Positions 1-64,000 of a DNA stretch of 64,000 bases are shown piece after piece; position 1 is the stretch's first letter; every line of letters begins with the position of its first letter. This DNA is from Candidatus Hydrogenedentota bacterium (GTDB lineage: Bacteria > Hydrogenedentota > Hydrogenedentia > Hydrogenedentales > JAEUWI01): contig JACPGE010000001.1 in assembly GCA_016182605.1 (NCBI GenBank), positions 1 through 64,000 of the forward strand, written 5' to 3'. Both the position numbers and the translations under genes were made by a program. The notes beneath the pieces were generated by a model. It was not told the origin of the DNA. It searched no databases and was given only the letters and a program-made list of their open reading frames with translations.

Positions 1-297
1 GTCCCGCACCGGCGCGGGGCTGTCCCCGGAACGTGAACATCCTTTGGATCGGAATGGGGGGCGTTCTGGTCTCGTATTCGTGTGTGTTGTTGGCGCGGTA
101 TGGCTGCAAGCAATGTTGTGAGGGATCAAAGCCGGGTGCAAGCCGGCGATCCCAGAGAGGGAATTCAGGCAAAGCCGCAACGCCTCCGCGTTGCTCATTG
201 CTGCAAACGCGCCAATGAAACAACTTACAGCAATGGCCGCAGGAATTTCTTCGAAGGATTCGAAGAACTTGACGGGTTGTAGTACAGATTGGTTTAC
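1..297. repeat. Repeat-bearing intergenic start of window
   Basis: No convincing gene is seen. Bases 1-33 match, in reverse orientation, the end of an approximately 80-bp dispersed element that recurs at 7078-7156, 52517-52593 and 52663-52740; the shared core is GGGGCTGTCCCCGG. Bases 121-180 match 6976-7045, a hairpin element whose stem is GCCGG/CCGGC here and GCCGAG/CTCGGC there. Short open frames in this stretch are by-products of the repeats. Confidence 0.6.
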
Positions 298-534
298 TCA
301 GGGCTTATCGGCCGCATCCGTCTCCACCGCAGGCACTTTGGCCATCGCCTCTTCAAACAATATTCTATTGCCGCGCGCCGCCCGATTCTGCAGATAATCT
401 TCGGTCAACAGCGCCGAGAGCTTTTCTGTCAGGGCCAGCGTAATGAACTGGTTGATGGAGACATTCTCCGCTTCAGCCAGAGCGCGGACACGATCATGCA
501 AATAGTCGGGGATACGCAGGCTGATGGTACGCAC
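298..534 (-). CDS. Ribbon-helix-helix (HicB/CopG-like) DNA-binding protein
   Basis: A 78-residue protein whose first half (RTISLRIPDYLHDRVRALAE, then NVSINQFITLALTEKL) is a classic ribbon-helix-helix fold: a beta strand starting at Arg2, then two helices. Such proteins bind operators as dimers and are often antitoxins; this subfamily is usually labelled HicB-like because of the SINQFI..AL motif. The GTG start at 534 follows a GGAG eight bases upstream. No HicA toxin, or any short partner gene, is visible on either side, so it may be an orphan antitoxin or a free-standing regulator. The C-terminal 25 residues are acidic and probably disordered. Confidence 0.8.
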   Translation of the reverse strand: MRTISLRIPDYLHDRVRALAEAENVSINQFITLALTEKLSALLTEDYLQNRAARGNRILFEEAMAKVPAVETDAADKP

Positions 535-705
535 GTTCGTTCTCCAATCAGGCTCAATAAGCTACTGAGGTTCTTCGCACTTTCAACTGGAGCCCTTTCC
601 CGAGCGCGAAGTTCTTCTGACTTATCCTACCACGGCCGGCGTCTATGTCTTAGGGGCAAGGGCACGCGATGTTTTCTGCCCGCCGTGCATCGGCCAAGCC
701 CGGTT

Positions 706-714
706 TGCTATAAT
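706..714 (+). promoter_or_regulatory. Extended -10 promoter of valS
   Basis: TGCTATAAT is a perfect -10 hexamer with the TGn extension; no good -35 is seen. It predicts a transcript start near 721 and a leader of about 105 bases before valS. No T-box was recognised in the leader. Confidence 0.5.
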
Positions 715-826
715 TCCATCCGCCGAAAGCACTTACCCGAGGCCCGCCCGGCGCCACACCATGCCTGCCCGCGGGCCGTTCTGTATGCATGCACGCGAAT
801 TACCCTATATGATTCAGGAGCGATCC

Positions 827-3511
827 ATGGACCTGCCGAAGAATTACGATGCCCCCGACTTCGAAGGCCGCTGGAAACAGTGGTGGGCCGATCAGGAGAC
901 CTACAAGTGGGATCCGTCCAAGGGCCGCGATGAGACCTTTGTCGTGGACACGCCCCCGCCGACGGTCAGCGGTTCGCTGCATGTGGGCCATCTCTTCAGC
1001 TATTCTCACCAGGACTTCATCGTGCGCTACCAGCGCATGACCGGCAAGAATATTTTCTTTCCCATCGGCTGGGACGACAACGGCCTGCCCACGGAGCGCC
1101 GCGTGCAGAACCTGCTCGGGGTGAAGTGCGAGGCGCACCTGCCCTACGATCCGAACTTCAAGCCGGAGCGGGTTTCGGGCAAGAAGAAGGGCGAGATCAC
1201 GCCCATCAGCCGCAAGAACTTCGTGGAGTGCTGCGACGAGGTCATCGAGGAAGACGAGAAGGCCTTCAAGCAGTTGTGGTCGCGCTTGGGCATGTCTTAT
1301 GACTGGGACGAAGAGTACGCGACGATCAACGAGCACTCGCGGCGCACCTCGCAGTGGAGCTTCCTGGAACTGCTGCAAAAAGGCGAGATCTATCAGGACG
1401 AACGTCCGGTCATGTGGGACGTGGACTTCCAGACGGCCATCGCCCAGGCGGAACTTGAGGACAAGGAAGTCCCCAGCCAGTATAACTTTCTCAATTTCAC
1501 GGTGGACGGCGAAGACCGCACGCTGGTGGTCGCCACGACGCGCCCGGAATTGCTGCCGGCCTGCGTTGCCGTGCTGGTCCATCCCGACGACGACCGCTAT
1601 CGGGACGCCGTGGGCAAGCGTGCGCTCACACCTTTTTTCAAGGTGCCGGTGCCCATCATGACCGACCCCAAGGCCGACCCGGAAAAGGGGACGGGGGTGG
1701 TGATGGTGTGTACTTTCGGCGATCAGACGGACGTGGAGTGGTGGCAAACCTACAAGCTGCCGCTGCGGCAGATCGTGGGCCGGGATGGCCACCTGCTGCC
1801 CGTGCATTTCGTGCCGGTCGGTGCGGACATGATGGAAGAATTTCAGGTGAACCGTCTGGTGGACGGCCGCGAGGTGGTCTTCACCATTCCGCCGGGCCGG
1901 GTAATTCCGAGCCGGGATGCCGATGCGGCAAACTCGTATTACAGCAGCATTCTTGGCAAGTACACGCGTCAGGCGCAGAAGATCATCATCGCGCTTGCGG
2001 ACGAGACGCCGGGCATCCTCGCGCGTGCCGCGGAGCCGATCACCCATCCGGTGAAGTTCTTTGAAAAGGGGGATCGCCCCCTGGAACTGGTGCCAACGCG
2101 CCAGTGGTACACGCGGATCATGAACAAGAAGGAGGCCCTGCTGAATCAGGGTCGCAAGATCGCGTGGCATCCTGAATACATGGCCAAGCGTTATGAACAC
2201 TGGGTCGAGGGACTCAACCAGGACTGGTGCCTCAGCCGCCAGCGCTACTTCGGCGTGCCCATTCCCGTGTGGTACAAGATCGACGAGTTGGGCGAGGTCC
2301 GGCACGACCAGCGCATCCTGCCCGCCTTTGATGCGCTGCCGGTCGATCCGCTTTCCGAGACGCCCGCGGGCTACACCGAAGCGCAACGCGACAAGCCGAA
2401 CGGCTTTGCTGGCGAGGGCGACGTGCTCGATACGTGGGCAACCTCTTCGTTGTCGCCCCAGATCGCGTCGCAGTGGGTGAACGACAAGACCCGCCATGCC
2501 AAGCTCTTCCCCATGGACATGCGGCCCCAGGCCCACGACATCATCCGCACCTGGGCCTTCTATACCATAGTGAAGGCCTACCTGCACGAGGGCGAGATCC
2601 CCTGGAAGAACGTGGTGCTCAGCGGCTGGATCCTCGATCCCGACCGGAAGAAGATGTCGAAGAGCCAGGGCAACGTCGTCACCCCCGAGCCGCTCATCGA
2701 TCAGTACAGTGCAGATGCCGTGCGCTATTGGGCGGGCCGCGCGCGCCTGGGCGTGGACACCGCCTACGACGAGCAGGTCTTCAAGGTGGGGAAGAAGCTG
2801 TGCATGAAGCTCTTCAACGCGTCCAAGTTTGCGATTGGCCGCTTTGAGAGTGTGGATCCCGCACTGCTGACAGTGGACAAGATCACGGAGGAGAGCGATC
2901 GCGCGGTTATCGCGGAGTTGCGTCCGCTCATTGAACGGGCGACGGCCGCCTTTCAGGCCTTCGACTATGCACAGGCGCTGAGCCTTACCGAGGATTTTTT
3001 CTGGCGCACCCTGTGCGACAATTACCTGGAACTCGCGAAGCAGCGCACCTACGACGAGGAACTGACCCCGGGCCGGCTCTCGGCCTGCGCCACCCTGCGG
3101 CTGGTGCATCGCGTGGTCGTGCGGCTCTTCGCGCCCTTCGTGCCCTACATCACGGAAGAGGTGTGGCATTGGGCCTACAGCGAGGACGCGGACATGGCGC
3201 CGTCCGTCCATCGCAGCCCGTGGCCCGCGCTCGCGGAAGTGCAGGCCGTGCCCGCGCCGGCCCACGCCAACGCGTATGAAGCCTCTGTGGCCGTTATCGA
3301 GGCGCTGCGCAAGGTGAAGGCGGAGAACAACCTGAGCATGGCGGCGCCTCTGCCGAAGGCCACGGTGCGCGGCAATGCGGAGACGCTGGCGGCGCTTGCC
3401 ACGACCGGGGAAGACCTCCAGCGGATGCTGAAGATCGACGTGCTCGCGTGGGAAGAAGGGGCTGTGGAAAACGGACTCGTGAGCGTGGCCGTGGAGTTGC
3501 CGCAGGCCTGA
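827..3511 (+). CDS. valS: Valine--tRNA ligase
   Basis: Class I aminoacyl-tRNA synthetase that charges tRNA-Val in the cytoplasm. The HIGH motif appears as HVGH at residues 52-55 in SGSLHVGHLF, and the KMSKS loop is KKMSKSQGN at about 609-613. Between them lies the CP1 editing domain, with TTRPELLPACVAV, which hydrolyses Thr-tRNA-Val. The stretch GWDDNGLPTERRVQN matches the actinobacterial/archaeal-type ValRS rather than the E. coli type. The protein is 894 residues and ends soon after the anticodon-binding domain, apparently without the long C-terminal coiled-coil arm of E. coli-type enzymes. The start at 827 has AGGAG six bases upstream; an in-frame ATG at 761 has no ribosome site and lies in the predicted leader. 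Confidence 0.97.
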   Translation: MDLPKNYDAPDFEGRWKQWWADQETYKWDPSKGRDETFVVDTPPPTVSGSLHVGHLFSYSHQDFIVRYQRMTGKNIFFPIGWDDNGLPTERRVQNLLGVKCEAHLPYDPNFKPERVSGKKKGEITPISRKNFVECCDEVIEEDEKAFKQLWSRLGMSYDWDEEYATINEHSRRTSQWSFLELLQKGEIYQDERPVMWDVDFQTAIAQAELEDKEVPSQYNFLNFTVDGEDRTLVVATTRPELLPACVAVLVHPDDDRYRDAVGKRALTPFFKVPVPIMTDPKADPEKGTGVVMVCTFGDQTDVEWWQTYKLPLRQIVGRDGHLLPVHFVPVGADMMEEFQVNRLVDGREVVFTIPPGRVIPSRDADAANSYYSSILGKYTRQAQKIIIALADETPGILARAAEPITHPVKFFEKGDRPLELVPTRQWYTRIMNKKEALLNQGRKIAWHPEYMAKRYEHWVEGLNQDWCLSRQRYFGVPIPVWYKIDELGEVRHDQRILPAFDALPVDPLSETPAGYTEAQRDKPNGFAGEGDVLDTWATSSLSPQIASQWVNDKTRHAKLFPMDMRPQAHDIIRTWAFYTIVKAYLHEGEIPWKNVVLSGWILDPDRKKMSKSQGNVVTPEPLIDQYSADAVRYWAGRARLGVDTAYDEQVFKVGKKLCMKLFNASKFAIGRFESVDPALLTVDKITEESDRAVIAELRPLIERATAAFQAFDYAQALSLTEDFFWRTLCDNYLELAKQRTYDEELTPGRLSACATLRLVHRVVVRLFAPFVPYITEEVWHWAYSEDADMAPSVHRSPWPALAEVQAVPAPAHANAYEASVAVIEALRKVKAENNLSMAAPLPKATVRGNAETLAALATTGEDLQRMLKIDVLAWEEGAVENGLVSVAVELPQA

Positions 3512-3542
3512 TCGCGTCCCGATGAATCGGATATCCCGTTTT

Positions 3543-3577
3543 GCCCCTGTTTTGGTATAATTCTGCCAGACAGGGGC
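3543..3577 (+). terminator. Possible valS terminator hairpin
   Basis: GCCCCTGT (3543-3550) pairs with ACAGGGGC (3570-3577) across a 19-base loop, and a T-rich CTTCTTTTT follows. The loop is long for an intrinsic terminator and it contains the next gene's TGGTATAAT (3553-3561), so the site may serve as promoter, terminator, or both. Confidence 0.35.
3553..3561 (+). promoter_or_regulatory. Extended -10 promoter of the SprA-like gene
   Basis: TGGTATAAT carries a consensus -10 with a TGn extension, 50-70 bases before the next reading frame. No -35 hexamer is clear. Confidence 0.45.
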
Positions 3578-3620
3578 ACTTCTTTTTCGTGTGCAACCCC
3601 GCCTCTGGAAACAGTTCGAA

Positions 3621-4310
3621 ATGGCAGGACTACTCGGCATACCCACCACATCGGTGCAGGGATCGACCCAGCCGCGCGCAACGGCACGCGGCACGGGTGG
3701 CGCCACGTCTGCACCCGAGGGCGCCTTGCGTCCCCTGCCGGTGGACGGTCCCGCAGCCGTTGTTTCCTTTTCGCCGGAGTCCCTGGTGCGATCGCAGGCG
3801 GCCCAGACGGAGCGCGAAGAGGGCACCCAGGAGGCGACGGAACTGACCGAGGAGGAGCAGCAAGAGGTGCAGCAGCTCAAACAGCGCGATCGCGAGGTGC
3901 GCCAGCATGAGCAGGCCCATGTCGCCGCGGCGGGGCAATACGCCCAGGGCGGACCCCAGTTCGAATTCACGCGCGGACCCGATGGGCAGCAATACGCGAC
4001 CGGCGGCCATGTGGGCATCGATGTCTCGGCGGAGTCCACCCCGGAGGCGAGCATTGCCAAGGCGCGGGTGGTGCGGCGTGCCGCGTTGGCGCCTGCGGAG
4101 CCCTCGCCCGCGGATCGCGCCGTGGCTGCGGCCGCGAGCAAGCTGGAGATCGAGGCGCGCAACCAGATCCGGGAACGTGAACGCCAGGAGGTGGAAGCGT
4201 TGCGTGCCGGACAAAGCGCCATTCGCACAGCCACCCCGACGGCGGTCGAAGCCTTCAAGCCCGGCACGGGCGGCACGGCGGGTCCCTCGCGGCTGGACCT
4301 CTTCGCGTAG
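3621..4310 (+). CDS. SprA-related putative metalloprotease-like protein
   Basis: About 229 residues. The middle holds an acidic helix (ELTEEEQQEVQQLKQRDREV) leading into RQHEQAHVAAAGQYA, then GGPQFEFTRGPDGQQYATGGHVGIDVS. This arrangement (HExxH inside VRxHExAHxxAxG, then YxxGPDGxxYAxGGxVxID) is that of the SprA-related family (PF12118), annotated as putative metalloproteases; their activity is not well established. The N-terminus is Pro/Ala-rich and low in complexity, and the C-terminus is a charged helix followed by a disordered tail. No signal peptide is seen. An upstream in-frame GTG at 3591 is an alternative start; neither start has a strong ribosome site. Confidence 0.75.
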   Translation: MAGLLGIPTTSVQGSTQPRATARGTGGATSAPEGALRPLPVDGPAAVVSFSPESLVRSQAAQTEREEGTQEATELTEEEQQEVQQLKQRDREVRQHEQAHVAAAGQYAQGGPQFEFTRGPDGQQYATGGHVGIDVSAESTPEASIAKARVVRRAALAPAEPSPADRAVAAAASKLEIEARNQIRERERQEVEALRAGQSAIRTATPTAVEAFKPGTGGTAGPSRLDLFA

Positions 4311-4406
4311 GGGAAGCGTGGCTGCCATTTCCGAGACGAGGCTGGCAAGAGTCTGCAAGTGCGGGGTAGTGCGCGCTGGCGGTGCCCTGGGGCCGTAGTC
4401 GACGTG

Positions 4407-6644
4407 TCAGCGCGGAGGAACGGCGTAATCGTACGGGCTGCGGGCGACGTCGGCGGGGGCGATGTTTGCGGGCCATGTATCGGGCGGGTCCGTGGCGAAG
4501 ACGCGGCGGATGACCTCGTACATGTCGAAGCCGAATTCGGTGTTGGGCTCGATGTAGCTGCCTTCGCCCCACTCGTTTAGCGGTCCCAATACGATGGCGC
4601 GGTTGCCGTGCTGTTCGGAGAAGGCCTTGGCGGCGCGGCACAGGGCCTCGAAATGATCTGTAGTGCGGCCGTCGAGCACGAGGGATTTGCCGCCATGCCA
4701 CGGGCGCGCATCCCACCCGGTGTCGACGAGGGGGTAGTAGGTGAGGGTGCCGCACATGGCCTCCTTCTCTTCCCAGCGCGCGGGCGCGGTCTGCACCACG
4801 CCGGCGAAGCGCGCCCGGCGCGGGTTCTCGCCCATTTCCACGGCCTTGCCCCACTCGTGGTAGTTGGTGACGCCCGCGTAGCCCTCGGCGGTGAGGCGTT
4901 TGATGTCGCTAGGGGCGTTGCTGCCGTTCACCGTGACAAAGGCGATGCCCGGATAGCCCGCGGCGCGCGCCATCTCCTGGGACTCTGCCAAGGCCGCCGC
5001 CGCCTCCTCCGAGCTGCCGAGGTCTTCCCGCAGGCCGTCGGGATTCCACAAATAGACGGCGGGCTTGCCGTCGATGGTGTAGTAGGCGGGCAGGTTGAAG
5101 TAGCGGTCGATCCACTCCTGGGTCACCATGCGCCAGTCATCGCGGGAGTGGGTCTTGGGCGGATTGTGGTTGGCCCACATGATGGCCACCTTCAACTGAT
5201 CGCGGTATTGGGCCTTGCGGTAGGCTTCGAACCAGTGGGTGAGCTGCTGATTGCCCTGCACCCAGTACCAGTCCACGAGGAAGCCCGTGATGCCGTTTTC
5301 CACGGCCCACTTGATCTGCCAATCCACGCACTCGGGATGGCCCTCCTGGTAATAGCCGAGCAGCGGCTTGCGGATGGGCGCGACCATGCGCACACAGTCG
5401 AAATCCTTGTTCTCGTCCCAGCCGGGGAAGTAGTAGGCGAGCACCTCCTGCGCGGTGTGCACGGGCCGGGGCGCGGGCACGTAGTCCGCGGGCGCCACGG
5501 GCAGGGCGGGCAGGAAGGAGAGCGTTGCCGTGAGCGGCTCACCGCCTTGCCAGGAGATGCGCACATCATAGCTGCCGACGGTCTGGGCGCGCAGGGACCA
5601 GCGTACGTTGCACTGTTCGCCGAATCCGATGGGGGTGGCGGTGTCGAGGAGGGGGCCGCTCTCCAGCGTGAGGCCGCCGGGCAGCGTCAGGACCGGGTCG
5701 GCGACGGGGCCCGGAGTGCCGCCGGAGTTTTCGAAGAGTGCAAGCAGGTTGACGGTGCGTTCCGCGCGGTTCACGCCGTTTTCGAAGCCGGCGTATTTTG
5801 CACGGATGCGCGCGGGACCCTGCGGTGCGTCGGCAATGTCCAGGGCGCGCACTTCGGTGCCCACGGGCAGTTCGAGCCCGAGGGCCAGCACCCGATCCGT
5901 CCACGCGGGATTCTTGGCGAGAGAAACGTTGTAATGGCGCCAGATGCCGTCGCCCTCGATGTCGAAGGCCTCGCTCTGCACGCCGGCGAGGGCGGGCGCG
6001 GCCCACAGCAGGCGCCCCTCCACGGAGGCCGTGGCGCGCAGTTCCACGGTCACCCATTTGCGTGTGTCGACGGCCAGGTCGAGGGGAGGAGCAAAGCGCG
6101 CGGCCAATGCGGGATGGACTTGCCACGCGTCGAAGGAGGGCGTGTCCGCCTCGAAGCGATAGGTGTTCTGAGTTGGAGTGCGGTCTGCGGCCCAGTCGAG
6201 AATCTGGATCGAGGCGAGGTCGAATTTCGTGCCCTCGTAGAGGTCGAGGCGCAATTGTACGATGGTGCCTTCGGAATGCCAGAAGGGGGTGATGACGATG
6301 TCTTCCCAATCGCCGGTGCCGCGCACGGCAAAGGGCGTGCGCTTCTCCGGCGCGAGGCCGCTGTACTGGCCTTCCGTCGTGTTGGACCAGAAGAGGTCGC
6401 CCGTGCCCGGCCGGCCGGCGCGCAGCCGCACGACAAGGTATTGCCACGGCGTGGCGGGGATGCTGAGGCCACCGCAAGAGAAGAAGGGATCCCAGTCGAT
6501 GGCCTCGGCGTGGAGGTGGCCGTCCTGGAGGGCGACTTGGGCGAAGTGGCCGTTGGGCTCCCACGATTTCAGCGCATCCGGCTGGTCGAAATTCCACACC
6601 GGCAGGCCGGACAAGAGCATGAGACAGCAGATTGCAGACTGCAT
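4407..6644 (-). CDS. Secreted WbsX/GH99-like glycan-processing protein
   Basis: A 745-residue protein. Its C-terminal half, from about residue 400, is a WbsX-type domain (PF14307, GH99-like): AYYFPGWDENKDFD, then GITGFLVDWYWVQGNQQL, AIMWANHNPP, YYTIDGKPAVYLWNP and NEWGEGSYIEP near the end. The GFLVDWYW and NEWGEGSYIEP motifs are typical of this clan of (beta/alpha)8 enzymes acting on alpha-mannose-like linkages or O-antigen. The N-terminal 400 residues look like beta-sandwich carbohydrate-binding modules. The first residues, MQSAICCLMLLSGLPVW, form a short signal peptide. The chosen ATG at 6644 has AAGGGGA nine bases upstream; an upstream extension to 6851 lacks this and has no family similarity. 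The substrate is unknown. Confidence 0.82.
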   Translation of the reverse strand: MQSAICCLMLLSGLPVWNFDQPDALKSWEPNGHFAQVALQDGHLHAEAIDWDPFFSCGGLSIPATPWQYLVVRLRAGRPGTGDLFWSNTTEGQYSGLAPEKRTPFAVRGTGDWEDIVITPFWHSEGTIVQLRLDLYEGTKFDLASIQILDWAADRTPTQNTYRFEADTPSFDAWQVHPALAARFAPPLDLAVDTRKWVTVELRATASVEGRLLWAAPALAGVQSEAFDIEGDGIWRHYNVSLAKNPAWTDRVLALGLELPVGTEVRALDIADAPQGPARIRAKYAGFENGVNRAERTVNLLALFENSGGTPGPVADPVLTLPGGLTLESGPLLDTATPIGFGEQCNVRWSLRAQTVGSYDVRISWQGGEPLTATLSFLPALPVAPADYVPAPRPVHTAQEVLAYYFPGWDENKDFDCVRMVAPIRKPLLGYYQEGHPECVDWQIKWAVENGITGFLVDWYWVQGNQQLTHWFEAYRKAQYRDQLKVAIMWANHNPPKTHSRDDWRMVTQEWIDRYFNLPAYYTIDGKPAVYLWNPDGLREDLGSSEEAAAALAESQEMARAAGYPGIAFVTVNGSNAPSDIKRLTAEGYAGVTNYHEWGKAVEMGENPRRARFAGVVQTAPARWEEKEAMCGTLTYYPLVDTGWDARPWHGGKSLVLDGRTTDHFEALCRAAKAFSEQHGNRAIVLGPLNEWGEGSYIEPNTEFGFDMYEVIRRVFATDPPDTWPANIAPADVARSPYDYAVPPR

Positions 6645-7618
6645 GACAAGAGTTCCCCTTGCGAATTTTTGCGCGCGCCCCCGGACGATAGGATAGGCGC
6701 ATGGGTGGGGCGGCTGCAAGGTGAGGCGGGGAGCGGTGGTGGAGAGACGGAAGTCGGAAGTCGCGTGGGGCAATGTCGAGGAGGATTGCGCTTCGCGTAC
6801 CACAGAGCACACGGCAGGGGAAAATATGTGGTGGGGGCGTCCTGCCCGCATTGCGTTTTTTGGGTCTCTGATCGAGTAGGTTCTTGTCTTCTTATTCGTG
6901 TGTCTTGGCGTTCATTCGTGGTCTTCTCCGTTGAAGGAATCAAACCACGAATGAACACGGATGAACGCGAATGGGAGAGGGGAATCAAAGCCGAGTGCGA
7001 CTCGGCGATCCCGGGGAGGAGATTCACGCAAAGACGCCAAGCCGCAGAGCCGGTCTTGGGTACGATTGAGATCTTCGGTTTCCGGGGACGGCCCCTCGCC
7101 GGTGCGGGATGGTGCTGCGGGGTGGGTGTTTGTGGGGCCGGCGGGGACAGCCCCGAATGGCGCTAACTTAAGAGACAAGTCATGCTGATGTCTGGTCTTG
7201 CGTAAGGTTTTTACATCCCCCCTTCCCCTTCGAAGGGGACCATTTCAACGTTTGGAACGTCATTGTTAGAGTGTGGTGCGGCTGGCTCGTGTGGAAATGC
7301 CTACGCTCGGCGAGCGAAGGCCTACTTTGTCCGGTTTGTTGATGTCATTCACGTGTTTTTTCGTGGCAATGCTTCGAGCCAGGTCCTTAAGTGAGTGCCA
7401 TTCGGGACGGCCCCCTTGGGTTGGAGCGGCGTTCGTTGATGTAAGGATGGGTGCGTCGGGAGTAGCACGTCGCTCGCCGAGCGTCGTGATTGGGGCTACA
7501 ACGTGCACGGCCTGCTGCAAACAACAGCGGCCCCGGGGGAGACTCATCGCCCCGGCGGGGAGGTAAGGCTACAGACTGTCCAGTAAGGCAGAGTCCGGAG
7601 TGCTGTCCGTGTCGTTGA
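6645..7618. repeat. Repeat-rich intergenic region, about 970 bp
   Basis: No gene is supported. The region holds several dispersed repeats: 6976-7045 (hairpin element also at 121-180, with CACGCAAAGACGCCAAG recurring at 62265-62280), 7078-7156 (approximately 80-bp GGGGACAGCCCC element), 7213-7240 (CATCCCCCC...CTTCGAAGGGG, the palindrome of the DUF559 region), and 7299-7325 (CCTACGCTCGGCGAGCGAAGG, also at about 52757 and 63943). 7462-7500 is another inverted repeat, GTAGC...GCTAC, built around TCGCTCGCCGAGC. Any promoter for the minus-strand gene starting at 6644 should lie just above 6645, but none stands out. Confidence 0.65.
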
Positions 7619-10600
7619 TCAGTTTGCGGGTTTGGGGGTGATCTCGCAATCGGGCAATTCGAAGGCCAGAGTGACCAGGCCGGCGCTGTCGATGCGGGTG
7701 CCCAGGATGTTGAGTTTGCGCAGGGTTTTCATCTGGGCCAGCGCGGGGAGGACCTTGTTCGAGATGTCGGCCTGGTGAATGTTGAGGATGCGCAGGATCT
7801 TGCGCGAAGCGATGATCTCTTCGAAGACGGCATCGGAGATGGGCACGCTGAAGAGTTCGATCTCCTGAAGTTTGTGCAGTGGCTTGAGGTGTTGCAGGCC
7901 GGCGTTGGTGACGCTGGTCTGGAAGATGCGCACGCTGCGCAGGCCGGTGAGGTGGCGCAGGTGTTGCATGGCGGCGTCGTTCATCTTGTCGCCGGTGAGT
8001 CCGATGGCCTGCAAATCATCGGGTTGCAGCGCGTCGAGGGGCGTGAGGTCGGCGCCGGCGTCGAAGTCGACTTCGATCTTGGCTTCTTTGCCTTCGGGGA
8101 TGGCGACCGCGCCGGAGGCCTGGCCGGTTTCGGTCCAGGCGCCTTCCGCGGTGGGGGTCCAGTTGCGGGTGAAGACGCGGCCGAAGTTGCCTGCGGGCAG
8201 GGCGAGGGTGCGCGCCTTGGGGGGATCGATTTCGATGAGCGCGGTTATTTCCGGGGCTTGCTGGGCCTCGATAAAGAGATTGGGGAAGCGTTCTTTCAGG
8301 GCGAGCATATCTCCATCGCTGAGGGTGTCGTCGATGTAGAGGGCTTCGAGGTTGCGCAGGGCGGCAATGGCCGCGGTGGCGGCTTCCGGGTTGGTCCATT
8401 CGGGCAGATGGAGTTCCTGAATGGGCGCGGGGTCGATTTTTTGCAGGGGCGAGAGGTCGCCGGCGCGGTCGGCGGCGACGTCGAGCCGCAATGCCAGGGA
8501 ACTGGTGCATTCCACAATGCCTTGGGCCTGTGGAGTGGCGTAGGGCTGCCAATCTTCATTGGCGATGGCATTGCTGCCGCGGGCATAGAGGGCGCCCATG
8601 GAGTAGTCTGGCGGGAAGGCCAGTTGGATGACGTTGGTGGTGGGGGCGACTTCTTCGATGGCGATCTGTTTGCCGGCGCGGTTCCAGGCGTAGTAGAGGG
8701 CGGGAACGAGGGCCAGCACCAGCACGGCAAGGGCGACAGTGGATTTTGAGACGCCGCGGCCGGACTTTTCCTTTTGCAGGAGGTACTGGGAACGCGCGAG
8801 CGCGTCGTTGCGGTGATCGAGTTCCTCTTTCAGGTTGGAGAGTTCGGAGCGGGCCATGTTGAGGGACTCGGCTTTCGCGAGTTCCTCCAGCCGGAGGCGC
8901 TCAATCTCTTCGGCCAGTTCGAGGTGGGAAGTGGAGGCATTGTCCTGGCGCGATTGAATGTCGTTCAGTTCGACGCGGAGCTTCTCGATAACCTTTTCGT
9001 TTTCTTCCTTGGCGGCGAGCGCCTTCGAGGTTTCGTTTTCGCGCGACTCCAGGGTTTGGCGGAGGGCTTCAAGTTCCTTGCGCGCATTGGCGAGGGCGGC
9101 GGATTTGTCGGCCTCGTTCTTGCGCAGGTTTTCCAGTTCCGCGCTCAGTTTGTCTTCCGAGCCGACGGCTTCCTGCGCCTTCGCATGCAGGTTCACCAGT
9201 TCTTCCTGCATCTTGAGGATGAGTTCCTGGCTGGCCTCGCCGCTCTGGTTTTGCTGCTCCATGGCGGAGCGGCCTTCTTCCATGGCGCGCCGCAGTTCTT
9301 CGAGTTCTTTTTGCGCGGCGGCGAGCGCATCCGATTTGTCGGCTTCGTTCTTGCGCAGCAGTTCGACTTCTTGCGACAGGGCGGCTTCGACGGAGGATTT
9401 TTCTTCGCTCTCGCCGCGGAGGCTGGCGAGTTCGCGCTGCAGCTCGGCCATGGCGGCCTCGTGCTCGGAACTGCTCGCTTCCGCGTGGTGAATGGCGTTG
9501 CTGCTTTCGTCGAGTTGTTTGCGCAGGGCATCGAGTTCGTTGCGCGCCTGATCGAGGGCGTCGGATTTCTGCGCTTCGTTCTGGCGCAGCAGTTCCAGTT
9601 CCTGGGCGAGCGCGGCTTCGGAGGACGAGGCCTGTTCCGCCTGTTCGCGCAGGGAACCCAATTCCGATTGCATCGAGCGCATCTGCTGTTCATGCGCGGA
9701 GGAGCTTTCTTCCGCCTCGGCGACGGCCGACTGGCTGTCTTCCAATTGTTTGCGGACGGACTCCAGTTCGTTTCTTGCCTGTTCCAGGGCCTCGCTCTTG
9801 GCGCTTTCGTTCTTGCGCAAGAGTTCGAGTTCGCGGGCGAGTTCCGCTTCCGACGAGGACTTCTGGTCGGCTTCCGCGCGCACCGAGGCCAATTCCGATT
9901 GCAGTTGTTTCAGCGCCGCTTCGCGTTCCGCGTTGCTTTGTTCGGCGGACTGTATGGCCTGTTGGCTCTCGGAGACCTGGGAACGGAGTATTTCCAGTTC
10001 CGAGCGCGTGCTGCTCAATTCACTGGACTTGGAGGATTCGTTCATTCGCAATTGATCGAGTTCCGTGGCCAGCATCGATTCCGACTGTTGGAACTCGGAG
10101 ACCTTGGAACCCAGGGCCTGCAATTCGTCTTGCAGCGTTTTCGCGGCCTCTTCCGACATGGAGCTGCGCGCTTCCGCGTCCGCGAGGCGGGCCTGTCCCT
10201 CTTCGAGGTGTTTGCGCATGCGCTCCATCTCGTCGCGGGTGGCCTGGAGGGAGCGGGCCTTGTCCTGTTCGTTCTGCCGCAGTTGTTCGAGTTCGCGTGC
10301 GAGGGCGGCTTCCGAGGCGGAGGCTTTTTCCGCATCGGTATGCAGCTTGTTCAGTTCGCCGCGCAGATTCTGCATGTCCGCTTCGGATTTTTGACGCGCG
10401 GCCTCGGCCTGGGCGATGGCGCCTTCGCGCTCTTTCAGCGTGTCTTGCAGGGCGAGCATCTGCGTGCGGGCTTCTTCGAGGGCCTGGCTCTTCGAGCGTT
10501 CGTTGGTGCGCAGTTGTTCGAGTTCCTGGGAGAGCGAGGCTTCGGAGGCCGTCGCCTGCTCGGCCTGGCTGTGCAGGGTGTCGAGTTCGGCGCGCATGGA

Positions 10601-11908
10601 CAGCATGGCCGCTTCGATCTTCTTGCGCTCTTCCTGGGCCTGGGCGATGGCGGCCTCGCGGTTTTGCAGGGTGCCTTCGAGGGCCTGCATTTGCGCCCGC
10701 GCTTCTTCGAGGTCCTGGTTCTTGGCGAGCTCGTTTTTGCGGAGTTGTTCGAGTTCGGCGTGCAGCGCCTTTTCCGAAGTGGAGGCGCTCTCGGCATCGC
10801 TTTGGAGCGAGGCGATCTGGGATTTCAGGCCGGCGATCGCTTCTTCCGAAAGCTGCCGCGCTGCTTCCGCTTCGCGGATGGCGGCCTCGCGATCCTTCAG
10901 GGTATCCCGCAGGCCTTCCAGTTCCTGGCGGGCGGAATCGAGGGCGTTGGCTTTGGCTTGTTCGTTTTTGCGGAGTTGTTCCAGTTCCGTCTCGAGCGAT
11001 TTTTGCGCGGTGGACTTGGATTCCGCATCGACCTTGATCTGGGAAAGCTCTTGTTCGAGCTGGGCCATGGCCGTTTCGCGCGCGGCGTTTTGGGCTTCGG
11101 CCTCCTTGATCTTGGTTTCGCGCTGGGAGAGTTCCTGTTGCAGGGAGCCCATGGCGGCGCGCGCCTGCTCCAGGGCCTTTTCCTTGTCCGACGCCATGTC
11201 TTTGAGGCGGCCCAGTTCGCTGCTGAGCGCCATTTCGGAAGACGCCGCGGATTCGGCCTGCACATGCAGGGCGTTGACTTCCTGCTCCAACTTGGCGACC
11301 TGGCGTTCCTTGGCGTCACTCTCTTCGACAACCTTGAGAATCTGTTCTTCCCGTTCTTCGAGGGTGTTCTTGAGTTGTTGCAGTTGCGCCTGCGCGCCTT
11401 CGAGCGCGGCGGCTTTTTCGGCCTCTTGCTGGCGGAGCCGTTCCAGTTCCGTGCGGAGCGCGGTTTCCGAATCCGTCGCCTGGCCGGTCTGGGCGCGCAA
11501 TCCTTCGAGTTCGGCCTGCATGGCATCGAGGCTTTTCTGGAGCGCGGCCTTGTCGAGGTTTTCCGCGGTGCGCATGTCGAGGGTGGCCTTGAGGGTGGCC
11601 ACGTGCTGCGATTGGGCCTCGACACTCTTGCGCACCTGTTTCTGGTGGATGGGGTCGAAGTAGTCGTCCAACTCCGAGGCGATCGATTTGGATTCTTCGA
11701 TCCGTTGCAGCAGCAGTTCACAGACGAGCATGGCTTCATCGGCGCGGCCCATGGCGGCGAGATTCTGTGCGCGCAGGAAGAGGAGGAGGGGACTGCCGGG
11801 GAGATGTTTCTCGATTTCCTGAAGGTTTTCGAGGGAGGCAGCGTGCTGTTTTTCTTTGTATTGGGCGCCGGCTTCGCGGTACCGTTCATCTACCTGCTGT
11901 GGGTGCAT
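7619..11908 (-). CDS. Giant membrane-anchored coiled-coil protein with a C-terminal leucine-rich-repeat-like domain
   Basis: 1429 residues from the ATG at 11908, which has AGGAG nine bases upstream; a TTG ten codons earlier is less likely. Residues 1-85 form a TPR-like helical region. Residues 141-987 are eleven consecutive units of exactly 77 residues (eleven heptads each), followed by a partial twelfth to about residue 1047. Each unit contains a version of ASEAALARELEQLRQNE. A single membrane segment (VALAVLVLALVPALYYAW) follows basic residues at about 1057-1074, so the coiled coil should be cytoplasmic. After it comes a roughly 350-residue domain outside the membrane, whose last 145 residues have leucine-rich-repeat spacing (LTGLRSVRIFQTSVTNAGL, LHKLQEIELFSVPISDAVF, MKTLRKLNILGTRIDSAGL). 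No known family was recognised; a scaffold or spacer role is a guess. Confidence 0.85.
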   Translation of the reverse strand: MHPQQVDERYREAGAQYKEKQHAASLENLQEIEKHLPGSPLLLFLRAQNLAAMGRADEAMLVCELLLQRIEESKSIASELDDYFDPIHQKQVRKSVEAQSQHVATLKATLDMRTAENLDKAALQKSLDAMQAELEGLRAQTGQATDSETALRTELERLRQQEAEKAAALEGAQAQLQQLKNTLEEREEQILKVVEESDAKERQVAKLEQEVNALHVQAESAASSEMALSSELGRLKDMASDKEKALEQARAAMGSLQQELSQRETKIKEAEAQNAARETAMAQLEQELSQIKVDAESKSTAQKSLETELEQLRKNEQAKANALDSARQELEGLRDTLKDREAAIREAEAARQLSEEAIAGLKSQIASLQSDAESASTSEKALHAELEQLRKNELAKNQDLEEARAQMQALEGTLQNREAAIAQAQEERKKIEAAMLSMRAELDTLHSQAEQATASEASLSQELEQLRTNERSKSQALEEARTQMLALQDTLKEREGAIAQAEAARQKSEADMQNLRGELNKLHTDAEKASASEAALARELEQLRQNEQDKARSLQATRDEMERMRKHLEEGQARLADAEARSSMSEEAAKTLQDELQALGSKVSEFQQSESMLATELDQLRMNESSKSSELSSTRSELEILRSQVSESQQAIQSAEQSNAEREAALKQLQSELASVRAEADQKSSSEAELARELELLRKNESAKSEALEQARNELESVRKQLEDSQSAVAEAEESSSAHEQQMRSMQSELGSLREQAEQASSSEAALAQELELLRQNEAQKSDALDQARNELDALRKQLDESSNAIHHAEASSSEHEAAMAELQRELASLRGESEEKSSVEAALSQEVELLRKNEADKSDALAAAQKELEELRRAMEEGRSAMEQQNQSGEASQELILKMQEELVNLHAKAQEAVGSEDKLSAELENLRKNEADKSAALANARKELEALRQTLESRENETSKALAAKEENEKVIEKLRVELNDIQSRQDNASTSHLELAEEIERLRLEELAKAESLNMARSELSNLKEELDHRNDALARSQYLLQKEKSGRGVSKSTVALAVLVLALVPALYYAWNRAGKQIAIEEVAPTTNVIQLAFPPDYSMGALYARGSNAIANEDWQPYATPQAQGIVECTSSLALRLDVAADRAGDLSPLQKIDPAPIQELHLPEWTNPEAATAAIAALRNLEALYIDDTLSDGDMLALKERFPNLFIEAQQAPEITALIEIDPPKARTLALPAGNFGRVFTRNWTPTAEGAWTETGQASGAVAIPEGKEAKIEVDFDAGADLTPLDALQPDDLQAIGLTGDKMNDAAMQHLRHLTGLRSVRIFQTSVTNAGLQHLKPLHKLQEIELFSVPISDAVFEEIIASRKILRILNIHQADISNKVLPALAQMKTLRKLNILGTRIDSAGLVTLAFELPDCEITPKPAN
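8948..11488 (-). repeat. Eleven tandem 231-bp coding repeats
   Basis: The region encodes residues 141-987 of the coiled-coil protein as eleven adjacent units of 231 bases with no insertion or deletion between them. Units 3-11 share ELExLRKNE near the start and a final helix of the type MxxLQxELxxLxxxAE. The units differ at many positions, so this is an old amplification held at fixed length, not a recent slippage. Confidence 0.85.
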
Positions 11909-11931
11909 GGTCCCTCGCTCCTGGATAACTT

Positions 11932-11959
11932 TTGACAAAAGCCGTCAGTAGTGTACCAT
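11932..11959 (+). promoter_or_regulatory. Putative promoter of the GspE-N/HDOD gene
   Basis: TTGACA at 11932-11937 and TACCAT at 11954-11959 are separated by 16 bases. It lies between the divergent coiled-coil gene and the gene at 12074. Confidence 0.45.
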
Positions 11960-12073
11960 AGCCTATGTGAGAGAAAAACAGGCCCGTACCCAAGTTAACG
12001 GCATTATTGCGCGGCGGCCGCTTGCGCCAAACTGCGAAAATCAGGGTCCGGCTTGGGAAAAGGAGGCGATGCC

Positions 12074-13507
12074 GTGCCCGACGAATCTTTTCTGGTCTTG
12101 AGTTGCACGTGCGGTCAACGCATGAAAATCCCCGCGGATGCGATGGGGAAGACCTTTAAGTGTGTCCGGTGTGCCCAGCATGTGACGGCATCGGATCGCA
12201 CGGTGGAGGGCCGCAAGCCCGAGGCGCGCGCGGAGACCCCGCAAACGCTGCCGACCGAGCCCATTGGCGAGCAGCTTATCAATGCGGGCCTCATCAACGA
12301 TGAGCAATTGCATGAGGCCCTTTCGCTGCAGCGCACGGAGGGGGGGAAGACTCTTGAGAACCTCATTAAGCTGGGCTATTTGGACAAGGATCGGTTGCAT
12401 GCCTACCTTTCGCGGCTACCGGGGATGGCCGGTATCGAGTTGTCCCGTTTCAATATCGATTCGGTGCTGCTGGAACTGATTCCCCGGGAACTGGCGCAGC
12501 AAAACCTGGTACTGCCCATCGACCGGCTGGGCAAGCTGCTCACGGTGGCCATGGCCTGCCCGTTGGACAAGGCCACGATTGGGGAAGTAGAGCGCCTGAC
12601 CGGACTGCGGGTAAAGCCGATGCTTTGCCGGCTGGACGATCTGAATGCCGCGGTGAAGAAGTATTACGGCGGAGAGCGCGACGGGGAGAAGGTGGAGCTT
12701 ACCGCGTCGCACTTTGGGCTTTCCATGGCTCCGAAGCGGGCCGCGGAAGACGTTCGCGAAATCATTCCGGGTTTGGCGTCGCTGCCGGTGAGTCCCGTTG
12801 TGGCGGGGCAACTCCAGTCGGAATTGAACGGCAAGTCCCCCTCATCGGTGATCCTGCTCTCGCTGCTGCGGCAGGATCCGGTTCTTGCGGCGATGTTGCT
12901 CCGAACTGCCAATAGCGTGACGTATGGCATGTCGGGCAAGGTGGACAATATTGCCGTGGCCTTGACGCTGGTGGGGCAGGACGGTCTGCGCCAGCTCTTG
13001 GAGTATTGGAAATGTGCGCCGGACGATAAGGACGGGCCGGTGGCAAAGTGGCGCAACCGGGCGCATCTGCGCTCCCAGATAGCGGAGGAAGTGGCGCGGG
13101 TGGCGGGGTCGGTGGGTCCGGCTGCGGCGGGGACGGCGGGCCTGTTGGCGGATCTGGGCCGGTTTGTGCTTGCGCATGTGGCTCCGGAACGGTATGGGGA
13201 GGTGGATGCGGGGCTTCGGGGCGAGGCCCTGATCGAGGCGGAGCGGGGGGTGCTTACGATGAGTCACAACGAGGCGGGGGCGAATCTGGCTGCTTCGTGG
13301 CAATATCCCCCGAGCGTTTACGAGGTGATGAAGTGTTATCCCAAGCCGGGAGAGGCGGAGACTTCGGGGGATCTGGCGGCGGTGGTTCAGGCGGCGGATT
13401 TTCTCGCGGGAACGAAGGGCGCGCCTGAAGCGGCAACGATGGAACTGCTGGCCAAGCTGGGGGTGGACGAAAGCAAGCTGGGGCTGATCTTGCAGGCCGT
13501 TTCCTGA
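12074..13507 (+). CDS. Zinc-ribbon/GspE N-terminal/HDOD domain protein
   Basis: 477 residues from a GTG with a perfect AGGAGG seven bases upstream; a TTG at 12053 is a weaker choice. Residues 8-35 hold CTCGQRM...CVRC, a zinc-ribbon-like pair. Residues about 60-200 match the GspE/PilB N-terminal (MshEN) domain: IGEQLINAGLINDEQLHEAL, LENLIKLGYLDKDRL, and the second lobe ending in AAVKKYYG. In type IV pilus and type II secretion ATPases this domain contacts PilM/GspL and in some proteins binds cyclic di-GMP; the Arg of the first nucleotide motif appears replaced here. Residues about 225-470 form an HDOD domain (IIPGLASLPVSPVVAGQL, DPVLAAMLLRTANSV), which is non-catalytic and common in signalling. 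With pilMNOPQ 1.6 kb downstream, a role in pilus regulation is a reasonable inference. Confidence 0.85.
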   Translation: MPDESFLVLSCTCGQRMKIPADAMGKTFKCVRCAQHVTASDRTVEGRKPEARAETPQTLPTEPIGEQLINAGLINDEQLHEALSLQRTEGGKTLENLIKLGYLDKDRLHAYLSRLPGMAGIELSRFNIDSVLLELIPRELAQQNLVLPIDRLGKLLTVAMACPLDKATIGEVERLTGLRVKPMLCRLDDLNAAVKKYYGGERDGEKVELTASHFGLSMAPKRAAEDVREIIPGLASLPVSPVVAGQLQSELNGKSPSSVILLSLLRQDPVLAAMLLRTANSVTYGMSGKVDNIAVALTLVGQDGLRQLLEYWKCAPDDKDGPVAKWRNRAHLRSQIAEEVARVAGSVGPAAAGTAGLLADLGRFVLAHVAPERYGEVDAGLRGEALIEAERGVLTMSHNEAGANLAASWQYPPSVYEVMKCYPKPGEAETSGDLAAVVQAADFLAGTKGAPEAATMELLAKLGVDESKLGLILQAVS

Positions 13508-13516
13508 AGTGCCGGT

Positions 13517-14287
13517 CTACTCGTTCTTGAAATACTGCGCCATGAGGGGGGGGCATCCCGCGCACCCGTGCTCTTTGTGTGGCGCGGAACTGGGCACGGC
13601 ATGGGGCAAGTGGGGGTCGCGCAGGAGGGCGTTCATGGAGCCGGTGAATACGTTTCCCAGCTTGAAGTCGCCGAAGCCTTCCACCAGCGCACAGGTGTAC
13701 ATTTCCCCTTGGGGATTGACGAAGGCCATTTTGCCCGGCTTGGTGCATTCGCCATCGGGTTCGCTCATTTCCGGCTTGACGATGATGGCTTCTATGCCCG
13801 ATTCCCGGAGGGGCCGCACGCTGTCCCAGGCGGATTCATTGACCAGCAGGCGGGTTTTGGCGGGATCAAGCTGTTGAATGCCGGCAATTTCCTCCTGGGT
13901 CAGGGTGGGGGCATGGGTGTGGAGGCCAACGAGCATGCCGTGGGTGTCTTGGCCCCAGGCGCAAATCGTCCAGATATCCGGGCAGGTGGAGAGGTTGCTC
14001 AATGCGCTCACGACGAGCCAGCGCGCTCCCAGGGAGGCCACTTCGTCGACCACGTTGAGCCAGTCTTCGACGCTGAGCTGTGCCGCCGTTGCGCCCGAAT
14101 CCGGCTGCCCGATACCCGTTTTGGAGACGTAGAGCCAGAGATACTCGATGGATTCCCGGTTTTCGCAGGCTCCAACCTTGGCACACCGCGCCACCCCGGT
14201 ATGGATTCGCTTCAGCAGCGCAAACGGGTCGGGCTGCATCTGGGCTTCCGGGATTGCCGGATCGGAAACGTCTTCGCCGATGGACAC
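13517..14287 (-). CDS. Radical-SAM-like protein lacking the SAM-cluster cysteines, with SPASM/Twitch-like C-terminus
   Basis: 256 residues from a GTG at 14287 with GGAG nine bases upstream. The fold reads like a radical SAM barrel: WLYVSKTGIG where WLYVTxxCNLxC is expected, then SVEDWLNVVDEVASLGARWL, LVVSALSNLSTCPD in place of the GGEP strand, and GLHTHAPTLTQEEI for the HTNG strand. The CxxxCxxC triad is absent. The C-terminus keeps a SPASM/Twitch pattern: C181-x12-G-x4-C199 (GEMYTC), LGNVFTGSMNALLRDP, then C242/C245. It may bind one auxiliary iron-sulfur cluster or a peptide without radical chemistry. It converges on the HDOD gene with a 9-bp gap. Confidence 0.6.
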   Translation of the reverse strand: MSIGEDVSDPAIPEAQMQPDPFALLKRIHTGVARCAKVGACENRESIEYLWLYVSKTGIGQPDSGATAAQLSVEDWLNVVDEVASLGARWLVVSALSNLSTCPDIWTICAWGQDTHGMLVGLHTHAPTLTQEEIAGIQQLDPAKTRLLVNESAWDSVRPLRESGIEAIIVKPEMSEPDGECTKPGKMAFVNPQGEMYTCALVEGFGDFKLGNVFTGSMNALLRDPHLPHAVPSSAPHKEHGCAGCPPLMAQYFKNE

Positions 14288-14732
14288 GCTCTAAATCTCC
14301 ATTCCGTTCAGGCCGGATTGTAGGAAGAGACACCCTACGCAAGCAAGCTAGGCGCGCCCCGCTCCCGGGGGCAAGCCATAGAGTGAACAACACGGAGCTG
14401 CAAAACATTTCATGGTCATCAAGGGGCGGAGATCCCGTGCGTCCAGGCTGGGGTGCATGCTATACTACAGCCGGTTTTCCGGGGGGGGGGCAAATATGCC
14501 GCCACCCCACAGAGTACGACTGAGTTTTCCCTGCTGTGTTCGACAGAGGTCCAGAAACGCCGCTCCTTTCACATTGACCCGGGTATCCGATATTTGAGTA
14601 GCCTACGCCACGCCGTCTTGCGCGGATCGCGGATGACTATCGTGAGGATGCCCACCCTATTGAGGGAAAGGATCAATGCGTTCATGAACCTCACCGGCAT
14701 GAGCGGGGAATTTTTGGGCTTTGAGTAATTTC

Positions 14733-14761
14733 TTGACAAGCAGACGAGGAATGCGTAAACT
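14733..14761 (+). promoter_or_regulatory. Strong sigma-70-type promoter P1 of the pil operon
   Basis: Consensus TTGACA at 14733-14738, 17-base spacer, TAAACT at 14756-14761. The predicted start is near 14768, about 315 bases before pilM. Confidence 0.6.
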
Positions 14762-14938
14762 AAAAGCAGGTTCGCGGTTTTTTCCAAGCCTAGTCAACAG
14801 TATACTTGAACAGTCTTCGTGGCGGGTTTAGCGCTGCCCTGCGCCGCGATCCGGCGCTGAACGGGGCTAACCCCTTGCGGCTACAGGTCATGTCTGACGG
14901 TGCCCGCATGCGCTCCGTATTGCTGTGCAGATAAAGTG

Positions 14939-14967
14939 TTGACAGAAAGTTTGATTTTTGATAGCCT
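14939..14967 (+). promoter_or_regulatory. Putative second promoter P2 of the pil operon
   Basis: Consensus TTGACA at 14939-14944, 17-base spacer, weak TAGCCT at 14962-14967. Confidence 0.35.
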
Positions 14968-15026
14968 GAGCACTATCGGGAGAGTATCCTTTTACATGGA
15001 GATGCGGGAGCTTGGGGTTGGGTAGT

Positions 15027-15042
15027 ATACAAGGCCTTGTAT
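15027..15042. promoter_or_regulatory. 16-bp perfect palindrome before pilM
   Basis: ATACAAGGCCTTGTAT is self-complementary along its whole length and ends 42 bases before the pilM start codon, downstream of both predicted promoters. It looks like a dimeric repressor operator, or a hairpin acting on translation. Confidence 0.45.
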
Positions 15043-15084
15043 GCCAGATAAACTCTGCACACCATATCAGGGAGGTGAAGCCTC

Positions 15085-16401
15085 TTGCTATTCACCAAGC
15101 CTAAAAGAGCCATTGGTTTAGATATCGGTACCCATTCCGTCAAGGCGGTTCAAATGTCCCGCTCTGGTGGCCGCCTTTGTGTGGATCAGGTGGGTTACGC
15201 GGTGGTAAACCGAGAGCAAGTCAACGCCGATCCCGTTTCTGCCCATGCGGTTGCGGTGCAGGAGGCGCTGGCCTCCATGGCGCCGGCACAAAGCTATCTT
15301 GTGGCAGCCTTGCCGGGCCAAACGGTGGTCATTCGCTATCCGCGTCTGAAAGAGACCGACCGTGAGAATCTTGCGGCTGCGGTTCAGCGCGAGGCGGGCC
15401 AGAACATTCCGTACGACTTGGATGAAGTCGAGTTGGACTGGACCCTTCTGGACGAGGTTGAAGAGGGCAGCCAGCGTCAGTTGAAGGTACTGCTTGTTGC
15501 GGCGCGCCACGAGGTGATTGATTCGCGCGTGCAGATCATGGAGGCGGCCAGCCTTCAATTCTCTGTGCTGGGTGTGGATTCGCTTGCCCTGGCCGACGCG
15601 GCGGAAGGCTGCGATCTGTTTCGCACGGGGGAGACGGTGGCCCTGGTGAATATTGGGCTTACTTCGGCCAGCATTCATTTTGTGAAAGACGGGGTGTCGA
15701 CGTTTATTCGCGATGTAAACTGGGGTGGGCGCGAGCTGATCCAGGCGATCGCGAAGGAGTACCGGTGCGAATACAAGGAGGCGGAGAAGAAGCTGGAGAC
15801 CCTTGCCCATGAGGAGCCGGAGGCAAAGCGCCAGCCCACGCCATCCGAGTTGCCTCCGCTGGAAATGGATCCGGATTTTATGTCGGAATCCCTCTCGGAT
15901 GCCGGGGGGGACACGGTATCGGATGTGGGTTTTGGCGGTTTGAGCACGCCGGATTCCCTTTCCGATCCTTTTGGCGAAGCGCCCCGGACGGGCGGTTTGC
16001 TCGATCCCCTGGACGAAGAGCTTGGCGAGCCGATGCTGGCGAGCCCGCTTGGCGGTTCCTCGGTGGAATTGGGCGGATCGGACGAGAAGCCCCTGAAAGA
16101 AGTCATCAGTGCGCCGCTTTCGCGCATGGTATCGGAAGTGCGGCGCTCCTTCGATTATTATGAGCACCAGCTCTATGAGCGGCCCGTGGATCGCTTGATA
16201 CTCAGTGGCGGTGTGGCCCATCTGCCGATCATCGGGAAGACGCTGCTCGACGAATTGGGCGTGGAAACGGTCGAGGTCGCGGACCCCACTTCGGGCCCGA
16301 TAGTGATGGGCGACGATCGCTCCATTGCGCCCATGAAAGCGACCCCGGCACAGTACATGGTGGCCTTGGGCTTGGCCGCGAGGGGAATGGCAGACCTATG
16401 A
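15085..16401 (+). CDS. pilM: Type IV pilus assembly ATPase-fold protein PilM
   Basis: Cytoplasmic actin-like protein that binds the PilN N-terminus and links the pilus motor to the inner-membrane alignment complex. The N-terminus AIGLDIGTHSVKAVQ is the phosphate-1 motif of the actin fold; RYPRLKETDRENLAAAVQREAGQNIPYDLDE is typical PilM. VALVNIGLTSASIHFVKDG and LILSGGVAHLPIIGKTL are the later nucleotide-site motifs. The TTG start has GGAGGTGA six bases upstream. At 438 residues it exceeds the usual 350 or so because residues about 245-340 are an acidic, Ser/Gly/Pro-rich insertion, probably disordered. First gene of an operon with overlapping junctions. Confidence 0.93.
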   Translation: MLFTKPKRAIGLDIGTHSVKAVQMSRSGGRLCVDQVGYAVVNREQVNADPVSAHAVAVQEALASMAPAQSYLVAALPGQTVVIRYPRLKETDRENLAAAVQREAGQNIPYDLDEVELDWTLLDEVEEGSQRQLKVLLVAARHEVIDSRVQIMEAASLQFSVLGVDSLALADAAEGCDLFRTGETVALVNIGLTSASIHFVKDGVSTFIRDVNWGGRELIQAIAKEYRCEYKEAEKKLETLAHEEPEAKRQPTPSELPPLEMDPDFMSESLSDAGGDTVSDVGFGGLSTPDSLSDPFGEAPRTGGLLDPLDEELGEPMLASPLGGSSVELGGSDEKPLKEVISAPLSRMVSEVRRSFDYYEHQLYERPVDRLILSGGVAHLPIIGKTLLDELGVETVEVADPTSGPIVMGDDRSIAPMKATPAQYMVALGLAARGMADL

Positions 16402-17072
16402 TTACCGTCAATCTGCTCCCGCGACACCTGCGGCCGATCAAGCGAACGCCGCTGCCGCATTTGCTGAGTTTGCTTGCGCTGGTGCTGGTGCTAGCCGGGC
16501 TTGCGCTGGTGCTCATTGCCGTGGAAGCGCGGCAGAGCGGGCTTCAGTCGGAAATCAACGAGACGCAGGCGAAGTACGACAAGTTTGCGGACATTGTGAA
16601 CGAATCGAACACGCTGACGGTGAAGAAGGAGCAGTTGCAGACGAAGATCGAGACGATACAGGAGATCTTGATAGATCGCATCATCTGGTCCGAGCAGCTC
16701 TACAACCTTTCGCGCCTGACGCCGGAGAACATGTGGTACAAGCGGATACGCACGACCTATCAATCCTTTCAGGAGGAAGAGGTGCTGCTGGATCCGAAGA
16801 CCGGCAAGCCGGAGATCGACAAACGGACGAAGCAGCAGAAGACGGTGAAGAAGACGGTGAAGCGCCCGATATTCGAGGTGTCGGGCTACGTGGTGAATGA
16901 CAAAGAAGGTTCCAATCAGGTCTATCCGCTGACGCGGAACACGACGACGGATCCCGAGTTCAACCGGTATTTCAAGCTCTACCGGCCGTTCACCGAGCCC
17001 ACGGAGTTCAATGGCTACTCGGTTCAGAGTTTCACTCTCGAATACTCGATCAAGCCGGGAGGAGAGAGCTGA
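16398..17072 (+). CDS. pilN: Type IV pilus inner-membrane protein PilN
   Basis: 224 residues beginning MITVNLLP, the conserved PilM-binding peptide, then one membrane helix (about 21-43) and a periplasmic coiled coil and ferredoxin-like domain. It dimerises with PilO. It contains a charged insertion (about 130-155: DPKTGKPEIDKRTKQQKTVK) not usual in short PilN. It overlaps pilM by 4 bases (ATGA), which implies translational coupling. Confidence 0.9.
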   Translation: MITVNLLPRHLRPIKRTPLPHLLSLLALVLVLAGLALVLIAVEARQSGLQSEINETQAKYDKFADIVNESNTLTVKKEQLQTKIETIQEILIDRIIWSEQLYNLSRLTPENMWYKRIRTTYQSFQEEEVLLDPKTGKPEIDKRTKQQKTVKKTVKRPIFEVSGYVVNDKEGSNQVYPLTRNTTTDPEFNRYFKLYRPFTEPTEFNGYSVQSFTLEYSIKPGGES

Positions 17073-17692
17073 TGATGGAGTTTTTCAAGGGCACTGTCAC
17101 TCCCAAAGACTGGGCTTTCGTGGCCGTCGTGCTGACCATTGCGGGCATCGCGGCGGCGGCCTTCTATTTTGTGTATTACAAGCCCCAGCAGGTGATGACG
17201 GCGCAGAAGCTTGCCGAGTTGAAGACGATTACCGACAGTTTGAAAGAGGCCGAGACCAAGGCGCGGAACATTGAAAAGCTCCGTGAAGAGTCCCGCCAGA
17301 TGGACACGCTTGTAGAACTTTTTGAGAAGCGGCTGCCCAGCGAGCGGGAAATTCCCCAGTTGCTGGCCCAGTTCGAATCGAAGGCGGAATCGCTCAAGCT
17401 GCGCTATTTCCTCGATCAGCTTCCCAATGTGACCGATGCGCGGAAAGAGACGATTCCGTACCGCGTGCGGGTTACCGGCGACTTTCACGCCATCACGACC
17501 TTCATCAACCAGCTCGAGCGCGATGAACGCTACCTGCGCGTGTCCGACATCGACATCGGCGAGCAGGAAGGCGAAGTATCGGAGGCCAGTTTCACCCTGA
17601 GCACTTTCCGCTTCATTCAGGCCGAAGAGGCCGCAGCCACGGAAAAGGCGAAAGCGGCGGAAAAGGCCGAAACGGCGGAAGCTAAATCATGA
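17072..17692 (+). CDS. pilO: Type IV pilus inner-membrane protein PilO
   Basis: 206 residues: a membrane helix at about 12-32 (WAFVAVVLTIAGIAAAAFYF), a long coiled coil, then a PilO-type domain (LPSEREIPQLLAQFESKAES, YRVRVTGDFHAITTFINQLE). It pairs with PilN in the periplasm. The start overlaps the pilN stop by one base and follows GGAGGAGAG. The C-terminal tail is Ala/Glu/Lys repeats, probably disordered. Confidence 0.92.
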   Translation: MMEFFKGTVTPKDWAFVAVVLTIAGIAAAAFYFVYYKPQQVMTAQKLAELKTITDSLKEAETKARNIEKLREESRQMDTLVELFEKRLPSEREIPQLLAQFESKAESLKLRYFLDQLPNVTDARKETIPYRVRVTGDFHAITTFINQLERDERYLRVSDIDIGEQEGEVSEASFTLSTFRFIQAEEAAATEKAKAAEKAETAEAKS

Positions 17693-18273
17693 ACGAGAAC
17701 AACCGCAACCAAATCATTATTGCCGGGGTTCTGGGCGTCGTGCTGGCCGGGGTTCTGATTTACCAGTTTGTGTTTAATTCCGGTCCGGCGCCGTTGCCTG
17801 AGGTGGAGCCCCCCGCACCGCTGGCCGCCGCGGACGGCGCGCCCGCGCCCGCGCCTGCTGCCGGGGGCGGCGTTGCGGCGCGTCCTGCCTCTCAACCGGC
17901 GGTGGCCCTGCGCAAGGTGGACATCGACATTCCCAAACTGATTCAGGAAGTGCAGCAGGTCAATTTTGACTATGCGGCAGTGCAGATCGATCGCGATCCG
18001 ATGGATCCGCTGGTGGGCAATATCGTGATGGGCGCCTCTCTGGATACGACGAATGTTCCGCTCATCACGGTCAATGAGATCCGGAAGAAGAAGGTCACGG
18101 GCATTGTTTTTGACGGCGAACAATCCGTTGCGATAGTGGATGATGAGCTGGTGGCTGTTGGACACGAATACGAGAATGGCATCAGTGTATCCGCGATTGA
18201 CGCTCGACGCGTCACCTTCAAAGTGGGCGATACCCTGATACCCGTGGAACTCAAGGAAATGAAGGAGTTGTAG
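17689..18273 (+). CDS. pilP: PilP-like pilus assembly protein
   Basis: 194 residues. It has an N-terminal membrane helix (IIIAGVLGVVLAGVLIYQFVF), a Pro/Ala-rich linker, and a C-terminal beta domain (VNEIRKKKVTGIVFDGEQSV, then a VGHEYENGISVSAIDARRVTF segment) that resembles PilP/GspC homology regions. PilP joins the PilNO complex to the secretin. Unlike classical PilP it lacks a lipobox and appears anchored by the N-terminal helix, as GspC is. It overlaps pilO by four bases. Confidence 0.75.
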   Translation: MNENNRNQIIIAGVLGVVLAGVLIYQFVFNSGPAPLPEVEPPAPLAAADGAPAPAPAAGGGVAARPASQPAVALRKVDIDIPKLIQEVQQVNFDYAAVQIDRDPMDPLVGNIVMGASLDTTNVPLITVNEIRKKKVTGIVFDGEQSVAIVDDELVAVGHEYENGISVSAIDARRVTFKVGDTLIPVELKEMKEL

Positions 18274-18276
18274 CCC

Positions 18277-20832
18277 ATGCGTCAGGCATTAACATACAGC
18301 ATCGCGGGCTTGACCCTGGCCTTGTGCGCCTCTGTAAGCATGGCGGTGACCCTGGACCGCTACGACACGCAGATGCGGTCGGCCATTCGCGGCATGGCGT
18401 CCTATCAGACCTTGGGCGCGGAGGCCCAGCAACGGATTCTCGGAGAGATCGATCGTGCGAGCGCTTTTGCCGGCGTGGTCTTTGACCGGGACTCCGCGAC
18501 GCTTCACCTCGCTTTGAGCGCGCCGGCTGCCATAGACGCCCGTGTGCTTGAGGACCAGCGCCAGTGCGAGTTCATTCTGGATCAGACTGTTGCCCTGTTT
18601 GACGCCATTGCAGATGATGGCCTCGAGTCCGCAGGCATTAGCGCGGCGCATTTCAGCCAATCTTCGCTTCAGCCGGAACTTCAGGTTCGCCTTCTGCTTG
18701 AATTCAATACCCAGGTTGCCCTGAGCGCGTCGGATTCGGAATGGCAGGTAACCGATCTTCAAAGTGGAGACACGCTTCTGCGTGTGGGCGTGGTAGAGGC
18801 ATCTCCGGTTGGATCAGCCTCCCCCGCAATCGAGAACTTGCGCACACTGCTCTCAAGCGCACACAACGGCGAGAACACTTCAGAACGCATGCGCACCCTT
18901 GAAGCGCAGCTCAGCGGTCAGCTGCCCCAACCCGTTGCGGCTTCGATGCCTGACGTGCGGCTGGTGACCCCGTTTTCACTGAAAGTGGATGCCCTGGAGA
19001 CGGTATTGCAGGGCTTCCAGACGGACGAACCCGCACCCGCGGAAGAGCCCGCGGTGGAAGAGGCGGCTCCTGCGCCTGAAGAGCCTGTGATCGAAGAGCC
19101 CACGCCGCCGGCGCCTCGCGAGGTGGCCCCCCAGCTTCCGGACACGGGAGAAACGAACAAGCAGGTGGCGCAACAGCGGCAGGAACTGCTGGAGCAATTG
19201 GAGACCGGCGAGAAGGATATGAAGGCACTGGGAATTACCAGTGCGGCCGACGACATTACTGCTGCGCCCAAGCGGCAGATCGCGGGCAATCCGATGGATC
19301 AGATTGTCACCATCGATTTCCGGGAAATGCCCCTTACGAACGCCGTGGCCATTCTCGCGCACAAGGGCGACATCAATGTGATTGCCGGCAGCGATCTGGA
19401 AGGGCTTGTCGTTACGACCCAACTGAAAAACGTTCCCCTGCGCCAGGCCATGGCGACGGCGTTGCGCATTCACAAGCTGGGTCTCGTCGAAGAGGAAGGC
19501 ATTTTCTACATTCGCCCGTATGAAGAGGCGGTGGCGGCAGATCGCTACACCACGCTGGTGCAGTTGGACCATGCGAAGCCGGAGGATATCAAGAAGGTGC
19601 TGGACGAGATGAGCAAGGGCGTCAATTTTGAGGACATGGTCAGTATCAGCGCGCATGAAGAGGGCGACATTATTGTTCTCGCAGGTCCCCAGGCCAAGGT
19701 GAACGATTTGGCGGCCATCGTGAAGTCGCTGGATGTGGAGCGGCGTTCGCTTCCGACGGTTACGGAAGCGGTTCAATTGAATTTTGCGACTCCCGATTCG
19801 ATCTTGACTTCCGTTTCCTCATTGAGCACCCCGGAAGTGGGCCAAGTCACCGCCGATGTGCGCTCCCGCTCGCTCGTGATCACCGACATTCCGGTGGTGG
19901 TGGAGCAGATCAAGGTGCTGGTCAAGGAATTGGACCGGCCGGTACGTCAGGTGGCCATTGACAGCATGATAGTGGATGCGGTGCTTGGCGATGATGCGGA
20001 GACGGGCGTGGACTGGCTCATGCAGGCGGTCAAGCGTCAGAGCCGGCGCGATGCGGCGCTGGGGAACGGCACCCAGGTCGGCAACTTGCAGAATCTGGGG
20101 CTCAATTCGCAGCTTGGCATTGCCGACACGGCGGCGGGCATTCTGGATTTTGGCATTCTCACGGGCGATCTCGACTGGAGCGGCATTATCCAGGCGGAAG
20201 TGCGCAACAACGACAGCCGGCTGATATCGAATCCACGTATGGTGACGCTGGAGAACGAAGAAGCCCGGCTCGCCATTGCGCAGGAAATTCCGTATGTTGA
20301 ATTGACCTCGACGGAGGCGGGCGGCCAGCAGACGTCCACGGAATTCAAGGACATCGGCACGCAATTGACTGTGACCCCCCGGGTGACCAACGACAATCAG
20401 ATCCTGGTCAAGGTTGAAGCGAAGGAAAGTTTTGCGAATGGCGTCTTCAACGGGATTCCCGTGGAAGACAAGCGCGAAGTGTCGACCAACGCGCTGATGA
20501 AGAATGGCGAGACGATGTGGCTGGGCGGCCTGCGCAAGAACTCCAATACGGCGTCCGTGCGCAAGATTCCCATACTTGGGGACATCCCCGTCATGAATGT
20601 GCTTTTTCGCCAGAACACCCGCAGCGAGGACGCGAATGAACTGCTTATCTTCCTCACCTGCACGGTGGTAGAGGCGCAAGACTACCTCAACGAGCGGGAG
20701 AAGAAGCTCGGCGAAGAGTCCAATCTGGATGCGGGCCCGCTTGTGGATGCGCAACGCAGCCTCTTTGTGGACATGGCGCACCCCGATGACATGCGCGATC
20801 CGATCTGGCGCTGGCGCCGTTCCGAGCAATAG
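18277..20832 (+). CDS. pilQ: Type IV pilus secretin PilQ
   Basis: 851 residues. The outer-membrane gated pore through which the pilus emerges. There is a signal peptide at 1-23 (ending SMAVT), then about 320 residues of variable region with a Pro/Glu-rich linker. An STN/secretin N0-like domain runs from about 345 (VTIDFREMPLTNAVAILAHK), two KH-like secretin N domains cover about 415-560, and the secretin barrel from about 565 (VRQVAIDSMIVDAVLGDDAE) ends near 810 with REVSTNALMKNGETMWLGGL. It follows pilP by three bases. Last gene of the operon; a strong hairpin follows. Confidence 0.93.
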   Translation: MRQALTYSIAGLTLALCASVSMAVTLDRYDTQMRSAIRGMASYQTLGAEAQQRILGEIDRASAFAGVVFDRDSATLHLALSAPAAIDARVLEDQRQCEFILDQTVALFDAIADDGLESAGISAAHFSQSSLQPELQVRLLLEFNTQVALSASDSEWQVTDLQSGDTLLRVGVVEASPVGSASPAIENLRTLLSSAHNGENTSERMRTLEAQLSGQLPQPVAASMPDVRLVTPFSLKVDALETVLQGFQTDEPAPAEEPAVEEAAPAPEEPVIEEPTPPAPREVAPQLPDTGETNKQVAQQRQELLEQLETGEKDMKALGITSAADDITAAPKRQIAGNPMDQIVTIDFREMPLTNAVAILAHKGDINVIAGSDLEGLVVTTQLKNVPLRQAMATALRIHKLGLVEEEGIFYIRPYEEAVAADRYTTLVQLDHAKPEDIKKVLDEMSKGVNFEDMVSISAHEEGDIIVLAGPQAKVNDLAAIVKSLDVERRSLPTVTEAVQLNFATPDSILTSVSSLSTPEVGQVTADVRSRSLVITDIPVVVEQIKVLVKELDRPVRQVAIDSMIVDAVLGDDAETGVDWLMQAVKRQSRRDAALGNGTQVGNLQNLGLNSQLGIADTAAGILDFGILTGDLDWSGIIQAEVRNNDSRLISNPRMVTLENEEARLAIAQEIPYVELTSTEAGGQQTSTEFKDIGTQLTVTPRVTNDNQILVKVEAKESFANGVFNGIPVEDKREVSTNALMKNGETMWLGGLRKNSNTASVRKIPILGDIPVMNVLFRQNTRSEDANELLIFLTCTVVEAQDYLNEREKKLGEESNLDAGPLVDAQRSLFVDMAHPDDMRDPIWRWRRSEQ

Positions 20833-20848
20833 ACGTCAATAATGAAAT

Positions 20849-20880
20849 CGCGGGCCGCGATCGCCGGATCGCGGCCCGCG
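20849..20880. terminator. Bidirectional terminator between pilQ and the MEST-like gene
   Basis: A perfect 14-bp stem, CGCGGGCCGCGATC with GATCGCGGCCCGCG, around a GCCG loop. It lies between two convergent genes. T-rich sequence follows at some distance on both strands, so termination may be imperfect. Confidence 0.7.
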
Positions 20881-20905
20881 TCATTGCAGTTTTGCCCGCA
20901 ATCTT

Positions 20906-21859
20906 TCAGTACGTGCGCAATCCGGCATGCATCGCCAGGAAGTGGCGCAAGACATCGCCGGGCGCCTCAACCTGGGGATAGTGGCCTATACCCTTGAGGC
21001 ACACTGCGGTGGCCTCGGGATTTTCTGCCCGGAACGCTTCGAGCATGTGCAATCCCGAGACGGGGTCGGCCTCGCCAAAGACGAGCGAGAGCGGCACCTC
21101 GTTTTTCCGGAGCACGCCGACCCAGCGCTGATAGTGTGTGCGGCGCTCTGCCATGTAACGAATCAGTTTATGCACCACCAAGGCGCCCTCCCGGTGTTGA
21201 ATCTCCCGCCAATAGAGTTCCAGTTCCTCCTCAGTGGGCTTGGTGCCGGGCCCGAAGATGGCGGAGAAACTCCGGCAAAATCCGCCATAGCGCAGCATGG
21301 GGCCGATGATGGGGCCGAGCGGGCTGATGAGGAGGCGCTGCATCATACGGGGACGGTGCTTGCCCGGGATGATGCCGCCGTTCAGCAGGCACACCGACTT
21401 TATCGCGAAGGGCAGCCGGCCTTCATGATGCCGGGCGAGCAGCTCTTGCGCCACGGAGTCGCCGTAGTCATGGGCGAGCACATGGATCCGATCCACTTCC
21501 AGCGTCCGCAACAGGGCTTCATGCAAGTTGGCCTGATCGAGGAGGGAGTAGGTGTAATCACGGGGCTTGGCGGAGTAGCCGAAACCGATCATATCGGCCG
21601 CGATGACGCGAAAGCGGGAGGTCAATGCGGGCCACACCCGGTGCCAATCCCAGGAGGAACTGGGGAAGCCATGGATGCAGACGAGGACTTCGCCGCGTCC
21701 CTCGTCATGGTAGGCGATGGTGTTGCCGCGGTACGGAAAGGTTTTCTCTCTGGCGCGCCACTCTTGCCAGATCTCTTGAAGCGCGCCAGAGCCGGCGCGT
21801 ATTGTAAGCACTTCGTTCTCTGGGATACTCACGGGTGTACTCCACATCCACTCCGGCAT
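20906..21859 (-). CDS. Alpha/beta hydrolase of the MEST/epoxide hydrolase type
   Basis: 317 residues. The nucleophile elbow is LAHDYGDSVAQELLARHH (Asp131), the acid is in FGEADPVSG (about Asp265) and the base is His293 in GIGHYPQVEAP. An Asp nucleophile in HDxGD is the haloalkane dehalogenase/epoxide hydrolase pattern. The stretches HDYGDSVAQELL, IKSVCLLNGGI, HRPRMMQRLL, IFGPGTKPTEEEL and RRTHYQRWVGVL are close to vertebrate MEST/PEG1 (from memory), whose substrate is unknown. There is no signal peptide. The start at 21859 has no clear ribosome site; Met5 is an alternative. It is divergent from the esterase 39 bases away. Confidence 0.8.
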   Translation of the reverse strand: MPEWMWSTPVSIPENEVLTIRAGSGALQEIWQEWRAREKTFPYRGNTIAYHDEGRGEVLVCIHGFPSSSWDWHRVWPALTSRFRVIAADMIGFGYSAKPRDYTYSLLDQANLHEALLRTLEVDRIHVLAHDYGDSVAQELLARHHEGRLPFAIKSVCLLNGGIIPGKHRPRMMQRLLISPLGPIIGPMLRYGGFCRSFSAIFGPGTKPTEEELELYWREIQHREGALVVHKLIRYMAERRTHYQRWVGVLRKNEVPLSLVFGEADPVSGLHMLEAFRAENPEATAVCLKGIGHYPQVEAPGDVLRHFLAMHAGLRTY

Positions 21860-21898
21860 TCTGAAGGACGCAACACGGGAAAACAAGGCGGCCAGAAT

Positions 21899-22594
21899 AT
21901 GTTCGACGACCCGACCCAACGGACTGCGGACGGCGGCGTACGCCTGGACACCGTACGTGTCCCGCTTTCGGTGTACTACGCCCTTCAGGCGCCCGAGACG
22001 CCGCCAGCCCCGGGCGAGGCGCGCATCCTGGTGGCCCTGCACGGCTGGGGACAAAACTCCCGGCGTTTCATACGCGATTTCCTCCCGTTGCGCAGCCAGC
22101 CGCTCTATGTGATTTGCCCCCAGGGCCCCCATCAGTTTTATCTTGACCCCGGCAGCCGCCGTGTGGGCTTCAATTGGCTCACGGTCTATGATCGCCAGCG
22201 GGCCATCGAGGATGTGAACGCCTTGATTGGGACGATTCTGGAACAGGTTGTGGCGGACCATGGACTCCAGGAAGCCCCGGTGTACGTCATGGGGTTCAGC
22301 CAGGGGGTCTCGATGGCGAGCCGCTATGCGGTGCGCCACCGGGAGCACATTGCCGGCCTGATCAGTGTCTGCGCGGACCTGGCGCCCGATGTGGAGGCGC
22401 TGTTGCCCACGGTGCGGCCTTTTCCTGTGCTGCTTTGTCGCGGGGAAGACGATCCGGTCTTTACGTCTGAAAAGGTCGATGCCGCGGTCGCGGGTTATGG
22501 GGGTGCGGGCTACCCGGTGGAGCACTTCGAGTACCCCGGCGGCCATGAAATGACGGCGGATCTTGTAACGAAATTGCGGGATTGGATAGTATAG
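21899..22594 (+). CDS. Carboxylesterase/phospholipase-family hydrolase
   Basis: 231 residues of the Abhydrolase_2 (YpfH/esterase) type: ILVALHGWGQNSRRFIRDF at the oxyanion strand, YVMGFSQGVSMASRYA with the GxSxG serine, CRGEDDPVFTSEK with the acid, and YPGGHEMTADLV with the histidine. Cytoplasmic; the substrate is unknown. The ATG at 21899 is preceded by AAGGCGG. Longer upstream frames run antisense to the MEST-like gene and were not used. Confidence 0.85.
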   Translation: MFDDPTQRTADGGVRLDTVRVPLSVYYALQAPETPPAPGEARILVALHGWGQNSRRFIRDFLPLRSQPLYVICPQGPHQFYLDPGSRRVGFNWLTVYDRQRAIEDVNALIGTILEQVVADHGLQEAPVYVMGFSQGVSMASRYAVRHREHIAGLISVCADLAPDVEALLPTVRPFPVLLCRGEDDPVFTSEKVDAAVAGYGGAGYPVEHFEYPGGHEMTADLVTKLRDWIV

Positions 22595-22674
22595 GGGAGA
22601 GATCGGCGCGCGGGGACGGTTCGGGGCAGGTGCTTTTGCCGGTCTTTTTTTTCATACTTGCGAGGTATCCACTC

Positions 22675-24432
22675 TTGTCATTCCGTACTTCATGTGCTCT
22701 GCGGCGCGCCTGTACGGGCGTACTGCTGCTTGCTCTGGTCTTGTGCTGGAGTATCGCCGCGCAGGGCGGGGTTCCCTCAGTGGGAGAGGCGGTGGCCGAT
22801 TTCCGTCTGATCGATCATGAGGGATATTCCCACCAGCTCAAGCGCATTCTGGATCGAAAGGCGATCCTGCTGGTGGCGGTGGGGCACGATTCTGCCCCGC
22901 TTCGGGAGCACTTTCCGGCCATCAAGGCCGTTATGGAGCCTTTGGGCGGGGACATCGAGACCTTGCTTGTGGGTGGCGGGCAGGGTTGCGATCGGGACTC
23001 CCTGGCCGCGTTGGCCGGTGCATTGGAGAGCCCGTTTCCGATTCTGCACGATGAGACGGGGCTGGTACTGCAACAACTGGGTTTCGCGCACAGTGGCGAC
23101 CTGGCCCTGATCGACACGGCGACATGGCAGATACGTTTTCGCAGCACGCTGGGCGCCGCTGCCACCGCAACGGAAGCATTCCGTGGGGCATTGAGCACCG
23201 GGGGGCCGTTCACTGGCTCGAACGAAGCGACGGCGGCGGAACCGCTCGTTCTGGAACTGCCGGGCGCAACACCCGATTACGCTACAGTGGTCGCGCCGGT
23301 TCTGGCCGCGAAATGCTATGGGTGTCATAGCCCTGGTGGCACGGGCCCTTTCGCCATGACGAGCCACAAGAAGGTCACCGGCTGGGCGGCAATGATCCGG
23401 GAAATGGTCATGACCGCGCAAATGCCGCCGTGGAGCGCCGATCCCCATTTTGGGTTTTTTTCGAACGGGCAGGCCCTGGACACGGCCGGGAAGACCGCGT
23501 TGGTAACCTGGATTGACGCGGGCGCTCCGCGAGGCGCGGGCGCCGATCCATTGGAGGCCTTGGCGCCTCCTGCGCAGGAGCCGTGGCAACTGGGCGCGCC
23601 CGACATGATCTTGAGCCTTTCCAAGCCGGAGATTATCCCGGCGGAGGGTATCCTGGACTACCGCTTTATCACGGTGGAGATACCGATCGCGGAGGATCGG
23701 TGGTTGCGTGCGGCGCAGGTGCGGCCGGGCAATCCCGCGGTGGTGCACCACGCGCTGACCTTTATTCAATGGCCCAAGGAACGGCGCTGGATGCAGTACA
23801 TGGCCGACGGGGGCGATCGCGCCTTTACGGCGGGCTATGTTCCGGGTTCTTCGCTGCTGGAATTCCCGGAGGGATCGGGCCAATATGTGCCGAAGGGTTC
23901 GCGGATGATTTTTCAGATGCACTATACGGTCACTGGCAAGGAGGAGACCGATCGGACGGAAATGGGGCTGTACTTCACGGAGGGGCGCCCGCAGTTTGAA
24001 TACAACAACCGCTCTGCGTTTCACCGCAATTTCGTGATACATCCGAACGACGGGAATCACGCACTGAGCGCGAAGTTCATGTTCAAGGAGGATGGCAATC
24101 TCTTCGCGATGAGTCCGCATATGCACTTCCGCGGAAGCCGCATGAAATATATTGCCCATTACCCCGATGGCCAGACGGAAACGCTGCTGTCGGTGGTGGA
24201 CTACAATTTTAACTGGCAGCACACGTATAAGCTGGCCGAGCCCAAATTCATTCCCAAGGGCACCATCATCGAGTGCGAGGGCGCTTTTGACAATTCGGTG
24301 CGCAACGCACGGAATCCGGATCCGGAGCAAACGGTGCGGCGCGGGCAGCAGAGCTTTAACGAGATGTACATTGGGTACATACATTACGCCGGGGCGACGC
24401 CCATACCAGAAGGGGACTACCGCCGCCGTTAA
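22675..24432 (+). CDS. Redoxin/cytochrome c/copper type II monooxygenase fusion, copy 1
   Basis: 585 residues from a TTG with GAGGT ten bases upstream; an in-frame start at 22582 would overlap the esterase. The signal peptide contains TGVLLLALVLCWSIAAQ. A thioredoxin-fold (redoxin) domain of about 150 residues follows, but its peroxidatic cysteine region reads VAVGHDSAPLREH, with no Cys. Then a CYGCH haem site with KMxxW-like QMPPWSAD nearby, and an ascorbate-dependent copper monooxygenase pair of domains: VVHHALTF, FQMHYT, MSPHMHFRGS and NEMYIGYIHY supply the His-His/His and His-x-His/Met ligands of the two copper sites known from PHM/DBH. Likely exported. The substrate is unknown. First of three tandem paralogues. 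Confidence 0.88.
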   Translation: MSFRTSCALRRACTGVLLLALVLCWSIAAQGGVPSVGEAVADFRLIDHEGYSHQLKRILDRKAILLVAVGHDSAPLREHFPAIKAVMEPLGGDIETLLVGGGQGCDRDSLAALAGALESPFPILHDETGLVLQQLGFAHSGDLALIDTATWQIRFRSTLGAAATATEAFRGALSTGGPFTGSNEATAAEPLVLELPGATPDYATVVAPVLAAKCYGCHSPGGTGPFAMTSHKKVTGWAAMIREMVMTAQMPPWSADPHFGFFSNGQALDTAGKTALVTWIDAGAPRGAGADPLEALAPPAQEPWQLGAPDMILSLSKPEIIPAEGILDYRFITVEIPIAEDRWLRAAQVRPGNPAVVHHALTFIQWPKERRWMQYMADGGDRAFTAGYVPGSSLLEFPEGSGQYVPKGSRMIFQMHYTVTGKEETDRTEMGLYFTEGRPQFEYNNRSAFHRNFVIHPNDGNHALSAKFMFKEDGNLFAMSPHMHFRGSRMKYIAHYPDGQTETLLSVVDYNFNWQHTYKLAEPKFIPKGTIIECEGAFDNSVRNARNPDPEQTVRRGQQSFNEMYIGYIHYAGATPIPEGDYRRR

Positions 24433-24452
24433 GGGGGGGAAGAGAAGTAACC

Positions 24453-26201
24453 ATGCAGTACTCAGGAATAACTCTGAAAGCACTCTCGCTGGTGCTCCTG
24501 CTGGCCTTGCCTGTCTGGGGCGGCGAAGCTACGGCCGGTGAGAAGGCTATCGATTTCCGGTTGATCGATCATCGCGGTGCCTCCCACCAGATACATCGTT
24601 TTCTGGACAAGAAATTCATCGTGTTGACGGCGTGGCAACACGACTGCCCGGACACCGCCGCGATCTCCGCCGCGATCGATGAACTCGCCGCGCTGGATGT
24701 GGCAGCCATTGCGGCTCTTGGTGTGAGTCCGTCTCCATTGGCGGCCCATGACGCGGTGACGCAGAAGGCCGCCGCGCTCGGAATTCATGCACCCATTCTG
24801 CTTGATGAGGCGCAACTAATCGTCCCGCAACTGGGCCTTGAGTATGCGGGCGATACCCTGCTGGTGGAGGCCGGATCGTGGAAGGTGTTGCAGCGCGGTA
24901 CTGCCGCCAGCGCGGAAGGCGTGCAAGCCCTGCGCGCGGCCCTTGAGTCCTGTCTAAAAGGGGAGGGCATCCCCGTTTCCGCAGCGCCGGCCGGCGAGGG
25001 TGCGTGTGTGCTCGATGTGGCGCCCCAGCTTCAGGACGTGAGTTACAGCAAAGATATTGCGCCCATACTGGCGGCCCATTGCGTGGCGTGTCACAGCCCG
25101 GGCAATGGCGCGCCGTTTTCCTTCAGCGATGCCAAGAAGGCTCAGGGCTGGGCGAAGATGACGAAGGAGGTGGTGCTCACGCAGCGCATGCCGCCGTGGA
25201 GCGCGGACCCGCATATCGGCGTCTTCAAGAACGGCCGTGGCCTGAGCCCGGAAGAGCAACGGAAATTGGCGGCCTGGATCGATGCGGGGGCGGTTGTGGG
25301 GGCGGGAGAATCCGATCCGCTGTCGAAGCTGGAATTGCCGGCGCCGCGCGCGTGGTTGCTGGGTGCGCCGGACCTCGTGCTGGCCTTTGAGAAGCCCGAG
25401 GTGATTCCTCCGGAGGGCGTGCAGAAGTACCGGCACATCTTCGTGAAGTCGAATCTCACGGAAGACAAGTGGCTTCGCGGCGCGGACGTGCTCCCGGGCA
25501 ATGCTGCCGTGGTGCACCATGTGCTCGTGTTCATGAAGTACCCCGAGGACAAGGACTGGATGCAATACGATCCGGTGGATGGCATGCGCAGTTTTACCGC
25601 GGGCTTTGTGCAGGGGAAGGAGGTGGCGTTCTTTCCCGAAGGCACGGGCATGTTCGTGCCCGCGGGCACGGAGTTCATGTTTCAGATGCACTACACCGCG
25701 ACGGGCAAGGAAGAGACGGATGTGTCTGAACTGGGCCTTTACTTCTGCAAGGAGAAGCCGGAGCGCGAGCTGATGATGCGCACGGCGTTTCATATCAATT
25801 TTGCGATTCCGCCGCACGCGACGGACTACGAGATCAGCGCGAAGCATCTGGTCAAGCAGGACTCCATGCTGTACAGCATGACGCCGCACATGCATTTCCG
25901 CGGGAGCCGCATGCGCTACGATGCACACTTTCCGGATGGGACCAGCAAGACCCTGCTTTCCGTGGTCAACTATGATTTCAACTGGCAGCATCTCTACGAA
26001 TTGGCGGAGCCGGTCTTTCTACCGCAAGGCACAAAGATTGAATGCGTGGGCGCGTTCGACAATTCAGTCCGGAATGAATTCAATCCGAATCCGGACGACA
26101 CCGTCGAGTTTGGGCAGCAGTCCTGGGAGGAAATGTACATCGGCTACATCGCCTATGCCCCGGTTGCGCCCATAAAGGACGGTCCGCACCGGCGCTATTG
26201 A
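24453..26201 (+). CDS. Redoxin/cytochrome c/copper type II monooxygenase fusion, copy 2
   Basis: 582 residues: signal peptide (LSLVLLLALPVWGGEA), redoxin domain about 30-170, haem site CVACH at 210-214, then the copper domains with His355/His356 (VVHHVLVF), His413 (FQMHYT), His479/His481 (TPHMHFRGS) and Met561 (EEMYIGYIAY). These match the copper H and copper M ligands of peptidylglycine/dopamine monooxygenases. Unlike copies 1 and 3 its redoxin domain keeps a cysteine at the catalytic position (QHDCPDT, Cys65), so it may still be redox-active. It starts 20 bases after copy 1, with GGGGGGAAGAG upstream. Confidence 0.9.
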   Translation: MQYSGITLKALSLVLLLALPVWGGEATAGEKAIDFRLIDHRGASHQIHRFLDKKFIVLTAWQHDCPDTAAISAAIDELAALDVAAIAALGVSPSPLAAHDAVTQKAAALGIHAPILLDEAQLIVPQLGLEYAGDTLLVEAGSWKVLQRGTAASAEGVQALRAALESCLKGEGIPVSAAPAGEGACVLDVAPQLQDVSYSKDIAPILAAHCVACHSPGNGAPFSFSDAKKAQGWAKMTKEVVLTQRMPPWSADPHIGVFKNGRGLSPEEQRKLAAWIDAGAVVGAGESDPLSKLELPAPRAWLLGAPDLVLAFEKPEVIPPEGVQKYRHIFVKSNLTEDKWLRGADVLPGNAAVVHHVLVFMKYPEDKDWMQYDPVDGMRSFTAGFVQGKEVAFFPEGTGMFVPAGTEFMFQMHYTATGKEETDVSELGLYFCKEKPERELMMRTAFHINFAIPPHATDYEISAKHLVKQDSMLYSMTPHMHFRGSRMRYDAHFPDGTSKTLLSVVNYDFNWQHLYELAEPVFLPQGTKIECVGAFDNSVRNEFNPNPDDTVEFGQQSWEEMYIGYIAYAPVAPIKDGPHRRY

Positions 26202-27814
26202 TGGCCGCGCTGCGCCCGTGGACACTGCTGGCCGCGTTGTGTTGCGCGTGGTGTGTATTTGCCGGCGCCGCACCGTCCGATCCGGTGAAGGCGCCGAACT
26301 TCACGCTGCTGGATCTGGAGGGGCGCAGCTTCGCGCTCTACCGGGCCACGGGTACGCCCGCATTGGTTTTTCTCGGGCTGCACAGTGGGGATCCGGATGC
26401 GGAAGCGCTGTTGAAGCAGGCGGCGGAACAGTGGCCGGCGTTCAATGCGGAGACGCGCGCGATCGTGCTGGCCTGTTCGCCTCACGACGCGACCCGTGCG
26501 GCGCTGTCACCCTCCTTCCTGAGTTTTCACCACCGTTACACGGTATTGCACGATCCAGCGGGAATCATTGCGCGTGCGTTGGGACTGTCGCAGTCTGGAG
26601 CGTGGCGCCGGATTGAGACGCACGGTTTCACGATGGAAGCGCCATCCAGGCTGGATCCCGATCGACCAGCCGCCCCCGCGCTTACCCCGGAGTTGCCGTC
26701 CGTCACCTACGCAGGCGAGGCGGGGGCCATACTCGCGCGGCGGTGCGCCGGGTGCCATCGCGATGGGGCGAACGCCCCCTTCGCCATGGACGGTTACCGG
26801 AGTGTGCTCGGTTGGTCCGCGATGATGGGCGAGGTGGTGCGTACACGGCGCATGCCCCCCTGGGATGCGGATCCGGAGTATGGGCGCTTTCTCCATGACG
26901 CGGGCCTCACTCCGCTGGAGCGGCTTGCGCTGCTGCAATGGATCGACAGCGGCGCCCCGCAGGGAGACGGCCCCGACCCGCTCCTGGGAAACACCGCAGC
27001 GGCGGCGCAGGCGTGGCCGCTCGGGGAACCGGATCTGGTCTTGCGTCTGCCGGAGATGCAGATGATACCGGCCGAGGGCTTCGTGAAGTACCGCTATCTC
27101 GATATTGGCTTGCCCCCCTCCGATCGGGATCGCTGGCTCCGCGCCACGCACGTGCGCCCGACAAATCCCCGGGCGGTGCACCATGCCCTGGTCTTTGTGC
27201 GTGAGGTGGGCACCCGAATCGACCCCCAGGGAGAGTTCATGACGAGCTATCTTCCTGGCATGGGCCCGCAACGGTATCCCGAGGGCACGGGCAAGCGCAT
27301 TCCCGCGGGGGCGCAGTTGATCGTGCAGATGCATTACACCGCGATGGGCAAGCCGGACCACGATCAGACGGAGGTGGGGCTGTATTTCCTGCCCGGGCCG
27401 CCCGCGCGCGAACTGCGCCGGATGGCGGCGTTCAGCCGGGACTTCGAGGTGCCGCCGATGATGGAGGATTTCGCAATTGTCAGCACGCTGACGATGGGAG
27501 AGGATCGCTATCTCTATTCGATGCATCCGCACATGCATTACCGCGGCAAGTGGATGCGTTACACCGCGCGCTTTCCCAATGGACAAGAAGAGATTCTGCT
27601 GAACGTGCCGCACTATAACTTTTACTGGCAGCACAGCTACGAGTTGGAGGCGCCCCGGCTGCTCCCGAAGGGAACGGTGATCGAAGTCCGAGGCGCCTTC
27701 GACAATTCGCTGGACAACCCCCTCAATCCGAATCCCATGGCGACGTTGCGCTGGGGCGAGGACAGCGACCAGGAGATGTTTGCCGGCGCAATGACGTATG
27801 CCTCCGGGGAATAG
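26198..27814 (+). CDS. Redoxin/cytochrome c/copper type II monooxygenase fusion, copy 3
   Basis: 538 residues and the shortest copy. It begins with a signal peptide (TLLAALCCAWCVFAGAA), then a redoxin domain without the catalytic Cys (VFLGLHSGDPDAEALL). The haem site is CAGCHRDG, followed by the copper ligands VHHALVF, VQMHYTAMG, SMHPHMHYRG and QEMFAGAMTY. The 4-base ATGA overlap with copy 2 argues for one transcript. It has diverged most; electron flow from haem to copper within one chain is inferred from the fusion. Confidence 0.88.
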   Translation: MMAALRPWTLLAALCCAWCVFAGAAPSDPVKAPNFTLLDLEGRSFALYRATGTPALVFLGLHSGDPDAEALLKQAAEQWPAFNAETRAIVLACSPHDATRAALSPSFLSFHHRYTVLHDPAGIIARALGLSQSGAWRRIETHGFTMEAPSRLDPDRPAAPALTPELPSVTYAGEAGAILARRCAGCHRDGANAPFAMDGYRSVLGWSAMMGEVVRTRRMPPWDADPEYGRFLHDAGLTPLERLALLQWIDSGAPQGDGPDPLLGNTAAAAQAWPLGEPDLVLRLPEMQMIPAEGFVKYRYLDIGLPPSDRDRWLRATHVRPTNPRAVHHALVFVREVGTRIDPQGEFMTSYLPGMGPQRYPEGTGKRIPAGAQLIVQMHYTAMGKPDHDQTEVGLYFLPGPPARELRRMAAFSRDFEVPPMMEDFAIVSTLTMGEDRYLYSMHPHMHYRGKWMRYTARFPNGQEEILLNVPHYNFYWQHSYELEAPRLLPKGTVIEVRGAFDNSLDNPLNPNPMATLRWGEDSDQEMFAGAMTYASGE

Positions 27815-27852
27815 CCCGCGACGCGCCGAAGGCATGGCGCCGCCTGCCCGCC

Positions 27853-28089
27853 TCAGAGGGTCTTGTGTGTCCCGTCGCAGAAGGCGCCATTGCCGCTCTG
27901 TTTGCACTGACACAGGGCGGCGCGCCGCTTTTCCTCGATGACGACTTCTTTCGGCGAGAATTCGCCGCCCTTGTGGGAACCATCGCACCAGGGCTGGTTC
28001 TTGGAGCGCCCGCAGGCGCACCACCAGTAGGTCCCGGGTTCCAGTTCGAGCACGGCGGGGCGTTTATCGGCGATCTCGGGAGCGGCCAT
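27853..28089 (-). CDS. Twin CDGSH iron-sulfur protein
   Basis: 78 residues with two CDGSH motifs: CACGRSKNQPWCDGSH in the first half and CQCKQSGNGAFCDGTH at the end. Each CxC...CDGxH set binds a redox-active 2Fe-2S cluster with three Cys and one His, as in mitoNEET. Small bacterial twin-CDGSH proteins of this kind are soluble; the role is unknown, with electron transfer or iron handling likely. A GGAGGA ribosome site precedes the ATG. Confidence 0.9.
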   Translation of the reverse strand: MAAPEIADKRPAVLELEPGTYWWCACGRSKNQPWCDGSHKGGEFSPKEVVIEEKRRAALCQCKQSGNGAFCDGTHKTL

Positions 28090-28231
28090 GGCAGGATCCT
28101 CCAGTTGACATTGCTTGTGGAGCCAGTCTAACAGAATGGGCTATGCGATTGCCGTCGGGCGTCCAAAGTGGCCCCGCACCTGCTCCACGGGGTACAATCC
28201 CGTTCCTTCACCACCTGCAACGAGGATCTCC

Positions 28232-30184
28232 ATGGCCCCACCGGTCTCCAAAGCCCTGCTCAGCGTCAAGAACATTGTTCATTCCTACGGTTCGCAGCCC
28301 GTGCTCGACGATATCTCCCTCACGATCCACGAGGGCGAGCGCATCGGCCTTATCGGGCGGAACGGGTGTGGCAAATCGACGCTGCTGGGCATCATGACGG
28401 GGCGCTTGACCCCGGATCGGGGCGAGGTGGTGCGGCGTCAGAATATCCGGGTTGCGTTGATGGAGCAGCAATGTGCCTTCGAGCCGGCATTGCGCGTGGG
28501 CGAGGTGATGCAGGCGGCCATCGACGAGATTACGGCGATGCAGCAGCGCTATGCGGAACTCAACAGCGAGATGGGCACGGTGGATCACGAATCCCCGCGC
28601 TATCTTCAGATGCACGACGAGCTGGAGGAGGTGCAGCATCAGTTGGACGCTTCCGGCGGCTGGCACATTGACACGGAGATCAAGCGCATCTCCCAGGCGC
28701 TGAATCTGGTGGAGCCCGATCGCGTGATGGGCTCGCTCAGCGGGGGAGAGTTGCGCCGGGTGGACCTGGCGCTGAAGCTCATCCGGCATCCGGATGTGCT
28801 GCTGCTCGATGAGCCCACGAACCATATCGACACGCGCAGCGTGGAGTGGATCGAGTCGTTCCTGGAGCGTTATGAAGGCAGTTGCGTGCTGGTGACCCAC
28901 GACCGGTATTTCCTCGATCGGGTGACGAACCGCATCGTCGAGCTGGACTTCAACAAGGTCTACAGTTTTCCTGGCAACTACGAGCGCTTCCTGGAGTTCA
29001 AATGCCAGGTGGAAGACAGCAATGCGCGCACGGAGAAGAACCGGCTCGACATGATCCGGCGCGAGTGGTCCTGGTACAAGCGCGGGCCGAAGGCGCGCAC
29101 AGGCAAGCAGAAGGCCCGCATGGACCGCATCGAGGACATGGTGGATCAGGGGCCGCCGCCTGCCCACCGCGAATTCTGTTTTGAGATTCCCGAGCCGGAG
29201 CGGCTGGGCAAGACGATCCTGGAATGCCGGAAGCTGCAGTTCTCGTATGGCGACAAGCCGCTCATTGCGCCGTTCAATTTCATCATGAAGGCGGACATGC
29301 GCGTGGGCATCATCGGGCCGAACGGGTGCGGCAAGTCCACGCTGATCCAACTGCTCATGAGCCACATGCCGCCGACCAAGGGCCATCTCATCGTGGGCGA
29401 CAGCACGCACTTCCTGTATGTAGGCCAGACGCACGACGATATCGATCCGGAGAAGTCGCCCCTGGCCTATGTGACGGGCACCGGAGGGGACTACCACGAG
29501 TCCGGCAAGCGGCGCATTTACATACCCGCGTATTTGGAGAAGTTTCTCTTCGACAAATCGGCGTTGCGGATGCCCATGGGCCAGCTTTCGGGCGGGGAAC
29601 GCAACCGCATCGCGCTCACCAAGCATTTGCTGCGCGGCGGCAACTTTCTGGTGCTCGACGAACCGACCAACGATCTTGATTTGTACACGCTTCGGATCCT
29701 GGAGGAGACGCTGTCGTCCTTCACCGGATGCGCGCTCATCGTGAGCCACGACCGGTATTTCCTGAACCGCATCTGCACGCACATGCTGGTCTTCGAGGAG
29801 GGCGGACACATCGTCGAGGTGAACGGGAACTACGACGACTATCAGTTGTACGTATCGCGGCGCGCGGAGCAGCGTGCCGCAGACGCCGCAGCCAGCCCGG
29901 CAACGGGAAAGAAGCCATCGGCTTCGCCCGGGCAGGCAAGTGTGCGCAAGCTGTCCTACCAGGAGAAACAGGAGTTGGCCGCGATGGAAGCGACCATACT
30001 TTCGGCGGAAGAGCGCGTGGCGTCACTCGAAAAGGCGTTGCAGGCCCCTGGATTCTACGATCGGGGCCACGAGAAGGTCACTGCGGCGCTTGCGGCCCTC
30101 CAGGCGGCCAAGGAGTCTGCCACGGCGCTCTACGCGCGCTGGGAATGGCTCGAAGCGGCCGCGCGGGGCGAGATTACGGAGTAG
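28232..30184 (+). CDS. ABC-F family ATPase (Uup/EttA-like)
   Basis: 650 residues with two ATP-binding cassettes and no membrane segments. Walker A motifs are GRNGCGKST and GPNGCGKST, signatures MGSLSGGELRRVDLA and MGQLSGGERNRIAL, Walker B LLLDEPTNHID and LVLDEPTNDLD, followed by SHDRYFL-type switches. The linker (about 265-315) is Arg/Lys-rich, and a C-terminal coiled coil (about 570-650) resembles Uup. ABC-F proteins act on the ribosome, freeing stalled complexes or, in some, giving antibiotic resistance; which applies cannot be told. The ATG at 28232 has GAGGA upstream. The last 11 bases overlap the convergent gene. Confidence 0.93.
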   Translation: MAPPVSKALLSVKNIVHSYGSQPVLDDISLTIHEGERIGLIGRNGCGKSTLLGIMTGRLTPDRGEVVRRQNIRVALMEQQCAFEPALRVGEVMQAAIDEITAMQQRYAELNSEMGTVDHESPRYLQMHDELEEVQHQLDASGGWHIDTEIKRISQALNLVEPDRVMGSLSGGELRRVDLALKLIRHPDVLLLDEPTNHIDTRSVEWIESFLERYEGSCVLVTHDRYFLDRVTNRIVELDFNKVYSFPGNYERFLEFKCQVEDSNARTEKNRLDMIRREWSWYKRGPKARTGKQKARMDRIEDMVDQGPPPAHREFCFEIPEPERLGKTILECRKLQFSYGDKPLIAPFNFIMKADMRVGIIGPNGCGKSTLIQLLMSHMPPTKGHLIVGDSTHFLYVGQTHDDIDPEKSPLAYVTGTGGDYHESGKRRIYIPAYLEKFLFDKSALRMPMGQLSGGERNRIALTKHLLRGGNFLVLDEPTNDLDLYTLRILEETLSSFTGCALIVSHDRYFLNRICTHMLVFEEGGHIVEVNGNYDDYQLYVSRRAEQRAADAAASPATGKKPSASPGQASVRKLSYQEKQELAAMEATILSAEERVASLEKALQAPGFYDRGHEKVTAALAALQAAKESATALYARWEWLEAAARGEITE

Positions 30185-32297
30185 GGGATGCCGGGAGGGG
30201 GCGTTCTCCGGGTGCACACCAGGCGCTGGAATCCCGCTCCAGGGTCTTCCAATCCAGCCGCAGCCAGTGGTCTCCGTGGCGGAACTCGATGGCGTCTCCG
30301 GGGAATGGCGCTTCCACGTAGGGATTGCTGTAGCGCGGATAGTCCTTGAGCGCGACGCGTTTGCCGTTCTGGCTGAGGGGACCCCGCCACCCGAAGTCCA
30401 GGCGTCCCTGGGCGGGTGAATCGTAGCGCAGTTCCAGGCCGTTGCATTCCAGCCTGGCGTCAAGCCGCTGCTCCATAAATGCTTCGAAGCTGCCGTCGGT
30501 GGCGCGCCGGCCCAATTCGCAGATCCAGATGTTCTCTTTTCCCTCCGCGATAAGTTCCCGATCTTCGTCCTGCCAGCGGAGGGGTTGTTGCGACCATAGG
30601 GCGAGGTAGCCGTCTCCCTTGCGGGCGAAAATCCAGCCGTCCTTCTCGACGACGGCGTCAAACTGCGCCTTTGGGAGCCACGCGTGGGTGAAGAACAACG
30701 CGTTGGTCAGGAAGAGCCCGGCGCGGGTTGAGATCCGGTAGAGCGCGATCACGGTGTTTTCAACCTGGGCGACGCGGGGCAGATCGCCGGAGCCAGTCCA
30801 ATATCCGGGCGAACCGTAGGGGATCAGTTCGAGATCGTATTGTGCGGGGTGCGTCGTGAAGCACACGGCTTCCCCTCCCAGGGTTGCGTGCCAGATGTGC
30901 TGCTGATCGCCACCGTAGCCCTTGCGGTAGTCCTGTGCGCTGCTGAGCATGTAGTCCGGCGTACGGAAGGTGTAGATGTTGACTTCTTCCCGCAAATTGC
31001 GCGTCAGATCTTTTTCGTAGCAGCGGGCCACCATGGGCATGAGGCGCCAGCGCCGCGCGGAATCTATCAGGGGCCGTTGTTCCGCGAAGCCCTCGAAGAA
31101 CTTGTTCTCCCACCAGCCGTATTCGTCCATCATGCGCAGCATCAGGTTGATTGTTTTCGGGTGGTTGTAGGCCTCCAGCGTGAGGAAGGTCATACCATCT
31201 TCCAGGCGATTCACGTCTAGTCCCCAGCGCTTTGCTTCCCGTACGCGGATGCCCACCCGCTGGCGGTTGAGCATGACGGGCCGGCCGGAATCCGCCGCAA
31301 TTTCCTGGAGTACCGCGGGCATGCGGTAGCGGGTGCTCAGGGCGAGGCAGGTGGAGGACATGTTTCCCACCCCGAAGCGGTTCACGCCGAAGAGCAGCTT
31401 CTGCGCTGGCCCGGTGTTCTCTGAATCCGGATGTTTCTTCTCATCCTCGTAGCTGCGTCCGTGGGTGCTCCCGAATGCGCCCTGGAAACTGTTCAGGGCC
31501 ATGTCTGCAATCAGGAGGTCGGTGACCATAGCGGCCTTTTGCGCGATTTCCGGATCATCACAGAAATCGACCAGATTGATCAGGGCGGCCAGGTCCTCAT
31601 CGTAATAGACATGGGAGAGCCACTCGCTGAAGCCCGTCTGGTAGCGCAGATCAAGCCAACGCAATACCCGCGGCCGGCACACGGCCATTTTTTCACGGCC
31701 GGTCTGGCCTGAGTTGGAGAAGATCGCATCGGGGAATTTCTGGCCGGCCAGATAGCCGCCCGAAGCAAAGAGGATGAAGTGGTTTTCCGACCACGAGCAC
31801 ATGGAATCCACGCCGGGCTCGTCGGGCCAATACTTGAAGCGCAAGACCGACGCGCGCATGTCCTCCATCAGTCCGGAGCTGAGCAGCGGGCTCTCGCCAA
31901 ACTGGTGGAGCAGCCGCAGAATGCCGTGCATCCCAAAGTCGGCGCAGTCCTGCCGTGCGTCCATCCTTTCCAGGGCCCGGCGGATCAGGGCTTCGTCGGG
32001 CGCCTGGCCTTGATAGACGCGCACCGCCTCGGAGTAGGGGCCATTGCCGGGATTGAGTGCGTGGAGATTCAGGAAGGCGCGGTGCCGTTCCTCGTAGCTC
32101 TCCGCGAAGGGAAGCGCGGCGAAGCTGTCCGGCGTGTGCACTGTCGGGCGATCGGCGAGTAGCGGTGCCTGGGCCGTGGCCGGCATGGCGCTGCCCAACA
32201 GCACGAGCAGTGCCGCCAAGAGCGAGCACGGAATGCCAAAGCAGGAGTGAGTTGGAAGAAGTTCGGGCAGCGCTCTGTTCATAGGGCTGGTGTCCAT
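30174..32297 (-). CDS. Large secreted protein of unknown function
   Basis: About 707 residues. The N-terminus has a hydrophobic signal (SLLAALLVLLGSAMPATAQA), so it is exported. The first 430 residues or so are helix-rich with aromatic motifs such as CSWSENHFILFASGGYLAGQ and STHGRSYEDEKKH. The last 250 are beta-rich (QQHIWHATLGGEAVCFTTHP, LFLTNALFFTHAWLP). A toroid of helices followed by a beta-sandwich is the layout of many polysaccharide lyases and heparinase-like enzymes, but I recognise no catalytic motif and do not assign one. The start at 32297 has AGGT upstream; ATG at 32282 is the alternative. It converges on and overlaps the ABC-F gene by 11 bases. Confidence 0.7.
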   Translation of the reverse strand: MDTSPMNRALPELLPTHSCFGIPCSLLAALLVLLGSAMPATAQAPLLADRPTVHTPDSFAALPFAESYEERHRAFLNLHALNPGNGPYSEAVRVYQGQAPDEALIRRALERMDARQDCADFGMHGILRLLHQFGESPLLSSGLMEDMRASVLRFKYWPDEPGVDSMCSWSENHFILFASGGYLAGQKFPDAIFSNSGQTGREKMAVCRPRVLRWLDLRYQTGFSEWLSHVYYDEDLAALINLVDFCDDPEIAQKAAMVTDLLIADMALNSFQGAFGSTHGRSYEDEKKHPDSENTGPAQKLLFGVNRFGVGNMSSTCLALSTRYRMPAVLQEIAADSGRPVMLNRQRVGIRVREAKRWGLDVNRLEDGMTFLTLEAYNHPKTINLMLRMMDEYGWWENKFFEGFAEQRPLIDSARRWRLMPMVARCYEKDLTRNLREEVNIYTFRTPDYMLSSAQDYRKGYGGDQQHIWHATLGGEAVCFTTHPAQYDLELIPYGSPGYWTGSGDLPRVAQVENTVIALYRISTRAGLFLTNALFFTHAWLPKAQFDAVVEKDGWIFARKGDGYLALWSQQPLRWQDEDRELIAEGKENIWICELGRRATDGSFEAFMEQRLDARLECNGLELRYDSPAQGRLDFGWRGPLSQNGKRVALKDYPRYSNPYVEAPFPGDAIEFRHGDHWLRLDWKTLERDSSAWCAPGERPLPASPTP

Positions 32298-32436
32298 TGC
32301 GTAACGACCTGGCGGGTGGCCAAGCATGTGGTCCACGCCCCCGCGCCGACCATTCCCCGCAGCATCATTGGAACAGAATGGCGGGGGGTGCCGCAAGCTG
32401 GCACGGACTGGCTTGTCCGCGCCTCGTTGAGGGACG

Positions 32437-34239
32437 TTACTTTGAGGTCACGACGTAGAGCGCCTCTTCCGCGAAGAGGTTGGGCCAGAACTTGAGCACG
32501 CCCTTGCGGTAGAAGGCGATCTCGCGCTCGATGTGAACGTGGTAAGCCTCGCAAAAGCGGCGGAAATCCTCTACCGACAGGACCACGCGGTTTGGAGTCT
32601 GGTACCAGGAATAGGGGAGATTCCGCGTGACGGGGGCGCGTCCGCCGAAGGCCGTGAGGTAGCGCACCTTCCAGTAGCCGAAGTTTGGAAAGCTCACGAG
32701 ACATTTCTTGCCCACGCGCAGCGCTTCCATGATGGCCTGGTCCGGCTTCTGGATCACCTGCAGGGTCATGCTCAGGATCACGTAGTCAAAGCACTGATCC
32801 GGCAGCGCGCTCAACCCGTTGTCGATGTCTGCCTGAACCACGGAGATGCCGCGGCGCACGCAACTCACAATGTTGCCCTGGGCCAGTTCCAGGCCCATCG
32901 CTTTGACCTGTTTCTGGGTCATCAGTTTGCACAAGAGTTCGCCATCGCCACAGCCGACGTCCAGCACGCGGCTGTTTTCATCGACCAAATCGATGATGGT
33001 GTCATAGTCGAGACGGTGCCCTTCGTAGATGCTGTACGGCGATGCGGCGGGCGGTCCGCCGTCGGCTTCAGAATCCACGTCGAGCAGTTGGCTGCGCACG
33101 AGATCCGGATTGTTCGTATGGCGCAGGAAACCGGAGATCACCTTGGATAGCACATCGACCTCGAGCAAGAACGCGTCGTGGCCGTAGTCCGACTGGATAC
33201 AGCAATAGGTCACGTCCTTTTCCTGACGCGTCAACGCATACACGATTTGCTCGGAGAGATAGGGCGGATAGAGCCAGTCCGACGAGAAGGAGAGCACGAG
33301 CACTTTGCACTTCACCTTGGCCATGGCGTCATCGAGCGAGCCATAGCGCGCAGAGATGTCGAAATAGTCCATTGCCTTGGTGACATACATGTACGTATTC
33401 GCGTCGAAACGGTTGACAAATTGTTCGCCCTGATAGTCGAGGTAGGTTTCCACCGCAAACTCGCTGCCGAAGGAATACTTGAACGCGTCGTGGCTGCGCA
33501 GGGAGCGGCCGAACTTGGTGCGCATCGACTCGTCGCTCAGATAGGTGATGTGGGCGAGCATCCGCGCGATGGCCAGGCCTTGGGCCGGCCCCTCGGTGCC
33601 GTAATACTCGCCCTGTTTGAAGGCGGTGTCGGCCTGAATCGCATTGCGGCCCACGGCGTCAAAGGCGATCTGCTGCGCGCCGCTGAGATGGGTCGAAGCA
33701 ATGACCATAACGGACTGGACCATGTCTGGAAAGAGGGCCGCCCATTCGAGGGCCTGCATGCCGCCCATGGAGCCGCCGGCCACGCCGAGGAGGCGCGTGA
33801 TACCGAGATGCACGATCAGTTCCCGTTGCGCGCGCACCATGTCGCAGATGGTGATGATGGGAAAGTTCAGGCCATAGGCTTTGCCGGTGGCCGGGTTGAT
33901 GGAGGAGGGGCCGGTGGTGCCCATGCACCCGCCCAGCACGTTGGAACAGATGACAAAGTACTTGTCGGTATTGAAGGCCTTGCCCGGGCCCACCATCGCG
34001 TCCCACCAGCCCGGCTTCTGATCGCCGGGGGCATGAAGGCCGGCCACATGCGCATCGCCGGAGAGCGCATGGGCGATCAGTATGGCGTTGGAGCGCTTTT
34101 CATTCAGCGTGCCATAGGTTTCGTAGGCCATGGTGATGGGACCCAACGTGGCGCCGCTGTCGAGCACCAGGGGATTGGGCGGCTCGGCAAAGGTGAAATA
34201 TTGGGTGTTTACGATACCCACTGATGCGGTTTCAGGCAT
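32437..34239 (-). CDS. metXW: Fused homoserine O-acetyltransferase (MetX) and MetW methyltransferase-like protein
   Basis: 600 residues. Residues 1-370 are MetX: an alpha/beta hydrolase fold with NAILIAHALSGDAHV, FNTDKYFVICSNVLGGCMGT, the nucleophile Ser157 in GVAGGSMGGMQ, and later SSDWLYPP and YGHDAFLLE with the acid and histidine. It acetylates homoserine from acetyl-CoA. Residues 402-600 are MetW: YSIYEGHRLDYDTI, VLDVGCGDGELL and LSMTLQVIQKPD. MetW is usually a separate gene next to metX and is often needed for MetX activity; here the two are joined by a Pro/Gly-rich linker of about 25 residues. It lies 42 bases after metY on the same strand and probably shares its transcript. Confidence 0.95.
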   Translation of the reverse strand: MPETASVGIVNTQYFTFAEPPNPLVLDSGATLGPITMAYETYGTLNEKRSNAILIAHALSGDAHVAGLHAPGDQKPGWWDAMVGPGKAFNTDKYFVICSNVLGGCMGTTGPSSINPATGKAYGLNFPIITICDMVRAQRELIVHLGITRLLGVAGGSMGGMQALEWAALFPDMVQSVMVIASTHLSGAQQIAFDAVGRNAIQADTAFKQGEYYGTEGPAQGLAIARMLAHITYLSDESMRTKFGRSLRSHDAFKYSFGSEFAVETYLDYQGEQFVNRFDANTYMYVTKAMDYFDISARYGSLDDAMAKVKCKVLVLSFSSDWLYPPYLSEQIVYALTRQEKDVTYCCIQSDYGHDAFLLEVDVLSKVISGFLRHTNNPDLVRSQLLDVDSEADGGPPAASPYSIYEGHRLDYDTIIDLVDENSRVLDVGCGDGELLCKLMTQKQVKAMGLELAQGNIVSCVRRGISVVQADIDNGLSALPDQCFDYVILSMTLQVIQKPDQAIMEALRVGKKCLVSFPNFGYWKVRYLTAFGGRAPVTRNLPYSWYQTPNRVVLSVEDFRRFCEAYHVHIEREIAFYRKGVLKFWPNLFAEEALYVVTSK

Positions 34240-34281
34240 GTGATGATGCTATCCCAACCGGGTGTGCGGTTCAGGCAAGTT

Positions 34282-35601
<1,320 letters not shown>

Positions 35602-35630
35602 TCAAACTGTTTAGCCCCAATCGGACGGCA

Positions 35631-35661
35631 AGTATAGCACATTCCCAAAGGGTTGCCTCAA
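35631..35661 (-). promoter_or_regulatory. Promoter of metY-metXW
   Basis: On the minus strand TGCTATACT (35639-35631) is an extended -10, with TTGAGG (35661-35656) as a -35 at a long 19-base spacing. The transcript would start near 35624, 50 bases before metY. Confidence 0.45.
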
Positions 35662-35721
35662 TGGCACCGGGGCATGCGCACCGGCCTGAGAGCGCATGGG
35701 CGCTGGCCCAAGGGAGCTTTT

Positions 35722-35750
35722 GCAGATTGAATATTGGATATTCAATCTGC
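35722..35750. promoter_or_regulatory. 29-bp AT-rich inverted repeat upstream of metY
   Basis: Two 13-base arms, GCAGATTGAATAT and ATATTCAATCTGC, are perfectly complementary around TGG. The arms are strikingly AT-rich for this genome. On the minus strand it lies about 60 bases above the predicted metY -35, with no T-run after it, so an operator is more likely than a terminator. Confidence 0.5.
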
Positions 35751-35811
35751 ACGGCCTGGCGGACCGGTGAGGCGTTCGGAATAACACCGGGTGAAGCCAG
35801 ATCCTGGGAAA

Positions 35812-35848
35812 GAGAGCGCCCGCCGCAGGCCGAAGCCGCGGCGGGCGC
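35812..35848 (-). terminator. cysK terminator
   Basis: On the minus strand GCGCCCGCCGC (35848-35838) pairs with GCGGCGGGCGC (35826-35816) across an 11-base loop, followed by TCTCTTTCCC. It starts 20 bases after the cysK stop codon. Confidence 0.65.
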
Positions 35849-35867
35849 AGGAATGGTCTCGATTGGA

Positions 35868-36800
<933 letters not shown>

Positions 36801-37027
36801 GGTTTCATCCTTCACGGTGGTTATTTGCAGGTAGCCCGCCGCACGCGGGCCGGCCCCCGCCGGATCGCAGGCAGGGTGAAAACGGCGTGCCCTGTGCCCT
36901 TCCGGTACGCGGGGAAACAGTGGGATGGTAGCAAAGGTTCCGGGGCGTGTCAACGCGGGGGCCCAAGGCCGCACCCTGCATTCGGCCTGCCCGCCGGATC
37001 TCCCGCGGGTATCGGGGAAATGCCGCT

Positions 37028-37055
37028 TTGGCACGGGCCCGGGAGATGCTATAGA
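37028..37055 (+). promoter_or_regulatory. Promoter of the DUF2804 gene
   Basis: TTGGCA at 37028-37033, 16-base spacer, TATAGA at 37050-37055 with a TG extension at 37047. The start codon lies 30 bases further on. Confidence 0.5.
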
Positions 37056-37085
37056 CTTCGGGTCACAGCACAGGGATAATAAGCA

Positions 37086-38135
37086 ATGCGCGCAACGTAC
37101 CTCGCCGATCATGGCCTGTCGGCCCCCATCCGCACCGAAATCACGAAGGAAACGCTTCTCTGCACGCCTGGAGGCAGGCTCCATCCCGGTGCGGTCGGCT
37201 GGTCCCGGCATCCGCAGCACCGCTGCAATCTGAGCGGGCGTTTCGGGCGGAAGAAGCGCTGGGACTACTGGTGCATCATGGGGCCGAAGTTTCTGTTGTC
37301 CGCCACGGTGGCGCATGTGGACTACCTCTCCCTGGGCGGGATTTACCTGCTTGAGTACACGAGCGGCCGTTTCGCGGCCCAGGCGCTGTCCCGGCCCTTT
37401 TCCAATGCGTCGGTGCTTTCGGATTCGGTGGGTGGCACGCAGCGCTTCGAGAGCAAGCCGTTGGACCTGCATTTTGAGGCAGTGGGGGAGAGCGTGCGGA
37501 TCCGTGCTCGCTCCACGAACCTGGCCGGGCGTCCTTTTCAGGCCGATCTCACGGTTTACCGGCCGCGCAATCACGAGACCCTCAACGTGGTCATTCCGTG
37601 GGACGATCGCACGTTTCAGTTCACGTCGAAGCAGCACGCCCTGCCGACGGAGGGAGCGATGCGCTGGGGCGACGAGCGCCTGGATTTTGGACGGGAGGAT
37701 TCGTGGGGCGTGCTCGACTTCGGGCGCGGCATCTGGCCGTACAGCACGTCGTGGAACTGGGCGGCCTTCTCCGGGCGTTCAGGCGGGGACGTGGTGGGGA
37801 TCAACATGGGGGCAAAATGGACTGACGGCACGGGAGCGAACGAGAATGGCATCTTCTTGAATGGGCGCATGCACAAACTTTTTGAAGATGTTGCATTCGA
37901 GTATGACACGGGGGATTTCATGAAGCCCTGGCGCATGCGCAGTTGCGAGACGGATGCCCTCAATTTGGAATTCACGCCGTTCTACGATCGGCATGACGCC
38001 GCGAACCTCGGCATACTCCGCACCGAGGTGCATCAGTGCTTTGGACACTATGCGGGTATGCTGCGAGTGGATGGCCGGGAGATTGCAGTGCGTGAAGTGC
38101 CTGGCTGGGCAGAGGAGCACTTCGCGCGGTGGTGA
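37086..38135 (+). CDS. DUF2804 family protein
   Basis: 349 residues, cytoplasmic by absence of a signal. [20 protein letters not shown] near residue 52 and the alternating beta pattern through [39 protein letters not shown] and [20 protein letters not shown] match DUF2804 (PF10974), a beta-sandwich-rich family with no known function. AGGGATAATAAGCA precedes the ATG. It stands alone between the sulfur genes and the sugar importer. Confidence 0.8.
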
Positions 38136-38230
38136 GGCGGGGCGTGTTGGGCCGTCAAGAGTGGGTATCCCTGGAATACGGGCGGGGTGGCGCAATGGCA
38201 TCCGCGCTATTGGTTCCAGCAGGGGCATCC

Positions 38231-38239
38231 TGCTAGAAT
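38231..38239 (+). promoter_or_regulatory. Extended -10 promoter of the sugar ABC operon
   Basis: TGCTAGAAT is an extended -10 about 59 bases before the ATPase gene; the -35 region is weak (TGGTTC at 38211). Confidence 0.45.
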
Positions 38240-38297
38240 GCGGCGCTGCTGTGGGTGCTTCTGACATGTCCGCGTCCCCTATTATGAAGTCTGGATT

Positions 38298-39839
38298 ATG
38301 CAAGAGAACGCACACGTACTGGTGGAAACCCGGGGGGTCTCCAAATCTTTTGGTCCGCAGACCGTTCTGAGCGGGGTCGATTTTACCTTGCGCGCGGGGG
38401 AGGTTCATCTCCTCGCGGGGGAAAACGGCGCGGGCAAGAGCACGCTCATCAAGATCCTTGCGGGGGTTTACCAGGATTATAAGGGCACGGTGCTCCTCCA
38501 GGGCGCGCCGGTGCGCTTTGCGTCTCCGCGGGCGGCGGCGGACGCGGGCATTGCGGTGATTCACCAGGAACTCTCGCTGATTCCCGCGATGAGCGTGAGC
38601 GATAACATTTTTCTGGGCCGGGAGCGAACGCGCCTGGGCCAGGTGCAGTTCGGGGAACAGGCGGGGCACTGCCGGGACCTGTTGTTGCGGCTTGGGCTCA
38701 ATGTGGACCCGGGCGTGCCCGCGGGCAACTACCCCATCTCCATCCAGCAGGGCATCGAGATTGCAAAGGCGCTCGCATTTGAGTCGCGCATCCTGATCAT
38801 GGACGAGCCTACCAGTTCGCTGAACCAGGAAGAGGTGGATCGGCTTTTCGAGGTCATCGCGGGGCTGCGCGCGGCGGGCTGCGGCATTATCTACATTTCC
38901 CACAAGATGGAAGAGATCTACCGGATTGCCGACCGGATCACCGTGCTGCGCGATGGCGCGCTGGCCGGCACGGCGCCCGCCGGGGAGCTTCCCCAGGAGA
39001 AGCTGATTCGGTGGATGGTCGGACGCGAATTGGCGGCCCAGGCGGAGGTGAAAGACGTGCGCCAGGATGGCATCGGGATCGAGGTGGAGCAGTTCACGGT
39101 GCAGGATCCCCGGGGCCTGCCCAGGCCAGCCGTGGACGCCGTGAGTTTTCAGGTGCGCCGCGGGGAGGTGGTGGGACTGGGTGGGCTTCAGGGTTCGGGC
39201 GCTTCGGAATTGCTCAACGGGCTCTTTGGGGTCTACGGCCGCCGGGCCACGGGCAGCGTGCGGGTTGCGGGCGCGGCGTATGCGCCTGCGACGCCCCGGC
39301 ATGCCATTGAAAGCGGACTCGCGCTGGTGACCAACGACCGCAAGACCACTGGCCTGGTGGGGGGCATGAGCATCGCGCGGAATGCGACGCTCGCGGCCTT
39401 TCCACGCTATACCCCTTGGGGGCTCGTGCGCGAAAGTCAGGAAACGGCCGCCGCGGAGGCCTACCGCACGCAACTGAACATCAAATGCGCCGATGTTTCG
39501 ATGCCCGTGAACTCGCTTTCCGGCGGCAACCAGCAGAAGGTGGTGCTGGCAAAGTGGCTGGACATCAACCCGTGCGTGCTCTTGCTGGACGAGCCCACGC
39601 GCGGGGTGGACGTGGGCGCGAAACAGGAAATCTATGGGCTGATCCGGCAATGGACCGCGCAGGGCAAGGCGGTATTGCTGGTCACGACAGAAATGAGTGA
39701 ATTGCTATCTCTCAGCGACCGGATTCTGGTAATGCATCGTGGCCAAATCACGGCGGAGTTTGCCCGCCACGAAGCCACGCAGGAAAAGGTGCTTGCCGCG
39801 GCCATGGGCCAGAGCGCGGCGGGGTGTGAAGCAGTTTGA
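38298..39839 (+). CDS. Ribose/galactose-type sugar ABC importer, ATP-binding protein
   Basis: 513 residues with two ATPase halves, as in RbsA/MglA. The N-terminal half is canonical: GENGAGKST, YPISIQQGIEIAKAL, LIMDEPTSSLN. The C-terminal half has the usual degenerate Walker A (GLQGSGASE) but a good LSGGNQQKVVLAKWL and LLLDEPTRGVDVGAK. It powers import through the permease encoded next, whose frame overlaps this one by four bases. The exact sugar cannot be told. Confidence 0.93.
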   Translation: MQENAHVLVETRGVSKSFGPQTVLSGVDFTLRAGEVHLLAGENGAGKSTLIKILAGVYQDYKGTVLLQGAPVRFASPRAAADAGIAVIHQELSLIPAMSVSDNIFLGRERTRLGQVQFGEQAGHCRDLLLRLGLNVDPGVPAGNYPISIQQGIEIAKALAFESRILIMDEPTSSLNQEEVDRLFEVIAGLRAAGCGIIYISHKMEEIYRIADRITVLRDGALAGTAPAGELPQEKLIRWMVGRELAAQAEVKDVRQDGIGIEVEQFTVQDPRGLPRPAVDAVSFQVRRGEVVGLGGLQGSGASELLNGLFGVYGRRATGSVRVAGAAYAPATPRHAIESGLALVTNDRKTTGLVGGMSIARNATLAAFPRYTPWGLVRESQETAAAEAYRTQLNIKCADVSMPVNSLSGGNQQKVVLAKWLDINPCVLLLDEPTRGVDVGAKQEIYGLIRQWTAQGKAVLLVTTEMSELLSLSDRILVMHRGQITAEFARHEATQEKVLAAAMGQSAAGCEAV

Positions 39840-40837
39840 ACCCTTTGGACATCGAGGCTATGAAGAAGTTTTTGGCATATCCGGTTACTCGGGCCCTGCT
39901 TGCCCTGGTCATCATTGTGATTCTGGGAACCATCTTTAATGCCGACGGCGCATTTTTTGATTGGGGCACGCACCGCGACATGTTGCGGCAGGTGTCGGTA
40001 TACGGCATTCTGGCCTGCGGCATGACACTCGTCATCATCACCGGCGGTATCGATCTCTCCGTGGGCAGCGTGCTCGGCCTGACCTCGGTATTCTTCTCCA
40101 TGCTTTCGATACACTGGGGCTGGAGCCCGTGGGTCACCATACCCTTGTCGTTGCTGCTGGGGGCGGGCTGCGGGATGATCTCTGGCGGGTTCATTGCCCG
40201 TTTCGGTCTTCAACCGTTCATCGTCACGCTGGCCATGATGGTCTTTGCGCGGGGTATGGCCAAGTACGTCTCGGGTGGGCAGAAGATCTCGAACTATCTT
40301 CAGAAACCCGACGGCAGCTTTGAGAACCTGGAACTGCCCGCCGTTTTCGATGCGCTGGATGCGCGGCTCCTGGGCAATAACGTGACCGTGGTCTCCGTAA
40401 TCCTGGGGCTGAGTGTGGCCGTAAGCTATCTCGTGCTGAACCGGCACCGCTATGGCCGCTACCTCTTCGCGATCGGCGGCAACGAGGCCGCCGCAGCCCT
40501 TTCGGGTGTGCCCGTGCTCCGGGCAAAACTGCTGGCCTATGGGATCAGCGGCATGTTCGCGGCGCTCGCGGGCATCTGCCAGGCGGCGCAGGAATACCAG
40601 GGCGACCCCGAGGCGGGCACCGCGTATGAATTATCCGCCATCGCCATCGTCGTGATCGGAGGAACGAGCCTCATGGGGGGGCGGGGTGGTATCATGCTTA
40701 CGTTGCTTGGCACGCTGACGATTGGGTATCTTGAAAAAATCCTCAGTCTGAATGCTGTGGGCGAGGCCAGCAGGTTGATGTTGACGGGCGCCATCATTGT
40801 GGGCGCCGTCATGTTTCAACGAAACCGGGCGAATTGA
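39836..40837 (+). CDS. Sugar ABC importer, permease (RbsC-like)
   Basis: 333 residues of the BPD_transp_2 family with about ten membrane segments. The family signature GMTLVIITGGIDLSVGSVLG is at about residue 62, and FAIGGNEAAAALSGVPVLRAK is the cytoplasmic coupling loop. The TTG start overlaps the ATPase gene by four bases; an ATG at 39860 is the alternative. Same transcript as its neighbours. Confidence 0.93.
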   Translation: MNPLDIEAMKKFLAYPVTRALLALVIIVILGTIFNADGAFFDWGTHRDMLRQVSVYGILACGMTLVIITGGIDLSVGSVLGLTSVFFSMLSIHWGWSPWVTIPLSLLLGAGCGMISGGFIARFGLQPFIVTLAMMVFARGMAKYVSGGQKISNYLQKPDGSFENLELPAVFDALDARLLGNNVTVVSVILGLSVAVSYLVLNRHRYGRYLFAIGGNEAAAALSGVPVLRAKLLAYGISGMFAALAGICQAAQEYQGDPEAGTAYELSAIAIVVIGGTSLMGGRGGIMLTLLGTLTIGYLEKILSLNAVGEASRLMLTGAIIVGAVMFQRNRAN

Positions 40838-40877
40838 GTGGCCGGGGCGGGAGCCCGCGGCAACGAAGGAACTGCGC

Positions 40878-41819
40878 ATGTTTAGAATGAAGATTGCCGC
40901 CATGCTTGCGGCCTGTTGGGTGGTGTGTCTCGGGGCACCGGCGGCGGACAAGGGTACCGAAGCGAATCCGTGGGTCATCGGGATGAGCCAGTGCAATCTC
41001 GGGGAACCGTGGCGGGTGCAGATGAACGCGGACGTTGCCAAGGCAGCCGAGGCCCACAAGAATTTGAAGGTGATATTCAAGGACGCGCAGAACGACACGT
41101 TGAAGCAACGCGCGCATCTGGAGGAGTTTGCGAGCCAGGGTGTTGACCTAATCATCGTCAGCCCAAAAGAAGCCGCGCCGCTCACGCCGCCGATCAAGAA
41201 GGCTTTTCGGGATGGCATCCCCGTGATCGTGCTGGATCGCGCGGTCCTGGGCAAGGACTACACCCAGTTCATAGGGGCAAACAACAAGCTCATTGGCGAG
41301 GCGGCCGGGAAGTGGGTCGTGAAGAAACTGGGTGGCCAGGGGAATATCGTGGAACTCAAGGGGCTTATGACGAGCACGCCCGGACAGGACCGGAATTCCG
41401 GTTTCCGCAAGGGAATCGAAGGCAGCGGCCTGGAGGTGATTTTCGAAGCCGACATGCAGTGGCTGGAGCCGAATGCGCGCAAGGAGATGGAGTCGGCGCT
41501 TGCGCGCTTTGACGATATCAAGCTGGTCTACGCGCACAACGATCCGGCCGCGCACGGCGCCTGGCTCGCCGCGAAGGCCGCGGGCCGCGAAAAGGACATC
41601 CTGTTTGTCGGTATCGATGGCCTGCCGCAAGAAGGCCAGGCCTATGTGGCGCAGGGGGTCTTGGACGTGTGTTTTGAGTACCCCACCGGGGGTAAGGAAG
41701 CCATCGCGAGTGCGTTAACGGTTCTCGGCGGCGGTGAAGTGCCCCAGGACATGGTGGTGCCATCGCGCTATTTCACGAAGGAGAATCTGAAAGACGGTGG
41801 CGCGGCACTTGAAGAGTAA
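40878..41819 (+). CDS. Sugar ABC importer, substrate-binding protein (RbsB-like)
   Basis: 313 residues. A signal peptide (MKIAAMLAACWVVCLGAPA) is followed by a periplasmic-binding fold: WVIGMSQCNLGEPWRVQMNA, GVDLIIVSPKEAAPLTPPIK, VIVLDRAVLGKDYTQFIGAN, KLVYAHNDPAAHGAW and FVGIDGLPQEGQAYVAQG, all of the Peripla_BP_4 type. The ATG at 40878 has GAAGGA seven bases upstream. No periplasmic or cytoplasmic sugar enzyme is next to it, so the ligand stays open. Confidence 0.92.
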   Translation: MFRMKIAAMLAACWVVCLGAPAADKGTEANPWVIGMSQCNLGEPWRVQMNADVAKAAEAHKNLKVIFKDAQNDTLKQRAHLEEFASQGVDLIIVSPKEAAPLTPPIKKAFRDGIPVIVLDRAVLGKDYTQFIGANNKLIGEAAGKWVVKKLGGQGNIVELKGLMTSTPGQDRNSGFRKGIEGSGLEVIFEADMQWLEPNARKEMESALARFDDIKLVYAHNDPAAHGAWLAAKAAGREKDILFVGIDGLPQEGQAYVAQGVLDVCFEYPTGGKEAIASALTVLGGGEVPQDMVVPSRYFTKENLKDGGAALEE

Positions 41820-42375
41820 GTATTCACGACAGCTTTGCCGGTCCGCGGGTGTGGCATTGGCCATGCTCGCGGCCGTTCTGTTCTCGGGGTGCGGCAGCAG
41901 CATCCACGACGATGTGGCGCGGAACGACATTGAACGCGTCCGTGCGAAAATTGCCGCCGATCCCGCGGCGGTGGGCGACACGAACGATATCGGCAAGACG
42001 GCGCTTCACTATGCGGTCAGCTACAAACGCATGGAGATCATGGATTTGCTTGTGGCCTCCGGCGCGGACGTTAACGCACAGGATCGCACCGGCATGACGC
42101 CGCTCCATGTGGCGGCCATGCTGGGCCGAAAAGATGAGGCGGCCTGGTTGCTGGTGCACGGCGCGGACGTTCACCGGCGCGATGTCTTTGGCGATACGCC
42201 CATGCTGACCGCGGCGGTGTTTGGCGGGGGCGGCGTGGTGAAGACCCTGATTCAGCACGGTGCACGGCTGGACGATGTGAACACGGATCAGTTGGATGCC
42301 GTGGCCCTCGCCCGGAAATACCACCAGGAGAAGATGGCAGCCTTCCTGGTCAAACTGCAGGCGGCCTCCAAGTAG
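41797..42375 (+). CDS. Ankyrin-repeat lipoprotein
   Basis: About 192 residues. The N-terminus has a hydrophobic signal ending in the lipobox LFSGC, so it should be lipidated on the cell envelope. Four ankyrin repeats follow: DIGKTALHYAVSYKRMEIMD, DRTGMTPLHVAAMLGRKDEA, DVFGDTPMLTAAVFGGGGVV and a shorter last one. The GTG at 41797 overlaps the binding-protein gene; a TTG at 41809 is possible; neither has a good ribosome site, which suggests coupling. A link to sugar uptake is only positional. Confidence 0.8.
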   Translation: MARHLKSKYSRQLCRSAGVALAMLAAVLFSGCGSSIHDDVARNDIERVRAKIAADPAAVGDTNDIGKTALHYAVSYKRMEIMDLLVASGADVNAQDRTGMTPLHVAAMLGRKDEAAWLLVHGADVHRRDVFGDTPMLTAAVFGGGGVVKTLIQHGARLDDVNTDQLDAVALARKYHQEKMAAFLVKLQAASK

Positions 42376-42681
42376 CCGCCATCCCTGATCGTCATCACAC
42401 CAACCGGCCGCATGATGCAGGATAATTTCTTAACATGTCCCCCCCAGCGCCGCACACAAGGTTATTTCTTCGTCTTTTGCGCCACGTTCCTGTGGAGCAC
42501 GGCGGAGGAATTGTAATCACCAGTGTCGCCACCAATTCGTCCTCCTGGAGACCAGAGCGGGCATGGTGGCCACGGCTTTCGGTATTGACGGCTATTGCAT
42601 GAATCTCGGGCGGACTCTATATTGTCATTCAACAGCAACAGCGCCGTATGCGCGCCACCGTGGAAGCAGGTTAACCGCAGT
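42376..42681 (+). promoter_or_regulatory. Intergenic region with rnhA promoter
   Basis: No gene is seen in these 306 bases. A good promoter, TTGCAT (42595-42600), 17-base spacer, TATATT (42618-42623), lies about 60 bases before rnhA. Confidence 0.5.
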
Positions 42682-43140
42682 ATGAGCACACAAGACGTAG
42701 TATCGGTGTATACCGACGGCGGCTGCCGTCCGAACCCCGGCGTGGGGGGCTGGGCCGCCATTCTCATTTACAAGGGCACGGAGAAGGAACTGAGTGGCAG
42801 CGCGCCGGAGAGCACCAACAACCGCATGGAAATGACGGCGGCGATCGAGGCGCTCCGATCGCTGAAGCGGCCCTGCCGGGTGCGCATGCACACCGACTCG
42901 GAGTATCTCCGCAAGGGCATTACCGAGTGGCTGCCGGGGTGGCGGAAGAAGAACTGGCAGCGCAAGGGCGGGCCCGTGAAGAACCAGGACCTGTGGCAGG
43001 CGCTGGACGAGGCGCTGGGCCAGCATCAGATAGAATGGGCGTGGGTGCCCGGGCATGCCGGGATCACGTATAATGAGCGCTGTGATATGCTGGCGACAGA
43101 GGCCATCGAGGCCGAAGTGGAGCGGATGCGGCGGCGCTGA
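42682..43140 (+). CDS. rnhA: Ribonuclease HI
   Basis: 152 residues, the usual length. It cleaves RNA in RNA-DNA hybrids. The catalytic acids are Asp12 (VYTDGGCRPNPG), Glu50 (NNRMEMTAAI), Asp72 (HTDSEYLRKGI) and Asp135 (NERCDMLA); the basic handle WLPGWRKKNWQRKGGPVKN is present and GHAGITYNERCD is typical. An upstream in-frame ATG at 42595 falls inside the predicted promoter and was not used. Confidence 0.96.
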   Translation: MSTQDVVSVYTDGGCRPNPGVGGWAAILIYKGTEKELSGSAPESTNNRMEMTAAIEALRSLKRPCRVRMHTDSEYLRKGITEWLPGWRKKNWQRKGGPVKNQDLWQALDEALGQHQIEWAWVPGHAGITYNERCDMLATEAIEAEVERMRRR

Positions 43141-43179
43141 GGGCGGTGGCCGGCAGGGCATCGACAACTGAAGGGCATC

Positions 43180-45957
43180 ATGCGGAAACAGGCGTATTCG
43201 AAGCGGCGCTTTGGCCTCTATTTTATCCCCGTGTTGTTGGGGATGGGGGGCATCCTCTTCTCGAAACAGTTCGACGATATCGCCACGCGCACGATCGTCA
43301 TTATCATTTCCGTTTCCATCCCCTTCTTTTCCGGCGGCAATCTGCTGGCCCGCTTCAACACGAACCGCTTTGAGCGCCTCTTTTTGCTTGGCGGGGTCGC
43401 CCTGCTGCTTGTGGGGGCCGCGGTGAGCGTGGCCTTTGAAGGCAGCATCTGGCAGGACGTGTCGCCCAGCACCCGGACCTACGCGCACGGTCTGGGCATC
43501 TTCAGTCTCTTCCTGGGCATGTTTGTGGTGCTCTACAGCGTGATCCGCACCGGGGAGGATATCGAGGAGTTTGGCGAGCGCTTTCTGCACCTGGCCGATC
43601 ACATTTCTGAAGGTTTCGTGCTGAGCGATGCGACCGGCACCATCGTGCTGGTGAACAAACAGTTTCTGGAGATGTTTGGCCGCGAAGAGAATGAGGTTGT
43701 GGGACAAAACACCCTGACGCTGGCGCGGGACTTGCATATTGAAGGCATTCCCGAGCACTTTTTGCAGCGCGCGCGCGGGCTGGCGTCGGAGTACGAGGTG
43801 AATTGGCGGGTTCGCGGCGAGGAGCGGCGCTTCTGGTTTTCGGGGAGTCCGCTGATGGCCCGGAACGGCCGCTACACGGGGACGATGGCGACGGTGCGCG
43901 ACATTACGGAGCAGTACCGGCTCGCGCAGAAGGTGGAGCGCTACGCCCAGGGGCTTCAGCAGCTCGTGGAGGAGCAAACCCAGAAACTTCTTGTGAGCGA
44001 GGAGCGTTTCCGCCAGTTGCTCGTTTCGATGAACGAGGGTTTTGTCACCGTGGACGCGGCGTACCGTATCCGCTTTGCGAATGAACGCATCAGCGACATG
44101 CTGGAACGCAGCCAGGAGAGTCTCGTTCATGAGGACGTGTTCAACCTGGTCACGGGCTCATCGCGGGTGCGCCTGTTGAACCTGCTTTCCAGCGAGCACG
44201 AGTGGCCATCCAAAGAGCGCCGCCAGGAACTGGAGTTTGTGCGCAAGGACGGGTCGGTCGTGCATGTCGTTGCGGCCGTGGCCTATATCCGCGAGGGCCA
44301 GGACGAAGACGCCGTTTACAGTCTGGTGATCACGAGTGTGGCCGAGTTGAAGATCATGCAGGCGCAATTGGAGGGGCGCGCGCTCGAACTGGAGCGGATG
44401 AACGAGGAACTGCGGGTTCACGATCGCGCCAAGGACTCCTTTCTGTCCAACGTAACCCATGAATTGCGCACACCGTTGAGCACGATTCAGGGCTATGTAG
44501 AGATGCTACACACGGGTGAGCTGGGCGAGCTGCACGGGCCGCAGCGCAGCGCGATTCAGGTGATGCGGCGGAATATCAACCGGCTCAGCGTGCTGATCAA
44601 TGAAATGCTGGAATTCAGCCGGATGGAGATACGGGGCGTCACGCTGACGCGGAATCTCTTCAGTCCGCTGCGTCTGGTGGAGGAAGCGGTGGCCTCGATT
44701 CAGCCGGCGGCGCTCTCGCGCGACATCAGCGTCAATGTGTTTTCCTCCGAATCGCTGCTGCCCGTTTGGGCCGATCGGCCCAAGATAATTCAGGTCATGG
44801 GGATTCTTTTGAGCAACGCGGTGAAGTTTACTGGCGGCGGCGGCCTCATCACGGTGGGTGCGGAAGAAGGCGAGGACAACAGTATTACCCTTTCGGTGAG
44901 CGACACCGGCATTGGCATCGACGGGAAGGATCAGGAGAAGGTCTTTCACAAGTTTTATCAGGTCGACAGTTCCATGACCCGGCGTTATGAAGGCGCGGGA
45001 ATCGGTCTTTCGATCGCGAAGAGTATCGTGGAGGCGCACAATGGGAGCATTCGCATCGAGAGTGTTCCAGGCCAGGGCGCCACGTTCTACGTGACCTTGC
45101 CGGACTGCGTATTCAGTCATCACATCGATCCCGCCGAGGTGGCGCCCCTTGAGGGGCGGAGCATTCTCGTGGTGGACAAGGGCCGCGCCTTCTCGGAGGT
45201 GCTGCATGCCTCGCTGGCGCCCGTTTCCTGCACGTTTCACAAGTCTCCGGGCGGCTATCCCGCGGTGCGCGCGGCGAGCGAACTGCACCCCGATCTTATC
45301 CTGATTCATGAGACGGATTTGGATATTGCCGGCGCGGTGAGCCTGCAGCTCTTGAGGGAACAATCCCCGCTTGCCGGGATCCCCATCGTCCTTGTCACCG
45401 ACCAGACTCCCGCGCAGCTTCAATCCTTGCAGCAACAGTTTGACGGGCTCTTTGGTCTGAAGAAGCCCTTTGGCGCGGAACGGCTGGTGAAGTGCATGCA
45501 GGCGGCACTGGAAGGGGGATTGGGGGATGCGTCCGGTATCGACGCGGAGGGGGCTCAGCCGGTGGGCGCCGTGGCCATGCGCAATGTGCTGGCGCTGGAT
45601 CCCGACCCTGGAATGCTGGAATGGCTCCAGATGGCCCTTGAGCGGCGGAACGTGGGCTGTTTTTGTGTGAACAGTGTGGAACGCGCCCGATCGGTGATGC
45701 GCCGGGAGGCCCTGGACGCCGTGCTGATCGACGTGGATTCAAGCGCGGAGCCCATGGAGACATTGATCGCCTCGTTGCGCGCGGGGATGCCGGGGGACAA
45801 GACCCTAATTCTTTTAATGACCGGGCGGATCATTGCGCCGAAACCCATTGAAGAGGTGGATGGCGTATTGCATAAGCCCTTTGAGGTGGAGGAGCTGATG
45901 CGCTACCTGAGTACGCCGGGTGTCAAAGGTGAATCGAGGCTCCACAAAGCGGTATAA
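43180..45957 (+). CDS. Hybrid sensor histidine kinase with two PAS and two receiver domains
   Basis: 925 residues. Residues 1-120 hold about four membrane helices. Two PAS domains cover about 130-250 and 285-410 (ISEGFVLSDATGTIVLVNKQ; MNEGFVTVDAAYRIRFANER). HisKA has His427 in NVTHELRTPLSTIQGY, and the ATPase domain has ILLSNAVKFT, DTGIGI and GAGIGLSIAKSIVEAHNG. Two receivers follow. The first is degenerate, with His710 where the phosphorylated Asp should be (DLILIHETD). The second keeps Asp851 (AVLIDVDSS) and the Lys of LHKPFE. No separate response regulator is adjacent. It follows rnhA by 39 bases. Confidence 0.92.
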   Translation: MRKQAYSKRRFGLYFIPVLLGMGGILFSKQFDDIATRTIVIIISVSIPFFSGGNLLARFNTNRFERLFLLGGVALLLVGAAVSVAFEGSIWQDVSPSTRTYAHGLGIFSLFLGMFVVLYSVIRTGEDIEEFGERFLHLADHISEGFVLSDATGTIVLVNKQFLEMFGREENEVVGQNTLTLARDLHIEGIPEHFLQRARGLASEYEVNWRVRGEERRFWFSGSPLMARNGRYTGTMATVRDITEQYRLAQKVERYAQGLQQLVEEQTQKLLVSEERFRQLLVSMNEGFVTVDAAYRIRFANERISDMLERSQESLVHEDVFNLVTGSSRVRLLNLLSSEHEWPSKERRQELEFVRKDGSVVHVVAAVAYIREGQDEDAVYSLVITSVAELKIMQAQLEGRALELERMNEELRVHDRAKDSFLSNVTHELRTPLSTIQGYVEMLHTGELGELHGPQRSAIQVMRRNINRLSVLINEMLEFSRMEIRGVTLTRNLFSPLRLVEEAVASIQPAALSRDISVNVFSSESLLPVWADRPKIIQVMGILLSNAVKFTGGGGLITVGAEEGEDNSITLSVSDTGIGIDGKDQEKVFHKFYQVDSSMTRRYEGAGIGLSIAKSIVEAHNGSIRIESVPGQGATFYVTLPDCVFSHHIDPAEVAPLEGRSILVVDKGRAFSEVLHASLAPVSCTFHKSPGGYPAVRAASELHPDLILIHETDLDIAGAVSLQLLREQSPLAGIPIVLVTDQTPAQLQSLQQQFDGLFGLKKPFGAERLVKCMQAALEGGLGDASGIDAEGAQPVGAVAMRNVLALDPDPGMLEWLQMALERRNVGCFCVNSVERARSVMRREALDAVLIDVDSSAEPMETLIASLRAGMPGDKTLILLMTGRIIAPKPIEEVDGVLHKPFEVEELMRYLSTPGVKGESRLHKAV

Positions 45958-45987
45958 CTGCTTCAGGTTTGGGAGAGATTAAGAGCA

Positions 45988-47295
45988 TTGAAAGCGAATC
46001 GATCGGTAATGATGCGGTGTGGCGTACTTTGGGCAGTACTCCTGCTGCTGCTGGCGGGGATCAGTGAAGCCGCCAAGCCAGCCAAGTCCGTCAAGGCCGC
46101 CACGCCGAAGAAGCCCGTGCGATCGGCGCCCAAGGTCACCCAGCCCGCCCCCGACCCCATTAGCATCATTTGTGCGGTGGCCAATACGGGCGTCATCATT
46201 GAAGATTCTCACAGCGGGATGAAGCGCCCCCCGGCGAGCATGGTCAAACTCATCCAGATGCTGCTGGTCTCCGAAGGGCTTGAAGAGGGCAAGTGGCGGC
46301 TCGACACGCCTATCACGGTCAGTGCGCACGCGCAGGGCATGGGGGGCACGCAGGTTTTCCTCAAAGAGGGCGAGGTGTGGCCATTGGAGCACCTGATGCG
46401 CGGTGTGGCGATTGCCTCCGCCAACGATGCGGCCATGGCGGTGGCGGAAGGGCTGTGGGGCAACGAGGCGGCCTACCTCGAGGCGGCGAATGCCCGGGCC
46501 CAGGCCCTGGGCATGAAGGACTCCAAGTTTTACAGTGTGCATGGGTTGCCGCCGGAGAAGGGTCAGCCCTTTGACCAGACCACGGCGCGCGACATGCTCA
46601 CGTTGTCGCTTCATTGCGCCCAGATCCCCATGATCATGTCGCTCACCGGCCAGAAGGAATTGACGTTCCGTCCGGGCGATTCGGTGAAGTCCAATACCAA
46701 CAAGCTGCTGTGGCGCATGAAGGACTGCGACGGCCTTAAGACGGGCTATATCCGTGCGGCGGGATTCTGTGTGGCCGCGACCGCGCAGCGCAACGGAATC
46801 CGCCTGGTGTGCGTGGTCATGGGCGCAGGGTCGAACAATGGCCGCTTTTCCCTGGCGGAGGAAGTGCTAGAGCGCGGATTCGCCGCGGTAGAGCAGCGCG
46901 CGGTCATCGCGCGCGGCACGGCCCTGGTCGAAGCGCTGACGGTGAAGCAGGGCATTCCCGCCGACATTAAACTTGTGGCGAGCGAGGATGTCATTCTTCC
47001 CGTGCGCAAGGAGGACTACCCCGACTTGCAGGTGGAACTTGAGTATCCGCAGTATTTGAGCGCGCCGCTCCATGCCGGGCAGACGGTGGGCCAGTTGCGG
47101 GTGATGCACAAGTCGAAGGTGCTGGCGCAGGCGCCGCTGAGCGTGAGCGCCGATGTGGCCCTGGATGGCTGGCGCCTCTCCGTGGAGGGTGGCCGTGCCC
47201 AGTGGCTCGGGCTGGATCGCAAGCACGAGGCCGCGCCCGCCGTGGCGGCCGAAGCGGAGACCGAGACGGAAGATGGCTTCGAAGAGGGCGGCTGA
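45988..47295 (+). CDS. dacA: Serine-type D-Ala-D-Ala carboxypeptidase (S11, PBP5-like)
   Basis: 435 residues. Exported, with a signal peptide (VLWAVLLLLLAGISEAA) and a Lys/Pro-rich linker. The penicillin-binding motifs are all present: Ser84-x-x-Lys87 in PPASMVKL, Ser144-Ala-Asn146 in IASANDAAM and Lys251-Thr-Gly in GLKTGYI. The C-terminal beta domain (about 330-410) is PBP5-like. It trims the terminal D-Ala of peptidoglycan stem peptides. The usual C-terminal amphipathic anchor is replaced by an acidic tail (AETETEDGFEEGG), so the enzyme may be soluble in the periplasm. TTG start; ATG at 46009 is an alternative. Confidence 0.92.
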   Translation: MKANRSVMMRCGVLWAVLLLLLAGISEAAKPAKSVKAATPKKPVRSAPKVTQPAPDPISIICAVANTGVIIEDSHSGMKRPPASMVKLIQMLLVSEGLEEGKWRLDTPITVSAHAQGMGGTQVFLKEGEVWPLEHLMRGVAIASANDAAMAVAEGLWGNEAAYLEAANARAQALGMKDSKFYSVHGLPPEKGQPFDQTTARDMLTLSLHCAQIPMIMSLTGQKELTFRPGDSVKSNTNKLLWRMKDCDGLKTGYIRAAGFCVAATAQRNGIRLVCVVMGAGSNNGRFSLAEEVLERGFAAVEQRAVIARGTALVEALTVKQGIPADIKLVASEDVILPVRKEDYPDLQVELEYPQYLSAPLHAGQTVGQLRVMHKSKVLAQAPLSVSADVALDGWRLSVEGGRAQWLGLDRKHEAAPAVAAEAETETEDGFEEGG

Positions 47296-47305
47296 TAATC
47301 TATAA

Positions 47306-47334
47306 ATAGGACTTATACGACCTATAGGTCCTAT
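47306..47334. repeat. AT-rich inverted repeat after dacA
   Basis: ATAGGAC (47306-47312) pairs with GTCCTAT (47328-47334), and AGGACTTATA/CCTATAGGTCC motifs overlap inside. It may be a weak terminator for dacA or a dispersed repeat; no second copy is seen in the window. Confidence 0.35.
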
Positions 47335-47373
47335 GAAATTCTTTCAATATTCGAACCCGAGGGGCCGGAATTT

Positions 47374-47835
47374 ATGGCAGAGCGCGTGTTGACCCGTGAA
47401 ACGCTGGGCTATTTCCAGGCAAGTCTCGCTCGTTTGAAGCCCGACTCGGAGCGGCGCTTTGGTACGATGGATGCCCGCCATATGATGCGCCACATGCGCT
47501 TGAGCCTGGAGGCGAGTCTGGGTCTGGCGGATGTGCCGGACAAGAGCATCCCGGTTGTGAGCCGTGTTGTCTTCTGGACGATCTGCAATGTGGTCACAAA
47601 ATGGCCTGGCGGAAAGTTGAAGGCGCCTGCCTTCTGGACCCCGCCCGCCGAGGACGATTTTGAAGGCGAGCGGCGCAAGCTGCTGGCGATCCTGGACCAG
47701 TTCATAGAGAAGCTGGAAGCGGAACCCAAGGGCAGCGGGATTCACCCTATCTTCGGGCGCCTCACCATGCGCGAGTGGAGCCGCCTGATCGGCCTTCACT
47801 TCCGGCATCACTTCCGTCAATTTGGCGTGGAGTGA
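47374..47835 (+). CDS. DUF1569 (DinB-like) protein
   Basis: 153 residues. MDARHMMRHMRLSLEASLG near residue 32 and the closing GSGIHPIFGRLTMREWSRLI plus HFRHHFRQFGVE are the two hallmarks of DUF1569, a four-helix DinB-superfamily protein with metal-binding histidines. Function unknown; related proteins are thiol- or bacillithiol-dependent transferases. It ends exactly next to the convergent rpe. Confidence 0.85.
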   Translation: MAERVLTRETLGYFQASLARLKPDSERRFGTMDARHMMRHMRLSLEASLGLADVPDKSIPVVSRVVFWTICNVVTKWPGGKLKAPAFWTPPAEDDFEGERRKLLAILDQFIEKLEAEPKGSGIHPIFGRLTMREWSRLIGLHFRHHFRQFGVE

Positions 47836-48489
47836 CTATTCCCCGCCGACGCCCGTGCGCAGCGACTCGATGGCTTCCAGATAGGAGGCATGCCGGAAGA
47901 CGTAGGACCCCGCGACCAGCACGTTGGCCCCGGCCGCAATGACTTCGGCGGAGGTGCTCTGATCGATGCCGCCGTCAACTTCCAGGTCCCTGTCCCCAAT
48001 CATGGCGCGGATGTTCCGGATCTTGCGCAGCATCTCCGGGATGAAAGCCTGCCCGCCGAAGCCGGGATTGACGGTCATCACCAGGACCATGTCGACGAAC
48101 TCCGCAACAAATTCGATATCGTTCTCCGAGGTGCCCGGATTCAACACAATCCCGGCCTGGCAGCCGAGTTCCTTGATCTGGTTGATGATCCGGTGGGGAT
48201 GCGGGCCGGCCTCGATGTGGAAACTGATGATGTCCGCGCCCGCGTCGGCGAAATCTTTTATGTAGGCGCCAGGATCGGAGATCATGAGGTGCACGTCCAT
48301 CGGCACGGTGCAATGGGAGCGCAGGCTGGAAACCACGCAGGGTCCGATGGTGATGTTGGGGGTGAAGTGTCCGTCCATCACGTCGATGTGGATCATGTCC
48401 GCGCCAGCCTCGATGACACTGGCGACCTCTTCTCCCAGGCGGCTGAAATCGGAGGCCAGGATGGAAGGGGCGATTTTGATTTTAGACAT
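47836..48489 (-). CDS. rpe: Ribulose-phosphate 3-epimerase
   Basis: 217 residues. It interconverts ribulose 5-phosphate and xylulose 5-phosphate. The TIM-barrel motifs are all present: KIAPSILASDFSRLGEEV, MIHIDVMDGHFTPNITIGP, MDVHLMISDPGAYIKDFADA, VLVMTVNPGFGGQAFIPEML and LEVDGGIDQSTS, including the metal ligands His, Asp and the final Asp. In Firmicutes it is part of the fmt-rsmB-prkC cluster, as it is here. Confidence 0.97.
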   Translation of the reverse strand: MSKIKIAPSILASDFSRLGEEVASVIEAGADMIHIDVMDGHFTPNITIGPCVVSSLRSHCTVPMDVHLMISDPGAYIKDFADAGADIISFHIEAGPHPHRIINQIKELGCQAGIVLNPGTSENDIEFVAEFVDMVLVMTVNPGFGGQAFIPEMLRKIRNIRAMIGDRDLEVDGGIDQSTSAEVIAAGANVLVAGSYVFRHASYLEAIESLRTGVGGE

Positions 48490-48624
48490 GGCGCAGACAG
48501 TTCCTTGCAGGATGCGGTTCGTTTTTTGGGGGCGGGCATGAATAGCGCGCCTCGGGGGGGATCATAGCGCATAGCGGGTGGCAAAGACGACCCGCTGCAC
48601 TGCGGGTGGCGATGGGCGACCCAA

Positions 48625-49761
48625 TCAGACGGCGCTCTCTCCCGCGATCGGTTGGGGGTCATTCCCTTCCTGGAGCCGGTAGGAGGCTACCTTGCGATCG
48701 TCCACAAAGATCTCGATGGTCGCTTCTTTCACGTAGGAGATGGTCAGGCTGATGGCACTGCCTGCGACGTAGGTGTTTCGAGCCTGATCCTCGTAACTGG
48801 GCACTTTGGAGTAGACCGCGCTACGCTGGCCGCGCCGGTCGATCATTTCGACACGCACATCCTTGGCGAACCAATCCTCCGCCATGCGGTGGCGCACGAC
48901 GGTCTTGTAGCGGGTGTCCGGCAATTCGGCCACACCGGAGGGCTTCACGTCGTAGGTGACGGTCTGTCCTTCGGAGATGAGGGCATTCGGCGGCGGATTT
49001 TGGTCCAGCACGATGTCGGGCTGCGCATCGGGGATGTCGACCTGCCGCGGTACGACGGTCACACCAAAGGGCATGAGGACGCGCATGACCTCATCGACGC
49101 GCATGCCGCGAATATCGGGCATGAAATCGCCCGACTCCCGCAGGCCCGCGCTGAGCAGGAGGTGGATGTCTCCCTGGCTCTTAATATCCGAGCCGGGCGG
49201 CGGGTACTGGCCAATGACGGTGTCGCGCGCGGCGGCGTTGGGTATACGCGCGATGGAGCGCAGGCGGAAATTGTCTGCAGCGATTTTTTCGCTGGCGTCC
49301 GACCGGGCGAGATGGATGAGATCCGGCGCGGACATTTGGTCGACGCCGAGGCTCACGGTGGGGTATACCCGGCGGCCGGTGCGGACGACGCGCCCGGCAA
49401 TGGGGTGCTGACTGATGACATAGGACTTGGGCTTGGAAGGGTGGTGCATGGATTCGGGTTTGCCCATCTCCAGGCCGACTTCGGCGAGGCGCGTGGCGGC
49501 TTCGGTGACGGACATGTCGACGAGCGAGGGGACGGTGACGTAGGTGCCGCCGTGGAGGGTTTCGAAGAAGACGTAGTAGCCGGCGCCGGCCATGACGGCG
49601 AGAAAGACGGCGAAGGCGGCGGTCCAGCGAATGGACCAGCCGAGAAAGCCAATGACGAAGAAGACGAGGCTCAGGATAGTTTCCGAAATCGAGTCAAGAA
49701 AAATCCGTCCAATTCCCCTTCGGATGGGAGGGTCTGATATTTGCCCTTGCTTGTCTTCCAC
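48625..49761 (-). CDS. PASTA-domain membrane protein without kinase domain
   Basis: 378 residues from a GTG at 49761 with GGAG eleven bases upstream. The start overlaps the rsmB end by 91 bases. There are two close membrane helices (about 28-65: ILSLVFFVIGFLGWSIRW, TAAFAVFLAVMAGAGYYVFF), then three PASTA repeats: YVTVPSLVDMSVTEAATRLA, APDLIHLARSDASEKIAADN and FMPDIRGMRVDEVMRVLMPF. PASTA repeats bind muropeptides in Ser/Thr kinases of the PrkC/PknB type and in some PBPs. No kinase or transpeptidase domain is attached. The last 100 residues are a separate beta domain. Sits where prkC sits in Firmicutes. Confidence 0.85.
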   Translation of the reverse strand: MEDKQGQISDPPIRRGIGRIFLDSISETILSLVFFVIGFLGWSIRWTAAFAVFLAVMAGAGYYVFFETLHGGTYVTVPSLVDMSVTEAATRLAEVGLEMGKPESMHHPSKPKSYVISQHPIAGRVVRTGRRVYPTVSLGVDQMSAPDLIHLARSDASEKIAADNFRLRSIARIPNAAARDTVIGQYPPPGSDIKSQGDIHLLLSAGLRESGDFMPDIRGMRVDEVMRVLMPFGVTVVPRQVDIPDAQPDIVLDQNPPPNALISEGQTVTYDVKPSGVAELPDTRYKTVVRHRMAEDWFAKDVRVEMIDRRGQRSAVYSKVPSYEDQARNTYVAGSAISLTISYVKEATIEIFVDDRKVASYRLQEGNDPQPIAGESAV

Positions 49762-51005
49762 GAATCCAGAATCTCCGGTCCCGCATCCAGTTCGAGCCCG
49801 CCTTCGGCTAGGAGGGCGTCGACAACCTGGTGGGTTTCTTGGGGTGTAAATGTGCACACGGAGTACACGATGCGGCCGCCATTCTTGCAGAGTGCCGCCG
49901 CCGATCGCAATAAATCCGCCTGTTTCGCCGCCAATTCCGTAATGTCCGATGGCGTCATGCGCCATTTCAGGTCCGGGTGGCGCCGCAGGGTGCCGAGGCC
50001 CGAACAGGGTGCGTCCACCAGCACCGCGTCGAAGTTGCCGGCCACCGCAGGCCGCAGTCCATCCATACAGAGCACCGCCATCGCCGCCTCCGCTCCGAGC
50101 CGTTCCCGGTTTTCCAGCACCTGATGCAGACGGTTCCAGTTCGCGTCTGCCGCAAGCACGTGTGCCTCTCCGCCGCTCAATTCCACGAGGTGGGCGCTCT
50201 TTGAGCCGGGTGCGGCACACACATCCAATACCCGCTCACCCGGCTGGGGTTCCAAGAGGCGCGCGGCGATCATGGAGGCGCCGTCCTGCAGGGTAAAATG
50301 GCCCTCTTGAAACCACTTGCTCTGGAAGAGGGGGCCGGCGCTTTCGAAGGCGTACTCTTCTGGAAGCGGGGTGTGCTTCACGGGGCCCACCACCATCTTC
50401 TCCAGATGTTTCAGCAGCGTTTCCGCATCGGTCTTCAGCAGATTGACCCGGATCGAGGTCTTTGCTTGCACGTTGCACGAGGCGCACAGTTGTTCGGCTT
50501 TCTCTTCGCCGAATTGCTCGATCCACATCCGCACCATCCATCGGGGCAGGGCGTGGCGCAGGGACAGGAACTTGACCAGATCTTCTTCGCGCGGTGGAAA
50601 GAGCACGGCATCCAGGTCCGCGGGGGCCTTGCGCAGGATGGCGTTTACCATGCGCGCCGTGCCCGCGTGGCCGCGCTTTTTCGCGAGGTCGACGCTGGTG
50701 TGCACCATGGCCGGGAGGGTCACCTGGTTGCAGTAGAGGGACTGATAGATGGCCATGCGCAGGATGGCGAGGATGGGGGTGGGCAGTTCGTCGAGCGGCT
50801 GGTGGCAGATCTTCTGCAATACGAAATCGCACTGCGACTTGAAGCGCACGGTGCCATAGACCAACTGTGTGGCGAAGCGCCGGCTTCGATCCGCCATTTG
50901 TTTGCGGCGCAGGGTTTTGTCCAGGGAGATGTCGAGATGGACCCCGCGGTCAAAGACCCGGAGCAAGACATCGATCGCGGCATCGCGTACGGGATCGGCT
51001 GGCAT
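49671..51005 (-). CDS. rsmB: 16S rRNA m5C967 methyltransferase
   Basis: 444 residues. The N-terminal NusB-like RNA-binding domain (AIDVLLRVFDRGVHLDISLD) is followed by a SAM-dependent methyltransferase: VLDVCAAPGSKSAHLVEL at the SAM loop, LVDAPCSGLGTLRRHPDLKW with the release cysteine, and GGRIVYSVCTFTPQETHQVV with the catalytic cysteine. The start overlaps the fmt stop by one base. The start ATG overlaps nothing else. Confidence 0.95.
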   Translation of the reverse strand: MPADPVRDAAIDVLLRVFDRGVHLDISLDKTLRRKQMADRSRRFATQLVYGTVRFKSQCDFVLQKICHQPLDELPTPILAILRMAIYQSLYCNQVTLPAMVHTSVDLAKKRGHAGTARMVNAILRKAPADLDAVLFPPREEDLVKFLSLRHALPRWMVRMWIEQFGEEKAEQLCASCNVQAKTSIRVNLLKTDAETLLKHLEKMVVGPVKHTPLPEEYAFESAGPLFQSKWFQEGHFTLQDGASMIAARLLEPQPGERVLDVCAAPGSKSAHLVELSGGEAHVLAADANWNRLHQVLENRERLGAEAAMAVLCMDGLRPAVAGNFDAVLVDAPCSGLGTLRRHPDLKWRMTPSDITELAAKQADLLRSAAALCKNGGRIVYSVCTFTPQETHQVVDALLAEGGLELDAGPEILDSWKTSKGKYQTLPSEGELDGFFLTRFRKLS

Positions 51006-51940
51006 TAGGCAAGATCCTCAAAGCGTTCGCCCGCTTCAATGCGCGCGCCGCGAAGGAAGGCGTCCACCGGCATGGCTTTTTTGCCCGGGGCCTGGAACTC
51101 CAGCACCGCGAGCTGACCGTTTCCCGTGGCGACGCAAAAGCGGTTCTTCTCCACCGCCGTTACGGTGCCCGGCGCGGCATTCGCCGTTTCTGCAAGCACG
51201 GCAGTCCGGGGGATGCGGCAGACCTCGCCCCGGAAGCCGCAATGGGCCATGGGCCAGGGGTTGGCGGCGCGCACGAGGTTGTGAATGGTTTGTGCGGGTT
51301 GTGCCCAGCGGATGCGTCCGTCTTCTTTTTGAAACAGGGCGCAATGGGTTACTTGGGCCGGGTCCTGCGGGGTCCAATGTGCCGTGCCTTCCTCCACCTG
51401 GGTCAGTGCGCGCACCAGCAGGGTTGCACCCAGGGCGCCGAGCCGCACGCTGAGGGTTTCGCTGTTTTCGTCGGGCTCAATGGGGGTGCGTTCCTGCAGG
51501 ATGAGGTCGCCCGCGTCCATCTCCAGGTTGAGCCGCATGATTGATACGCCGGTCTCCGGGTCGCCGTTCAGCAGCGCGGTTTGAATCGGTGAGGGTCCCC
51601 GGTAGCGCGGCAACAGACTGGGGTGCACGTTGAGGTAGCCCCGGGGAGGAATATCGAGGAGCGGCTGCTTCAAGAGGCGGCCATAGGCCGTTATGGTGCA
51701 GACTTCGGGGGCCTGATCGCGCAACCATGCTTCGAAGACGCCGTCGTTCAACTTCTCCGGCTGGTATACGGGAATGCCCAGTTCTTGCGCGGCCACTTTC
51801 ACCGGCGGCGGCGCCGGTTGGCCACTGCGCCCCTTCGGGCGGTCGGGCTGACAGACCACGGCGGTGACGGTATGGGCCGCGGCCACGGCGCGCAGACTGG
51901 GAACGGCAATGCCGGGCGTACCAAAAAATACAGTACGCAA
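51005..51940 (-). CDS. fmt: Methionyl-tRNA formyltransferase
   Basis: 311 residues. It formylates initiator Met-tRNA with 10-formyl-tetrahydrofolate. MRTVFFGTPGIAVPSLRAVA at the start, YLNVHPSLLPRYRGPSPIQT with the catalytic Asn/His region, and GVSIMRLNLEMDAGDLILQE with the catalytic Asp are standard. The C-terminal OB-like tRNA domain begins near residue 210. Peptide deformylase, often adjacent, is not in the window. Two bases separate it from ybaB. Confidence 0.97.
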   Translation of the reverse strand: MRTVFFGTPGIAVPSLRAVAAAHTVTAVVCQPDRPKGRSGQPAPPPVKVAAQELGIPVYQPEKLNDGVFEAWLRDQAPEVCTITAYGRLLKQPLLDIPPRGYLNVHPSLLPRYRGPSPIQTALLNGDPETGVSIMRLNLEMDAGDLILQERTPIEPDENSETLSVRLGALGATLLVRALTQVEEGTAHWTPQDPAQVTHCALFQKEDGRIRWAQPAQTIHNLVRAANPWPMAHCGFRGEVCRIPRTAVLAETANAAPGTVTAVEKNRFCVATGNGQLAVLEFQAPGKKAMPVDAFLRGARIEAGERFEDLA

Positions 51941-51941
51941 T

Positions 51942-52274
51942 TCAGGTGAGCCCCGGGATTTCGAAGCCGCCGGTCATCTCCGTCATTTTGCCCTTGACGA
52001 GATCCTGGGCCTTGCCGATGGCGTCGTTGAAGGCGGCCTGCACGAGGGTTTCGAGCACTTCCGGTTCGGCCGCGTTGATGATTTCCGGGTCGATCTTTAC
52101 GGAGAGGACTTCCATCTTGCCGTTCAGCAGGACGGTGACCATAGCGCCGCCGGCGCTGGCCTCCACCCGTTCATTTCCGAGGGATTCCTTGATGGATTCG
52201 ATGCGATCCTTCATCTCCATCGCCTGCTTCAGGATGCCGCCCATCTTTGCCAAGTCGCCAAGTCCTTTGAGCAC
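51942..52274 (-). CDS. ybaB: YbaB/EbfC nucleoid-associated protein
   Basis: 110 residues: a basic, Met-rich helix (DLAKMGGILKQAMEMKDRIE), a short beta hairpin (VTVLLNGKMEVLSVKIDPEI) and a C-terminal helix, exactly the YbaB fold. Homodimers bind DNA non-specifically. The GTG at 52274 is preceded by GAGGAAAGG; longer frames run into repeat DNA and were rejected. First gene of the ybaB-fmt-rsmB-PASTA-rpe run. Confidence 0.93.
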   Translation of the reverse strand: MLKGLGDLAKMGGILKQAMEMKDRIESIKESLGNERVEASAGGAMVTVLLNGKMEVLSVKIDPEIINAAEPEVLETLVQAAFNDAIGKAQDLVKGKMTEMTGGFEIPGLT

Positions 52275-52846
52275 AATAAGATACCTTTCCTCGCCGAGAT
52301 TTCGTGTAAGGGGACAGTATAGCGCGGAAGGGCGATTTGAAGCAATGCGGGGTTGGGAATCGGGTGGTGGAAGCGGGAGGTACCCGTATATGTGGCGGGG
52401 CGTTGCATTGCTTGGGGTGGCAGGGAGGCGGGCGCCGGCGTGCGAAACGAGGGTCCGGCAGACGAAGCCGGGACGGACGGGAGGAGAATTGGAAGGATGG
52501 GGACTATTGCACTCGAGTTCCCGGGGACAGCCCCTCGCCGGTGTGGGTTGGTACTGCGGGGTTGAAGTATGTGAGGCCGGCGGGGACAGCCCCCTTGGGT
52601 TGAAGAGGAGATCTCTCACTTCGTAGGAGATGAGCAATGCGTTCGAGCTGACAACGTGTTCAAGGGGGCTGTCCCCGCCGGGTGTGGAAGCCCCAAACTT
52701 CGCAGTGCCGTCGTATACCGGCGCGGGGCTGTCCCCGGAACGCTACCGGAGAATCCCTACGCTCGTCGAGCGAAGGGCTACTGGGAGTGAGGTGTGCGGG
52801 GAGGCTCGAATGGGGGGGCGTTTTGTTTTCTGGGCCTGGGTCTTCG
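52275..52846. repeat. Repeat-filled gap with two opposed 80-bp elements
   Basis: No gene. 52517-52593 is a copy of the GGGGACAGCCCC element in the plus orientation and 52663-52740 a copy in the minus orientation. Between them lies GAGATCTCTCACTTCGTA plus GGAGATGAG (about 52608-52645), which recurs at 63845. 52754-52782 carries CCTACGCTCGTCGAGCGAAGG, also at 7299 and 63943. Confidence 0.65.
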
Positions 52847-53830
52847 TCAGGAGGCCGACTCGCCGATGTGTTGGAGGAGGAAGAGGATCTGAAGGGCGAT
52901 GGCGACGAGCCAGAGTCCGGCGCAGAGCCAGAAGGCGCCTTCCCAGATCTGTAATTCGATCTTGGTGCGGCGGCCGCGGCGGTCGGCGATGGCGCCCAGG
53001 GCGGCCCCGGCCACGAAGCCGCCGATGTGGGCGGCGTTGTTGGCACCCATGAAATAGCCGAAGAGCAGGATGTAGACGGCCCATTGGGTGAGCTGACGGC
53101 GGTAGAGATCGCCCATGCGTCCCATGGTGTAGAAGTACGCGATGGCGTAGCCGAGGAGTCCGGAGACCCAGCCGGAGGCGCCGACGGTGAGGAAGCCGTG
53201 GTCCTGCATCTGCACGTACCACACCCAGGTGCCGAGTGCGGCGCCGATCTGCGCGATGGTAATCAGGACGAGGGTGCGTTTAGGCCCCAGTTGTCCTTCG
53301 GTGAGGCCGCCGAGATTGATCATGGCGTAGATGTTGAACGCGATGTGGAGGATGCCGCCGTGGATCAGGCCGAAGGTGAGGATGCGCCACGGGCCGGTCA
53401 TGCCGGTCTCGGGCATATCGGACCAGGCGCCGAGGAGGGCCAGGGAAGGGCCAGGGGAGAGGAGGGCGCTGAACCCGTCGATGGTGAGGGATGCGCTGAA
53501 GAAGAGGGCGCAGAGGGCCATGAATACGAAGACGGTTGTGGGGGCGGCTTCGGGCACCATGAAGCCCAGGAAGCGCGAAAGGCGGTAGAGGGCGAGGGAG
53601 GGCAGGCGCTTTTCGCAGCGGCAGCACTTTGGGTCGCTGCGGTCGTTGACGGCGCCACAGTGCCGGCAGATTTTGTGTCCATACTGGAGCCAGCGCATGC
53701 GCTCGGGCATGAGGCCGTTGTGCTGGACGCGTTCCCGGCGCTGTTCGAGCTTGTAGAGTTTCCAGCGCAGGCGGGTGGTGTTGAAGCCGAGCTTCTCCAG
53801 CAGGAGCAGGTATTTCGGGTCGTCTTTCAT
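52847..53830 (-). CDS. Rhomboid-family intramembrane serine protease with zinc ribbon
   Basis: 327 residues. The N-terminal 75 are cytoplasmic and include a zinc ribbon, CRHCGAVNDRSDPKCCRC. Then come about six or seven membrane segments with the rhomboid signatures: RILTFGLIHGGILHIAFNIY (the H...N motif), LTVGASGWVSGLLGY with the catalytic serine in GASG, and NNAAHIGGFVAGAALG with the catalytic histidine. It cleaves substrates within the membrane. The start at 53830 lacks a clear ribosome site; the upstream frame is not conserved. Confidence 0.9.
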   Translation of the reverse strand: MKDDPKYLLLLEKLGFNTTRLRWKLYKLEQRRERVQHNGLMPERMRWLQYGHKICRHCGAVNDRSDPKCCRCEKRLPSLALYRLSRFLGFMVPEAAPTTVFVFMALCALFFSASLTIDGFSALLSPGPSLALLGAWSDMPETGMTGPWRILTFGLIHGGILHIAFNIYAMINLGGLTEGQLGPKRTLVLITIAQIGAALGTWVWYVQMQDHGFLTVGASGWVSGLLGYAIAYFYTMGRMGDLYRRQLTQWAVYILLFGYFMGANNAAHIGGFVAGAALGAIADRRGRRTKIELQIWEGAFWLCAGLWLVAIALQILFLLQHIGESAS

Positions 53831-53952
53831 GGGAGGGATTCTAACCGCTCTATGGGGGTATTTGCACGAGGGTGGAACGGGGGGGGATGGGACTCGATCC
53901 AGGGACATAAAGGGCAAACGACCAAAGCGGCGGCGGCCGGCACGGTGCCCTG

Positions 53953-53987
53953 TACAGAAAAGGGCGTCTCCCCGGGAGGAGACGCCC
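53953..53987 (-). terminator. Intrinsic terminator of the HbpS-like gene
   Basis: On the minus strand GGGCGTCTC (53987-53979) pairs with GAGACGCCC (53970-53962), directly followed by TTTTCTG. It lies 30 bases after the stop codon of the gene at 54017. Confidence 0.8.
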
Positions 53988-54016
53988 AAGCTGGAATTGC
54001 ACTATGGTGGTGGGGC

Positions 54017-54418
54017 TTAGACTGCCGCTGCGCCGGCGGAGGCGACGGCGTGGTCATTTTCCACGAAGGAGCCGGAGACGCCGATACCGCCGATGACTTC
54101 ACCGGCCTTGTTCCGCAAGGGCACGCCACCGGGGAAGGTGATGAGGCCGCCATTGGAATGCTCGATGTTGTAGAGCGAGCCACCGGGCTGGCTGAGCGCG
54201 CCGACGTCGCCCGTGTTCATGTCGAAGAAGCGGGCAGTCTTGGCCTTTTTCTGGCTGATGTCCACACTGCCGAGCCAGGCGCCGTCCATGCGGTTGAAGG
54301 CCTTCAGGTTTGCGCCGGCGTCGACGACGGCGATGTTCATTTTGAGGCCCATTTCCGTGGCCTTTGCCAGGGCGGCCTGGAGCACGCGTTGCGCGGTTGC
54401 AAGATCGATGTCTGCCAT
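54017..54418 (-). CDS. GlcG/HbpS-like (DUF336) protein
   Basis: 133 residues. [40 protein letters not shown] and [20 protein letters not shown] identify the GlcG/HbpS fold. HbpS of Streptomyces binds haem and signals redox stress; other members are accessory to glycolate or propanediol metabolism. The haem genes next to it make haem-related function an inviting but unproven guess. AAGGAAG lies before the ATG. It has its own terminator. Confidence 0.88.
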
Positions 54419-54613
54419 GGGGTTCTTCCTTCTTTCTGATGGATAGGGAGGGTGCACAAAAGGTTTTGTTTGGGGCTGAATCCTAGCGTCTTGCGGTCTG
54501 GAGGGTCAAGCTGCGCCCCCCCGTAGCGTGCACGCGCCTGCCCCATGCGCTATACTGTAGGCATCGCCTTGGGATGGGCCCAGCGGACAGCGCCCGGACG
54601 GGAAACTGGAGTC

Positions 54614-56002
54614 ATGGCAATCTCTCACGACATCAACGTTACGCGGGCGCTCCTTGAGAAGTACGACAAGCCGGGGCCGCGCTATACGAGCTATCCCACC
54701 GCGCCGGAGTGGAACCCTGCGTTTGGCGAGGCGGACTACCTTGCGGCGCTGCGCCGGGCGTCGCTCACGCCCGAAACCCCGTTGAGCGTGTACGTGCATC
54801 TGCCCTTCTGCTGGGAGCGCTGCCTTTTCTGCGGCTGCAACGTGGTGATCTCCAAGAAGCCGTCGATCGCGGGCGACTACCTCAATTACCTGGAGAAGGA
54901 GATGGGCCTGGCCACGCGGGAACTGGGTGCGCGCAAGCTGGTGAAGCAGCTTCACTGGGGCGGCGGCACACCCACCTATCTGAACGTGGAGGAGATCCGC
55001 CGGCTGTTTGGGATGATACAGAAGGTTTTTACGTTTGCGCCGGATGCGGAGATCGCACTGGAGGCCGATCCGCGGGTGACGTCGGCGGAGCAGCTCGACA
55101 CGTTGCGCGAGCTGGGCTTCAACCGGATCAGCATGGGCGTGCAGGATCTCGATCCCGGGGTGCAGGCGGCGATCACGCGCAACCAGAGCGAAGCCCAGAC
55201 GCGGCTGCTTTTCGATCGGTGCCGCGAACGGGGTTTCCAGGGCATCAACATCGACCTCATCTATGGACTTCCTGAGCAGACCCTCGCGACGTGGGAATAC
55301 ACAATCAAGTCGACCATCGACATTCGACCGGATCGGCTTGCGGTCTACAGCTACGCGCACCTGCCCGCGCAGATCAAGCACCAGAAGAAGATCGATCATC
55401 TGCCCCGGCCCACGGGTGCGGAGAAGTGGGATCTCTTTGCACTGGCGCGCAAGCTCTTTTTAGATGCGGGCTACCGCGCCATTGGCATGGATCATTTTGC
55501 GCTGCCGGAGGATGAACTTGCGATAGCGCTCGATGAGCGGCGTCTGCACCGCAATTTCATGGGCTACAGCGTGGTGCCCGCGGAGGATATGATTGGTTTT
55601 GGCACCTCGGCCATTGGCGAGATTGGCGGCTGCTATGCGCAGAACGAGAAGCGCCCGGTCAATTACTACAAGGCCCTCGACCAGGATCATCTGCCCATTC
55701 ACACCGGCATTACGCTTACACAGGACGACACGATCCGCCGCTGGGCGATCCGTCAGGTGATGTGCAATTTCTATCTCGATTTTGCCGAACTTGAGCGCCG
55801 TTTCGGGGTGACTTATGACGGCTATTTCGGCGACGAGGAACGGCTTCTCGCCGAATACTACGGCGCGGAGATGCTGGTGCGGGAAGCGGGCGCGCTCCGG
55901 GTGCTTCCACTGGGGCAGGTCTTCATCCGGAACATTGCCATGGTTTTCGACCTGTACTTGCGCAAGCCGGAGCATTTCAACGCGTTTTCGAGAACGGTGT
56001 GA
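54614..56002 (+). CDS. hemN: Oxygen-independent coproporphyrinogen III oxidase
   Basis: 462 residues. Radical SAM enzyme that converts coproporphyrinogen III to protoporphyrinogen IX without oxygen. The cluster motif is Cys66-x3-Cys70-x2-Cys73 in PFCWERCLFCGC, with the following Cys75 as in true HemN. HWGGGTPTYLN, EADPRVTSAEQL, GFNRISMGVQDLDPGVQ and INIDLIYGLPEQT follow, and the C-terminal HemN domain (RQVMCNFYLDF) is present. This full set separates it from HemW. Divergent from the HbpS-like gene. Confidence 0.95.
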   Translation: MAISHDINVTRALLEKYDKPGPRYTSYPTAPEWNPAFGEADYLAALRRASLTPETPLSVYVHLPFCWERCLFCGCNVVISKKPSIAGDYLNYLEKEMGLATRELGARKLVKQLHWGGGTPTYLNVEEIRRLFGMIQKVFTFAPDAEIALEADPRVTSAEQLDTLRELGFNRISMGVQDLDPGVQAAITRNQSEAQTRLLFDRCRERGFQGINIDLIYGLPEQTLATWEYTIKSTIDIRPDRLAVYSYAHLPAQIKHQKKIDHLPRPTGAEKWDLFALARKLFLDAGYRAIGMDHFALPEDELAIALDERRLHRNFMGYSVVPAEDMIGFGTSAIGEIGGCYAQNEKRPVNYYKALDQDHLPIHTGITLTQDDTIRRWAIRQVMCNFYLDFAELERRFGVTYDGYFGDEERLLAEYYGAEMLVREAGALRVLPLGQVFIRNIAMVFDLYLRKPEHFNAFSRTV

Positions 56003-56245
56003 CGGCGTGGCGATGTGCTGGAAGGGCAGGGGGCGCATATGGACGGAATGGACGATATGGACTGCCCATTTAGACATGCAGGGCACCGCTAGCCCGCATA
56101 TTTCACCACTCTGAGGCCTCCAGATTAGATTCGGATTGGCCACGTGGTGAAATCTGCTCAGCGTGGCGATGGTGCTGGCGTTCACCGGGCAGGCTAAATC
56201 ACGGGCTGTTTGTCATTCCCAGATTTGAAGTTGGGATAACGATAA

Positions 56246-57610
56246 GGCAACCCGCGCTTCACCATTATCGGCGGCGGCATCTCCGGACTCTGCACGGCGT
56301 TCTATCTTGCGAAGGAATACGGCCGCGATGCGGTGACCGTGCTGGAGGCGGACACGCGCCTGGGGGGCACGGCGCGCACGGATACGGCGGACGGCTTCAC
56401 CACGGAGTGGGGGCCGAACGGCTTTCTCGACAAGGAGCCGCTTACGCTGCAATGGGCGGACGATCTGGGTCTGCACGATCGCCTGTCCCGCGCCAATGAG
56501 AATGCGGCACGGCGCTTCATCTATGCCCACGGCCGCCTCAACGAACTCAAGGGGCCGCCTGCATTTCTGTTTTCGCCGCTAATGAGCGCCGCGGGCCGGC
56601 TGCGGCTGTTGTGCGAGCCGTTCATCCCCCAGCGCACGAGTCCCGAGCCCGAGTCCATCTGGAATTTTGCCGCGCGCCGCATTGGCCGCGAGGCAGCGGA
56701 CGTCATGGTGGCTTCCATGGTCAGCGGGGTCTATGCGGGCGACGCGAAGCAGCTCAGCCTCCAGCACTGCTTCCCGCGCATGTATCAGTTGGAGCGCGAT
56801 CATGGCGGCCTTTATCGTGCCCTGCGCGCGATCAAGAAGCAGGACCCCACCGCGAGCCCCATGGGCCCCAAGGGCACGCTGACCACGTTCATCGGCGGCA
56901 TGGGCGAATTGATCGAGACTGCGGGCCAGGCCCTGGGCGATCGCGTGCGGCTGGGGGCCTCCGTGAAACGCGTCACCCCCGCAGACGGCGGGCACACCGT
57001 TGAACTCGACGGCGGCGAGTCGATGCAGACGGAACACGTCATCTTTGCCGCGCCCGCCTTTGCCGTGGCCGGCATGATCGAAGCGGCAGAGGCCCAGACC
57101 GCAGCCCGGTTGCGCAGCGTGCCCTACGCCAGCATTTCGGTGGTGTGTCTCGCCTTCGAACGCAGCCAGGTAAAGCATGACCTGAACGGGTTTGGATTTC
57201 TTATCCCGCGCACGGAAGGGCTCCGTGGTTTGGGCTGTCTCTGGACCTCCTCGCTTTTTAATCACCGTGCGTCCGATGGCAAGGTGCTGCTGCGCATCAT
57301 GTACGGAGGCGCCACGGACCCAGGCATTCAGGATCTCGATGACGACGCGCTCACGGCACTGGTGGCAAAGGAGATCTACCCCATCCTCGGCATCAGCGGC
57401 GCCCCCACGATGTGCCGCATCTACCGCCACGGCCGCGGCATTCCGCAGTACAGCTTGCAGCACCAACAGGTGCTCGATGCAGTCGACGCCCTCGAAGCGC
57501 GCCAGCCCGGCCTGCACTTCGCAGGCAACGCCTACCGCGGCGTGAGCCTGAACGATTGCGTCGTGAGCGCCCGCCGCGTGTTGGGGAGAATCAAGGCGGC
57601 AACGGGTTAA
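56246..57610 (+). CDS. hemY: Protoporphyrinogen oxidase (HemY type), start not resolved
   Basis: About 454 residues of an FAD-dependent oxidase making protoporphyrin IX, the step after hemN. The dinucleotide motif FTIIGGGISGLCTAFYLA begins at 56258, VLEADTRLGGTARTD follows, and the C-terminus has GLHFAGNAYRGVSLNDCV. There is no ATG, GTG or TTG between an in-frame TAA at 56243-56245 and the FAD motif; the first GTG (56333) would cut the motif off. The preceding codons in the neighbouring frame (DNDKATR) would join well with FTIIGG, which points to a frameshift near 56253-56258 or a sequence error. Otherwise full length. Confidence 0.85.
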   Translation, partial: GNPRFTIIGGGISGLCTAFYLAKEYGRDAVTVLEADTRLGGTARTDTADGFTTEWGPNGFLDKEPLTLQWADDLGLHDRLSRANENAARRFIYAHGRLNELKGPPAFLFSPLMSAAGRLRLLCEPFIPQRTSPEPESIWNFAARRIGREAADVMVASMVSGVYAGDAKQLSLQHCFPRMYQLERDHGGLYRALRAIKKQDPTASPMGPKGTLTTFIGGMGELIETAGQALGDRVRLGASVKRVTPADGGHTVELDGGESMQTEHVIFAAPAFAVAGMIEAAEAQTAARLRSVPYASISVVCLAFERSQVKHDLNGFGFLIPRTEGLRGLGCLWTSSLFNHRASDGKVLLRIMYGGATDPGIQDLDDDALTALVAKEIYPILGISGAPTMCRIYRHGRGIPQYSLQHQQVLDAVDALEARQPGLHFAGNAYRGVSLNDCVVSARRVLGRIKAATG

Positions 57611-57738
57611 GGCGTGCAATCCGCCCAATCGGAATTGAGCGCTACGTAGCTCCCTTTTCCGAATGGGAGTAGGATTGCCGCGCGTTCACGTTTGGAATGC
57701 GGTAGCTATTTTCGCGAGTGCCGAGCCATGGGGTAAGT

Positions 57739-58043
57739 CTAACATCCCCCCTACCCCCCTTCGAATGGGGACCCATGCTTTAGCCTCTCTGATGCATCCG
57801 CTGCTTCGGCCAAACGCGCGCGCCAAGGGTCGAAGCCTTGGATTGTACGGCAGCTATTTTCGCGATGGGCTGCGTTTGGATGTGCGCGCGGGGTCCGATC
57901 GACGCGGAGCGTCCGGGACTGCCTTCCCAAGCAGCGCTTCTGAACAAGGGAAGATTCCGGGCAATGATACGTGCAGAGATTCGGAACGCGGCCCCCCCAG
58001 CATTTGTTGGTCCCCCTTCGAAGGGGGGTAGGGGGGATGTTAG
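57739..58043. mobile_element. MITE-like element 1 (305 bp)
   Basis: The left end CTAACATCCCCCCTACCCCC continues through CTTCGAATGGGGACC; the right end is its inverted copy, GGTCCCCCTTCGAAGGGGGG then TAGGGGGGATGTTAG. The interior includes GATGCATCCGCTGCTTCGGC and GATCGACGCGGAGCGT, both shared with element 2, and a fragment of the nuclease gene's 5' end. It codes for nothing convincing. Confidence 0.65.
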
Positions 58044-58120
58044 TGCTTTTCCTAATCCTCGCCCCTGCGCACACTGCCCAGATCTGCATGAAAATCACCA
58101 GGGATTCCAGGCACGCTCAG

Positions 58121-58504
58121 TCAATCCTCGCTATCGCTGGCAAGCCAATCGCGAATTGCAGCAACAACGCCCTCCAAATTCTTTCGGACATCACGCTCTC
58201 CAAAACGGAGAAATCGCACTCCCAGCGCCTCCAATTCCCGCTGCCGCTTCAAGTGATGTGCGTACGCACCGGCATCCTCATGACTCGATCCATCCACCTC
58301 GATGGCAAGCATGCGCTCAAGGCAGAAGAAGTCCACGATGTACTCGCCGATGGGAACCTGCCGGTGAAATTCGGGACCCAAGGCACGATTCTTGACGGCA
58401 CTCCATAGCAAGACTTCGCCCAAGGTTCCTTCTTTGCGCAGGGCGCGCGCCAAGGGTCGAAGCCGTGGATTGTACGGCAGGTATTTTCGCTTGTGCCGGG
58501 CCAT
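58121..58504 (-). CDS. DUF559 endonuclease-domain protein
   Basis: 127 residues. LRKEGTLGEVLLWSAVKNR, GPEFHRQVPIGEYIVDFFC, LAIEVDGSSHEDAGAYAHHL and RFLRFGERDVRKNLEGVVAA are the DUF559 signature. The fold is that of Vsr-like PD-(D/E)xK nucleases; Asp58, Glu69 and Asp71 are the expected metal ligands. The cellular role of the family is not known. The ATG at 58504 abuts a copy of the terminal repeat (58514-58549), and its first 20 codons recur as broken copies nearby, so gene and repeat seem to have moved or been amplified together. Confidence 0.88.
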   Translation of the reverse strand: MARHKRKYLPYNPRLRPLARALRKEGTLGEVLLWSAVKNRALGPEFHRQVPIGEYIVDFFCLERMLAIEVDGSSHEDAGAYAHHLKRQRELEALGVRFLRFGERDVRKNLEGVVAAIRDWLASDSED

Positions 58505-58569
58505 GGGGTAAGTCTAACATCCCCCCTACCCCCCTTCGAAAGGGGGACCCAAGTTTCGGCTACTTTGGT

Positions 58570-58652
58570 GTATTTGCGGTTTCAGCAAACGCGCGCGCCA
58601 AGGGTCGAAGCCTTGGATTGTAAGACAGGTATTCTCGCTTGTGCCGCGCCAT
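58570..58652 (-). pseudogene. Truncated 5' copy of the DUF559 gene
   Basis: Read from the ATG at 58652, this encodes MARHKREYLSYNPRLRPLAR, nearly the same as the intact gene's MARHKRKYLPYNPRLRPLAR, then loses similarity. A second remnant at 57700-57729 encodes MARHSRK followed by a stop, and a third at 57811-57865 keeps YNPRLRPLARA. Confidence 0.8.
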
Positions 58653-58661
58653 GGGGTAAGT

Positions 58662-58968
58662 CTAACATCCCCCCTACCCCCCTTCGAAGGGGGACCCAAG
58701 CCTCCGCTTCTTTGATGCATCCGCTGCTTCGGCCATATGTGCGTCGAAATGGGCTTCGTTTGGATGTGCGCGCAGTTTCTGATCGACGCGGAGCGTCGGG
58801 GACCGCACTCCTTAGTAGCGCTTCGGAAAGCGGGAAAACATCCGTGGCTTCAGCCAGGTTATTGGTGGCTGTGGTTGCCCTCTTCTAAGCTTCTCAGAAG
58901 TATCAGCGGTTCCAGTCACCCCCCGCATTTGTTGGTCCCCCTTCGAAGGGGGGTAGGGGGGATGTTAG
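58662..58968. mobile_element. MITE-like element 2 (307 bp)
   Basis: Same terminal inverted repeats as element 1 (CTAACATCCCCCC at the left, GGGGGGATGTTAG at the right) and almost the same length. Interior similarity includes GATGCATCCGCTGCTTCGGC and TTTGGATGTGCGCGC, but the two are well diverged. Its left flank is the truncated nuclease copy; its right flank repeats that of element 1. Confidence 0.65.
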
Positions 58969-59171
58969 TGCTTTTCCTAATCTTCGCCCCCACGCACACC
59001 GCCCAGACCTGCACCATCAAACGCCAAGTATGTGCCACACTCCGCTCCAGATCCACAATCTTCGCACACAAAATCTCCGCCCATTGACTCCCCGCCCCTG
59101 AGGGTGCGATCATGGGGGCACGCCTCGAAACGGGCGCGGGAGTGTGCGGTCTTGCCCGCGGGCCCGAGTGA

Positions 59172-61103
<1,932 letters not shown>

Positions 61104-61130
61104 GGGAGACTGGAGACTCTGAAAGGTCTT

Positions 61131-61454
61131 ATGGAATACACGGTAGAAGAATTGGCCCGGAAGCGGGCGAATAACGAAGCGTTTTTGCTGCTTGACGTGC
61201 GGACGGCGAAGGAGTTGGAGATAGTCTCGCTTGCGGGGGCGAAGCACATTCCGTTGCACGAGCTGGAGGCGTCCATCGGCACGCTCAGCGCGTGGAAGGA
61301 TAAAGAAGTGATCTGCATGTGCCATCATGGCGGGCGATCCGCGATGGCCCAGCGGATCTTGCTGAAGAACGGTTTCACCGATGTGAAGAATCTTGCCGGC
61401 GGCATCCACGCCTATGCAGAAGAAGTGGATACGTCGCTGGCCATTTACGAGTAA
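61131..61454 (+). CDS. Rhodanese-domain sulfurtransferase
   Basis: 107 residues, one rhodanese domain: LLLDVRTAKELEIVSLAGAK, HIPLHELEASI, and the active loop MCHHGGRSAMAQRILLKNGF with the catalytic Cys. Small single-domain rhodaneses carry sulfur as a persulfide. It lies 27 bases after thiC, so a shared transcript is likely. ThiC itself needs no sulfur donor, so any link to thiazole synthesis is speculative. Confidence 0.92.
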   Translation: MEYTVEELARKRANNEAFLLLDVRTAKELEIVSLAGAKHIPLHELEASIGTLSAWKDKEVICMCHHGGRSAMAQRILLKNGFTDVKNLAGGIHAYAEEVDTSLAIYE

Positions 61455-61529
61455 CGCTGCACAACTTGTGGGGCCCGCAGGCCGTACCAAGCCTGTGGGA
61501 AACGAGTCCATTCCTGGGAGACGCCCATC

Positions 61530-62252
61530 TTGCCGTGGAAATTGTCTGAGCGCGTGTGTGAACCGGAGATCCTCGATCGTCCGGACCTCGATCCGGAGGA
61601 CGTCTTGCCGGCGTACCGGGGATTGGCGCGCTTGCACCGGATCGCCAACGCCACGCGAATCTTCCTGGAGCCGTTGCAGGCGTATTTGCGCCGGGATGAC
61701 GGGGAACGGACGATTCGCGTGCTTGATCTCGCCTGTGGCGACGGTCACCTGATCCGGCAGCTTTACCGGCGGCTCGCTGAGGCGCATCCCCATGTGGAAT
61801 TCTATGGCTGCGACAAGAACGTCCATGCGATCGAGCACGCGAATGAGCAGGCCGTGGTGGACGGGTGCGAAGGGCTGCATTTTTTCGAGGCGAATATCAT
61901 AGACGAGCCCATTCCGCCCGGTTTTGACGTCTATATCAATTCGCTCTTCCTGCACCACCTCGACACGCCCGTTGCAATTCAATTCATGCGCAATCTGGCG
62001 GCGTGCGCGCCCGACTGCATACTGCTGAGCGATCTGCTGCGCACCCACCGCGGGGTGGTGCTGACGGCGCTTGCGACGCACACGTTCAGCCGCAGCCCGA
62101 TTGTGCATATTGACGGACGGCGCTCGATTCGTGCCGCATTTTCCGCCAGCGAGGTGCGCGGCCTCATGCGCGAGAGTGGCTGGAACGGCGTGACGCTGAG
62201 CCGCCACTGGCCGGAGCGCTTCCTGCTTACCTGGCGCAATCCCTTCGCCTGA
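61530..62252 (+). CDS. SAM-dependent methyltransferase
   Basis: 240 residues of the class I type. RVLDLACGDGHLIRQLYRRL is the SAM loop, VEFYGCDKNVHAIEHAN the acidic strand, and YINSLFLHHLDTPVAIQFMR the motif IV region. RSIRAAFSASEVRGLMRESG is typical of methyltransferases found beside type III polyketide synthases, but none is near. The substrate is unknown. The TTG start follows GGGAG. It converges on the sulfatase gene. Confidence 0.85.
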   Translation: MPWKLSERVCEPEILDRPDLDPEDVLPAYRGLARLHRIANATRIFLEPLQAYLRRDDGERTIRVLDLACGDGHLIRQLYRRLAEAHPHVEFYGCDKNVHAIEHANEQAVVDGCEGLHFFEANIIDEPIPPGFDVYINSLFLHHLDTPVAIQFMRNLAACAPDCILLSDLLRTHRGVVLTALATHTFSRSPIVHIDGRRSIRAAFSASEVRGLMRESGWNGVTLSRHWPERFLLTWRNPFA

Positions 62253-62256
62253 AACG

Positions 62257-62288
62257 AATTCACTTCACGCAAAGACGCCAAGTGAATT
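62257..62288. terminator. Bidirectional hairpin between convergent genes
   Basis: AATTCACTT (62257-62265) pairs with AAGTGAATT (62280-62288). The loop is CACGCAAAGACGCC, a dispersed-repeat word also seen at about 7025. Both strands have T-rich ends, which suits a terminator for the convergent methyltransferase and sulfatase genes. Confidence 0.5.
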
Positions 62289-62314
62289 TCCCCCTTTGCG
62301 GCTTTGCGTGCCCA

Positions 62315-63730
62315 TCAGTCTCCTTTGCTCCGTTCCACGGGCCGCAGCCCCTCCATCCTCGACTTCAATTCCACATCGAGTTTTTCCCGCACCGCAGCGA
62401 GGGCGGGATCGTCAATGCGGTTATGCGCCTCTTCGGGATCGTTTTTCAGATCATAGAGTTCGCCGGCGCCTGTCCGCAGGAAATCGCGCACAAGTTTCCA
62501 TTCCGGCGTGCGGATCATGTGCATGTCCGCGTCCGCGTAGTGGTGCATGGCGTACTGCCCGTAGAACGTGTTGTCCCACGGTTGATCTTCGCCCAGGAGG
62601 AGCGGCAGAAAACTGCGCCCGTGTGTGCCCGCGCTTTCCGGCACCGCTCCGCCGGTCATGGCCACGAGGGTCGGGTACCAGTCGAGGTTGGTGATGCACT
62701 GGTCGATCACCCGTCCCGGCGCGACTTTCCCCGGCCACCGCAGCAGCGTGGGAGTGCGCAGGGAGGTGTCCCACATGTTCGGACGCGGCACATCCTTCTT
62801 CTCGTCCGTGGTAATCCAGGCGCCATTGCCCTTGTGCAGAATGCCGTGGTGGCCGATGTTGTAGCCGTGATCGCTGGTGAAGATCACGACGGTGTTTTTC
62901 GCGATGTCCAGTTCGTCCAGCAGCGCCATCACGCGGCCGAGACTGCGATCCACGCCGGCGACACTCGCGAGATACTCGCGCATGCACTTTTCGATGCGTG
63001 TGGTGTCGAGGTTGGGGGTATCGGGGTGGGGGAGCGTGAGGGACTTGTCCTTCACGGTGGCCCAGTCTTCCTCGGGCACGGGCATGTAGGGGGCGTGGGG
63101 GGAACGGTGGTGGAGGGAGAGGAGGAAGGGCTTGCCCTCGCCCGCACCGTGCCGTATGAAGTCCAGAGCCTTATCGGTCAAGAGATCCGACGTGTAGCCT
63201 TCCACGGTCGCGACGGCTCCATCGTCCTCCAATTCGGGATCCAGGGCTTTGGCGCCGCCCTCCCGGAAGCCGTAGAACCGATCATAGCCGAAGAGGCTTG
63301 GGTGATAGCGGTCCTGTGAGCCCAGGTGCCACTTGCCCACGAGGCCCGTGCGGTAGCCGGCATCGCGAAGGGTGCGCACCCACGTGGGCAGGGCAGGGTC
63401 CAGTCCGAGCTGGCTCTCATCGGCCCGCTTTGTTCCCGGGCTGGGCGAGATCCAGTCGGTGATGCCGGCTTCCGATCCGTAACGGCTGGTGAGGAGTTCT
63501 ACGCGGGAAGGCGAGCACACCGGAGTGGCCACGAAGAAGTTGGTGAAGCGCGCACCTTCATGGGCGAGGCGGTCCATGTTCGGCGTGTGCGCGTCGGTAT
63601 TGCCTGCCGCGCCAAGCGCCCAGGGGGCTTGGTCGTCGGTGAGGATGAAGATGATGTTGGGGCGCTCCTGGGCCCAGGCGGAGGGGAGTAGCGACAGGGC
63701 GGCCACGAGCAGCAGGAGTGTGTTTCTCAT
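62315..63730 (-). CDS. Secreted sulfatase (formylglycine type)
   Basis: 471 residues with a signal peptide (LLLLVAALSLLPSAWAQ). RPNIIFILTDDQAPWALGAA gives the first metal aspartates; Cys72 in PVCSPSRVELLTSRYG is the C-x-P-S-R motif converted to formylglycine by a maturase. FTSDHGYNIGHHG provides the later metal ligands and the C-terminus is typical of arylsulfatase A-like enzymes (S1 family). The sulfated substrate is unknown. AGGA lies eight bases before the ATG. Together with the WbsX-like protein it suggests polysaccharide turnover. Confidence 0.93.
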   Translation of the reverse strand: MRNTLLLLVAALSLLPSAWAQERPNIIFILTDDQAPWALGAAGNTDAHTPNMDRLAHEGARFTNFFVATPVCSPSRVELLTSRYGSEAGITDWISPSPGTKRADESQLGLDPALPTWVRTLRDAGYRTGLVGKWHLGSQDRYHPSLFGYDRFYGFREGGAKALDPELEDDGAVATVEGYTSDLLTDKALDFIRHGAGEGKPFLLSLHHRSPHAPYMPVPEEDWATVKDKSLTLPHPDTPNLDTTRIEKCMREYLASVAGVDRSLGRVMALLDELDIAKNTVVIFTSDHGYNIGHHGILHKGNGAWITTDEKKDVPRPNMWDTSLRTPTLLRWPGKVAPGRVIDQCITNLDWYPTLVAMTGGAVPESAGTHGRSFLPLLLGEDQPWDNTFYGQYAMHHYADADMHMIRTPEWKLVRDFLRTGAGELYDLKNDPEEAHNRIDDPALAAVREKLDVELKSRMEGLRPVERSKGD

Positions 63731-64000
63731 TCGTTCGTTCCTGGTTGGTAGTGTGGCCCGGGGTAGACACAGGGTCTTGCGAGGCCCATATCGCATGGTA
63801 CTGGATTGCAGGTCTGGGCGCCAACCGGAGAGAGGAGGCGGGGGAGATCTCTCACTTCGTACGAGATGACAAATGGGTTCGAGATGAGGATATGCTTCGA
63901 GATGACAAGTTAGTTTGAGTTGACGTACTTCGACGCGGAATGCCTACGCTCATCGAGCGAAGGCCTACTTGGGTGGCGTGCCTAAATCGTAGCACGCTGC
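63731..64000. repeat. Repeat-rich end of window
   Basis: No gene. GAGATCTCTCACTTCGTA at 63845 matches 52608, and GAGATGACAA/GAGATGAGGA words repeat to 63915. 63940-63970 carries CCTACGCTCATCGAGCGAAGG, the element also seen at 7299 and 52757. Confidence 0.6.

What the first reader, a model, noticed from the sequence alone, without database searches (positions are those of the whole stretch)
57611..59015. DUF559 nuclease gene inside an array of paired palindromic terminal repeats
Seen: five copies of a roughly 35-bp repeat (CTAACATCCCCCCTA plus a CCCCCTTCGAAGGGGG-type palindrome) in the order forward, reverse, [nuclease gene], forward, forward, reverse. Two forward-reverse pairs enclose elements of 305 and 307 bp. 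A degenerate sixth palindrome lies at 7213-7240. Known: DUF559 proteins share the Vsr-like PD-(D/E)xK nuclease fold; their role is not established. Inference: a nuclease and a set of non-coding repeats that propagate together, in the way that RAYT transposases and REP sequences do, but with a Vsr-like nuclease.
Basis: partly seen in the sequence, partly recalled or inferred. Interest (0 to 1): 0.78.

Follow-up and report, generated by a model that had tools for sequence, protein, structure and literature searches.

The report
Nuclease gene paired with triplex-forming repeats
A tiny DNA-cutting gene sits between inverted copies of a short folded repeat, and the same pairing recurs in many bacterial phyla, including E. 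coli (ycjD next to a BoxC repeat), which suggests that this nuclease family is the long-missing partner of one of the most widespread repeat classes in bacteria.

Summary
The five repeats are hairpin-plus-tail elements of the known BoxC/PIT "intrastrand triplex" class. The canonical unit is hairpin-tail-[DUF559]-tail-hairpin (58009-58549); the rest is a ~924-bp tandem duplication with decayed DUF559 pieces. Beyond this locus: (1) 73 of 80 DUF559 loci from more than ten phyla carry such hairpins within 700 bp, at >100-fold the density 2-6 kb away. (2) Repeat type tracks the nuclease tree (6 changes; shuffled 32), not phylum. (3) In 200 Flavobacteriaceae, two or more repeats occur in 49/79 genomes with DUF559, 1/121 without. 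(4) Complete units sit in frame inside leuS and hsdM; most relatives have uninterrupted leuS. (5) E. coli ycjD (DUF559) lies 168 bp from a published BoxC copy of unexplained origin. (6) The tail covaries with the hairpin's purine arm as a purine-motif triplex requires. Nearest solved folds: a DUF559 protein, then homing endonuclease I-Bth0305I. Best reading: a REP/RAYT-like selfish nuclease-repeat system with different chemistry. That the nuclease drives the spread is inferred, not shown; ten genomes of the window's order hold at least 28 repeats without detected DUF559.

The parts
58121..58504 (-). DUF559 nuclease gene, 127 aa, predicted PD-(D/E)XK (Vsr-like) fold; invariant E30, D58, E69, D71, H75
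   Evidence: PF04480 E=4e-26; AF2 mean pLDDT 86.3; Foldseek: 3HRL E=1.9e-6, I-Bth0305I 3R3P E=1.1e-3, then Vsr; invariant columns
58009..58549 (-). canonical unit: hairpin-tail-[DUF559]-tail-hairpin, ~540 bp
   Evidence: inverted repeats bracket the gene; same layout in other phyla: nearest repeat hairpin-out/tail-in 76 of 99, p=8.5e-8
58514..58549 (-). repeat on the 5' side of the gene; tail ends 9 bp before the ATG; on the minus strand CCCCCTTTCGAAGGGGGG-TA-GGGGGGATG, 9 consecutive triplex triads
58009..58043 (+). repeat on the 3' side of the gene (hairpin then tail on the + strand)
57739..57773 (-). outer repeat with a DUF559 5'-end remnant beside its tail (57704-57738)
   Evidence: family D1
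58662..58696 (-). outer repeat of the second, decayed unit, followed in gene direction by a DUF559 5' remnant (58586-58660)
   Evidence: families D1, D2
58934..58968 (+). outer repeat of the second, decayed unit with a 3'-end remnant to 59013
   Evidence: family D3, 94% over 95 nt
57811..57863 (-). relic of the DUF559 5' coding part inside the '305-bp element'
   Evidence: family D2: 89% to gene positions 58438-58490, 92% to 58586-58638
57704..59013 (.). array = ~924-bp tandem duplication of [spacer + DUF559 unit]; gene kept in one copy only
   Evidence: copy distances 57739 to 58662 = 923 and 58009 to 58934 = 925; families D1, D3, D4

Best explanation
The locus is one unit of a selfish nuclease-repeat system. 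A small Vsr-fold nuclease (DUF559) is encoded between two inverted copies of a hairpin+tail repeat able to fold as an intrastrand purine-motif triplex (BoxC/PIT class). The nuclease is specific for its own repeat type and, by cutting or nicking at repeat-bearing DNA, starts copying of the unit, and of nuclease-less repeats, to new places through host repair, much as RAYT does for REPs. Shown here: close linkage in many phyla, fixed orientation, matching of repeat type and nuclease clade, genome-level co-occurrence, covariation expected for a triplex, complete units occupying ectopic sites with empty alleles in relatives, and a homing-endonuclease-like fold. Inferred: that the nuclease recognises the folded repeat, that it cuts there, and that the cut drives spread.
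For: Linkage: C-run hairpins 6.1/kb within 100 bp of DUF559 vs about 0.04/kb at 2-6 kb; 73/80 loci. Orientation hairpin-out/tail-in 76 of 99. Type matching: 6 type changes on the nuclease tree vs shuffled mean 32.4 (min 27); within Bacteroidota 4 vs 18.8 (min 14); phylum labels change 18 times on the same tree. One genome (G055) has two repeat types, each bracketing its own DUF559 gene(s). Co-occurrence: 49/79 vs 1/121, p=1.5e-24; 46/49 DUF559 genomes carry the motif genome-wide, up to 283 matches, with near-zero reversed controls. Triplex covariation: A in the purine arm pairs with A/T in the tail, G with G, p=4e-14; run lengths rho=0.59. Mobility as a unit: three units on three contigs of G055; the two compared have no homology outside the terminal repeats; in-frame units in leuS and hsdM, with about 90 of 118 relatives having uninterrupted leuS. 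E. coli: ycjD 168 bp from BoxC copy no. 9 of PMC4666352, a second copy over its 3' end. Fold: I-Bth0305I homing endonuclease and Vsr.
Against: No cleavage, binding or transposition data exist. In the window's own order 11 of 44 genomes without full-length DUF559 still have 4 or more motif matches, ten of them at least 28, so repeats can be abundant without a detectable nuclease (incomplete MAGs, gene loss, or another mobiliser). No reproducible target-site duplication was found; one 7-bp direct repeat (AAGAGGA, L015) is ambiguous because phage homologues differ in loop length there. leuS units could be one old insertion lost many times. A PD-(D/E)XK nuclease alone cannot join DNA. Published Caulobacter work argues that a DUF559 protein does mismatch-type repair (PMC12907096). 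The distinct-type version of the tail-arm test was not significant (p=0.064) because of misassigned tails.
Confidence: 0.68

Rival explanations
1. Passenger/homing model: the repeats are spread by something else (for example a Y1/RAYT transposase or replication slippage), and DUF559 is a homing endonuclease gene that settles in these repeats as a dispersed, harmless target.
For: Closest non-DUF559 fold is the homing endonuclease I-Bth0305I; a DUF559 domain sits in a Hint/intein inside a DNA methylase (L027); repeats persist without DUF559 in several genomes; the window genome has 10 Y1_Tnp matches.
Against: Repeat type follows the nuclease clade across phyla; the nuclease sits in one fixed orientation between repeat ends; Y1 transposase was not found in G128 and G299 despite 41 and 33 motif matches; in the window genome no listed repeat lies within 8 kb of a listed Y1 gene.
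Confidence: 0.17
2. Housekeeping model: DUF559 is a structure-specific or mismatch repair nuclease; the repeats are its regulatory elements or the obstacles it clears, and linkage is kept by selection, not by selfish spread.
For: Vsr-like fold; Caulobacter VsrA is SOS-induced and linked to cytosine methylation (PMC12907096); triplex repeats are associated with genome instability (PMC4666352).
Against: Patchy presence even among relatives; insertion of complete units into leuS and hsdM reading frames; several nuclease genes with different repeat types in one genome; up to 283 dispersed motif matches.
Confidence: 0.12
3. Coincidence: the hairpins are ordinary terminators or a composition effect near small genes.
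For: GC-rich hairpins are common as terminators.
Against: Same-locus control: C-run hairpins fall >100-fold from 0-100 bp to 2-6 kb while all other hairpins stay near background; reversed-pattern controls near zero; partial DUF559 domains inside unrelated large proteins show no such flanking repeats (L037-L050).
Confidence: 0.02

Closest known systems
BoxC / PIT elements / TMECO intrastrand-triplex repeats (E. coli and >260 genomes; PMC4666352)
   Same: Hairpin with C-run arm, short linker (TTA/CCG), G-run tail matching the purine arm as triplex third strand; dispersed single copies and inverted pairs
   Different: Published as structure-only repeats of unclear origin; no nuclease partner named in the paper. 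Here they are the ends of DUF559 units
REP/REPIN repeats with RAYT (TnpA-REP)
   Same: Short palindromic repeats flank a single gene in inverted orientation, are dispersed elsewhere, and repeat type goes with gene clade
   Different: RAYT is an HUH/Y1 tyrosine enzyme; DUF559 has a PD-(D/E)XK-type fold. The repeat is a hairpin with a triplex-forming tail
I-Bth0305I-type (Vsr-like, EDxHD) homing endonucleases
   Same: Nearest non-DUF559 solved fold (3R3P, TM 0.74 on target); selfish nuclease logic
   Different: Classical homing has one fixed target per gene; here the gene carries terminal repeats found at dozens of genomic sites
Insertion sequences with MITEs
   Same: Gene between inverted repeats, with gene-less derivatives
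   Different: No DDE, HUH or serine/tyrosine recombinase; no consistent target duplication seen; ends are triplex-type hairpins
YcjD / DUF559 (PF04480) and NGO0050 (3HRL)
   Same: Same protein family; YcjD was placed in the PD-(D/E)XK superfamily (PMC1189080)
   Different: No repeat link described in the open-access papers found

Membership tests
DUF559 (PF04480) | Match over Pfam gathering score | tested here: met
   91.5 bits vs cut-off 20.6
PD-(D/E)XK, Vsr-like fold | Fold and conserved acidic residues | tested here: met
   AF2 model matches 3HRL, I-Bth0305I and Vsr; E30, D58, E69, D71, H75 invariant in 32 sequences
PD-(D/E)XK, Vsr-like fold | DNA cleavage activity | not testable with these tools
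   needs purified protein
BoxC/PIT intrastrand-triplex repeats | Purine-motif (class II) register: pyrimidine arm, loop, purine arm, linker, third strand | tested here: met
   9 consecutive triads for the gene-proximal window copy; family-wide covariation p=4e-14
BoxC/PIT intrastrand-triplex repeats | Folds as a triplex | not testable with these tools
   shown by CD/NMR for the E. coli sequence only (PMC4666352)
REP/RAYT | Repeat-flanked gene of the HUH Y1 transposase family | tested here: not met
   the bracketed gene is DUF559; none of the 10 Y1_Tnp matches of the genome is near a listed repeat
REP/RAYT | Dispersed non-autonomous palindromes whose type matches the gene clade | tested here: met
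Homing endonuclease gene | Occupied/empty alleles at one defined insertion site | tested here: met
   leuS site only, among different species; not tested for the window locus
Homing endonuclease gene | Cuts the empty allele and converts it | not testable with these tools
   needs experiment
Insertion sequence | Target-site duplication | tested here: inconclusive
   single ambiguous 7-bp case

The most novel reading that the evidence does not exclude
DUF559 proteins are the dedicated enzymes of a bacteria-wide class of mobile DNA whose ends are recognised as folded intrastrand DNA triplexes: a third kind of repeat-mobilising chemistry beside HUH (RAYT) and DDE, which would explain the origin of BoxC/PIT repeats in E. 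coli and hundreds of other genomes.
Probability: 0.4. Interest if true: 0.93.

Novelty: new variant of a known kind. Interest (0 to 1): 0.85.

Why it matters
BoxC/PIT/triplex repeats have been known in E. coli since the 1990s and occur in hundreds of genomes; a 2015 study concluded that their origin remains unclear and saw no link to mobile elements (PMC4666352). DUF559 is a very common family of unknown function. Linking the two gives the repeats a candidate enzyme and the enzyme a candidate substrate, makes both testable in E. coli K-12 (ycjD and its neighbouring BoxC), and points to a parallel to REP/RAYT built on a different nuclease fold and possibly on recognition of a three-stranded DNA structure. 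It also explains in-frame inserts in leuS and other genes that would be misread as protein domains.

Tried and rejected
A six-sequence alignment was too diverse for a collection scan; a three-sequence one worked. Rejected: terminators/composition (within-locus and reversed-pattern controls); Y1/RAYT as the mover. Not used as proof: the 7-bp direct repeat at L015, because phage homologues differ in loop length. The first test of tail-arm pairing on distinct types was not significant (p=0.064); over instances it was 41 of 62 fully matched vs 11.9 expected, and a cleaner extraction gave p=4e-14; neither corrects for relatedness, though type matching within single genomes (hand-picked motifs) argues against ancestry alone. 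Searches of plasmids and phages with the window protein gave only distant relatives, so no young empty site was found there. The E. coli fabI-sapF comparison showed ycjD+BoxC and the eefRABCD operon as alternatives, a replacement, not a clean empty site. Genome-level association is weaker in the window's own order. Kinship handles of E. coli were not available, so co-occurrence in Enterobacteriaceae was not tested.

Full report
What is in the window. Five copies of a ~35-bp repeat lie at 57739-57773, 58009-58043, 58514-58549, 58662-58696 and 58934-58968, between a hemG-like gene (ends 57610) and a thiC-like gene (starts 59223) (gene names from reading the ORFs, not from a family search). Each is a palindromic hairpin (CCCCCTTCGAAGGGGG), a 2-nt linker (TA) and a G-run tail (GGGGGGATGTTAG). 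The gene at 58121-58504 (-) is DUF559, the only one found in the genome. The repeat occurs 20 times at up to 3 mismatches with no control match, and is essentially absent in this exact form from 59 relatives.

Correcting the anatomy. Read along the gene's strand, the order is hairpin, tail, 9 bp, ATG ... stop, ~80 bp, tail, hairpin: a ~540-bp unit with hairpins outermost. The distances 57739 to 58662 (923) and 58009 to 58934 (925) and the repeat families D1-D4 show that the array is a ~924-bp tandem duplication. The palindrome at 7213 belongs to another element, 7143-7414, with terminal repeats GGGGACAGYCCCGAATGG, more than 20 copies or fragments of which carry a version of the palindrome.

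The pairing is general. DUF559 loci of the same order showed C-run palindromes of different core sequence around nearly all full-length genes (L021-L036) and none of this kind around partial domains in large proteins (L037-L050). In 80 further loci from more than ten phyla, C-run hairpins fall from 6.1/kb within 100 bp to about 0.04/kb at 2-6 kb; 73 of 80 loci have one within 700 bp. The nearest repeat has the hairpin away from the gene and the tail toward it in 45 of 56 cases upstream and 31 of 43 downstream.

Type matching. Four repeat types could be assigned in 59 rows. On the DUF559 tree these change 6 times (shuffled mean 32.4, minimum 27); within Bacteroidota 4 times (shuffled 18.8, minimum 14); phylum labels change 18 times. 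Flavobacteriaceae alone hold all four types. G055 carries two types: one brackets the DUF559 gene on C978, the other brackets those on C213, C259 and C415. The tree has only 120 columns and many weak forks.

Genome-level co-occurrence. Of 49 genomes behind DUF559 loci, 46 carry the motif genome-wide, up to 283 matches, against a handful for the reversed pattern (overlapping matches of one copy are counted apart). In 200 Flavobacteriaceae, two or more matches occur in 49 of 79 genomes with full-length DUF559 and 1 of 121 without (p=1.5e-24). In the window's order it is 12 of 15 vs 11 of 44 (p=4e-4): significant, but with ten genomes that hold at least 28 matches and no detected full-length gene. 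This is the main evidence against a strict dependence.

What the repeat is. The layout matches the BoxC/PIT/TMECO intrastrand-triplex repeat described in E. coli and >260 genomes, shown to form a triplex in vitro for the E. coli sequence; that paper calls the origin unclear and names no nuclease (PMC4666352). The rule of a purine-motif triplex (G with G, A with A or T, third strand antiparallel) predicts that the tail mirrors the purine arm. Instances obey it: arm A with tail A/T 22 vs 4, arm G with tail G 68 vs 4 (p=4e-14), run lengths rho=0.59; 41 of 62 instances match at 7 of 7 positions vs 11.9 when tails are shuffled. Relatedness is not corrected for, and a version of the test on distinct types gave p=0.064. 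A G-quadruplex alternative is not excluded.

E. coli. K-12 ycjD (DUF559, 1351407-1351760) lies 168 bp from BoxC copy no. 9 of the published table (1351204-1351239), and a second, degenerate copy overlaps its 3' end; in strain KE47 both look intact. A 2026 paper found ycjD and the eefRABCD operon as alternatives at this site, without noting the repeats (PMC12817139).

Mobility. In G055 two units on different contigs align over ~590 bp with no homology outside; a third unit begins and ends with the same terminal repeats. In several Flavobacteriaceae a complete unit, its end repeats translated as peptides such as LPLTPSEGGG and SSGEGWGE, sits in frame in leuS between NWIGRSxGASVxF and IEVFTTRPDT; about 90 of 118 relatives with a leuS match are uninterrupted there. 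Units also sit in hsdM (L024) and next to hemD- and hisD-like frames. Some leuS alleles carry other short insertions, so the site is a hotspot, and one old insertion with many losses is possible.

The enzyme. The AF2 model (mean pLDDT 86.3) matches 3HRL (a DUF559 protein), the homing endonuclease I-Bth0305I and, more weakly, Vsr. E30, D58, E69, D71 and H75 are invariant in 32 sequences. Y1 transposase, the RAYT family, was not found in two repeat-rich genomes, and no listed repeat of the window genome is near a listed Y1 gene.

Mechanism. The best-supported reading is that DUF559 recognises its own repeat type, probably when folded, cuts or nicks there, and host repair copies the unit or solo repeats elsewhere. 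Linkage, specificity matching, unit structure and empty sites are shown; recognition, cutting and causation of spread are inferred. The homing-passenger and repair-housekeeping models remain possible.

Novelty. No open-access paper found links DUF559 to these repeats; subscription journals and preprints were not searched. It works like REP/RAYT but fails RAYT's defining enzyme test, so it is filed as a new variant of a known kind (enzyme-linked interspersed palindromic repeats).

Noticed in passing
window 7143-7414: A ~270-bp element with ~30-bp terminal inverted repeats (GGGGACAGYCCCGAATGGCRCTAACTTAAG) carries the same palindrome in its middle; more than 20 copies or fragments in this genome.
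   Followed up: partly
L027 (G024): A DUF559 domain lies inside a Hint/intein-like insert of a DNA methylase (DPTC...HN|CGSGTT), with C-run repeats encoded in the insert.
   Followed up: partly
L024 (G038): A type I methylase (hsdM) frame holds a DUF559 unit and two more in-frame repeat insertions.
   Followed up: partly
L015, position 1504 (own genome C129:21828): A solo repeat sits in frame in a cytosine methylase gene, flanked by AAGAGGA on both sides; ambiguous as a target duplication.
   Followed up: partly
L253-L263 (leuS of Flavobacteriaceae): The leuS editing-domain site also takes other small insertions that encode peptides such as HSELVSES and SEAKQSP: a hotspot for small in-frame elements.
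   Followed up: no
G004, G005, G009, G010, G018, G035, G048 (same order): 42-133 hairpin+tail motif matches without a detected full-length DUF559 gene.
   Followed up: no
L199, L192, L200, L208: DUF559 fused in frame to the end of a hisD-like frame and to the start of hemD-like frames.
   Followed up: no
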